Assembly: GCA_902578805.1 (NCBI GenBank)
Contig: CACHEH010000010.1
Location: forward strand, 1-38,605
Length of the DNA stretch: 38,605 nucleotides
Origin: an uncultured SAR116 cluster alpha proteobacterium
GTDB lineage: Bacteria; Pseudomonadota; Alphaproteobacteria; Puniceispirillales; Marisalimonadaceae
Direction of reading: 5' to 3'
This document shows, piece by piece, positions 1 through 38,605 of the stretch (positions are counted from its first letter, which is position 1; every line of letters begins with the position of its first letter). The translations under genes and the position numbers were made by a program. Below the pieces are notes generated by a model that saw nothing but the letters and a program-made list of their open reading frames with translations, made no database searches and was not told the DNA's origin.

Positions 1-40
1 AAATAAATGGTATTTTATTTTTTATTTAATAGGTAATTAT

Positions 41-385
41 ATGGTTAAACCAATCACTAAAGAAACTCTATTTATGAATGTTATGGAATTGGATTTTCCT
101 TCAAAGATTGAGTTGGAACATTGGCTTGAAACTTTTCAAGAAAGAATATGGACTGAAGCTTTAATGGCAGAACTTTCTAAAGCTGGTTTGATCAGAGTGA
201 CAGTCTCACAAGTTTGGAATAAAGAAAATCATAGGCTTACAAGAGTTTTTGAATATGAATCTGAAAAAGCATATAATGACTGTCAAAAAATAATTCAAGA
301 GAAAGTTGTTCCAAAAGTAGGAAAAAATTATAACACTAGATATAGGAATAATAGAGGAATTGTTCTTCATGATTATAGAAGTTGA
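41..385 (+). CDS. Small conserved protein, paralogue of the 16197 gene
   Basis: A soluble protein of 114 residues with no signal peptide or membrane segment. The middle and C-terminal part align clearly with the 109-residue product at 16197-16526: both have VSQ(V/I)WNKE, then a short EY(E/K) stretch, an A(Y/F)x(E/D)CQKI(I/F)QE helix, and end with NRGIVL(H/Y)D. The layout of short strands and two helices, and the size, would fit a dimeric alpha/beta-barrel (ferredoxin-like) fold, but this is a guess and no catalytic residue is recognised. The ATG start has a weak AGG seven bases upstream. It stands alone, followed by about 160 bases without a gene. Confidence 0.8.
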   Translation: MVKPITKETLFMNVMELDFPSKIELEHWLETFQERIWTEALMAELSKAGLIRVTVSQVWNKENHRLTRVFEYESEKAYNDCQKIIQEKVVPKVGKNYNTRYRNNRGIVLHDYRS

Positions 386-543
386 TGAACCTTATAAATG
401 ATATATTGTGATTACGCCATATATTGTTTATTTGGATTTTTTGTATTTAAATTCTGGTATTAATTTAATTAATTTTTCATTATTAAATATAATTATATTT
501 AAGTTTAATTTTCGTTGATAGAATTTTTATAGGAGGATCATAA

Positions 544-906
544 ATGTCAAAATTTTTAATTCACATCCATAGTGGTCCTGATTTAAAAAATAAAGCTACA
601 CTTGGAATGCTAGTTGCAATTACGGCATTTAAAAATGGTAATGAAGTTAACATTTTTTTGGCTGCAGATGGAACACATTTACTAAATATAAAAAGTGAGG
701 GTGAAGTAGTGGGCCAAGGTACAGGAGACTTAAAAAACCATTTAGATGAACTTAAACAAAATGATATTAAATTATATGTATCTGGTATGTCAGCCAAAGC
801 AAGGGGTTATGATGAAAGTTTATTGGATGGGTTTAATGCTGAGTTTGCTATGCCTGATAGACTTTTAACACTTTCAACTGAAAGTGATACAGTTCTCTGT
901 TATTAA
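544..906 (+). CDS. DsrE/DsrF-like family protein
   Basis: A 120-residue cytoplasmic protein resembling the DsrE/YchN fold, a small alpha/beta domain used in sulfur-relay proteins and in uncharacterised relatives. It opens with a beta strand (KFLIHIHSGPD), then an A-type helix containing TLGMLVAITAF, then a strand with VNIFLAADGTHLL, a segment with KLYVSGMSAKARG, and ends in a short tail with a single cysteine (VLCY). In DsrE-type proteins a cysteine in the central loop is the sulfur carrier; here the corresponding segment reads YVSGMSAKA without cysteine, so sulfur transfer is doubtful. The start is set by an ideal AGGAGG at about 532-537. A 9-bp inverted repeat follows the gene. Confidence 0.75.
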   Translation: MSKFLIHIHSGPDLKNKATLGMLVAITAFKNGNEVNIFLAADGTHLLNIKSEGEVVGQGTGDLKNHLDELKQNDIKLYVSGMSAKARGYDESLLDGFNAEFAMPDRLLTLSTESDTVLCY

Positions 907-920
907 ACTTTAATTACAAA

Positions 921-951
921 ATCTTAAGCTGTGAATACGGTTGCTTAAGAT
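921..951 (+). terminator. Stem-loop after the DsrE-like gene
   Basis: Perfect 9-bp inverted repeat: ATCTTAAGC at 921-929 and GCTTAAGAT at 943-951, with a 13-base loop. It begins 14 bases after the stop codon of the DsrE-like gene and ends 65 bases before ppnP. No T-run follows directly, so it may be a factor-dependent terminator, an mRNA-stabilising hairpin or an operator rather than a classical intrinsic terminator. Confidence 0.45.
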
Positions 952-1016
952 CATAGAAATGTATTTTTATAAAACTTCAATGTTTAATAAACATTCAATA
1001 CTCTATGTGGATTACT

Positions 1017-1334
1017 ATGGATAAATTTAAAAACGTAAATGTTGACAAATTAGCTAATATTTATTTCAAAGGAAATGTAATTAGTCGTAATATATTTTTG
1101 GAAGATGGTTCTAGAAAAACATTGGGAGTTATGTTGACTGGTAAATATGAATTTAAAACTATTGCTAGAGAACTTATGGAAATTATTTCTGGAAAACTAA
1201 GTTTAAATCTTCAAAATAATGATGATTGGAAATTGATAAAAAAGGGAATGAGTTTTAATGTTCCTAGAAAATCTTCATTTAAAGTAGAGGTATTAGAACT
1301 AGTAAACTACACTTGCTCATACTTTGATGACTAA
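1017..1334 (+). CDS. ppnP: Pyrimidine/purine nucleoside phosphorylase PpnP (DUF1255)
   Basis: PpnP is a small cupin-fold enzyme that splits nucleosides with phosphate into ribose 1-phosphate and free base. The protein follows the family throughout: YFKGNVISR near the start, then a GVMLTGKYEF strand, a MEIISGKLS strand, a DWKLIKKGMSFNVP segment, and the ending SFKVEV...YTCSYFDD. With the start at 1017 it is 105 residues, close to the family's usual 95-105. An in-frame ATG at 1005 would add four residues (MWIT), but members of this family commonly begin MDKF, so 1017 is preferred. No pathway partner lies next to it; a role in nucleoside salvage is family knowledge. Confidence 0.88.
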   Translation: MDKFKNVNVDKLANIYFKGNVISRNIFLEDGSRKTLGVMLTGKYEFKTIARELMEIISGKLSLNLQNNDDWKLIKKGMSFNVPRKSSFKVEVLELVNYTCSYFDD

Positions 1335-1380
1335 TGTTTTTGTAATCTAGTTATTTATTCGAAAAAATAGAGAATTTGAT

Positions 1381-1728
1381 TTGTTTATCTTTTTTAAAAT
1401 TATAATTACAGCATTAATAATTGTCATCGTTACTGAGATAGCTAAATTTAATGACAGAATTGGTGGATTAATAGCTGCTTTGCCTATAACAACATTTATT
1501 ATCTTATTTTGGTTGCATTATGAAAACAATTCGGTTGAAAAAATATCTAATCATGCATCATATACCCTTTTATATGTGCTACCAACACTTCCTATGTTTC
1601 TAGTTTTTCCTTACCTTATAAACAAATTTGGTTTTTACTGGTCAATTATTTTTAGCATATTAATTACTGCTTTTTTTATTGTTTTAGTACATTTTTTTAC
1701 AAAAAAGTATGGTTATAAAATTTTGTAG
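1381..1728 (+). CDS. DUF3147-like small membrane protein
   Basis: A 115-residue integral membrane protein with four predicted hydrophobic helices: about residues 3-20, 27-45, 62-80 and 86-107. The stretch RIGGLIAALPITTFIILFW after the first helix is typical of the DUF3147 family, whose function is unknown. The start is TTG; AGAGA seven bases upstream serves as ribosome binding site and no in-frame ATG lies between the preceding TAG (1348) and here. It sits 46 bases after ppnP on the same strand. Confidence 0.7.
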   Translation: MFIFFKIIITALIIVIVTEIAKFNDRIGGLIAALPITTFIILFWLHYENNSVEKISNHASYTLLYVLPTLPMFLVFPYLINKFGFYWSIIFSILITAFFIVLVHFFTKKYGYKIL

Positions 1729-1807
1729 ACACTTTAACGTACTATGCTTGAAGTATTGAAAATGATTAAACATTAATTGGTTGAATTTTGAGGAATTAAG
1801 TAATTTT

Positions 1808-2557
1808 ATGGATTTTGACTATTCGGAAACTTTTACTATAATTTTAATCTTTTTCTCAATTTTTGTGGGTGGTATAGTCAAAGGGTCTGTAGGCATAGGA
1901 ATGTCTATGTTTTCTGTTCCAATAATAGCGTTTATATTGCCGCCTACTAAGGCAATGATGCTTTTGTGTTTTCCAGTTGTGGTGACTAACCTTATTCAAA
2001 TGAGTATAAAAAAAGGAATTACTGATTACAGATTCTTTCCTATGTTTTTAATGCTGTTTGCGGGCATATTAATTGGCGGAAAGTTAATACTTCAACTTAA
2101 TTTTCAGACAATTTCAATTATCATTGCATTAACTATTATCTTATTTACATTTATTAATTTTTTGGGGTTCAGCCTTAAAAATATAAAACAAAAAAATGAA
2201 AAAATATTATCTGTAATTATTGGTTTTTTTTCAGGTATACTAGGTGGGTTGTCTACGTTCTATGCACCACCAATAATAACCTTTTTAGTTTCATTAAATC
2301 TGGAAAAAGAGAGTTTTATAAGAACTACAGCAACAATGTACTTTTTAGCTTCAATACCACTGTACTCTTCTCTTATTTATCACGGTTTAGGTAATTTTTA
2401 TGATTTGTTAATAAGCTTAGTTGTAACTCCCCCAGCATTGTTAGGACAGTATTTTGGAACTAAAATTAGAATGAGGTTATCCAATGTAATCTTTAGAAAG
2501 ACTATTTTATCAATCTTAATTATTATTGGATTTTCACTATTAATTAAAAATTTATAG
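1808..2557 (+). CDS. TauE/SafE (TSUP) family membrane exporter
   Basis: A permease of the sulfite exporter TauE/SafE family, thought to export small sulfur- or carbon-containing anions; substrate unknown. It shows the two half-repeats of the family: GGIVKGSVGIGMSM near residue 20 and GILGGLSTFYAPPI near residue 145, with about eight hydrophobic helices. It is closely similar to the minus-strand protein at 28963-29706. A TTG at 1781 gives a longer reading, but the ATG at 1808 makes a 249-residue protein that matches the 247-residue paralogue from its first residues, and GAGGA lies 13 bases upstream. A hairpin at 2581-2602 follows. Confidence 0.85.
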   Translation: MDFDYSETFTIILIFFSIFVGGIVKGSVGIGMSMFSVPIIAFILPPTKAMMLLCFPVVVTNLIQMSIKKGITDYRFFPMFLMLFAGILIGGKLILQLNFQTISIIIALTIILFTFINFLGFSLKNIKQKNEKILSVIIGFFSGILGGLSTFYAPPIITFLVSLNLEKESFIRTTATMYFLASIPLYSSLIYHGLGNFYDLLISLVVTPPALLGQYFGTKIRMRLSNVIFRKTILSILIIIGFSLLIKNL

Positions 2558-2580
2558 GAATTTCTTATATATATTTTTTT

Positions 2581-2602
2581 GTTTAGAAAGTAAGTTCTAA
2601 AC
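2581..2602 (+). terminator. Hairpin between TauE/SafE gene and purN
   Basis: Perfect inverted repeat: GTTTAGAA at 2581-2588 and TTCTAAAC at 2595-2602 with a six-base loop AGTAAG. It starts 23 bases after the exporter stop and ends 26 bases before the purN start. T-rich DNA lies upstream and A-rich DNA downstream, so it lacks a classical U-tract on either strand. It may be a weak terminator or a regulatory element in the purN leader. Confidence 0.45.
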
Positions 2603-2628
2603 TAATTAAAAAAAATTTGTGAGTTTAT

Positions 2629-3171
2629 ATGTCTAGTAAAATAGCTGTGTTGTTGAGTGGTAATGGTTCCAATTTGAAAGCTATAATTGATAAAGGTATA
2701 GAGGTAAGTTTTGTTGCTTCTAATAAACCTAAAGCTTTAGGTTTGAAAATTGCAAAGAATGCAAATATACCTTCATATTCTTGGAAAAACGTTTCAGAGC
2801 TTGAAGAAGAAGTATTAAAATTAATAATTCAATATAATGTCAAATTATTAGTGCTTGCAGGATATATGAGGTTGTTAAGTAAAAATTTTGTAAATTCTTT
2901 GCCTTCAAAATTTATTGTAAACGTTCATCCATCACTGCTACCAAAGTATAAGGGGATGAATGCTATTAAACAAGCATTAGACGATAGTGCTCAATATACA
3001 GGTGTAACAATACATTATGTTGATGAAGGTATAGATAGCGGCTCTATAATAAAACAAAATATTATAAAAATTAGTGAGGATGATACTGAAGACACCCTAA
3101 AAGAGCGGTTACAAGAAATAGAACATCGTCTTTATTCTGATACAATAAAATCTATTTTAATTAAGAATTAA
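2629..3171 (+). CDS. purN: Phosphoribosylglycinamide formyltransferase (PurN)
   Basis: PurN transfers a formyl group from 10-formyltetrahydrofolate to GAR, the third step of purine synthesis. The N-terminal phosphate-binding loop reads LLSGNGSNL (residues 8-16). The catalytic triad is present: N98 and H100 in VNVHPSLLP, and D136 in DEGIDSG, matching N106, H108 and D144 of the E. coli enzyme. AGYMRLLS precedes the catalytic Asn in the usual place. Length of 180 residues is slightly short of the usual 190-215 but covers the whole domain. In many alphaproteobacteria purN follows purM; here it stands alone behind a transporter gene. Confidence 0.95.
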   Translation: MSSKIAVLLSGNGSNLKAIIDKGIEVSFVASNKPKALGLKIAKNANIPSYSWKNVSELEEEVLKLIIQYNVKLLVLAGYMRLLSKNFVNSLPSKFIVNVHPSLLPKYKGMNAIKQALDDSAQYTGVTIHYVDEGIDSGSIIKQNIIKISEDDTEDTLKERLQEIEHRLYSDTIKSILIKN

Positions 3172-3259
3172 TTAGATTTAATTTTAAAATATTTTATTAC
3201 TTTGTAGTTTATTATTTCAGATATATAACTATACATTTATTGGAAAGTTGCAATTAACT

Positions 3260-3649
3260 ATGAATATCGGAAAAGCATCTAAATTATCAGAGTTAACAGT
3301 AAAAGCTGTTAGATATTATGACAACATTGGTCTTGTAAAACCTCATCAAAACATCTTTTCTGGATATCGTGAATATAACGATGAAGATGTTTTAAAATTG
3401 AAATTTGTAGGGAAAGCTAGAAAATTTAATTTTAGTATTGATGAATGTAGAGAATTATTATCTTTATACGAAAATAAAAGCAGGCCTAGTAAAGATGTAA
3501 AAAAATTAACCCTAGAGAAAATTTCTCAAATAGATGAAAAATTAAAGCAGTTGCAAAATTTAAAAGATGAATTAAGTTATCTAGCTGATAATTGTCATGG
3601 TGATGACAGACCAAATTGTCCAATTCTTGATGCTTTGTCAAAAAAATGA
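3260..3649 (+). CDS. CueR/HmrR-like copper-responsive MerR regulator
   Basis: A MerR-family activator with an N-terminal winged helix (MNIGKASKLSELTVKAVRYY), a coiled-coil dimerisation helix (about residues 78-108) and a metal loop. The loop reads NCHGDDRPNCPI: C112 and C120 are at the same positions as the Cu(I)-binding cysteines of E. coli CueR, and S77, which marks sensing of monovalent metals, is also present. This makes Cu(I), Ag(I) or Au(I) the likely signal. The start is the ATG at 3260; a TTG at 3248 would add four residues not seen in the family. The stop overlaps the next start as ATGA. No copper ATPase or chaperone gene is in the window. Confidence 0.85.
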   Translation: MNIGKASKLSELTVKAVRYYDNIGLVKPHQNIFSGYREYNDEDVLKLKFVGKARKFNFSIDECRELLSLYENKSRPSKDVKKLTLEKISQIDEKLKQLQNLKDELSYLADNCHGDDRPNCPILDALSKK

Positions 3650-4497
3650 AAAAAATATCTGATACAACTGTATCAATAATCTTAATGATTATATCTGGTT
3701 TCAGCTTCATAGTAATGCATAGTGCAGCCAAATTTTTGTCAGACGAAATACATATTTTTGAAATAACATTTCTTAGATGTGCACTTGTTATAGTTGTCCT
3801 ATCTCCAATTATATTTAAAGAAGGAAAATCTACTTTTGTAACTAAACAACCGAAATTTCAGCTATATAGAATCATTACAAATTCTATTGCTATGCTATGT
3901 TTTTTTTATGGTTTAACATTAACAACGTTATCAGAGGTAACAGCTTTAAATTTAACAGTCCCCATTTTTACAACACTCTTAGCATTCGTGTTTTTAAAAG
4001 AAAAACTAAAACAACATAGGCTTATTGCTCTTTTTGTAGGTTTTTTTGGTGCAATAATAGTTCTAAGACCTGATATCTCAGTTAATATAGGGGGTATCTT
4101 TATTCTAATTTCATCACTAATCTGGTCAATTTCTCTAATTTTTATTAAAAAGTTAACTGAAACAGACTCTCCAGTGACAATATCTCTTTATGCAGGTGTT
4201 GGAATGATACCAGCAACATTTGTAGCTGCGTATCCATATCTAAAAATGCCAAATCTATACCAATTTTCAATAATTTTTTTTATAGCTATTACTGGAACAA
4301 TAGCTCAAACACTTTTAAATAGCGCATTTAAACGAGGAGAGTTGGCAATCTTACTTCCCCTTGATTATTTAAAATTAATTTGGTCTGTTCTAATCGGATA
4401 TACTATTTTTGTAGAAAGTACACCTTATACTTTATGGATAGGTGGTTTTTTAATTGTAGGAGCTTCTTCATATATTGCCTGGAGAGAAAGAAATTAA
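3646..4497 (+). CDS. EamA/DMT superfamily transporter
   Basis: A 283-residue membrane protein with about ten hydrophobic helices in two EamA repeats (roughly residues 6-135 and 145-280). The first repeat has FEITFLRCALVIVVLSP and the second has IWSISLIFIKKLTETDSP, both typical of the drug/metabolite transporter superfamily. The substrate cannot be told. Its ATG overlaps the TGA of the copper-type MerR gene by the four bases ATGA, so the two are translationally coupled and almost certainly co-transcribed. It ends 23 bases from the convergent cyclase gene. Confidence 0.85.
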   Translation: MKKISDTTVSIILMIISGFSFIVMHSAAKFLSDEIHIFEITFLRCALVIVVLSPIIFKEGKSTFVTKQPKFQLYRIITNSIAMLCFFYGLTLTTLSEVTALNLTVPIFTTLLAFVFLKEKLKQHRLIALFVGFFGAIIVLRPDISVNIGGIFILISSLIWSISLIFIKKLTETDSPVTISLYAGVGMIPATFVAAYPYLKMPNLYQFSIIFFIAITGTIAQTLLNSAFKRGELAILLPLDYLKLIWSVLIGYTIFVESTPYTLWIGGFLIVGASSYIAWRERN

Positions 4498-4520
4498 ATT
4501 TAATTTGAAACTTTTTTAAA

Positions 4521-6296
4521 TTATTTATTTTCAAATGAGATTATGCTTCCATACGAACCATTTCTTAGTCTAGTGTAATGAAAATTACATAAAGGGTCAT
4601 CAGGATATGAATCCTTTAGTTTCTTGAATTTTTTAATTGATAGGTTTTTGTTAATATTCAACTGATTATAAGCTTGTTTGTATTCTTCTAATGGGGCCTG
4701 TTTTTTGTCGTTAATCATTGGTTCAAATGCGCTGATGGGTTTTGATTTTCCCTTAAATATTAATTCACCAATTGGTCTAAATTCTAAATTAGCTAATTTC
4801 TTTGATATTTCCTCTGAAACACACATTCTTGTACCAAGTTTTTTATTTATTTGTTCCATTCTTGATGCAGTGTTAACCAAATCCCCTTGCACTGTATAGT
4901 CAAAAAATGACTCACCTCCAAAATTCCCCACAATAGCGTTCCCAGTATGAACGGCAATTCTGGTATTTCCAAAATTCAAATTTTTGTTATTTTGTTTATC
5001 TCTAAAATTCCTGCAAAATTCGTCAACTTCTAGAGCACAATTCATTGCAGATAAACAATGATTAGCATTTTCAATAGGAGCACCAAAAAATGCTAATAGT
5101 GCATCCCCAATAATTTTATCTATTGTACCACCATGCTTAAGAACTAATTTGCATAAACCATCTAAGTAGCTATTAAGAATTGGCAGTACAATAGAGGGTT
5201 CTGTTTGTTCTATCAATTCAGTAAATTTTTCAAGGTCAGTGAAAATAATTGTAATCTCTTGCCTTTTCCCTCCTAAAATTAACTGACTAGGATCTTTAAT
5301 TAATTCATTTACTACTACCTCTGGAACAAATTTAGAAAATGCTTCCTTTATAAATTTATTTTGTTGTTTTTCCTTATCAATAGATTGTTTTTTATAAATT
5401 CCTGATTTTATTCTGGCTCTTAATAATTTTAGATTCACTGGCTTAGGTAAGTAATCATCAGCCCCAGCCTCTATACATTTAGTAATGCTAGTAGTGTCAT
5501 CTAATGCAGACATCATTATTACTGGCATATCTTTTAATTCTTTATCATTTTTCATTTCTATTAAAACCTCAATACCAGATTTGTTAGGCATTATCACATC
5601 TAATAAGATAAGATCAAAATTTTTCATTCTCATTAAATCTAAAGCTTCTTTGCCATCGACAGCCTCTGATATTTCATGACCGTCAGCTTTTAAATGTCTC
5701 GAAACTAATTTTCTATTAATTTGAATATCGTCAACAACCAATATGTGACCAGTGTCGATTTCATTTAAATTGTCATTGCTATTATTTGATGAAATAAGCT
5801 TTTCAAGATCTTTTAATATTTTCTTATTAAAAAAAGTGTCTTTGGCACTATCAATTTTTGTTGTTGAAAAATCAATAATGTTTCCAATTTTTTCTAAAAA
5901 ATCATTACTTTCTTTGATTATAAATTTTAAATCTTGAAAGATCTGCTTATCATTCAATTCCGTTGAATCTTCTAGCAAAATTTCACTATAACCTATAATT
6001 GCATTAATTGGGGTTCTTAGATCATGTCGGATTTTAGTTTCTATTTCTTTTAAAGAATCATTTGAATTAAAATTTTTATTTTCTGGGTTTAATAAATCAG
6101 ATACTAGTTGCATCAAATTATTTGAAGCAGTAATAATATTTTCACAATCAGATATTTCATCCTTAAGATTTTTGTTTTTAAAATTCTGTAGCAAAAGTTC
6201 ACTATAGCTATAAATAATCTCAGCTGGTGAGAGTAGTTCTTGCTTTATATTAGCAATTTTAATTTTTTGGTCAGTAGTTAAATTTAAGTTTTTCAT
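4521..6296 (-). CDS. Class III nucleotidyl cyclase with tandem kinase-type DHp segments and a receiver domain
   Basis: A cytoplasmic 591-residue protein. Residues 10-72 form a degenerate HisKA-like helix pair in which the phosphoacceptor His is lost (KQELLSPAE). Residues 86-150 form a second, intact-looking one with H91 ([19 protein letters not shown]). There is no HATPase domain. A receiver follows (about 183-300) with phosphoacceptor D233 and K285. A class III cyclase domain (about 345-530) has metal aspartates D354 and D398, purine-specifying K394 with T468, and transition-state N475 and R479, which together suggest adenylate cyclase. The last 60 residues are a basic tail. It is the third gene of a minus-strand operon, 11 bases after the CheY-like gene. 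Inference: phosphorelay input sets cyclic nucleotide output. Confidence 0.88.
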   Translation of the reverse strand: MKNLNLTTDQKIKIANIKQELLSPAEIIYSYSELLLQNFKNKNLKDEISDCENIITASNNLMQLVSDLLNPENKNFNSNDSLKEIETKIRHDLRTPINAIIGYSEILLEDSTELNDKQIFQDLKFIIKESNDFLEKIGNIIDFSTTKIDSAKDTFFNKKILKDLEKLISSNNSNDNLNEIDTGHILVVDDIQINRKLVSRHLKADGHEISEAVDGKEALDLMRMKNFDLILLDVIMPNKSGIEVLIEMKNDKELKDMPVIMMSALDDTTSITKCIEAGADDYLPKPVNLKLLRARIKSGIYKKQSIDKEKQQNKFIKEAFSKFVPEVVVNELIKDPSQLILGGKRQEITIIFTDLEKFTELIEQTEPSIVLPILNSYLDGLCKLVLKHGGTIDKIIGDALLAFFGAPIENANHCLSAMNCALEVDEFCRNFRDKQNNKNLNFGNTRIAVHTGNAIVGNFGGESFFDYTVQGDLVNTASRMEQINKKLGTRMCVSEEISKKLANLEFRPIGELIFKGKSKPISAFEPMINDKKQAPLEEYKQAYNQLNINKNLSIKKFKKLKDSYPDDPLCNFHYTRLRNGSYGSIISFENK

Positions 6297-6307
6297 CTAA
6301 TTAAATT

Positions 6308-6664
6308 TTAAGTTAAAGATGAAATTTTGCTTAGTAATCTATCTAGATCTATTGGTTTTGTATCATATTCGTCACATCCTGCCGCTAGAGCTTTTTCTTT
6401 ATCTTGTGCCATCGCATGAGCAGTTAATGCAATGATTGGTATTTTTGATGTGTCTGAGTTTGATTTTAGCTTTTTAGTTGCTTCCCATCCATCCATTACC
6501 GGTAAACTCATATCCATCAGAATTAAGTCAGGTTTTTCACTAATGGTTTTTTTAACACCTTCTTCACCATCGATGGCTATAATTATTTCAAAGCCCTTTT
6601 TTATAAGCCTTCTTGATAGCATGTCTCTGTTCATTTCATTGTCTTCTACTATTAAAATCTTCAT
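6308..6664 (-). CDS. Stand-alone CheY/DivK-like response regulator
   Basis: A single receiver domain of 118 residues with no output domain. Acidic pocket residues are in VEDNE (E7, D8), the phosphoacceptor is D51 in [11 protein letters not shown], the switch Thr is in ALTAHA, and the conserved Lys is in DTKPID. The layout resembles the DivK group of single-domain regulators. Its ATG overlaps the TGA of the hybrid kinase gene (ATGA at 6664-6661 on the minus strand) and the cyclase gene follows 11 bases later, so it most likely shuttles phosphate between the kinase and a partner such as the cyclase's receiver or DHp segment (inference). Confidence 0.93.
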
Positions 6665-9609
6665 TTTTTCACCTTAAAATTTTTTAATAATTTTTTTAAT
6701 TTAACTTCAATAGCAGATAAATCTGTACTATTTTTTGGTATAGCTTTGAGTTTATACTTTTTTAACTCATCTTGATCTTTTTTTGTAAGATTTTTTGCTG
6801 TTAGAACAAAAACTGGGATTTTGTTATTTGGGTAAAGTTTATGAAATTTTTCAAGAAAAGCAAAGCCATCCATTTTAGGCATAAGTAAGTCGAGCATTAT
6901 TAAATCAGGCTTAAAATTTTTAATCTTGTTCAATCCATCAAGTCCATTTTTTGCTTCTTCCAACACATAATGTTTATTTTTAAGTACTTTTATTAAATTT
7001 TTTCTTGTAAGTTCGTCATCATCAATAATTAAAATATTTTTTTGATCATTTTTACTTAAGTATTTTTCTAAATTATTAATCAGTAAATCTTTATTTACCG
7101 GTTTTGTAAAAAACTTTTCAGCACCTAATGTTATTGCCATGCCACTATCACCTGATACCGAAATTATCATAACTGGTATATTTTTGAGTTCTTTATCTCT
7201 TTTTACTTTATTTAAAAATGAATAACCGTCATTTACTGGCATCTGTAAATCCAACAAAATTACTTTTGGGTTTACTTTTTTTGCTATTTCAAAACCTTGT
7301 TTGGCATTGAAGGCGTTTACAATTTTGTAATCTTTTTCTCTCAAAATTTTATTTAAAATATCGTGAACAAATTTTTCGTCATCTATTATTAATATATCTG
7401 CATTTTTAGGAAGTGCATTTACATTAAATTCTTCGAAGTTTTGGTTGTTTTCTCTAAACCTCATTATAAATGTAGAACCAATGTTCTTTTTACTTTTAAC
7501 AGAAACCGATCCTCCCATTAATTCACATAATTTTTTTGTTATAGATAACCCTAATCCTGTTCCACCATATTTTATTGAAGTGGTTTTATCAACTTGTGAA
7601 AATTCTTTAAATAATTTCTTTTGTTGAGAAGGGGTCATTCCAATTCCAGTATCATTAATTTCTATATTAATAAATCCGGATTTCTTTTTAATTACTTTAA
7701 TAGTAATTAATCCATCATTTGTAAATTTACTAGCATTGCTGACTAAATTGAAGATGCATTGTTTTATTCTAGTTTGGTCTGCATTAATTTTTGAAATTTT
7801 TTCATCAAAAATCATTTTGAGTTTATTATTATTTTTTTCAACTAGAGGTTTTGTAATAGAAATGACATCATCTAATAATTCTTTTAATTTAAATTCTTCA
7901 TTTACAAGTTCTAATTTTTCAGCCTCAATTTTAGATAAATCTAAAACATCATTAATTAACTGTAATAGATGTCGTCCTGAACGTTCAATTTTTTTAACAT
8001 CATCTATTTGATCTTCATTTGTTTTTTCATCTAAATCATCTAACAATATTTCGCTGTACCCTATTATTGCGTTTAAAGGAGTTCTCAATTCATGGCTCAT
8101 ATTAGCTAAAAAATCACTTTTAGCTTCATTTGCGATATTAGCCTTTTTAGATACTTCTTTTAATTCTTGACTCTGTTCTTCTAATAATTTTGTTCTCTCT
8201 TTTACTTTTATGTCTAACATTAAATGTTGGTTTTTTAATTCTTTTGATAATGAAGAAAAGGATTGTCCAAACAATTCCATTGTAGATTTAGTATTTTTAG
8301 AATTATTTTTTGAATTCTTTGTCATATAGGATAAATCTTTATAGATTTTTTCTTTTGAAGCACCTTCAAGCATATCAGCAAGCTTTTTAGTTTCATTGAT
8401 AATAAAAATTTCTTCTTTTCTTCTGTTTTCCTTCTCTTTATTTTCCAAAGAGTTTATAAGTATCGTATTTTCTCTAAATGCATTAATAGCATTTGATAAA
8501 TTACCTACCTCATCATTCTTACCTCTTGGGATTTCAACATTAGTATTTCCTTGTGATAATGCTTTCATAACATCTATTGACTGATACAAAGGGTTAAAAC
8601 TTCTTTTTAAAAAGATATTAATTAAAAAAATTATCAAGAAGGAAATAGCAAATATTGATATTAAAGATGATATAAATAAAAATTGTTCATCTTCATAGAT
8701 TTTTGAAATATCAGAAAACAAAATTAACTTTCCTGGTGCGGTTTGATCAATTGAAAATAAAGGAATAATTGATGTGTAAAGAATGTATTTAGAATTTTCT
8801 TTATCATTCACATTAATTTTGATGATTTCAGTATCGTTGAAATTTTTTGGCAGATTATCATAAATTTGCCTACCTTGATTATGATAGGCAAATGATGAGA
8901 ACATTTCCTCCTTGTTAGGGTCTTGGACAATAATTTCAGTTTTAGTAACTGTTTTTAAATCATTTACTAGTGGTTCAAATAAAGAAATAAAAACGATATG
9001 ACCAAAACTATCTTTATTGTCATTCCTTCTTATAATAACAGGAATGCTTACGGCAGCATGGTAGCCATCTGTAAATCTTGAAATCGTCCTAAGTGTTTGA
9101 AATTTAGCAAATGCTCCAAATTTCTTTTTAACTCCAATATCAGTATTTTGAAAAATATTAGATTTGATAAGATTTAATGTTGCACTAGTATCTAAAGGAG
9201 ATTTTAACCCGCCAGCGAAAACAAGTTTTTTGTTTTCGTCATATAAATGAATACCAGATAGAGAACTTTTATCTCTAATTTCTTGAAATATTAACTCGAG
9301 GTCCGACAAAATCAATTTATTTTTAAAATTTTCTAGATCTGACAGAGTTAGTCTATTTTTTGAATTATCTTTAGTATTAAATTCATTTAACTTAGATGCT
9401 AGTAAATCTATATTTGTTTTTTGTTTTTCAAGTTCTTTAAATTTATTATCTAAGATTTTAGACCAAGTGCCGAGTTGACCAGAATAAACTAAATCTTGAA
9501 ACCTTAGCGTAGACTTTTGTTCTTTAAAATAAAAAGCTAATAAAAAAGATAATATAACAAATAATAAAACGAATAAAAAAAGTATATTGATTTTTGTTCT
9601 TATTAACAT
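6661..9609 (-). CDS. Membrane hybrid sensor histidine kinase with two receiver domains
   Basis: A 982-residue hybrid kinase. Membrane segments at about 8-28 and 309-334 enclose a 280-residue periplasmic sensor with alpha-helical entry, of Cache-like appearance. A HAMP linker (about 335-388) and a coiled coil lead into the DHp domain with H506 ([20 protein letters not shown]), then the ATPase domain with N625 of the N box, DTGIGM at 653-658 and GGTGLGLS near 682. Two receivers follow, with phosphoacceptors D787 and D907. The DHp is strikingly like that of the cyclase two genes downstream, which hints at heteromer formation or shared phosphotransfer. First gene of the operon; ATGA overlap with the next. 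The ligand is unknown. Confidence 0.95.
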
Positions 9610-9661
9610 ACTTAAACATTAATAACTTCAAATAGATTAACAAACAAATTTTAGATTTAAT

Positions 9662-10672
9662 TCAGACTCTCACTAATTTTTTGCCCAAATTTAAACCATT
9701 TAGAATTTTTACAAGTGAAGCTGGAGCACTTTCTAGTCCATCACTTATATCTTCTTCGCTAACCTACTTGCCTTCAACGTACCAATTAAGCAATTTATTA
9801 TAAATTTCTTGGTATTTGTTAAAATAATCTAGAACCAATAAGCCTTCAATTTTAGCTCTTTTAATGAGTAAGGTTCGGTTAACCCTTGGACCAATTGGTA
9901 TTGGAAATGAGGACATTCCAATTGTTCCACATATAACAATACTAGCTTTCATATTTAAATTTTCCATAACTGCATCAAATTGTGTGCCACCAACATTATC
10001 AAAAAAGCAGTCAATTCCGTTGGGAACTATTTTCTTTAAGATATTAGATAAGTCATTTTCTTTTTTATAATTGATAACTTCATCATATCCAAATTTACTT
10101 TTACACATAGCTACTTTTTTATCTGAACTAGTAAGGCCTATTGTTTTACATCCATAAATTTTAGCTAATTGCCCAACTGCTGATCCTACACTGCCTGCAG
10201 CAGTTGTAACCAAAACAACATCATTTTTTTTTGGCTTGCCTATATCAATTAAGCCTGCATAAGCTGTTATTCCATTTAAACCTAAAATACCTAAATTTTT
10301 TGACAAAGGGGCTGATTTTGGATCAATTTTTAATTGAATTTTATTTTCATCTACTACAGAAAATCTTTGCCAACCTAACCATCCAACCACATATTCATTG
10401 ACTTTAAAATTTTTGTTTTTTGAGAATATAATTTTACCCACCCCAAAACTTCTCATAGTACTATTAATTGGAACTGGTTCAGAATAGTTGCCAACATCGC
10501 TGATCCAGCCTCTCATTGCTGGATCTACGGACACATATTCTACCTCTACAAGAAAATGATTATGCCTAATTTCTTCAATTTCATCGTTTATATTTTGAAA
10601 CAAATCCTCTGTAATAGTTTTAGATGGACGTTTCTTTAATATGATTTTTGTATTTACTAAGTCCTTAATAAT
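9662..10672 (-). pseudogene. MDR-family NAD(P)H oxidoreductase (CurA/YncB-like), broken by an in-frame amber codon
   Basis: A zinc-independent medium-chain dehydrogenase related to CurA/YncB and prostaglandin reductases. Visible: the N-terminal VSVDPAMRGW, the NAD(P)-binding VTTAAGSVGSAVGQLAK, and FFDNVGGTQFD. A TAG at 9766-9764 stops the frame after YVEGK, yet the same frame continues for 33 codons with the normal family ending (DGLESAPASL, then GKKLVRV) to TGA at 9664-9662. At the 5' end the homology also extends above the TTG at 10603 (TKIILKKRPSK), but no ATG, GTG or TTG lies between there and the upstream TAG at 10684; ATT at 10672 with AGGA seven bases upstream is the best candidate. 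Either a recent pseudogene or a gene producing a shortened protein. Confidence 0.8.
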
Positions 10673-10719
10673 ATCATAATCCTAACAAAATTATTTTTCG
10701 TTTTTGATTAAATAAACAC

Positions 10720-10749
10720 TTGACTATAAATAATTAAAATGCCTACTAA
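10720..10749 (+). promoter_or_regulatory. Candidate sigma-70-type promoter of the ABC importer operon
   Basis: TTGACT at 10720-10725 matches the -35 consensus in five of six bases; TACTAA at 10744-10749 is a four-of-six -10 element, with an 18-base spacer. It lies 136 bases upstream of the binding-protein start. No thiamine-type riboswitch motif is visible between it and the gene. Confidence 0.35.
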
Positions 10750-10762
10750 TTATAACCCTATT

Positions 10763-10779
10763 TGATTAATATTTAATCA
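10763..10779. promoter_or_regulatory. Short palindrome downstream of the candidate promoter
   Basis: TGATTAA, three bases TAT, then TTAATCA: a perfect 7-bp inverted repeat starting 14 bases after the proposed -10 element, where a repressor operator would sit. In DNA this AT-rich such repeats occur by chance, so the assignment is weak. Confidence 0.25.
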
Positions 10780-10884
10780 TAAACTAATAAAGTTTAAATG
10801 CACAATGCATACTTCAAAAACATATTTATAATTTACAATTATATAACATACAATGAACTTAAATTTTAATTATAGGAGGTTAAT

Positions 10885-11886
10885 TTGTTTAAAAATTTAG
10901 TTTTAATAATAATTTCTTTTTTGTTCTCAACTACAAGTTATGCAGACACTAAAATACCATTTACTTTGGATTGGAAATTTGAAGGTCCATCAGCACCTTT
11001 TTTTAATGCAATTGATAAAGGTTATTTTAAAGAGGCAGGTTTAGATGTTGAGATTTCACCCGGCAAAGGATCATTAGATGCAATTCCAAAGGTTGCAACA
11101 GGATCATTTCCTCTTGGTTTTGCTGACATTAACTCTTTAATCAAATTTTTAGACCAAAATCCTGGTGCACCAGTTACTGCAATAATGATGATTTATGATA
11201 AGCCTCCATTTGCCGTTATTGGAAGAAAATCTCTTGGTATTAAGTCACCAGCTGATTTGCCAGGTTCGGTTTTAGGTGCACCTCCACCCGATGGTGCGTG
11301 GGCACAATTTCCTTCTTTTGCAAAGGCAAATGGTTTAGATATGAATAAAATTAAAGTTGAACCTGTTGGTTTCCCAACTCGTGAACCAATGTTAGCTGAA
11401 GGTAAAGTTGCATCAGTAACTGGTTATTCATTTTCGTCATTTCTTAACTTAGTTCGTCTAGGAGTTCCAGAAGATGATATTACAACCATATTAATGGCTG
11501 ATCATGGACTTAAGCTTTACGGTAATGCAATTATTGTTAACACTGATTTTGCATCATCTAATGCCAAAGTTATTAAATCTTTTCTGGGTGCAGTAGGTAA
11601 GGGTTGGAAAGATGCTGTTTCAAATCCAAGTTCTGCCATTGATGCTCTTGTTAAAAGGAATCCAGCTGCTGATAAAAACTTAGAAGAAAGAAGGTTTAAT
11701 TTGGCCTTATCCGGTAATGTTATGACAGATTATGTTCTAAAGAATGGAATGGGTAACATTGATAAGACACGTTTTGAAGCGGCTATCGATCAATTAAGTG
11801 AAACTTATAAATATAAAACTAAACCAAATGCAAAGTTATATTTTACAGATGCTTATTTACCAAAAGGTGGGTTTAAGTTGAAGTAG
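10885..11886 (+). CDS. ABC transporter substrate-binding protein, NitT/TauT (NMT1-like) family
   Basis: The periplasmic binding protein of an importer of the SsuA/TauA/ThiY type. Residues 1-21 form a signal peptide cleaved after SYA. The mature part begins with IPFTLDWKFEGPSAPFFNA, has the helix GYFKEAGLDVEI and the sequence ATGSFPLGFAD, all typical of the NMT1/SsuA fold. The family binds sulfonates, nitrate, pyrimidine precursors or other small compounds; nothing here fixes the substrate. The TTG start is set by a perfect AGGAGG at 10874-10879. A strong hairpin follows the stop codon, before the ATPase gene. Confidence 0.9.
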   Translation: MFKNLVLIIISFLFSTTSYADTKIPFTLDWKFEGPSAPFFNAIDKGYFKEAGLDVEISPGKGSLDAIPKVATGSFPLGFADINSLIKFLDQNPGAPVTAIMMIYDKPPFAVIGRKSLGIKSPADLPGSVLGAPPPDGAWAQFPSFAKANGLDMNKIKVEPVGFPTREPMLAEGKVASVTGYSFSSFLNLVRLGVPEDDITTILMADHGLKLYGNAIIVNTDFASSNAKVIKSFLGAVGKGWKDAVSNPSSAIDALVKRNPAADKNLEERRFNLALSGNVMTDYVLKNGMGNIDKTRFEAAIDQLSETYKYKTKPNAKLYFTDAYLPKGGFKLK

Positions 11887-11901
11887 TTTTAAAACAAATA
11901 T

Positions 11902-11931
11902 AAAATAGGGTGAATTTTTTCATCCTATTTT
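11902..11931 (+). terminator. Attenuator-like hairpin between binding protein and ATPase genes
   Basis: A 13-bp stem (AAAATAGGGTGAA at 11902-11914 pairing with TTCATCCTATTTT at 11919-11931, one G-U pair) with a four-base TTTT loop and a run of five T at its 3' edge. It lies 16 bases after the binding-protein stop and 12 bases before the ATPase start, with the ribosome-binding AAGG right after it. Such hairpins in ABC operons usually stop part of the transcripts or protect the upstream mRNA, giving more binding protein than membrane components. Confidence 0.7.
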
Positions 11932-11943
11932 TAAGGTATATTT

Positions 11944-12747
11944 ATGTCATTAAATGAAAAAAAAGACGCAATAATAATTAAAGACGTAACGCATACCTAC
12001 AAAACTGAAACTGGTTTATTACCAGTTATAAAAAATTTAAGTATGAACATACCTGAAAATGGTTTTACAGCTGTTGTTGGCCCCTCTGGATGTGGAAAAT
12101 CTACCTTAACAAAACTGATTTCAGGCCTTTTGCAACCAGATGAAGGTGAGGTTTATCTTAGTGGAGAAAAAATAACTACACCTAGACCTACTGTTGGAAT
12201 GGCTTTTCAAAATCCTGTTTTGTTAGAGTGGAGAAGTATTATAAAAAATGTTATGTTGCCGCTAGAAATTGTTCCAAATAAGTTAAATTTACAACAAAAA
12301 GAGCAAAGAGCAAAACAACTGTTGTCTTTAGTGGGTTTAGAGGGATTTGAAGAAAAAAGACCTTCTGAATTATCAGGGGGAATGCGACAAAGAGCATCAT
12401 TATGTAGAGCTCTAGTACATAAACCAGAAGTTCTTATTTTAGATGAACCGTTTGGGGCGTTGGATGCATTTACACGAGAAGATTTATGGCAAGTAATGCA
12501 CAATTTAAGAAAAAAAGAACCATTCACTGGAATTCTTATTACACACGATTTGAGGGAGTCAATTTTCCTTGCTGATGAAGTTATAGTTCTTTCTGGGCGG
12601 CCAGCTTCAAAACAATTTTTTGTTAAAGTACCAAAATCTAAAATACCAAAACTTGAGAGTTTGTATACTTCAAAATCTATTGATATGTTAAAAACTCTTC
12701 GTAAACAAATAGAAATTGCTCAAAGTCAACAAGAGCAAAATAAATGA
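11944..12747 (+). CDS. ABC transporter ATPase, SsuB/TauB type
   Basis: The nucleotide-binding subunit of the importer. Walker A is GPSGCGKST (46-54), the Q-loop Gln is Q89, the signature is LSGGMRQ (143-149), Walker B ends in D167 with catalytic E168, and the switch His is H201 (ITHDLRES). The FGALDAFTRED after Walker B is characteristic of the nitrate/sulfonate/taurine group. Length of 267 residues is normal. The last four bases overlap the permease start (ATGA), so the two subunits are coupled in translation. Confidence 0.95.
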   Translation: MSLNEKKDAIIIKDVTHTYKTETGLLPVIKNLSMNIPENGFTAVVGPSGCGKSTLTKLISGLLQPDEGEVYLSGEKITTPRPTVGMAFQNPVLLEWRSIIKNVMLPLEIVPNKLNLQQKEQRAKQLLSLVGLEGFEEKRPSELSGGMRQRASLCRALVHKPEVLILDEPFGALDAFTREDLWQVMHNLRKKEPFTGILITHDLRESIFLADEVIVLSGRPASKQFFVKVPKSKIPKLESLYTSKSIDMLKTLRKQIEIAQSQQEQNK

Positions 12748-13499
12748 GACATTTTTTAGTACCATTATACGCAATTATTATTTTTCTTGTTTTGTGGGAG
12801 CTTTTAGTTTGGGTAAATGATTGGCCAAACTATAAAATGGCATCTCCTTCTGATATATGGCCTGCATTTTGGAAATTTAAAGTTTTATTTTTCCAATATG
12901 GTTGGGATACTCTTTGGCGAACGGTTGTAGGCTTATTTATAGCAGTGCTATGCGGTGTTTTTTTAGGAATGATTATGGGTTTTTCAAAGGTTTTGCGTGA
13001 AGCAATATACCCATTATTAGTAGGATTTAATGCAATTCCAAAAGCTACTGTTGTACCTATAATTGCATTAATGTTTGTAGGTCAGCATGATCTAAACACT
13101 GTTTTAATAGCTTTTATGATTTCCTTTTTTCCTATAGCTGTTTCTGTCTCGATTGGATTGTCAACCTTAGAACCTGAATATAGAGATATTTTAAGGTCTT
13201 TAGGAGCATCAAAATCATTAATATTTTGGAAAATTGCATTGCCAAAAACTTTACCAGAATTTTTTGGAGCATTAAAAGTAGCTGTTACACTTGCATTTAT
13301 TGGTACAAATTTGATGGAAATTGTATCCCCACATGGTAGAGGATTAGGTGCTTTGTTTGATAGTGGTAAGACAAATTCAGATTACCCTTTAATGTTTGCG
13401 GTACTTATAGCTTTAGCATTATTAGGTATTGGTTTATATTATGTGGTAGTTGTTTTAGAAAAAATCTTTGCGGGATGGGCAGAACGTTCCACCGATTAG
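12744..13499 (+). CDS. ABC transporter permease, SsuC/TauC type
   Basis: The membrane subunit of the importer: 251 residues with about six hydrophobic helices and the cytoplasmic coupling loop (EAA motif) around residues 147-165, reading YRDILRSLGASKSLIFWKIALPKTLPEF. The family homologues form a homodimer that docks on the ATPase. It is the last gene of the operon; the following 66-codon ORF starts 47 bases later. Substrate remains open, as for the binding protein. Confidence 0.93.
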   Translation: MRHFLVPLYAIIIFLVLWELLVWVNDWPNYKMASPSDIWPAFWKFKVLFFQYGWDTLWRTVVGLFIAVLCGVFLGMIMGFSKVLREAIYPLLVGFNAIPKATVVPIIALMFVGQHDLNTVLIAFMISFFPIAVSVSIGLSTLEPEYRDILRSLGASKSLIFWKIALPKTLPEFFGALKVAVTLAFIGTNLMEIVSPHGRGLGALFDSGKTNSDYPLMFAVLIALALLGIGLYYVVVVLEKIFAGWAERSTD

Positions 13500-13546
13500 A
13501 AACTTAAATCTTTTCATGAAATGATAATTAATTTAAATTTAAAAAA

Positions 13547-13747
13547 ATGCTTATAAAAAAAGAATTTTTTATTAAAAATATTAGAGGGGATTTCGGTAAA
13601 GGTATAATTATCGCTACAGCAAGTATATTGTATGGAATTTTCAGATTATTTAATATATTAGATAATCCTATGCTTTTTCTTGATGTTTTTATGATTGGGA
13701 TTTTTATTTACTCAATTTATCTAATCATATTTAAATATGTAAAATAG
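13547..13747 (+). CDS. Small two-helix membrane protein, unrecognised
   Basis: A 66-residue protein with a basic N terminus (MLIKKEFFIKN) and two hydrophobic helices at about 18-35 and 42-62. Not recognised. There is no clear ribosome binding site; an A-rich stretch precedes the ATG. It lies between the ABC permease and the convergent ferredoxin-cyclase gene, where an intact ORF in such AT-rich DNA could be fortuitous, although the membrane-protein composition supports coding. Confidence 0.45.
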   Translation: MLIKKEFFIKNIRGDFGKGIIIATASILYGIFRLFNILDNPMLFLDVFMIGIFIYSIYLIIFKYVK

Positions 13748-13766
13748 TAATTTTGAGTTGTTTTTT

Positions 13767-15107
13767 TTATTCACTCCCGATCCAAATATATCCATCTTTA
13801 TCCATTATTGGTAGTAAATCCAATGGTATTTCTTTTATAGCTTTTGTCAGTTCTACAGCTTCTTCAGGTGCCCAGTCTGGACTAGTTGTTACCCATTTTT
13901 TAACTGCGCCAGTTCTTAAACAAAATTTACTGTCATGGAATGGACACAAGAACTCGTTTTCTGTTGTAATCTGACCCATCTCAAGCGGTAAGTTCATGTG
14001 TGGACACAGATTAGAAAAAGCTGAGAGGTTATCATCATTTCTAACGATTAATATTTCTTCATCATTATGATTAATTTTCTTTTTATCTCCGTTATTTAAA
14101 TCTTTAGATAACATAATTTTGTTCCAAAACATTCCGGACTCAAAAATTTTATCATCTTTAGATTCTAACGATTTTCCTTTCAATTTAGAAATTTCGTATA
14201 ATGTCGACCTTTGAGATGAACCTTTTAATTTTACCCTAACAAAATCTTCAACTTCAGCTCTGTCCTCTATTTCTTTAAATGCTTCTTCTGAAATCAATAA
14301 TCTTGTTTCAGCTTCTTTGTTAGCGGTTTCTACTCTACTGGCAATGTTCACAGATTGACCAATAATACTTAGACGTTGATTTCCAGCATTTCCAAGCATA
14401 CCCACTATTGCCTCTCCATAATGAACACCTACCCTTACATCAAAATTAATATTATAATTATCCAAAAAAATTTTTTTCTTTTTATCTACATCTTTTAAAA
14501 TTTCTAATGCAGCTTGAGTACATCGATAAACAGAATCTATTTTGTCATCTATACCGAAAGCAGCAAGAAATGCATCACCAATGAAATTATTAATGTCACC
14601 GCCATATTTTTTAACTATTGTTCCCATGTCATCAAAATATCTATTCAGGATGTACATAACATCATAAGAGGGTAATTGTTCACTTAAAGGAGTGAAAGAA
14701 ACTATATCTACAAACATAAGAGCAAGATTTTTTGTGCTCCCAATTGAACCAACTGAATTTTTTGTCATTTGATTAGCCAAAATCAAATCTTTTTGATCAA
14801 GCAATAATCTTTTAAGCTTTACATTACCTTTAATTTTTGTTTGGCAAGCCAATCTTATATTAGATGGTAATTCTAGCTTTTCAGATAATTTTTGTTCAGA
14901 TTTACTCTTTTGAGACACATTGTCTTCACCTTCAAGAATTTCAACTCTGCATGTAGAACACATTCCGAGGCCACCACACGCATGTAGGTGTTGTATGTCA
15001 CTTCTTAGAGATGCAGTTAAGATAGTTTCATCTTTTGAAATTGATATCTCTGCATTGTCTGGTATTAAATCGATTTTAAATACATTATCGCTCATATTTA
15101 AAATCAT
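13767..15107 (-). CDS. Ferredoxin-cyclase-Rieske fusion protein (class III cyclase with two Fe-S modules)
   Basis: A soluble 446-residue protein with three parts. Residues 5-105 are a [2Fe-2S] ferredoxin domain with C44, C50, C53 and C88; the Cx5Cx2C spacing is adrenodoxin-like. Residues 125-300 are a class III cyclase with metal aspartates D134 and D178 and transition-state N254 and R258, but N174 where adenylate cyclases have a purine-binding Lys, and S247 at its partner site. Residues 335-446 hold a Rieske motif, C368-P-H370 and C388-x2-H391. Ferredoxin-cyclase fusions are known in alphaproteobacteria; a Rieske tail is unfamiliar to me. Likely a redox- or iron-responsive cyclase (inference). 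A start at 15095 (MSDN) is equally possible. Confidence 0.9.
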   Translation of the reverse strand: MILNMSDNVFKIDLIPDNAEISISKDETILTASLRSDIQHLHACGGLGMCSTCRVEILEGEDNVSQKSKSEQKLSEKLELPSNIRLACQTKIKGNVKLKRLLLDQKDLILANQMTKNSVGSIGSTKNLALMFVDIVSFTPLSEQLPSYDVMYILNRYFDDMGTIVKKYGGDINNFIGDAFLAAFGIDDKIDSVYRCTQAALEILKDVDKKKKIFLDNYNINFDVRVGVHYGEAIVGMLGNAGNQRLSIIGQSVNIASRVETANKEAETRLLISEEAFKEIEDRAEVEDFVRVKLKGSSQRSTLYEISKLKGKSLESKDDKIFESGMFWNKIMLSKDLNNGDKKKINHNDEEILIVRNDDNLSAFSNLCPHMNLPLEMGQITTENEFLCPFHDSKFCLRTGAVKKWVTTSPDWAPEEAVELTKAIKEIPLDLLPIMDKDGYIWIGSE

Positions 15108-15123
15108 AATGATAATGAGAAAT
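15105..15123. promoter_or_regulatory. Fur-box-like sequence at the start of the Fe-S cyclase gene
   Basis: CATAATGATAATGAGAAAT contains two consecutive hexamers of the (G)ATAAT type and matches the 19-base E. coli Fur consensus at about 13 positions, including a run of 11. It overlaps the ATG at 15107 and lies ten bases upstream of the alternative start at 15095. Iron control of a protein with two Fe-S modules would make sense, but the match is in AT-rich DNA and untested. Confidence 0.3.
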
Positions 15124-15200
15124 GAATCAACTAATGAAAAAAAACTTTCAAACTCTATACTTTTTTGATTAACTGAGCTTCAACTATATTTAATAATCTT

Positions 15201-15410
15201 TTGGAATTTGTTTTGAAATATAAAAGTCTTCAAGAAATACAGCAAAACCCTGTATGGATCAAATTACAGTCTAAAGGTACCGATAAGAAACAACTAAATG
15301 AACAATTTTTGTCCCTAACAGAGGATGAAAAGGTGATAGCAATTGACTTATTTGAGTCTTTAAAAGTTGTTATGGAAGATCTATTAAAAAAAAATAACAC
15401 AAAGCATTGA
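15201..15410 (+). CDS. Small hypothetical protein
   Basis: A 69-residue, largely helical and charged soluble protein, not recognised. It has regular helix-forming segments (about 6-20, 28-40 and 44-64) and ends in a basic tail. The start is TTG, with no convincing ribosome binding site. It is divergent from the ferredoxin-cyclase gene, 93 bases away, and could share its regulatory region. The balanced composition suggests it is a real gene. Confidence 0.5.
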   Translation: MEFVLKYKSLQEIQQNPVWIKLQSKGTDKKQLNEQFLSLTEDEKVIAIDLFESLKVVMEDLLKKNNTKH

Positions 15411-15491
15411 TAATCTAAATTTTAAATATGTTTTTTTAATTATCTTCTGTTAATATATTAAAAAATTTTAAAAAATATTGTAAATTTAAAA

Positions 15492-15878
15492 ATGTTAAAA
15501 AAAATAACTCTAATAATTTTGTTTAGTTTGTATGGTTTCAAAATATACGCATTCGAACCTTATTCAGGTATTTCATGCCATAGTGATAAGGTAAAAGGCA
15601 AAGAAGAATATTTTTTTAAACATAATGAGAATCATATCTATGCAACTGCTTACAAAAGGATTAATGGTCAATTCATAAAGGTAGGAAATGTTGTTGGACA
15701 AAAAGTCTCATCTTTTTTACTCTTTGAAGATAAGACAATCGATGAAAATTTAAATTTTGCATGGCATTTGGATATGGTCACAAAAAATTTAAAACCATTT
15801 ATATTAACTGTGGTAGATAAAAATAAGTTTGAAATGCCCGAAAAATATGATTGCATAAGTAAAAATTTTTGGTTTTAG
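15492..15878 (+). CDS. Exported protein of a family with a paralogue at 20935-21306
   Basis: A 128-residue protein with a signal peptide (about residues 1-20, cleaved after YA). The mature part aligns with the minus-strand protein at 20935: both have a Cys near the mature N terminus, a F(I)K(V)/(I)G-x-VVGQK motif, a (L)LFEDK motif, FAWHxD, and a Cys near the C terminus. The two cysteines could form a disulfide in the periplasm. Function is unknown; I recognise no family. The ORF ends 17 bases before the cupin gene. Confidence 0.7.
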   Translation: MLKKITLIILFSLYGFKIYAFEPYSGISCHSDKVKGKEEYFFKHNENHIYATAYKRINGQFIKVGNVVGQKVSSFLLFEDKTIDENLNFAWHLDMVTKNLKPFILTVVDKNKFEMPEKYDCISKNFWF

Positions 15879-15895
15879 TTAGTGAGTATTCAAAT

Positions 15896-16171
15896 ATGGC
15901 TAAGTCCGAAATAATGATTGATAATGAAAAGACAAGAGTAACACGTTGGTCATTTGAGCCAGGTGAAGATACTGGAAAACATGTTCATGAATATGATTAT
16001 GTTGTAGTACCAATGATGGATGGAAGTCTCAAAATTGTAAATCATGATGGCAAAGTTTCTTATTCAAATCTTTCTAAGGGATTAAGTTACTTCAGAAAGA
16101 AAGGTGTTAACCATAACGTCATAAATCATAACGACTTCCCATATTCATTTGTTGAAATTGAATTCAAATAG
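15896..16171 (+). CDS. Small cupin-domain protein
   Basis: A 91-residue single-domain cupin. The first metal motif is visible as GKHVHEYDYVVVPMMDG, with two His and one Glu as usual ligands; the second motif is reduced (GVNHNVINHNDFPYSFVEIE) but keeps His. The enzyme or binding activity cannot be named. A TTG at 15869 would extend the frame by nine residues overlapping the upstream gene's end; the ATG at 15896 (MAKSEI) is preferred. The next gene follows after 25 bases and is a paralogue of the first gene of the window. Confidence 0.75.
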   Translation: MAKSEIMIDNEKTRVTRWSFEPGEDTGKHVHEYDYVVVPMMDGSLKIVNHDGKVSYSNLSKGLSYFRKKGVNHNVINHNDFPYSFVEIEFK

Positions 16172-16196
16172 AAAAAATTAGTAATAAGGTATTAAA

Positions 16197-16526
16197 ATGA
16201 GTGATTCTAAGCTTATAAGTTATATTACTTCAGACTTTCAAACAAAAAGTGATATGAAAGTTGGTGAGATTGAATGGGAAAAAATTATGAATAAAAATTT
16301 TGAAAAATTCAAAAAAGCAGGTGCGCTCAGGCAAACTGTGTCTCAAATATGGAATAAAGAAGGTACACTAAGGTTAGGTCATTTGTGGGAATATAAAGAT
16401 GAAAAGGCTTTTGTAGAATGTCAAAAAATTTTTCAAGAAGCAGAATTAGAATTCAAAAATAAAACAGGCATCATTTGGAAGGTCTTTTCTAATAGGGGTA
16501 TCGTTTTATATGATGTAAATTATTAA
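16197..16526 (+). CDS. Small conserved protein, paralogue of the 41-385 gene
   Basis: A soluble protein of 109 residues. Shared with the 114-residue product at 41: QTVSQIWNKEG, a short LWEYKDEKAFVECQKIFQE helix region, and the ending NRGIVLYD. The conserved Trp-Asn, the CQKI cysteine and the C-terminal RGI suggest a common fold or binding site. No function is known to me. The ATG start is 25 bases after the cupin stop, so the two may be co-transcribed. Confidence 0.8.
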   Translation: MSDSKLISYITSDFQTKSDMKVGEIEWEKIMNKNFEKFKKAGALRQTVSQIWNKEGTLRLGHLWEYKDEKAFVECQKIFQEAELEFKNKTGIIWKVFSNRGIVLYDVNY

Positions 16527-16562
16527 TGATTTATAATTCAGCAAAAAACACCAAAAAACACA

Positions 16563-17120
16563 TTGTATAAGTTATTTACATTAAATAAAATTTTTATAAT
16601 CTTAATAATTTTCTTTGTTAATTTTTCACATAATTCTTATTCTTCTGAATTGGATAACCTTTTCTTTAAATTAAAATATTCAACTAATCCCACTTTAGCA
16701 ATGGACTATGAGGCTAAAATATGGAATTTATGGCTTAAAAATGGATCGACTAAAAGTAGTAATAGCCAAATGCAGAAGGGTCTAGAATTATTACAAAATG
16801 GTAAATTAGACAGAGCGCTTTCACTTTTCAAAAACTTATCCAAAAAAGAACCTGTGTGGGCAGAACCTATTAATAAGATTGCAACAATCAAGTTTTTGCA
16901 AGGTGACTACATAGGTTCAATAAATGACATCAAATTAACTTTAAAATTAGAGCCAAGGCATTTTGGTGCTATATCAGGACTGGTTCAAATTAATATTATA
17001 TTAAAGGAATATAAACAGGCGCTAAAAAATTTAGATTATGTTGTTAAAATACACCCATTTATAGGTATAAAAAAATTAAGACCATATATTCAAAATTTAT
17101 TAAAAAAGTCATCAATTTAG
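16563..17120 (+). CDS. Exported TPR-repeat protein
   Basis: A 185-residue protein with an N-terminal hydrophobic signal segment (residues 9-27) and two to three tetratricopeptide-like repeats between about 70 and 170 (MQKGLELLQNGKLDRALSLF, then a repeat with ATIKFLQGDYIGSI, then QALKNLDYVVKIHP). The AKIWNLWLKNG preceding the repeats is seen in a group of alphaproteobacterial TPR proteins of unknown role. TTG start; the preceding A-rich stretch gives no clear ribosome binding site. It converges with the zinc-ribbon gene. Confidence 0.75.
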   Translation: MYKLFTLNKIFIILIIFFVNFSHNSYSSELDNLFFKLKYSTNPTLAMDYEAKIWNLWLKNGSTKSSNSQMQKGLELLQNGKLDRALSLFKNLSKKEPVWAEPINKIATIKFLQGDYIGSINDIKLTLKLEPRHFGAISGLVQINIILKEYKQALKNLDYVVKIHPFIGIKKLRPYIQNLLKKSSI

Positions 17121-17141
17121 TGATATAAACACAATATGTTT

Positions 17142-17384
17142 TCAAATATTTAAAATTTTTAATGTCTCATATTTAAGATCTAAGTTTTTTTTTAAATCTG
17201 TTTTAGTTTTTTTAGATTTAATAGTCTCATATTCATAACAACTAAAACAAAGTTCAATTTTTCTTCCTTTTTGCGATTTAAAAATCTTTGTTGGAATTCT
17301 TTCAAAAGTGAAATTTGGATGCGGGTTTTTAGTTCTCTTACACCACATGCATCTTGCATCATTTTTATTATAGATAAAAGTCAC
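17142..17384 (-). CDS. Small zinc-ribbon protein next to the sodium channel gene
   Basis: An 80-residue basic protein with two cysteine pairs, C12-x2-C15 and C46-x2-C49, expected to bind one zinc ion. No DNA-binding or enzymatic motif beyond this is recognised. It starts seven bases after the stop of the NavBac channel gene on the same strand, so it is probably translated from the same mRNA. Whether it works with the channel is unknown. Confidence 0.65.
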   Translation of the reverse strand: MTFIYNKNDARCMWCKRTKNPHPNFTFERIPTKIFKSQKGRKIELCFSCYEYETIKSKKTKTDLKKNLDLKYETLKILNI

Positions 17385-17391
17385 TAATATC

Positions 17392-18177
17392 TCACTTATT
17401 TTTGTTGTTTAATAATTTTGTTATTTCTTTTAATTGTATTTCCATAGATATTATTTTTTTTTGTAAATCTATTTCAGATTTTTTTTCTTCATGACTACCA
17501 TCTTTTGAAATTTGTTGCATCGCATCAACAATTATACCTATAAACAAGTTTAGTATTGCGAATGTGGTAACTAAGATAAAGGGTACAAAAAACAACCAGG
17601 CCAAAGGAAATTCTTTCATTACTGGTCTTACTATGCCCATTGACCAACTTTCCAAAGTCATTATTTGGAAAAGTGTATACATCGAATTTCCTATCGTACC
17701 GAACCATTCATAGAATCTATCTCCAAAAAAAGTAGTAGTAAGGACTGAAGAAATATAAAATATCAAAATAATAATTGTACCAACAGATAAAATGCCAGGA
17801 ATGGAAATAAATATAGCTTGTATTATCCTCTTCATTGACGGAACAATTGATAACAATCTTAGAGTTCTAAAAATACGAAAGGCTCTTAAAACTGAGAAAG
17901 GACCTGATGCAGGAATAAGAGAAACTGCTACAATTAAAAAATCAAAAATATTCCAACCATCTTTAAAAAATCTTAGTTTGTAAACTGCAATTTTGGAAAT
18001 TAATTCAATTGTAAAAATTGTTAATGCAATTCTATCAATTAAAGACAAAATAACACCAAATTCTGTTTTAATTTTAGGGCTGGTCTCTAGTCCGAGAGTA
18101 ATAGCATTAATTATAATTACTATTGTTATAAAAGTTACAAAATACTTATTTTCTAAAATTTTTTTAATTGAATGCAT
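17392..18177 (-). CDS. Bacterial voltage-gated sodium channel (NavBac family)
   Basis: A 261-residue single-domain channel that should form a homotetramer. Six transmembrane helices are visible: S1 to S4 between about 11 and 120, S5 at about 126-150 and S6 at about 192-222. S4 carries R98, R101, R104 and R107 at three-residue spacing. The selectivity filter is TLESWS (174-179), the sequence typical of NaChBac and NavAb, and the following MGIVRPVM is the same as in NavAb. S6 has the gating N210 (NLFIG). The C-terminal 35 residues form a coiled coil. Na+ selectivity is therefore highly likely; the role, perhaps motility or pH response, is open. Confidence 0.96.
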   Translation of the reverse strand: MHSIKKILENKYFVTFITIVIIINAITLGLETSPKIKTEFGVILSLIDRIALTIFTIELISKIAVYKLRFFKDGWNIFDFLIVAVSLIPASGPFSVLRAFRIFRTLRLLSIVPSMKRIIQAIFISIPGILSVGTIIILIFYISSVLTTTFFGDRFYEWFGTIGNSMYTLFQIMTLESWSMGIVRPVMKEFPLAWLFFVPFILVTTFAILNLFIGIIVDAMQQISKDGSHEEKKSEIDLQKKIISMEIQLKEITKLLNNKNK

Positions 18178-18225
18178 TAGAATAGTCTAAAATATGTTTT
18201 TGATTGTTTTAATAAAATTTTAGAA

Positions 18226-18241
18226 TTTTACAAGTGTAAAA
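18226..18241. other. Short inverted repeat in the intergenic region
   Basis: TTTTAC and GTAAAA (18226-18231 and 18236-18241) flank a four-base AAGT loop, in the 158-base gap between the divergent sodium channel gene and the 46-codon ORF. It may be an operator or chance. Nothing else is seen in the gap. Confidence 0.2.
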
Positions 18242-18336
18242 GATTTAGTGATGTCATTAACTCTTTAAAGCTTTACGATGAATAAATTCTTTGATTAAAT
18301 AATTAATACCTAAATTTAGTTAGAGGTGAAATGTAA

Positions 18337-18477
18337 ATGAATGTAAGGACCATAAAAATAAAATTTAAAGATAAAATGTCTAAAAATATTTTTGTTAATT
18401 ACACTGATACTAAAGCAGATTCTGAGGGTTTTCAAAATGGTACATTAATGAAATTAATTTTTAGAAATCTTAACTAA
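18337..18477 (+). CDS. Small ORF of 46 codons with a good ribosome binding site
   Basis: Reads MNVRTIKIKFKDKM and ends in LIFRNLN. The AGAGGTG at 18322-18328 is well placed, nine bases upstream of the ATG. Mostly charged and polar, with no signal or membrane segment; not recognised. The small gene is followed by two other short genes on the same strand. Confidence 0.45.
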   Translation: MNVRTIKIKFKDKMSKNIFVNYTDTKADSEGFQNGTLMKLIFRNLN

Positions 18478-18539
18478 AGAGGGCACCTTTTATAAAACGA
18501 ACTAGTCAAAAATTAATAAAATTATAGTGATGAAAATCA

Positions 18540-18737
18540 ATGAGTAATTGGAAAACTGATTTTGAAGTAAAATTTTCACTTGAATTCAAGCATTTTAATG
18601 GAAGAAAAGAAATTAAAAATAATACGTTGATTGTAGAAGCAGAAAGTGAAGATGAAGCAATTGAAATGATAATAAATCAATATGATAATAGTGTATTTTT
18701 AAAAATAGATGAGGTTAAGAAAATTTGGAGCTACTGA
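18540..18737 (+). CDS. Small hypothetical protein
   Basis: A 65-residue acidic protein with an alternating pattern that suggests beta strands followed by a helix (VEAESEDEAIEMIINQYD). The phrase resembles small single-domain proteins with an EDEAIE helix, but I recognise no family. Its stop codon overlaps the start of the next gene by 13 bases, so they are likely coupled. Confidence 0.6.
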   Translation: MSNWKTDFEVKFSLEFKHFNGRKEIKNNTLIVEAESEDEAIEMIINQYDNSVFLKIDEVKKIWSY

Positions 18738-18997
18738 TTGCTGAATTATCTAAAGATAAATTTGAAATTACTGTTAAAGCAAATCAAATTACTAAACATG
18801 TTGTTTATGTCACTGATGAAATGCTTTTCAACCTAACTAAGAATAAAATTTCAAAAAAACAACTTTTAAACTTTAGTTTTAATTTTCTTCTTGAAAGAGA
18901 GACAAATACTTCGATACTTTCTTCTTTTGATCTAACAGTGATCTCAAAATATTTTCCTGAATACAAAAAAAAAGTTAGTCAAAAATGTAATTTATAG
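18725..18997 (+). CDS. Conserved small protein with an LLERE-type motif
   Basis: A 90-residue protein whose second half (SFNFLLERETNTSIL, then FDLTVISKYFPEY) matches a widespread family of small proteins of unknown function whose members share the LLERE, SIL and RYFPEY-type motifs. No signal or membrane segment. The start is TTG inside the last codons of the upstream gene, so translation is probably coupled. Next comes the broken DUF123 gene. Confidence 0.7.
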   Translation: MELLIAELSKDKFEITVKANQITKHVVYVTDEMLFNLTKNKISKKQLLNFSFNFLLERETNTSILSSFDLTVISKYFPEYKKKVSQKCNL

Positions 18998-19019
18998 AAA
19001 TATATTTAGTGGTTAGTAA

Positions 19020-19363
19020 TTGCAATCTTATCAATTATTTATAAATGTAACAAAAGAGATAAATTTGAAAGTTGGAAAACTTGGAAAATTTATTTTCCTA
19101 GCTGGATCTTATGTTTACACAGGATCTGCCAGAAAAAATATAGATAAAAGAATTAAAAGGCATCTTTCTAAGAAAAAAAATCTCCATTGGCATATAGATT
19201 ATTTACTCAATAATGATGCTGTAAAAATTATTGATACAAAGAAATCACAAATGACTGAATGTAATTTAAATAAAAAGAAAAGGGAACAATAATTATAGAT
19301 GGTTTTGGAAGTTCTGATTGTAATTTATCATGTAAAAGTCATTTGAAATTTAGAGAGAATTAA
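19020..19363 (+). pseudogene. DUF123 (GIY-YIG-like) gene with a -1 frameshift
   Basis: The frame from the TTG at 19020 gives the DUF123 N terminus: [30 protein letters not shown] and CNLN. It then stops at 19290-19292. In the next frame, without a break, the family's ending appears (GFGSSDCNLSCKSHL) to TAA at 19361-19363. The shift falls in an A-rich run around 19268-19282 (TAAAAAGAAAAGGG), and one missing A would repair it. It may be a true mutation or an assembly error; a programmed frameshift is possible but the slippery sequence is poor. Intact members are about 115-140 residues and include endonuclease-like domains of unknown function. Confidence 0.75.
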
Positions 19364-19390
19364 GCATTAGCTGAATTATCAGCTAATGCT
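19363..19390. repeat. Perfect 12-bp inverted repeat after the DUF123 stop
   Basis: AGCATTAGCTGA at 19363-19374 and TCAGCTAATGCT at 19379-19390, separated by ATTA. It begins on the last base of the DUF123 stop codon and is directly followed by an ideal AGGAGG (19393-19398). No T-run follows, so it is not a standard terminator. Confidence 0.8.
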
Positions 19391-19392
19391 CT

Positions 19393-19407
19393 AGGAGGTT
19401 ATAAATG
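19393..19407 (+). promoter_or_regulatory. Ideal ribosome binding site before a three-codon ORF
   Basis: AGGAGG at 19393-19398, six bases, then ATG at 19405. The ORF ends after three codons (ATG AAA AAT TGA). One extra A would open an 18-residue frame starting MKKLIF. It may be the remains of a gene start, or a leader. Confidence 0.4.
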
Positions 19408-19505
19408 AAAAATTGATTTTTCAATTTAAAATTATCCAAAAAATAATGACTAAAATTTGAAAAGAATGAGGTAAATTAATGGCAAATATTCAAATAAAAA
19501 GACAT

Positions 19506-20240
19506 TTAATTTAAAGTTTTGACACATCTAAATCCAATATAAACTGCTGACATATTTTTATCTTTTCTTGCTTTGTGGCTTAGGCGCATCTGTTCTTTTC
19601 CATACCACCAAGAACCACCTTTCGTAGCTTTGGTTCTTTTGTTTTCTATGTTTGCCCATTCCCAAACATTTGCACCCATGTCATACAAACCATTTATTCC
19701 TTTTTTTGTAACACCAACTTTAGAATGACCATTACCTCTTGATAATAGTTTTGAGTAATTTAAATATTTTTCGAATTTACAATCGTCCAAACAATTTACA
19801 CCTTCAGGTGTGTTCCCAACTGGATACTCATAGGTTTGTCCATATATAAAACTACTAGATGATCTGTTTCGCATTTCCGTGTATGCTGCATATATCCACT
19901 CTTCTTCACTAGGAAGTCTTTTGTTTTTCCATTTGCAAAACATTTGAGCTTCATCAAAATTTATATGCACAGCAGGTTCATTTAATTCTCCTTTTATTCC
20001 ATAAGGTTTTTTCCAATTCCAGCCATCTTTTTTAATCCATCCTGATGCATAAACATAACCCCATCCTCTTTTTTCGGCTTCTGTGATATAATTTGTAGTT
20101 TTAGTGAATTTATTGAATTCTCCAATGGATACTTCAGTAAGATCAATTGAAAAATAAGAAATTTTTTGCATACTATCATCTATCGCAAATACACAATTTG
20201 CAAAAAAAATAAAAGAAAGGTTGAAAAAATAAGTAATCAC
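19506..20240 (-). CDS. Exported SUMF1/FGE-fold protein lacking the catalytic cysteines
   Basis: A 244-residue protein with signal peptide (about 1-19, cleaved after FA). The body is a sulfatase-modifying-factor domain: DLTEVSIGEFNKF near 33, RLPSEEEW at 108-115, NVWEW at 191-195, GGSWW at 208-212 and GFRCV at 236-240. In formylglycine-generating enzymes two cysteines follow GGSW (GGSWLCxxxxC); here the sites are Y213 and M218, so oxidation of sulfatases is not expected. The fold is also used by ergothioneine-type enzymes and by structural or binding proteins. The start is GTG, with AAGG close by. No sulfatase gene is in the window. Confidence 0.85.
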   Translation of the reverse strand: MITYFFNLSFIFFANCVFAIDDSMQKISYFSIDLTEVSIGEFNKFTKTTNYITEAEKRGWGYVYASGWIKKDGWNWKKPYGIKGELNEPAVHINFDEAQMFCKWKNKRLPSEEEWIYAAYTEMRNRSSSSFIYGQTYEYPVGNTPEGVNCLDDCKFEKYLNYSKLLSRGNGHSKVGVTKKGINGLYDMGANVWEWANIENKRTKATKGGSWWYGKEQMRLSHKARKDKNMSAVYIGFRCVKTLN

Positions 20241-20277
20241 CTTGTTAGTAAAATGTTTAAAGCATATGCCTAATTTA

Positions 20278-20326
20278 TATTATTATCATAAATTTGTATG
20301 CTAAATATGCTATCATAATAATGATT
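20278..20326. other. AT-rich repeats in the divergent promoter region
   Basis: Between the minus-strand SUMF1-like gene and the small ORF at 20374 there are a near-palindrome (TTATTATCATA around 20279-20290 and TATCATAATAA around 20310-20320) and two copies of ATGCTA (20297-20302 and 20306-20311). They could be operator half-sites for divergent transcription; this is a weak assignment. Confidence 0.2.
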
Positions 20327-20373
20327 TTAATTAACATGAATAAATTACTATAAGATATATAATTAAAATTTTA

Positions 20374-20529
20374 ATGGATCAGTCTGATATGATAAATAAA
20401 TTTAAAGCATGGCATATAGATTTAATTGAAAAAGTTCAAAAAATTACTGGTTTATCAAATTACCAGATAATATGGATTAGTTTTGCTGAAGGTTTAATAA
20501 TTGGGCTATTTGTTTGTTACTTCATATAA
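20374..20529 (+). CDS. Small protein with a C-terminal membrane helix
   Basis: A 51-residue ORF: a charged, helical N-terminal half (MDQSDMINKFKAWH, then EKVQKI) and a hydrophobic C-terminal helix (QIIWISFAEGLIIGLFVCYF). Its shape fits a small membrane protein. No strong ribosome binding site is seen. It is divergent from the SUMF1-like gene. No family recognised. Confidence 0.5.
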   Translation: MDQSDMINKFKAWHIDLIEKVQKITGLSNYQIIWISFAEGLIIGLFVCYFI

Positions 20530-20566
20530 ATTATATCTACTTTCTTAAAACACAAATTTTTATGCT

Positions 20567-20866
20567 TTAAAATATGTCCTTATAAAACTCACTTACATCC
20601 ATATTTTTTGGATTTTTATTTCCTGTGAATGCTTGTATTTTATTTATTAAAGTTTCAATTTCTATCTTTGAGAAATTGATTTTAGTCCATTTATTATTTT
20701 TAATCACTTCAGTCTTAATGCCAGGAAGATCAACAGGTAATTTAGCTCTATTAAAGATTGTACATGAGTAGGAGCTTTTATCTTTAGAGGAGGTGAAAGA
20801 AACTACATAGTAATTATAATCAAGTTGACAAATCCCGTTTATAAACTTTAATTCTTTAAATTTCAT
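20567..20866 (-). CDS. Hypothetical protein
   Basis: A 99-residue soluble protein. The first half has short strands (QLDYNYYVVSFTSSKD), the second half contains NFSKIEIETLINKIQAFTGN and ends with VSEFYKDIF. No family recognised. It converges with the small ORF at 20374 and lies 68 bases downstream of the exported paralogue at 20935, on the same strand. Confidence 0.55.
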   Translation of the reverse strand: MKFKELKFINGICQLDYNYYVVSFTSSKDKSSYSCTIFNRAKLPVDLPGIKTEVIKNNKWTKINFSKIEIETLINKIQAFTGNKNPKNMDVSEFYKDIF

Positions 20867-20934
20867 TCTTATATCAAGTTTTACTTTTTACATTCAAATT
20901 TTTATTGAGTTTTTATAATTTTTTGTTAATTATT

Positions 20935-21306
20935 TTAAATTAATACACATGATAATTCTTGAGGTAATTTATTTAATTTTATAGTTCCTTTACTCAATAA
21001 GACTGGTTTCAATTTAAGAGTGTTTTTATCATAATGCCAGGCAAAATCCACTCCAAGGTAAGCATATTTGTCTTCAAATAAGATAAATGCATCTTCTTTT
21101 TGACCAACCACCTCTCCAATTTCAATAAAATTGTTTTTTATATTTTTGAACACTGTTGTGTACAAGTATTTGTCCTTATTTATTTTAAAATCTAAAATTG
21201 TGGTATTATCTAAGCTTTTGCATTTAATAAAAAGTGGCTTTTCCTCAGCTTTAACTAATTTAATGATTGAAAATGTTAAGAATAACAAAAACAAAAAAAA
21301 TTTCAT
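20935..21306 (-). CDS. Exported protein, paralogue of the 15492 gene
   Basis: A 123-residue protein with a signal peptide (about residues 1-20, cleaved after KA). The mature part has C29, the FIEIGEVVGQKEDAF and ILFEDK motifs, FAWHYDKNTLKLKP and a C-terminal LSCVLI cysteine; all are shared in order with the plus-strand protein at 15492. Two cysteines at the ends of the mature protein may pair. The sequence identity is modest, so the duplication is not recent. Function unknown. Confidence 0.7.
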   Translation of the reverse strand: MKFFLFLLFLTFSIIKLVKAEEKPLFIKCKSLDNTTILDFKINKDKYLYTTVFKNIKNNFIEIGEVVGQKEDAFILFEDKYAYLGVDFAWHYDKNTLKLKPVLLSKGTIKLNKLPQELSCVLI

Positions 21307-21444
21307 GTTCGATAACCAAATATAATCAAAATTAATTTATAATACTAAATTTCTTAAATGTAGACACTTTTAATTGATTAATTAAAAATAAATGAGTTAG
21401 ATTGCTTCATTATTAATCTTAAATTCAGAGAATGATATTTAAAA

Positions 21445-21609
21445 ATGAATACTAAGCATCCTTGCCCATTCTGTTCAAGTAAAAAGGGTTATGTATATAT
21501 CCAATCACATTATCAATGTCTTGAATGCAAGAAAGTTGTTGATGATTGTCGTAATGGAGAAGTCCTAAGCTGTAATTCTCAAAAAGAACTCCAACAAGAT
21601 ACCCAATAG
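21445..21609 (+). CDS. Small zinc-ribbon protein
   Basis: A 54-residue protein with a zinc ribbon near its start: CPFC (residues 7-10) and CLEC (25-28), followed by KKVVDDC. Small proteins with this arrangement (CPFC, then a YVYIQSHYQC and VVDDC) occur in many bacteria and have no known function. The length and motif are typical. No strong ribosome binding site. It is too short for usual ORF cutoffs and is easily missed. Confidence 0.6.
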   Translation: MNTKHPCPFCSSKKGYVYIQSHYQCLECKKVVDDCRNGEVLSCNSQKELQQDTQ

Positions 21610-21828
21610 AAAATTTTAATACACATCGATTGTCTATAATTATTGGTGAAAATAGTTACTTATGTTAACTGATATTCTATCGCTTTTCAAAAGAGTTTTT
21701 GTAATAAATTTTAGAAAATTATTGACAGAAAAATTAATTAATTTTTTTAAAAAAGCTAAAATTTTCAATTGTATCGACTTTATATATTACTTAATGATAA
21801 GATCTTTAAAATTTACTGGAGTTAAAGT

Positions 21829-22476
21829 ATGACTGATTTTACAAGCCGTCTTTCAAAATGTTATGCTAGTGCTATTCATGACGTCCTAAGAGAAAAGGGG
21901 TATGGAAATTGTGTCCTTCCACCTGAAATACAGGCTTTAGAAAGGGGTCAAAAGCTATTTGGAGAAATTTATACAGTATCTGGCCATGTGGACAAAACAC
22001 TATCTAGACACGAATCTCTTTTTTTATGGTCTCAAGTTTTATCAAAGGTTCCAAATGATAAAGTTATTGTTTGTCAACCAAATACACATTCAATTGCACT
22101 TATGGGAGAATTATCTGCTCGAGCATTAATGGTAAAAGGTACTAAAGGTTATTTAATGGATGGGCACTGTAGGGATGTTGAAGAAATTATAAATGCTAAT
22201 TTTCCAGTTTTTTGTAGGTTGTCTACACCTGCTGATATTGTAGAAAGATGGAAATATAACTCTCTTGGACAACCTGTCACTATAGGAAGTGTCACGATAA
22301 GTTCAGGTGACTTTATCATAGCTGATATGGATGGAGCAGTAATAATACCCCAAAATGTAGTAGAAGAAGTAATACAAAAGACCGAAGAAGTTATGGCCAC
22401 TGAAAGTGAAATGAGAAAAGCTATATTGGATGGTATGGACCCTGAACAAGCTTATCTAAAATTTAGAAAATTTTAG
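21829..22476 (+). CDS. RraA-like / HMG-aldolase family protein
   Basis: A 215-residue protein of the RraA fold, which includes 4-hydroxy-4-methyl-2-oxoglutarate aldolases and the RNase E inhibitor RraA. The metal/substrate region is intact: GELSARALMVKGTKG (93-107), then DGHCRD with R115 and D116 of the aldolase motif, then IADMDGAVIIP. Being an aldolase rather than an RNase regulator is favoured because the R-D pair is kept and homologues near sugar-acid genes are usually catabolic. The GGAG at about 21818 is the ribosome binding site. MATE transporter gene follows after 21 bases. Confidence 0.85.
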   Translation: MTDFTSRLSKCYASAIHDVLREKGYGNCVLPPEIQALERGQKLFGEIYTVSGHVDKTLSRHESLFLWSQVLSKVPNDKVIVCQPNTHSIALMGELSARALMVKGTKGYLMDGHCRDVEEIINANFPVFCRLSTPADIVERWKYNSLGQPVTIGSVTISSGDFIIADMDGAVIIPQNVVEEVIQKTEEVMATESEMRKAILDGMDPEQAYLKFRKF

Positions 22477-22497
22477 TTTCTTTTTGGTCTAAATTAT

Positions 22498-23814
22498 ATG
22501 ATTATTAACAGAAGAAATATTTGGTCATTATCTTGGCCATTAATAATTGCAAATTTCACCATCCCCTTAGTAGGCCTTACCGATACCATAATTATGGGTC
22601 ATATGCCTGAAAGCACTTATATTGCAGCAATAGCACTTGGGGGTATAGTATTCAACTTTATGTATGCAGGACTAAATTTTCTGAGGATGGGGACTACTGG
22701 AATAGTATCTCAAAAACTAGGTTCTAAAGATTTCGATGAAGTATTGTTAAGTTTGTTAAGACCATTATTTATAGCCCTTTTAATTGGAATAATTTTATTT
22801 TTATCAAAAGAATTTCTGTTCAATTTATCAGTTTATTTTTTAACTCCTAACGAAAAATTACAAATATTATATAAAGAATATCTCTTTGTAAGAATGATTG
22901 GCTTGCCGGCTGGGTTGCTGAATTTAGTATTTTTAGGTTGGTTTTTTGGAATGCAAAAAATAAGAGGAGTGATGGTTCAACTTATCACTATCAATGTTGT
23001 AAATGTAATTTGTTCTTTATATTTAGCAGTGATTTTAGATTATGGCATTTTTGGTGTAGCACTAGGTAGTGTGTTAGCACAATTTTCTGGTCTTTTTATG
23101 TCAATAATAATTTTTTCATATTCAATAAAAAAATTAAACTTAAAAATTTTAAATTTTAAAAAGTTTAAAAGTGTATCAAGATTTCTTAAATTATTTTCTA
23201 TTAGCAAAGATTTATTTATAAGAACAATGCTAATGGTTTCAGTACAAGCATATCTTATCAAAAAAGCGGGTCTTATTGGTGTTGACGAGCTTGCTACAAT
23301 TGAAATTTTATTGGTAATTTTTAGTTTGTCATCATATTCGTTAGATGCATTTGCACATTCCGCAGAGTCTTGTGTAGGTGTTTCTATTGGATCTCAAAAT
23401 AAAAGAAATATTTATAAAGCCATAAGAATTACAACTGAATTTGCTCTATTTTTTTCAATATTTATTGGTATAATTTTGTACCTTTTCGAATTTTATCTAA
23501 TTTCTATTTTTACTGATATAAGCGTATTAAGAGATTTGACGTTGGGATTATGGGGATTAGTTATTATTACACCATTTATATCTATGTCAGCTTTTCAATT
23601 GGATGGAATTTTTATTGGCTCTACATTAGCTAAAGAAATGCGCAATTGTATAATATTTTCATCGTTATTTTTTTTCATTATTTTAGAATATTGGTTTGAA
23701 AATAATTTAGATTTAAAAGAGTTATATTCTTGTTTTCTTTTATTTCTAATTTCAAGAGGAGTTTTTTTAACGATATATTTACCTCGCGTTTTCAAATTGG
23801 TAAAAATTGATTAA
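22498..23814 (+). CDS. MATE-family multidrug/toxin exporter (DinF-like)
   Basis: A 438-residue membrane protein with about 12 hydrophobic helices in two halves. The first half begins with SLSWPLIIANFTIPLVGLTDTIIMGHM and has ALGGIVFNFMYAGLNFLRMGTTGIVSQ, both typical of the DinF branch of MATE exporters, which use Na+ or H+ to export cationic compounds. Length is normal. It is preceded by the RraA-like gene and followed by a small membrane protein gene nine bases later; the three are probably one transcript. Confidence 0.92.
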   Translation: MIINRRNIWSLSWPLIIANFTIPLVGLTDTIIMGHMPESTYIAAIALGGIVFNFMYAGLNFLRMGTTGIVSQKLGSKDFDEVLLSLLRPLFIALLIGIILFLSKEFLFNLSVYFLTPNEKLQILYKEYLFVRMIGLPAGLLNLVFLGWFFGMQKIRGVMVQLITINVVNVICSLYLAVILDYGIFGVALGSVLAQFSGLFMSIIIFSYSIKKLNLKILNFKKFKSVSRFLKLFSISKDLFIRTMLMVSVQAYLIKKAGLIGVDELATIEILLVIFSLSSYSLDAFAHSAESCVGVSIGSQNKRNIYKAIRITTEFALFFSIFIGIILYLFEFYLISIFTDISVLRDLTLGLWGLVIITPFISMSAFQLDGIFIGSTLAKEMRNCIIFSSLFFFIILEYWFENNLDLKELYSCFLLFLISRGVFLTIYLPRVFKLVKID

Positions 23815-23823
23815 GGTTTATTA

Positions 23824-24264
23824 ATGATTAATGAAAAAGTAGAAACTAATAAAATATTTTTTAGAAGAATTATTTTTTTAATGGTTTTTACAGTAATATT
23901 GACAGGTCTTATCCCAAGTGTTTTTGATTTTGAAAAATATTATGGGATTAGTCGTTTTATAAATCCAGGTTATACATATGTAATATTAGAGGGTAAATTT
24001 GAATTATATGCTACAATATTTATGTCTTTATTTTCATTAATATGTTTGATTTTAATATATTTTTTTATACCTATTGGAAAATACTTTTTCTTGATATATT
24101 TTTGTACGAATTTTTTTTTAATTATGTTAGGTGGTGATATTATTAATTATGGTATTTTGTATCCTTTAGAATGGTTAAAAAATGTAACTGAAGCTCTTTT
24201 ATTATATCAAATGTTCCTTGGATCAAATAAAGATAATTTTCGAATAAGAAAATTAAAAACTTAA
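23824..24264 (+). CDS. Hypothetical membrane protein
   Basis: A 146-residue protein with three or four hydrophobic helices (about 14-30, 57-80, 82-104 and a weaker one near 117-130). No family recognised. It starts nine bases after the MATE gene, so it is likely its co-expressed partner. It converges with the photolyase gene. Confidence 0.65.
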   Translation: MINEKVETNKIFFRRIIFLMVFTVILTGLIPSVFDFEKYYGISRFINPGYTYVILEGKFELYATIFMSLFSLICLILIYFFIPIGKYFFLIYFCTNFFLIMLGGDIINYGILYPLEWLKNVTEALLLYQMFLGSNKDNFRIRKLKT

Positions 24265-24304
24265 TTTTTTATTTTACAAAACCTATGAATTAACTTTAAT
24301 ACAT

Positions 24305-25819
24305 TTAAATTAAAGTCTTCTTTTCTATGAAATTATTTGCTTTTTCAAATATAATTTTTTTTCTATCCTCACTCATTCTTTCCAAGGATTTAACCAATAT
24401 TGCAAGCCTCGGGTTGCTTTTAAAAAAAGTTATATTATCGCTCATAAACATCCAATATAATCCATCAACTATATCGCACCATTCATCTTTTTTATAATTA
24501 CTCATTTTTAAAATATAGTTGGAGCCACATGAATAAGGTTTTGTTGCAAATATTCCACCATCTGCGAATGTGCCCATTCCATAAACGTTAGGAACCATTA
24601 CCCAATCAGAGGAATCTACAAACATTTCCATAAACCATTTGTATATTTCATTAGGATCTATTTTTGACAGATTCATTATATTACAAATAATCATTAACCT
24701 TGGTATGTGGTGTGTGTAACCATATTTTATACAATCTTTTATTGCGTCATCTAAGGGTGTGATACCAGTAGTGCCTTCATACCAATCTGTAGTTAATTTT
24801 CGATCATGTTTCCAAAAATTAGAATTTTGTTCTTCTTTCCCTTTATAATGGTATATACCTCTAATAAATTCTCTCCATCCAATAATTTGCCGAATGAAAC
24901 CCTCTAAGGAATTGATAGGAATTGAATTTGACTTTGCATAGTCTAACGCTTTTTGAATGACTTCATTAGGTGTTAAAAGGCCCATATTAAGTATTGGACT
25001 AATTGCACTATGAAAAAGAAAATTGTTTTCTGAAATTATAGCATCTTCATAATCTCCAAAATTGAAAAACTTTTCTTTGAAAAAAATATTTAACCATTTT
25101 AAAGAATCCTCTCTGTTAGTTGGCATCCACAAGTTATCTGTTATACCTGGATGATGTTTAAATTTTAAATTAATAATTGATTTTAAATTACTGATACTAC
25201 TATTTAATTTTGCATCATAAATTTTTGGTAACAAAGTGTTTTTAGGAATTTTTTTTCTATTCTCTTCATCATAGGACCATTTTCCTCCAATTGGTTTATT
25301 ATTCTCATCAATAAGAATATTCATTTTGGTTCTTATTTTTTGATAAAAACTTGCCATGCGTATTAGCTTTTTTTGTTCATTCGCAAACTCAAAAAAGTTA
25401 TCTCTTGAAGTTAGAAACATAGGGCTTTGAAATAATTCATAATCAATATGTTTTTGATTTATAAATTTAGTAATTTTATCTTCAAAATCATTGTCTTCAA
25501 TTTCAAAATATTTTAATTTTTTTATATCATGATCTTTAATTATTTTTAGTAACTTATCTTCATACTTATCATGAAAGCTTTTTTCATCAATAGAATGATA
25601 AAATACAGTGTAACCATTCTTAATAAGGTTGTCCCTATACTGCCTCATTGACCACAAAAACATTAAAATTTTTAATTTATGATGTTTATGATTTGTAGTT
25701 AAACCAAAATCTTCAGCCATAAAAATTTTGTTAACTTTAGTCTTTTTTATATACTCAATCGGAAATAATTGATTACCTAAAATAAGTAATATTTCTTTAT
25801 CAGGCATACTTTTACTCAT
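24305..25819 (-). CDS. Cryptochrome/photolyase of the FeS-BCP type, lacking two cluster cysteines
   Basis: A 504-residue flavoprotein with an N-terminal Rossmann antenna domain (LLILGNQL) and the FAD-binding part carrying GWREFIRG, THHIPRLMI and DSSDWVMVPNVYGMG, typical of the prokaryotic (6-4) photolyase group. In PhrB-type members four cysteines hold a [4Fe-4S] cluster; two of them have counterparts in DCIKYGYTHH and DEWCDIV, but the pair after MS(D/N)Y is gone and the loop is shortened (MSNYKKDEWC). The cluster is probably absent. It repairs UV lesions or acts as a light sensor. Its start overlaps the upstream gene's end; GTG at 25825 and ATG at 25807 are alternatives. Confidence 0.88.
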   Translation of the reverse strand: MSKSMPDKEILLILGNQLFPIEYIKKTKVNKIFMAEDFGLTTNHKHHKLKILMFLWSMRQYRDNLIKNGYTVFYHSIDEKSFHDKYEDKLLKIIKDHDIKKLKYFEIEDNDFEDKITKFINQKHIDYELFQSPMFLTSRDNFFEFANEQKKLIRMASFYQKIRTKMNILIDENNKPIGGKWSYDEENRKKIPKNTLLPKIYDAKLNSSISNLKSIINLKFKHHPGITDNLWMPTNREDSLKWLNIFFKEKFFNFGDYEDAIISENNFLFHSAISPILNMGLLTPNEVIQKALDYAKSNSIPINSLEGFIRQIIGWREFIRGIYHYKGKEEQNSNFWKHDRKLTTDWYEGTTGITPLDDAIKDCIKYGYTHHIPRLMIICNIMNLSKIDPNEIYKWFMEMFVDSSDWVMVPNVYGMGTFADGGIFATKPYSCGSNYILKMSNYKKDEWCDIVDGLYWMFMSDNITFFKSNPRLAILVKSLERMSEDRKKIIFEKANNFIEKKTLI

Positions 25820-26987
25820 AAACACTTACATAAGATGTGTTTGCTTTTATAAAGTCCCAATCATATTTAACTCCTAACCCAATTCCGTTAGGCACAGGAA
25901 CAAAACCATCTTTATTTATACAATCAATCATATCACTGTAACCGCATGTGTATACGGGAGCCATTGTATTAGGACAATCAGGACCAACTAAAGCAACTTC
26001 GTAAAAATTTGTGTTTCTAGTAGCAGCCATTACATGCCTATGAGCAGGACCGCAGGCATGTATTTCAACATCTACTCCAAAAGATTCTGCTAAATGAGAT
26101 ATTTTTATTGCTCCAGTTATGCCCATGTCATATTCTGGATCAGATCTAAGGAAGTCAGTTCCTCCAGCAATAAGAAAATCACATTTGGTTTCTAAACCTC
26201 TAATATGCTCTGTTTGTAATAATGGAGTTTTTAACATCTCCCTAAGACGTTTATGTGAAAAAGCTGACACACCGCTATCTCTATATGGATCTTCTAACCA
26301 AAAGAAATTTGCTTCATCACAAGCTTTACCAACATAAAGTGCATCGGCAAAAGTTTTAAGTTGGCAAGCTGGGTCAAGCATTAAAGTCATTTTATCTCCA
26401 ACTTTTTTTGCCACATGTAAAACATTTTCTGCTTCTTCTTTTGCATCTCCTTCATGCCATCCATGTATTTTAAAGGCTTTGTAACCCATATCAAAACATT
26501 GCTCAGCAAAATCAGCAAAAGCTTCCTTGTTATCTAAACCGCCATTTCTGTCACCATGATACGTACTTGCATATGCTTTAAGATATTTTCTGTAACTTCC
26601 TAGTAATACAGCAATTGAACAATTTAATTTTTTACCAGCCCAATCCCATAGCGCAATATCTAATGGGCCATGGCCCATATGATCAAATTGCCTAAGTTCT
26701 CTTTTGAAGTCATCATATATTTTTTCTCTTTCTTCAGCATTATATTCTAATAATTTGGGTGCCAACATTTTAGCTTGTGCGCAAGCTGCTTTATTGCCTC
26801 CCCAGTGAGTGACGTACTCACCCCTACATCCATCCTTAGTTTCTATTACAACCGCAAATTTATCCAATTTAATAGATTGGCCTTTAGAATATCCTACTGA
26901 TCCAATTGTGTTTGCATTAGTCAATAGACCCAAATTTATTGCTGAGTGAGTGAATTCGTGTATTTCAACTCTTTTGATTTGGTTCAT
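25812..26987 (-). CDS. Mandelate racemase/muconate lactonising enzyme family protein (sugar-acid dehydratase-like)
   Basis: A 391-residue enolase-superfamily enzyme. N-terminal capping domain (about 1-130), then a barrel with the general base K173 in FKIHGWH, three metal ligands D205, E232 (WLEDPY) and E260 (QTEH), and acid H310 with D283. The Lys base paired with a His-Asp dyad is the mandelate racemase subgroup pattern. Such enzymes dehydrate or racemise sugar acids and hydroxyacids; the KIH motif does not let me name one. It is divergent from the hydroxyacid dehydrogenase gene (126-base gap) and its stop overlaps the photolyase start. Confidence 0.88.
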   Translation of the reverse strand: MNQIKRVEIHEFTHSAINLGLLTNANTIGSVGYSKGQSIKLDKFAVVIETKDGCRGEYVTHWGGNKAACAQAKMLAPKLLEYNAEEREKIYDDFKRELRQFDHMGHGPLDIALWDWAGKKLNCSIAVLLGSYRKYLKAYASTYHGDRNGGLDNKEAFADFAEQCFDMGYKAFKIHGWHEGDAKEEAENVLHVAKKVGDKMTLMLDPACQLKTFADALYVGKACDEANFFWLEDPYRDSGVSAFSHKRLREMLKTPLLQTEHIRGLETKCDFLIAGGTDFLRSDPEYDMGITGAIKISHLAESFGVDVEIHACGPAHRHVMAATRNTNFYEVALVGPDCPNTMAPVYTCGYSDMIDCINKDGFVPVPNGIGLGVKYDWDFIKANTSYVSVYE

Positions 26988-27113
26988 TTATTTTCCATTT
27001 AAAATTTACATAGACAAAATCAAAAAAACTTATATTTATGTAAATACTAGTAAAAATATTAAAATTTATTATTTAAAAGTAATTACAACTGTATTGCATG
27101 TAAAGGAAATTAA

Positions 27114-28265
27114 ATGAATTTAAACGATTGTCATAACTTTCAAGATTTTAGAAAACTTGCTAGAAAAAAACTTCCTTCACCTATATTTCATTACATAGAT
27201 GGTGCAGCGGATGATGAAGTTACATATAATAGAAATACTGCCGCTTATAATGATGCTGATTTAATACCAAATGTACTAAGAGGAGTTGAAAACGTTGATT
27301 TATCCACCACTATTTTCGGAAAAAAATTAAATTTACCCTTTTACTGTGCTCCAACTGCTTTACAAAGATTATTTCATTATGATGGAGAAAGAGCTGTTGG
27401 GAAAGCAGCACAAAAATTTGGAACTATGTTTGGAGTATCTTCATTAGGCACAGTTAGTGTTGAAGAGATATCCTCTATTGTTTCCACACCTAAAATGTTT
27501 CAATTTTATTTTCATAAAGACAGGGGCCTTAATGACAGTATGCTTGAGAGGGTTAAGGCAGCTAAATTTGATGTATTAGCTCTTACTGTTGATACAATTA
27601 CAGGAGGCAATCGAGAACGAGATCTTAGAACTGGATTTACATCTCCACCTAGGCTAACTCTAGCTAGCCTATTTAGTTTCGCATCTAAGCCAATGTGGGC
27701 AATAAATTATTTAACAAAACCTAAATTTGAATTACCACAACTACAAGATCATGTAAGCGAAGGTACTAACACAGCAACGTCAATAGGAAATTATTTTTCA
27801 TCAATGTTAGACCAATCTATGAATTGGAAAGATGCTGAACGTTTATGTTCAAAGTGGGGTGGTCATTTTGCATTAAAAGGTATAATGAGTGTTGAAGATG
27901 CCAAAAAAGCAGTTGACATTGGTTGTACTGGTATAATGGTTTCAAATCATGGTGGTCGACAATTAGATGGAGCTAGAGCACCTTTTGATCAATTAGCTGA
28001 AATTGTTGATGCTGTAGGAGATAAAATTGATATAATTTGTGAAGGTGGAATCCAAAGAGGCACTCATATATTAAAAGCATTATCAGTTGGCGCAAAAGCT
28101 TGCTCTGGTGGAAGGTTATATTTATATGCTTTAGCTGCAGCCGGTCAAAAAGGTGTTGAAAAAGCCTTAGGTTTATATCGGAGTGAAATAGAAAGGGATA
28201 TGAAACTTATGGGTTGCACAAGCATAAAAGAATTAAATAGATCAAATATAAAATTTAGACAATAA
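27114..28265 (+). CDS. FMN-dependent alpha-hydroxyacid dehydrogenase (LldD-like)
   Basis: A 383-residue TIM-barrel flavoenzyme that oxidises L-lactate or related 2-hydroxyacids. Visible: FHYIDGAADDE (25-35), the FMN-binding APTALQRLFH, K255 in ALKGI, catalytic H279 in VSNHGGRQLDGA, and GGIQRGTHILKAL. AAGGA lies a few bases upstream of the ATG. Being divergent from a sugar-acid dehydratase-like gene, it may act on a product of that pathway rather than on lactate (inference). Confidence 0.93.
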   Translation: MNLNDCHNFQDFRKLARKKLPSPIFHYIDGAADDEVTYNRNTAAYNDADLIPNVLRGVENVDLSTTIFGKKLNLPFYCAPTALQRLFHYDGERAVGKAAQKFGTMFGVSSLGTVSVEEISSIVSTPKMFQFYFHKDRGLNDSMLERVKAAKFDVLALTVDTITGGNRERDLRTGFTSPPRLTLASLFSFASKPMWAINYLTKPKFELPQLQDHVSEGTNTATSIGNYFSSMLDQSMNWKDAERLCSKWGGHFALKGIMSVEDAKKAVDIGCTGIMVSNHGGRQLDGARAPFDQLAEIVDAVGDKIDIICEGGIQRGTHILKALSVGAKACSGGRLYLYALAAAGQKGVEKALGLYRSEIERDMKLMGCTSIKELNRSNIKFRQ

Positions 28266-28282
28266 ATTAAATTGGCGAATTA

Positions 28283-28957
28283 TTGAAATCAAATTTGAAA
28301 CCAATTTCAAAAATTTTTTTGATAACTTCAGTCCCTAAAACAAATTGGAGTTCAAACAAACCTGACAATGTTAAGCCAAAATTAGAAACTTTTTTTTTTC
28401 TATGTTTTGGTTTGTTTTTATTTGGTTTAGGTGAAAGTATATTAGTAATTTCTCAAAATGGCGTTACACCATGGACAGTCTTAGCCGAGGGCATTGCAAG
28501 GGAATTTGATATTGGTGTAGGTTTATCTACGTTTTATATAAGTTGTGCAGTATTAATTTTATGGTTCCCGTTAAAACTTAAACCTGGATTAGGTACGATC
28601 ATGAATATAATTATAATCGCATTAACAATGAGTGGTTTGATACCATTAATTCAATTTTTAAATGAAATCTTTAATCCCTTGATTTTATCTGTTTTAGGAA
28701 CATTCATAGTTGCTTTTGGAAGTGCTATTTATTTAATTGCTAACCTTGGTCCAGGGACTAGAGATGGTTTAATGACTGGAATTGCAAAAAACTATAACAA
28801 ACCTATTAGTCTCATTCGTTTCACCATAGAATTTTTTGTAGTTTTTTTGGGCTGGCTTTTAGGAGGTACTTTTGGCATTGGAACAATTATCTTCGCAATT
28901 TTTATAGGACCATTTATATCACTTAGCCTAAATTTAGTTCCTATTTTAAAAAAATAA
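28283..28957 (+). CDS. YczE/YitT-like membrane protein
   Basis: A 224-residue membrane protein with about five or six hydrophobic helices. The segments FGLFLFGLGESILVIS, GVTPWTVLAEGIA and NLGPGTRDGLMTGI are typical of the YczE/YyaS/YitT family. Function unknown. TTG start, 17 bases after the dehydrogenase stop, which suggests co-transcription. It converges with the TauE/SafE gene with a gap of five bases. Confidence 0.8.
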   Translation: MKSNLKPISKIFLITSVPKTNWSSNKPDNVKPKLETFFFLCFGLFLFGLGESILVISQNGVTPWTVLAEGIAREFDIGVGLSTFYISCAVLILWFPLKLKPGLGTIMNIIIIALTMSGLIPLIQFLNEIFNPLILSVLGTFIVAFGSAIYLIANLGPGTRDGLMTGIAKNYNKPISLIRFTIEFFVVFLGWLLGGTFGIGTIIFAIFIGPFISLSLNLVPILKK

Positions 28958-28962
28958 TTTAT

Positions 28963-29706
28963 TTATATTGTTTTAATGAAAAGCATTATACCAAGAATGA
29001 CTAAAGTTACTAGAATACAGTTTCTAAACTGTTTTTGATTAATTTTATCCCTTATTTTTGTACCTATTTGTTGGGCTATCAAAGCTGGTATTATCAATAA
29101 CAAGCTCATGATAAGATCTTGTTTTGTAGCAAATCCATAATAAATCAATGATCCATATAATGGAAAAGAACCAATAAAGTACATAGTTGACACAGTTCTT
29201 ACAAATTTCTCTTTTGGTAAGTCTACTGCTACTAAATAAGCTAACATTGGTGGTCCGTATACAGTTGATAATCCTCCTAAAATGCCAGATCCAAAGCCAA
29301 TAAGAGATGTGATTATTCTTTCATGTTTCTTATTGATATTACTATTGATTTTAAAGCCAAAACAATTAATTACAGCTGCAAATATTATTAAAATCGCGAT
29401 TATTTGGGTAATTGTATTTAAATTTATTTCAAGTATCAGCCTTGCACCTATAATTAGCCCTAAAACTAGGAATAAAAACATTGGCAAAAACCTATAGCTA
29501 CTAATACCTTGTTTAAATTTTATTTGTAAAAAATTAGTTAAAAAAATAGGAGCACAAAGTAAAATCATGGCTGTGGTTACTGGCACTGCGAACGCAATTA
29601 ACGGCAAAGCTACCATCGGCATTCCAAATCCAATAGTACCTTTAATAAGCCCTCCAGCCATTACTGCTAATATTATCACAATTACTACTATTGGATCATT
29701 ATACAT
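28963..29706 (-). CDS. TauE/SafE (TSUP) family membrane exporter
   Basis: A 247-residue permease of the TSUP family and paralogue of the 1808-2557 product. Both show the duplicated motifs GGLIKGTIGFGMPM near the start and SGILGGLSTVYGPPMLAYLVA in the middle, and share KQGISSYRFLPMF. About eight hydrophobic helices. The substrate is unknown; its position beside hydroxyacid genes would fit export or import of an organic or sulfonate anion (inference). Confidence 0.88.
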   Translation of the reverse strand: MYNDPIVVIVIILAVMAGGLIKGTIGFGMPMVALPLIAFAVPVTTAMILLCAPIFLTNFLQIKFKQGISSYRFLPMFLFLVLGLIIGARLILEINLNTITQIIAILIIFAAVINCFGFKINSNINKKHERIITSLIGFGSGILGGLSTVYGPPMLAYLVAVDLPKEKFVRTVSTMYFIGSFPLYGSLIYYGFATKQDLIMSLLLIIPALIAQQIGTKIRDKINQKQFRNCILVTLVILGIMLFIKTI

Positions 29707-29790
29707 TGTTAATCTTTAAAAAGTATGGCATTGATAGTAACGTTTGTATTATAATACTTAACAAGTAAAGCTTTATTTTTGTTTAATGAA

Positions 29791-30366
29791 ATGAATAACG
29801 TTATTAATTTTCTTAAAACTAGAAGATCTACTACTGTAAAAACAATGATTTCAGGTCATATTAATGAAAGTGATCTAAATGACATCTTAGCATGTGGTAT
29901 CAGAGTGCCTGATCATGGTGCTTTAAATCCTTGGTCTTTAACGGTCATAAAAGACAAAGCAAGATATAGGATAGGTAAAGAAATTTTAGCTCCTGAATAT
30001 ATTATAAACAATCCTGAAGCTTCTGAAGAAGAAATAAATTTTGAAAAAAACAGATTTTTGAGAGCTAGTGCTGTGATAGCAGTATTATTTAAACCTGTTT
30101 CACATCCTAAAATACCATTATGGGAGATGGAATTATCTACTGGAGCAGTATGTTCAAATATAGTTGTTGCAGCTCAATCTTTAGGTTATGCCGCACAGTG
30201 GTTAACAGAGTGGTATTCTTACAATGACAGAATTATAAAAGTAGTTGGTGGAAAGCCAGAAACTGACAAACTTGCTGGTTTCATTTACATTGGAGATAAA
30301 GAAAAAGAGCCAGTTGAAAGAAGAAGACCTAAAACTGAAAAAGTGATTAATTATTTAACAGAATAA
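29791..30366 (+). CDS. Nitroreductase family protein (YdjA-like)
   Basis: A 191-residue FMN-dependent nitroreductase. It has RRSTTVKTM near the start (FMN phosphate), PDHGALNPWSL, SAVIAVLF and AAQSLGYAAQWLTEWYSY. Such proteins reduce nitro compounds, quinones or flavins with NAD(P)H; a physiological substrate cannot be assigned. The ATG at 29791 is preferred to the TTG at 29779. It converges with the dehydratase gene, with a two-base gap. Confidence 0.88.
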   Translation: MNNVINFLKTRRSTTVKTMISGHINESDLNDILACGIRVPDHGALNPWSLTVIKDKARYRIGKEILAPEYIINNPEASEEEINFEKNRFLRASAVIAVLFKPVSHPKIPLWEMELSTGAVCSNIVVAAQSLGYAAQWLTEWYSYNDRIIKVVGGKPETDKLAGFIYIGDKEKEPVERRRPKTEKVINYLTE

Positions 30367-30368
30367 TT

Positions 30369-31352
30369 TTAAATTTCTTGTTGGTTTAAGCAATTTTCAA
30401 AAATATCCTTATCAACATTTCCACCAGATGCAATTACTAGAACATTTTTATCTTTAATATCTATCTTTTTAAAGATAGCAGCTGCTAGTGCAACTGCACC
30501 ACCAGGTTCAAGAACAATTTTAAGATGTTTATATGCTGTGTTCATTGCAATTAAGGCTTCTTGGTCTGTAACCGCTATTCCAGAAGTTAGATTTAATTTA
30601 TTAATTTCAAAAGTAATTTTTCCTGGTTTGTCAGCCAAAAGTGCATCACAAATAGAAACATGTTTCATAGAATTTGAAATTATTGAATTTTCTTTAAGTG
30701 ATTTTTTAGTATCATCAAAATTCTCAGGTTCAACAGAATATATTTTAGCATTTTTAAACTTTTCTTTTATCGCTGTACTTATACCAGCAATGAGGCCACC
30801 ACCACCGCAACAACATAAAACAATATCAGGTATAACATTAATTTCATTTAACTGTTCTATACATTCTATACCAGCAGTTCCTTGCCCAATTATAACTTTT
30901 TCATCATCAAATGGTGGGATAATCGTAGCATTTAATTCTTTTGCTATTTTTTTTCCAATTTCTTCTCTATTCTCTTTGTTCCTATCATACTTTATGACAT
31001 TAGCACCCCAAAAAGCAGTGCCATTCAGTTTGGCTTTTGGAGAATCTTCTGGCATTACAATTGTTGATTGGCGACCTGTTATTTTTGACGCAGCAGCAAC
31101 TGCTTGTGCATGATTTCCACTTGACCATGCTACAACTTTTTTAATATCAGATGGTAGCTGTAAAATTGAATTCATAGCACCTCGAAATTTAAATGCACCT
31201 ATAATTTGAAGGTTTTCGGCTTTTAAAAAAATGTTAGATTCTAATTTTTCATTAATGTATTTAGATTGTAAGATAGGTGTTTTTACAATTTTTCCTTCTA
31301 ACCTCTTAGATGCCTCAAAAATAGAATCATATGTAACCTTACTATTAACCAT
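30369..31352 (-). CDS. Threonine/serine dehydratase (PLP fold type II)
   Basis: A 327-residue enzyme of the threonine ammonia-lyase/serine racemase group. K55 (GAFKFRGA) binds pyridoxal phosphate, SSGNHAQAVA (about 87-96) holds the substrate carboxylate, and the glycine-rich CCGGGGLIAG binds the cofactor phosphate. It lacks the C-terminal ACT domains of biosynthetic IlvA, so it is the short catabolic type. It removes ammonia from serine, threonine or 3-hydroxyaspartate. It is divergent from dapA, 92 bases apart. Confidence 0.92.
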   Translation of the reverse strand: MVNSKVTYDSIFEASKRLEGKIVKTPILQSKYINEKLESNIFLKAENLQIIGAFKFRGAMNSILQLPSDIKKVVAWSSGNHAQAVAAASKITGRQSTIVMPEDSPKAKLNGTAFWGANVIKYDRNKENREEIGKKIAKELNATIIPPFDDEKVIIGQGTAGIECIEQLNEINVIPDIVLCCCGGGGLIAGISTAIKEKFKNAKIYSVEPENFDDTKKSLKENSIISNSMKHVSICDALLADKPGKITFEINKLNLTSGIAVTDQEALIAMNTAYKHLKIVLEPGGAVALAAAIFKKIDIKDKNVLVIASGGNVDKDIFENCLNQQEI

Positions 31353-31444
31353 TAATATTTTCCTAGATTATTTTATTCTAAATCTTGTTAAATTTAAATG
31401 AGATGAGTATGATAAACAAATCATTTTTTTTGGCGAGGTATTTT

Positions 31445-32320
31445 ATGTTATTCCACGGTTCATATACAGCTTTATTAACTCCATTTAAAGATAATAAAGT
31501 TGATTTTGACTCTTATCGAAAACTAATAGATTTTCAAATAGAAAATGGAACAAATGGTTTAGTTCCTGTTGGTACAACTGGTGAATCACCTACTTTATCT
31601 CACAATGAACATAAGAAACTTGTAGAAGTATGTATAGAGCAGTCAAATGGAAGAGTGCCTGTTATAGCAGGAGCAGGTTCAAATTCTACGAATGAAGCCG
31701 TTGATTTTGTGAGACACGCATGTTCTGCTGGTGCTGATGGTTTATTAGTAGTTACGCCTTATTATAATAAACCTACTCAGTCAGGTTTAATAGCTCATTA
31801 TAATGAGCTTATAAAAAATTCAAGTAAGCCAATAATTATATATGATATACCAGGTCGTTCAGTAATAAGGATGAATGATTCTACTATGGCTAAATTAGCA
31901 GAAAATGATTTAATTGTAGGTGTAAAAGATGCAACTGCTGATTTAGCAAGACCTACAAGATTGCAAAATTTAATTAGTGAGGATTTTATTCAATTGTCTG
32001 GTGAAGACGGTACAGCATTAGCTTATTTAGCTGCAGGTGGCCATGGTTGTATATCTGTTACATCAAATATCGCTCCTAAATTACTTTCAAGGATGCACAA
32101 TGCATGGAAACAAGGAGATATTTCAACCGCTCAAGAAATAAATAAAAAACTGATGCCTTTACACGATGCGTTATTTTATGAAACAAGCCCAGGCCCACTA
32201 AAATATGCTGCATCATTATTAGGACTATGTTCTTCTGAGGCAAGACTACCAATCGTAGAAATTGAAGAAGTTAGTAAATCAAATGTAAAAGATGCTCTTG
32301 AAAAAGCAGGTTTACTGTAG
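31445..32320 (+). CDS. dapA: 4-hydroxy-tetrahydrodipicolinate synthase (DapA)
   Basis: DapA condenses pyruvate and aspartate semialdehyde, the first committed step of the lysine/diaminopimelate pathway. With the start at 31445 the protein is 291 residues, the usual length: it begins FHGSYTALLTPF, has GTTGESPTLS, Y133 (IIYDIPGR) and Schiff-base K161 (VGVKDA), matching E. coli numbering. An ATG-like longer frame from 31385 would add 20 residues not seen in the family; GAGG at 31435-31438, six bases upstream, confirms 31445. First gene of the housekeeping cluster, followed by smpB. Confidence 0.95.
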   Translation: MLFHGSYTALLTPFKDNKVDFDSYRKLIDFQIENGTNGLVPVGTTGESPTLSHNEHKKLVEVCIEQSNGRVPVIAGAGSNSTNEAVDFVRHACSAGADGLLVVTPYYNKPTQSGLIAHYNELIKNSSKPIIIYDIPGRSVIRMNDSTMAKLAENDLIVGVKDATADLARPTRLQNLISEDFIQLSGEDGTALAYLAAGGHGCISVTSNIAPKLLSRMHNAWKQGDISTAQEINKKLMPLHDALFYETSPGPLKYAASLLGLCSSEARLPIVEIEEVSKSNVKDALEKAGLL

Positions 32321-32335
32321 ATATTTGTGTTATGA

Positions 32336-32821
32336 ATGAATAAAAAAAAAATTAATAAATGTATTTCTCAAGGAAGAGTAGCAGAAAATAGACGTGCTAA
32401 ATTTGATTACTCAATTTTTGATACTGTAGAAGCTGGAATTGTTTTATTAGGTAGTGAAGTAAAAAGTTTAAGACTTGGTAGAGCAAGTATAAATGAGTCG
32501 TATGCAACCAATGAGTTTGGACAAATTGTTTTAGTAAATTCGAATATCCCAGAATACAAATTAGCTGCCTCAGGACAGAATCATGATCCTAAAAGAGTTA
32601 GACGTTTGTTAATCCATAAAAAAGAAAGAGACAAAATTTTAGGACAGATTAAAAAAGATGGATGTACCGTTGTCCCTTTAAGTTTGTATTTTAATAATAA
32701 AGGTTTGGCAAAAATATCTTTAGGAATTGCAGAAGGTAAAAAGAAAGTTGACAAAAGAGAATTAATTAAAAAACGAGATTGGGATAGAGAAAAACACAGA
32801 TTATTAAAAAATAATAATTAA
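32336..32821 (+). CDS. smpB: SsrA-binding protein SmpB
   Basis: SmpB binds tmRNA and rescues stalled ribosomes. The N-terminal part has the beta-barrel motifs AENRRAKFDYSI, LLGSEVKSLRLGRASI and SYATN, and the basic C-terminal tail with KKRDWDREKHRLLK that enters the A site. Length of 161 residues is normal. It starts 15 bases after dapA, the usual order in alphaproteobacteria. The tmRNA gene is not in the window. Confidence 0.96.
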   Translation: MNKKKINKCISQGRVAENRRAKFDYSIFDTVEAGIVLLGSEVKSLRLGRASINESYATNEFGQIVLVNSNIPEYKLAASGQNHDPKRVRRLLIHKKERDKILGQIKKDGCTVVPLSLYFNNKGLAKISLGIAEGKKKVDKRELIKKRDWDREKHRLLKNNN

Positions 32822-32859
32822 GTCATTTAATTTCAAACAACAAAGCTAAACATGATTTC

Positions 32860-33375
32860 ATGAATTTTAAAAAAATAATAATTGGCATTGGTGGTAATTT
32901 AAAATCTAATGATGGATCTCACCCCGTTTGTGTAGCTATGAATGCAATCAATTGTTTACAGAATTATTCAATTCACGTGACTGAACAGTCAAGTTGGTAT
33001 GAGTCTCAACCAATACCAAAAAGTGATCAACCTAATTTTTTTAATTGTATAGTTTTTGCAAATACTCTTTTAAATGAATTAGATGTTTTAAAGTCATTAC
33101 ATAAAATAGAATATAAACTAGGTAGGCGAAGAAAACTTGTGAATGAACCTAGGGTAATTGATTTAGACCTTATTGATTATTCCAATAAAATTTTAAAAAA
33201 TAATCAAATAATCATTCCTCATCCTAGAGCTCATAAAAGAAGGTTTGTGATGGAACCATTATCAGAACTAGATCCTAACTGGATACACCCAACTTTAAAG
33301 AGAGATGTTTGTACAATTTTAAAAAAATTAAATAATCAAAATATCAAAATTATTAATAAAAAAAAATTGATTTGA
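32860..33375 (+). CDS. folK: 2-amino-4-hydroxy-6-hydroxymethyldihydropteridine pyrophosphokinase (HPPK)
   Basis: HPPK transfers pyrophosphate from ATP to hydroxymethyldihydropterin in folate synthesis. It has [12 protein letters not shown] near the start, [19 protein letters not shown], then RVIDLDLI (the two Asp that bind Mg2+) and [18 protein letters not shown]. Length of 171 residues is usual. Located between smpB and rpoZ; this synteny is common in alphaproteobacteria. Confidence 0.95.
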
Positions 33376-33427
33376 TTTTTTAGTATTTATTATTTATTTA
33401 CTCATATTATTTGGGAGAATATTTATT

Positions 33428-33832
33428 ATGGCACGTGTTACTGTAGAAGATTGTGTTAAAAAAATACCTAACAGATTTGACCTTGTTATTGCTGCTGCTC
33501 AACGTTCAAGAGAAATTTCAAATGGAATTCCTATTGAGGTAGATAGAGACAACGACAAGAATCCAGTTGTTTCTCTTCGTGAAATAGCGTCAGAAGCCGT
33601 GGATGCTGAAAGTTTGCAAGAAAGATTCATACGATCTATGCAGAAAAATTTAATTAAAGAAGAAAATAATGAAGAAGATGAAGTATCTCTAGAAGAGGAG
33701 TTTGCGGCATATTTAAACGAAACAAAAACTGAATCAAGCGTTGATCAAGATTTAATTTTTAGTAAAAATAAACTTGATGATGAAAGTGCTTTTGTCGATG
33801 TACCTGATGAATTGATAAATAATGAAGATTAA
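33428..33832 (+). CDS. rpoZ: RNA polymerase omega subunit (RpoZ)
   Basis: The omega subunit helps assemble the core enzyme. The family start is [20 protein letters not shown], followed by AAQRSREI. It is 134 residues; the extra C-terminal acidic stretch (after about residue 80, with [14 protein letters not shown]) is typical of alphaproteobacterial omega subunits. Preceded by a GGGAG ribosome binding site (about 33412-33416). Confidence 0.95.
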
Positions 33833-33884
33833 ACCGAAATTAGTTATATCTTTTATAATTTCAATATAGATAAGATAGTTTTTA

Positions 33885-33893
33885 TGTTATAAT
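33885..33893 (+). promoter_or_regulatory. Extended -10 promoter element upstream of relA/spoT
   Basis: TGT followed by a perfect TATAAT (33888-33893) is an extended -10 motif, with only a weak -35. Transcription would begin around 33900, one or two bases before the ATG at 33902, giving a nearly leaderless message. Confidence 0.35.
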
Positions 33894-33901
33894 ATAAAAG
33901 G

Positions 33902-36019
33902 ATGACTACATCAGCGTCTCAACTTTATAAAAAAATATCAACATATGATTCGTTTGTATCAAAGGAAGTCATACATAAAGCTTATAATTTTTCAAAAAAA
34001 GCTCACTTAAATCAATTTAGGGGTAGTGGTGAAGAATATTTTACTCATCCTCTAGCCGTTGCAAATTATTTAACAGAAATGAAATTAGATGCTTCTTCTA
34101 TAATAACTGCACTTCTTCACGATGTTGTTGAGGATTGTGAAATAACTATTCAAAACATTAAGGATGAATTTGGAAGTGAAATAGCCAAACTTGTTGATGG
34201 TGTTACAAAGCTAACTAAGTTAGATTTAAAATTTGGATTTGCTCAAGCTGAAAATTTTAGAAAGTTACTTTTTGCTTCATCTGATGATATCAGAGTATTA
34301 TTAGTAAAGCTTGCAGATAGGTTACACAATATTAGAACAATTAATGGTATTAAAGATGATACAAAAAAATCTAAAATTTGTTACGAGACTCTTGAAATTT
34401 TTGCGCCACTAGCTGAACGTCTAGGTATAAATGCAATACAAAGAGAATTGGAAGATAGATGTTTTGCTGTTTTGAAACCGGAAACTCGTAATTCAATTTT
34501 AAAGCGATTAAAGCTTATATATTCACAAGACGAGCTTAATATTCCGTATATTACAAAAGAAATTGAAACTCTTCTAAAAAAAAATGACATAAAATGTTTT
34601 GTAACTGGGAGAATTAAAAGTAGTTATTCAATTTGGAAAAAAATGCAATACAAAAATTTAAGTATGGATCAGTTATCAGACATAATGGCATTTAGAGTTA
34701 TTGTCAACGATGTGCCCAGTTGTTACAAAAGTCTTGGATTATTGCATCAAGAATATTCAGCAGTAATGGGCCGTTTTAAAGATTATATCTCTGCTCCAAA
34801 ACGAAATGGCTATCAATCACTTCATTCATGTTTGATTGGACCAAAAAAAACAAAAATAGAAGTTCAAATTAGAACTTCTTTTATGAATGAATTCGCTCTT
34901 AATGGGATTGCTGCGCATTGGACTTATAAAGAAGGTTCAAAATGGTCAGAGGGAATAAAATACAAGTGGGTTAGAGAGCTCATTCAAATAATTGAAGAAA
35001 GTTCTGAACCAGAAGAATTTTTAGAAAACACAAAATTAGAACTTTATAATGATCAAGTTTTTTGTTTCACTCCAAAAGGAAATCTAATAATTTTACCAAA
35101 GGGAGCTAATGCGATTGACTTTTCTTATGCAGTCCATTCTGAAATAGGAAATTCAGCAGTTGGAGCTAAAATTAATAATAAAAATAGATTATTAACTACT
35201 GAAGTTCAAAATGGAGATCAAGTTGAAATTTTAACTTCTAAAAATGGGTTCCCAGACCCAAAGTGGTTGCAAACTTGCATTACTGGGAAAGCTAAATCAG
35301 CAATAAAAAGATTTATAAGAAACAGAGAAATCAAAGAATTTCTTCAATTAGGCACTGCATTACTTCAAAAAGAGTATAGACAGCAAAACAAAAGAATGCA
35401 TGAAAAAAGCTTAATAAGAGTAATAAATAAATTTGGACTACTAGATTTAGATGAACTACTTATTGAAATTGGCAAAGGTAACATTAAATCGCGAGAAGTT
35501 CTAAATTTTTTATATCCAGAAAAAGAAAATTCTAAAAGCAACTTATCCGTATTAAGAAAACCTAACTTATCTGAATCCATGAAAATTAAGGGGGGCATTT
35601 CAGGAATGGCAATTCATTATGCCCACTGTTGTCATCCATTACCGGGTGAAAGAATAGTAGGAATAGTTACAACTGGCAAAGGTATTACAGTCCACGCGAT
35701 TGATTGCTTTGCATTAGAAAAATTTAACAATATGCCAGAGGTATGGCTCGAAATTTCTTGGGATCGTGAGGGTGAATCATTTCATAAAGGGAGCTTAGTT
35801 ACTGTTTTGTCAAATGAGCCTGGAAGTTTGGCTGATGTTACAAAGATAATAAGTCTTAACGATGGTAATATTTCAAACATTCAAGTAGTTTCGAGGGATT
35901 TAGATTACTATCAATTCAATATCGATTTAGAAGTAAGAAACATTAATCATTTAAATCAAATCATTGCTGCAATGCGATTGTCACAATTTGTTGAAAGTGT
36001 CCAAAGAGGTAAAGACTAA
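33902..36019 (+). CDS. Bifunctional (p)ppGpp synthetase/hydrolase (Rsh/SpoT)
   Basis: The alarmone enzyme of the stringent response, 705 residues. HD hydrolase residues are kept (H49 in FTHP, H73-D74 in LLHDVVED, and KLADRLHN), and the synthetase has RFKDYISAPKRNGYQSLH and EVQIRT. A TGS domain (VFCFTPKGNLIILPKGANAIDFSYA, about 388-445) and a C-terminal ACT domain follow. Both activities are therefore likely intact. AAGG touches the ATG, and an extended -10 element lies just upstream. It lies between rpoZ and DUF2062, as in other alphaproteobacteria. Confidence 0.96.
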   Translation: MTTSASQLYKKISTYDSFVSKEVIHKAYNFSKKAHLNQFRGSGEEYFTHPLAVANYLTEMKLDASSIITALLHDVVEDCEITIQNIKDEFGSEIAKLVDGVTKLTKLDLKFGFAQAENFRKLLFASSDDIRVLLVKLADRLHNIRTINGIKDDTKKSKICYETLEIFAPLAERLGINAIQRELEDRCFAVLKPETRNSILKRLKLIYSQDELNIPYITKEIETLLKKNDIKCFVTGRIKSSYSIWKKMQYKNLSMDQLSDIMAFRVIVNDVPSCYKSLGLLHQEYSAVMGRFKDYISAPKRNGYQSLHSCLIGPKKTKIEVQIRTSFMNEFALNGIAAHWTYKEGSKWSEGIKYKWVRELIQIIEESSEPEEFLENTKLELYNDQVFCFTPKGNLIILPKGANAIDFSYAVHSEIGNSAVGAKINNKNRLLTTEVQNGDQVEILTSKNGFPDPKWLQTCITGKAKSAIKRFIRNREIKEFLQLGTALLQKEYRQQNKRMHEKSLIRVINKFGLLDLDELLIEIGKGNIKSREVLNFLYPEKENSKSNLSVLRKPNLSESMKIKGGISGMAIHYAHCCHPLPGERIVGIVTTGKGITVHAIDCFALEKFNNMPEVWLEISWDREGESFHKGSLVTVLSNEPGSLADVTKIISLNDGNISNIQVVSRDLDYYQFNIDLEVRNINHLNQIIAAMRLSQFVESVQRGKD

Positions 36020-36034
36020 TGGAGAGTATAGATA

Positions 36035-36529
36035 ATTAATTTAAATTATTTTTGTAGAAATTTATCTAATAAGGTAAGAAGAATTTTTTCTTATTATAGA
36101 CTAAGACTAGCTCGTTTGCCAGCTTCTAATTATGCTATTTCTTCTGGTTTTGCTTGTGGATCCATGGTTTCTTTCACCCCACTTCTAGGATTACATTTCA
36201 TTTTAGCTGTTATTTTTGCATTTTTAATAAGAGGCAATTTTATTGCTGCTCTAATTGGAACTGTTGTTGGAAATCCTATAACTTTCCCGTTTATCTGGGG
36301 CTTAATATATAAAGTAGGGACTTACGTTACAAATATTGAGCATGTTGACATTAGTCGTAAAATAAATTTTGACATGATTATCAATCAAACATATGAGATT
36401 TTTTTTCCAATGTTATTAGGTGGTATTATTATAGCACCTTTAATCTGGATAATTAGCTATTTTTTAATTTACAGCTTTATTTCTTCTTACAAAAGGAGAA
36501 AAAATAAAACAGAGAGAAGGTCATCATAG
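36035..36529 (+). CDS. DUF2062 membrane protein, probably using an ATT start
   Basis: A small membrane protein of the DUF2062 family, with SGFACGSMVSFTPLLGLHF, two further helices (FILAVIFAFLIRGN, ALIGTVVGNPITFPF) and a basic tail. The family begins with a basic N terminus containing RL-x-RLP before the first helix. Here that stretch is encoded (YYRLRLARLPAS) upstream of the TTG at 36116, in the same frame, but no ATG, GTG or TTG exists between the TAG at 36029 and it. ATT at 36035 (or ATA at 36032) with GGAGAG at 36021-36026 is the likely start. The last base of its TAG overlaps the GTG of pdxJ. Confidence 0.8.
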   Translation: MNLNYFCRNLSNKVRRIFSYYRLRLARLPASNYAISSGFACGSMVSFTPLLGLHFILAVIFAFLIRGNFIAALIGTVVGNPITFPFIWGLIYKVGTYVTNIEHVDISRKINFDMIINQTYEIFFPMLLGGIIIAPLIWIISYFLIYSFISSYKRRKNKTERRSS

Positions 36530-37266
36530 TGAAAAGACATGTCAGATTAGGTGTTAATATAGACCATGTAGCTACTTTGAGAAATGCTCGTGGCGAAAAT
36601 TATCCAGAAGTAATAGAGGCTGCAAAAATTGTTGAAAAATCTGGCGCAGATTTAGTAACTGTTCACGTAAGAGAAGATAGGAGACACATTAATGAAAAGG
36701 ATTTAGGCGACATTTTGAATGTTGTTAATATTCCTGTTAATCTTGAAATTGGAGCAAACTCAGAAATGGTTGATATTGCGATTGAATATAAGCCTAAATG
36801 TGTATGTTTTGTTCCAGAAAAGAGACAGGAAATTACTACAGAAGGTGGTTTAGATGTAGTAAATAATTTTGATAAGTTAAAAAAAATTCTTAAATCATTC
36901 TCTAATCATAATATAAACGTAGCTATTTTTATCGATCCAAGTAAAGATCAGTTAATTGCCACTCAAAAATTAGGTGTAACAACAATCGAGTTTCATACTG
37001 GTAGTTACGCAAATGCCTTCATAAAAAAAAATAATGTTGAATTAGAATTAAAAAAAATTATTGAAAGTGCTAATTTTGCAAATAAATTGGGTTTAAATTG
37101 TCATGCCGGTCATGGCTTAACCTATGATAATGTAAGTTCAATTGTATCTATAAATGATATTGTTGAGTTAAATATAGGACATTTTATTGTTGCTAATTCT
37201 ATTTTTGAAGGGTTAGAAAATTCAATATTAAAAATGCGTAAAATAATTTCTGAAACGATTAAATGA
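36529..37266 (+). CDS. pdxJ: Pyridoxine 5'-phosphate synthase (PdxJ)
   Basis: PdxJ joins 1-deoxyxylulose 5-phosphate and 3-amino-2-oxopropyl phosphate to make pyridoxine phosphate, the vitamin B6 route of proteobacteria. It is 245 residues, with RLGVNIDHVATLRNARG at the start, then HVREDRRHI and IEFHTGSYA, and GLNCHAGHGLTYDN near the C terminus. GTG start overlapping DUF2062's TAG by one base (TAGTG). Its end overlaps acpS by four bases (ATGA). Confidence 0.96.
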   Translation: MKRHVRLGVNIDHVATLRNARGENYPEVIEAAKIVEKSGADLVTVHVREDRRHINEKDLGDILNVVNIPVNLEIGANSEMVDIAIEYKPKCVCFVPEKRQEITTEGGLDVVNNFDKLKKILKSFSNHNINVAIFIDPSKDQLIATQKLGVTTIEFHTGSYANAFIKKNNVELELKKIIESANFANKLGLNCHAGHGLTYDNVSSIVSINDIVELNIGHFIVANSIFEGLENSILKMRKIISETIK

Positions 37267-37670
37267 TTATTGGAATTGGAACAGACATTTTAAATTTAGA
37301 AAGGCTCAACAAAATTATAAATAAATATGATCAAAAATTTATTGATCGTTTTTATGGGAAGAATGAGATTGAAATTTCAAAAAGTAAATTAATAAACTCT
37401 ATGAATTATTTTGGAAAAAGGTTTTCAGGCAAAGAAGCAACTTGGAAGGCCTTAAGTCCCAATAGAGGCGAGGGGCTTTTTTTTAAAGAAATAGAAATTT
37501 TAAATGACATTAATGGTAAGCCATATTTATTTTTTTCAGGTAAAACAAAATCATTTATTGAAAAAAAAGAGAAAAATTTAAAAGCTAAATTAAAATTTAA
37601 TATTTCTTTGTCAGATGATCCTCCATTTGTTATTGCTTTTGTTGTGATTTCACTTGCTCCTAATGTTTAG
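37263..37670 (+). CDS. acpS: Holo-[acyl-carrier-protein] synthase (AcpS)
   Basis: AcpS attaches the 4'-phosphopantetheine arm to acyl carrier protein. The family start IIGIGTDILNLERL contains the Mg2+-binding D8, and FSGKEATWKAL holds the second acidic residue. ISLSDDPPFVIAF is the usual C-terminal strand. Length of 135 residues is normal. It is translationally coupled to pdxJ by ATGA. Confidence 0.95.
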   Translation: MIIGIGTDILNLERLNKIINKYDQKFIDRFYGKNEIEISKSKLINSMNYFGKRFSGKEATWKALSPNRGEGLFFKEIEILNDINGKPYLFFSGKTKSFIEKKEKNLKAKLKFNISLSDDPPFVIAFVVISLAPNV

Positions 37671-37722
37671 CTATTGCATAAAGTAAATTATTTAAAGAAC
37701 ACATACCTCTGGAGTATATTTT

Positions 37723-38448
37723 ATGAAGAATTCTTTTAGAGAGCTATCTAAAACTCTTTTAATTGCTGGCTCAATAGCAATTTTTTTTCGCTCTATTTTT
37801 TTTGAACCATTCAATATTCCATCAGGATCTATGATACCAACATTATTGGTTGGTGATTATTTATTTGTGTCAAAATACTCATATGGTTATTCAAAATATA
37901 GTTTCCCATTTGGATTGGGACCTATAAAAGACAGAGTATTCTATAAAACACCACAAAGAGGAGATGTTATTGTTTTTAGAAAGCCAGGAGATGAAACAAT
38001 TGATTATATTAAAAGGTTGGTTGCGATTCCAAACGATACAGTGCAAGTGAAAGATGGCATTCTTTATATTAATTCAAAAAAAGCTGAAAGAATAAAGACA
38101 AATATAGGAATTATGAAAAATATATTTGGTGATGAAAAAGTTTTTACACAATATGAGGAGGTTTTTGAAGGATCTAAACCTCATCAGATAATTGAGGCCA
38201 GTGATAATGATCCATTTGACGATACAATTTTATTCAAAGTACCACCAAACCATTTTTTCTTCATGGGAGATAATAGAGACAATAGTAGGGACAGTAGAAC
38301 ACCAGAGGTTGGCTTTGTTCCAAAGAAAAATTTAATTGGAAAAGCTGAAATTATTTTTTTCTCTCATAATAGTTCGGCTTCAATTTTTGAGTTTTGGAAG
38401 TGGCACAAAGCAATAAGATTTTCAAGAATTGGCAAGGCTATAGAATAG
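37723..38448 (+). CDS. lepB: Signal peptidase I (LepB)
   Basis: LepB cleaves signal peptides at the outer face of the inner membrane. One N-terminal membrane segment (about 11-27) is followed by the nucleophile S36 in IPSGSMIPTL, the general base K97 in DYIKRLV and MGDNRDNSRDSR of box E. Length of 241 residues is normal. Ribosome binding site GGAG about ten bases upstream. The last base of its TAG overlaps the GTG of rnc. Confidence 0.96.
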   Translation: MKNSFRELSKTLLIAGSIAIFFRSIFFEPFNIPSGSMIPTLLVGDYLFVSKYSYGYSKYSFPFGLGPIKDRVFYKTPQRGDVIVFRKPGDETIDYIKRLVAIPNDTVQVKDGILYINSKKAERIKTNIGIMKNIFGDEKVFTQYEEVFEGSKPHQIIEASDNDPFDDTILFKVPPNHFFFMGDNRDNSRDSRTPEVGFVPKKNLIGKAEIIFFSHNSSASIFEFWKWHKAIRFSRIGKAIE

Positions 38449-38605
38449 TGTGTATCAATAAATTAGAAAAACAGATTAATTATAAATTTAAAAATATTGC
38501 TTTGTTAGAAGAAGCTATTACACATTCTAGTTTTCAAAAAAACAATTTGAAAATTAATAAAAAAAATTATGAAAGATTAGAGTTTCTAGGTGATAGAGTT
38601 TTAGG
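38448..38605 (+). CDS. rnc: Ribonuclease III, N-terminal part, cut by the window end
   Basis: The first 52 codons are present. They show the substrate helix (THSSF) and the signature ERLEFLGDRVL that holds acidic residues of the active site. RNase III cleaves double-stranded RNA in rRNA maturation. The start is a GTG that overlaps the lepB stop by one base (TAGTG), the same arrangement as DUF2062-pdxJ. Confidence 0.93.
   Translation, partial: MCINKLEKQINYKFKNIALLEEAITHSSFQKNNLKINKKNYERLEFLGDRVL

Follow-up and report, generated by a model that had tools for sequence, protein, structure and literature searches.

The window, as we call the whole stretch of DNA analyzed here, is a contig of 38,605 nucleotides from an uncultured SAR116 cluster alphaproteobacterium, a free-living marine organism. 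One open reading frame on its minus strand (13767–15107) codes for a protein of 446 amino acids. Pfam searches and alignments show that three modules follow one another in this frame, as the original prediction had claimed, and each of them scores above its Pfam cutoff. The N-terminal module is a Fer2 [2Fe-2S] ferredoxin domain (residues 16–93, positions 14829–15062, minus strand; 4e-11, 43.1 bits against a cutoff of 21). It is followed by a class III nucleotidyl cyclase domain (residues 124–299, positions 14211–14738, minus strand; Guanylate_cyc PF00211, 1.1e-23, 84.2 bits against 21.9) and by a Rieske [2Fe-2S] domain (residues 328–408, positions 13884–14126, minus strand; 9.2e-17, 61.2 bits against 20.3). 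Alignments define a linker between ferredoxin and cyclase (residues 94–123, positions 14739–14828, minus strand), which we take to occupy the place of the transducer element in class III cyclases. The cyclase domain contains the predicted metal-binding residues D134 and D178 together with N254 and R258, and the residues N174 and S247 at the purine-selecting positions. A scan of the locus for promoters and terminators and a scan for repeats gave nothing useful.

The first methionine of the frame may not be the true start of this protein. Met1 is not conserved: it is absent from the copies at loci L013, L014 and L021, and the frame of L019/L031 opens after it. Since all of these copies have Met5, as do most of the aligned ones, translation likely starts at Met5 (position 15095). 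Two copies, L020 and L044, have neither methionine and start at another one nearby.

The cluster ligands are spaced as the earlier reading of this DNA had described them. The Fer2 domain contains C44-x5-C50-x2-C53...C88, the best match of this part in the PDB is 1i7h (E. coli-type Fdx, 1.4e-10), and the domain is predicted to be of the adrenodoxin/ISC-Fdx kind. The Rieske domain contains C368-P-H370...C388-P-F-H391, finds its best PDB match in the carbazole dioxygenase ferredoxin CarAc (3gce, 6.4e-9) and appears to be of the dioxygenase-ferredoxin kind. The CxH...Cx2H ligands are common to this domain and to the dioxygenase Rieske ferredoxins CarAc and HcaC, but the domain scores far below the cutoff of the HcaC model. 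Dioxygenase Rieske ferredoxins are free electron carriers and are not fused to cyclases. Matches to 21 NCBIfam models, TIGR02007 among them, were listed for the window protein, and all of these stay below their cutoffs. The best Foldseek match of the predicted structure is the cyclase CyaB (3r5g, TM-score by target 0.77), and the best 50 matches listed are all cyclases, which supports the cyclase fold. The AlphaFold model itself is weak (pLDDT 64, with residues 12–53 of the Fer2 part below 50) and therefore gives no judgement of the distances between the clusters.

The gene is patchily distributed within the genus of the window. It is found in 19 of 40 genomes, and 17 genomes, counting that of the window, contain it as an open frame. 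The copy in genome G020 has one in-frame stop, which is located before Met5. G025 and G039 contain copies with broken frames (L027/L048 and L022/L045, respectively), and in the first of these the last Rieske ligand motif reads CPFR. In G006 both neighbors of the gene are kept and only decayed remnants lie between them (L188, 2256–3146), which is a loss of the cyclase gene. Among the 61 genomes searched in family f4, six of ten from genus g17 and two of five from genus g16 are positive, counting one g17 copy (G090) that lies in two pieces at contig ends; the other 46 genomes have none. Outside SAR116 we found the gene in at least two of ten genomes of family f33 (G356 and G484) and in at least one (G757) from a draw of 398 Pseudomonadota genomes, both of these being lower bounds because about four candidates per genome at most were scored, in a survey of Pseudomonadota. 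Two plasmids, from Rhizobium gallicum R602sp and R. etli 8C-3, carry further copies: these two alone among 622 plasmid records matching a g17 query contain a place that covers 80% of the query, and a query with the window protein again singled out two, of 564 plasmid records. The fusion thus spans SAR116, two rhizobial plasmids and two further alphaproteobacterial families.

To place these genes among their relatives we collected 102 distinct Fer2–cyclase frames by a motif search of all collected loci. Twenty contain a Rieske domain alone, nine contain CDGSH motifs and a Rieske domain, and one is a CDGSH-containing copy cut by a contig end. The remaining 72 frames, 55 with a long N-terminal part and 17 short ones, agree with the earlier statement that ferredoxin-fused cyclases without a Rieske module exist, and show them to be frequent. 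Two of the short frames (L057 and L120) are probably cut CyaC-like genes. The CDGSH-containing sequences, from genera g16, g17 and f33/g230, account for nine of the 29 Rieske-bearing ones and carry two motifs ahead of the Fer2 domain (PF09360: L046 2.5e-17, L047 1.8e-17, L058 5.2e-17, L115 3.5e-18). Their open frames of 504–525 residues read CDGSH, CDGSH, Fer2, cyclase, Rieske, so that each chain has four predicted [2Fe-2S] sites. Here the motifs of the CDGSH/mitoNEET family are fused to a cyclase; the window protein does not contain them. The rhizobial and G757 copies also lack CDGSH motifs, and in their Rieske domain an insert separates the first pair of ligands from the second.

The 29 Rieske-bearing genes are distinct and uninterrupted. 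The four Fer2 and four Rieske ligands are invariant in alignments of 14 and 9 rows, and so are D134, D178, N254 and R258. Comparison of the window gene with six orthologues gave whole-gene omega values of 0.034–0.072 and per-domain values of at most 0.108 wherever these could be computed; the values for L017, L020 and L044 are rough, since dS exceeds 1 for these three orthologues, and saturation of dS in the Fer2 domain of L020 left no value for that domain. The Fer2, cyclase and Rieske domains are all under purifying selection. Together with the number of uninterrupted genes, this rules out a sequencing artefact or an accidental fusion. The Fer2–cyclase–Rieske fusion is real and far beyond chance. 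The same data bear on the idea that the clusters are structural or their sites unoccupied, and that the cyclase is constitutive or controlled in some other way. Domains of the Rieske and Fer2 types may have a structural role, and the cluster sites of this family are predicted ones. Nevertheless, the ligands stay invariant in the 9-row alignment at 41–45% identity across families, and the family uses three types of Fe–S modules, which makes this explanation quite improbable.

We calculated a tree from 49 of the 102 frames, having dropped 16 near-identical or truncated ones and kept 18 of the 55 long ones, and a second tree of 50 rows to which the Sinorhizobium meliloti Ak57 gene annotated cyaC was added. 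The group with the long N-terminal part forms one clade with CyaC (100/100), and the soluble proteins make up the other half of the tree. All Rieske-bearing sequences fall on one branch together with the Rieske-less L059 (100/98 in the tree of 49 rows, 99/98 in that of 50), and the CDGSH-bearing group is one clade in both trees (100/99). The placement of L059 inside the Rieske branch is unsupported (86/33 and 87/47), so that the Rieske domain may, but need not, have been fused to the cyclase just once. Stand-alone soluble Fer2–cyclases from G166, from f191 genomes and from a Hymenobacter volaticus plasmid lie in the same half of the tree as the window protein and are also soluble; they end after the cyclase at about 310–340 residues, and literature searches found no characterized one.

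The closest characterized relative of the window protein is the class III adenylate cyclase CyaC of S. meliloti, on a separate branch. The two proteins have a homologous Fer2–cyclase core (31% over 289 residues, 5e-46, in a comparison with the Ak57 gene annotated cyaC). CyaC also has a six-transmembrane anchor of the diheme-B type, a membrane part of about 250 residues that carries the hemes ahead of Fer2, and it contains neither Rieske nor CDGSH modules and has a lysine at the purine position. The window protein has no such six-helix diheme anchor and falls outside the annotated CyaC clade; since its Fer2 domain begins at residue 16, there is no room for the anchor. Of four proteins scanned from the long group, two match a succinate dehydrogenase anchor model, both below its cutoff (L055 2.6e-4, L051 0.023), and two do not match it; a CyaC-like heme anchor may be a feature of this whole group. 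PMC10463352 describes S. meliloti CyaC as a redox-regulated enzyme that follows the redox state of quinones by way of two hemes; the scheme shown there also marks a [2Fe-2S] cluster. CyaC is mentioned also in PMC9552081.

By analogy with this enzyme and its homologous core, gating by the clusters is the best supported reading of the window protein. We consider it reasonably likely that the protein is a soluble cytoplasmic class III cyclase, the activity of which is set by the state of two predicted [2Fe-2S] clusters, be they oxidized, reduced or missing. The N-terminal ferredoxin domain would be the primary sensor and would act through the linker on a cyclase dimer. At the other end of the chain, the Rieske domain may serve as a second input or as an electron relay, its cluster having probably the higher potential, and the two CDGSH motifs in other SAR116 genera may provide further cluster sites. 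Without a membrane anchor, the clusters would have to come into contact with electron carriers in solution, or else to signal simply that they are there. The cyclic nucleotide produced would then report the redox or Fe–S status of the cell; that is, the enzyme probably turns this state into a cyclic-nucleotide signal. We infer cluster binding, catalysis, the dimer, the direction of regulation and the identity of the product. That a single cyclase lineage acquired several kinds of [2Fe-2S] module would also fit a role in sensing better than it would fit accidental joining. Several observations count against gating by the clusters: no neighboring gene is shared across lineages, the genome of the window itself yielded no cNMP-binding domain, the gene is patchy, 2 of the 19 copies in the genus are frame-broken and that of G006 is decayed, and L059 has no Rieske domain. 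Moreover, since the two hemes carry the redox response of CyaC according to PMC10463352, control by a Fer2 cluster alone is without a precedent that we could find.

The surroundings of the gene differ between lineages, and no conserved operon partner was found across those compared. In the genus of the window an NMT1-type ABC transporter (10885–13499, plus strand) lies on one side of the gene, in facing orientation; on the other side are a small protein that matches nothing in Pfam, a cupin and a protein of the DUF6974 family. Further along the window is a single-domain ion channel (17392–18177, minus strand; Ion_trans 1e-42). A close NMT1-type ABC permease, partial in one case, is present in 23 of the 40 genomes of the genus; 19 of these 23 contain the cyclase as compared to none of the 17 without the permease (Fisher p 7e-8). 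Common descent of the locus accounts for this co-occurrence just as well as joint function does.

On the R. etli 8C-3 plasmid (L088, 472–4662) the genes ahead of the cyclase are benC, benD, one that is transporter-like and one for an enol-lactonase; benC, benD and the enol-lactonase gene, which belong to benzoate breakdown and share the strand of the cyclase, score above their NCBIfam cutoffs. Fer2 and Rieske domains are the make-up of dioxygenase electron chains, and the Rieske domain of the window protein is nearest to dioxygenase ferredoxins. These points would fit Fe–S domains that pass electrons along a chain to an oxygenase or another partner, with electron flux controlling the cyclase. 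We regard this as very improbable, given that the R. gallicum copy has other neighbors (as judged by eye), that such genes occur in none of the SAR116 loci examined and that the protein contains no reductase domain.

A g17 locus (L163, 1471–5476) has CoxE- and CoxG-like genes upstream of the cyclase, as does L164 by likeness; genes of this kind accompany aerobic CO dehydrogenase. Downstream of the cyclase in L163 come genes assigned by eye to a peptide-type ABC transporter, followed by a Fur-family gene (PF01475, 4e-34). The latter is of interest for the possibility that the protein senses cluster occupancy instead of redox state, and thereby iron supply, Fe–S assembly or damage by oxidants or NO, and switches upon loss of a labile cluster. 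CDGSH clusters are labile, and the three different [2Fe-2S] folds of the family have only the need for Fe–S supply in common. However, the Fur-family gene lies five genes downstream of the cyclase and behind the peptide transporter, and no iron genes recur beside the other copies examined. A sensor of occupancy is a conceivable but rather unlikely description of this family.

The identity of the product may be approached from the purine-selecting position. The lysine that selects adenine, with its Asp/Thr partner, is absent from the window cyclase, which has N174 and S247 instead. In the Rieske-bearing sequences this lysine is replaced throughout, by asparagine in 28 of 29 and by leucine in one, as compared to lysine in all 55 long frames and in CyaC; the 17 short frames contain lysine (8), aspartate (8) or asparagine (1). 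The eight soluble aspartate-bearing proteins (L134, L136–L140, L144 and L089, from f191 genomes and the Hymenobacter plasmid) have alanine or threonine as the partner, and another substrate change is possible in these. In G356 (L090, 6741–11287) the CDGSH-bearing cyclase gene lies 3 bases after guaB and 26 bases before guaA, both assigned above NCBIfam cutoffs. G484 (L165, 1423–4901) shows the same order with distances of 3 and 32 bases, between a gene for IMP dehydrogenase and a glutamine-amidotransferase gene of which the contig end leaves just the beginning, both named by Pfam. This placement possibly hints at GTP or cGMP. We therefore entertain, tentatively, that the product is cGMP or a pyrimidine cyclic nucleotide instead of cAMP, which would be compatible with gating by the clusters. 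Speaking against this proposal, the canonical glutamate of guanylate cyclases is absent, and asparagine is found at this position in four of the nine cyclase domains of the window genome, so that asparagine alone does not mark the family; it also occurs in the Rieske-less soluble L133. Adenylate cyclase activity is reportedly possible with asparagine at this position, as in the mycobacterial enzyme Rv1900c. Nor do models of the Pycsar cyclase PycC single out the window protein: it scores 6.1e-22 as compared to 3.4e-27 and 9.5e-24 for two ordinary lysine-containing cyclases of the same genome, and we rejected membership in this family. No Pycsar effector was found among the scanned neighbors (ABC transporter, cupin, DUF6974 protein, other small proteins and the ion channel).

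With respect to a receiver of the signal, a search of the window genome (1.49 Mb, 70% complete) detected no cNMP-binding domain. As 38 of the 40 genomes of the genus contain one, this gap probably reflects missing sequence. The nine cyclase domains of this genome include a second unusual one in the window (4521–6296, minus strand), where HisKA, a response-regulator receiver and a cyclase are joined in one protein.

The original prediction also knew of no ferredoxin-fused cyclase with an added Rieske module. In the open PMC literature, no paper title among the matches listed describes a cyclase with a Rieske or a CDGSH domain, a weak negative for a collection mostly without subscription papers. 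The architecture proposed at the outset stands; what that account left out is that some relatives carry CDGSH motifs, that rhizobia also have members of the family, that CyaC offers a close parallel and that the purine-selecting lysine is missing. The window protein would be a new form of the redox-sensing class III cyclases, and one that is more widespread and more elaborate than had been seen. A functional parallel, and no more than that, is offered by heme-dependent soluble guanylate cyclases, in which a class III cyclase is gated by a metal cofactor sensor; their sensor is a Heme-NO/O2 domain and contains no Fe–S cluster. Cyclic-nucleotide signaling is known to respond to light, gases, bicarbonate and quinones or heme, and we know of no characterized soluble cyclase with iron–sulfur clusters as its sole sensors. 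As a speculative extension, SAR116 and some rhizobia might possess a soluble cyclase lineage in which each chain has up to four predicted cluster sites and a dimer perhaps eight, and which reads a range of redox potentials or Fe–S supply as a graded signal, perhaps of cGMP or a non-purine nucleotide. If the clusters do gate its activity, this enzyme would link Fe–S or redox status directly to a second messenger in bacteria of the surface ocean, where iron is often limiting, and it would provide a small soluble protein for the study of how clusters control a cyclase.
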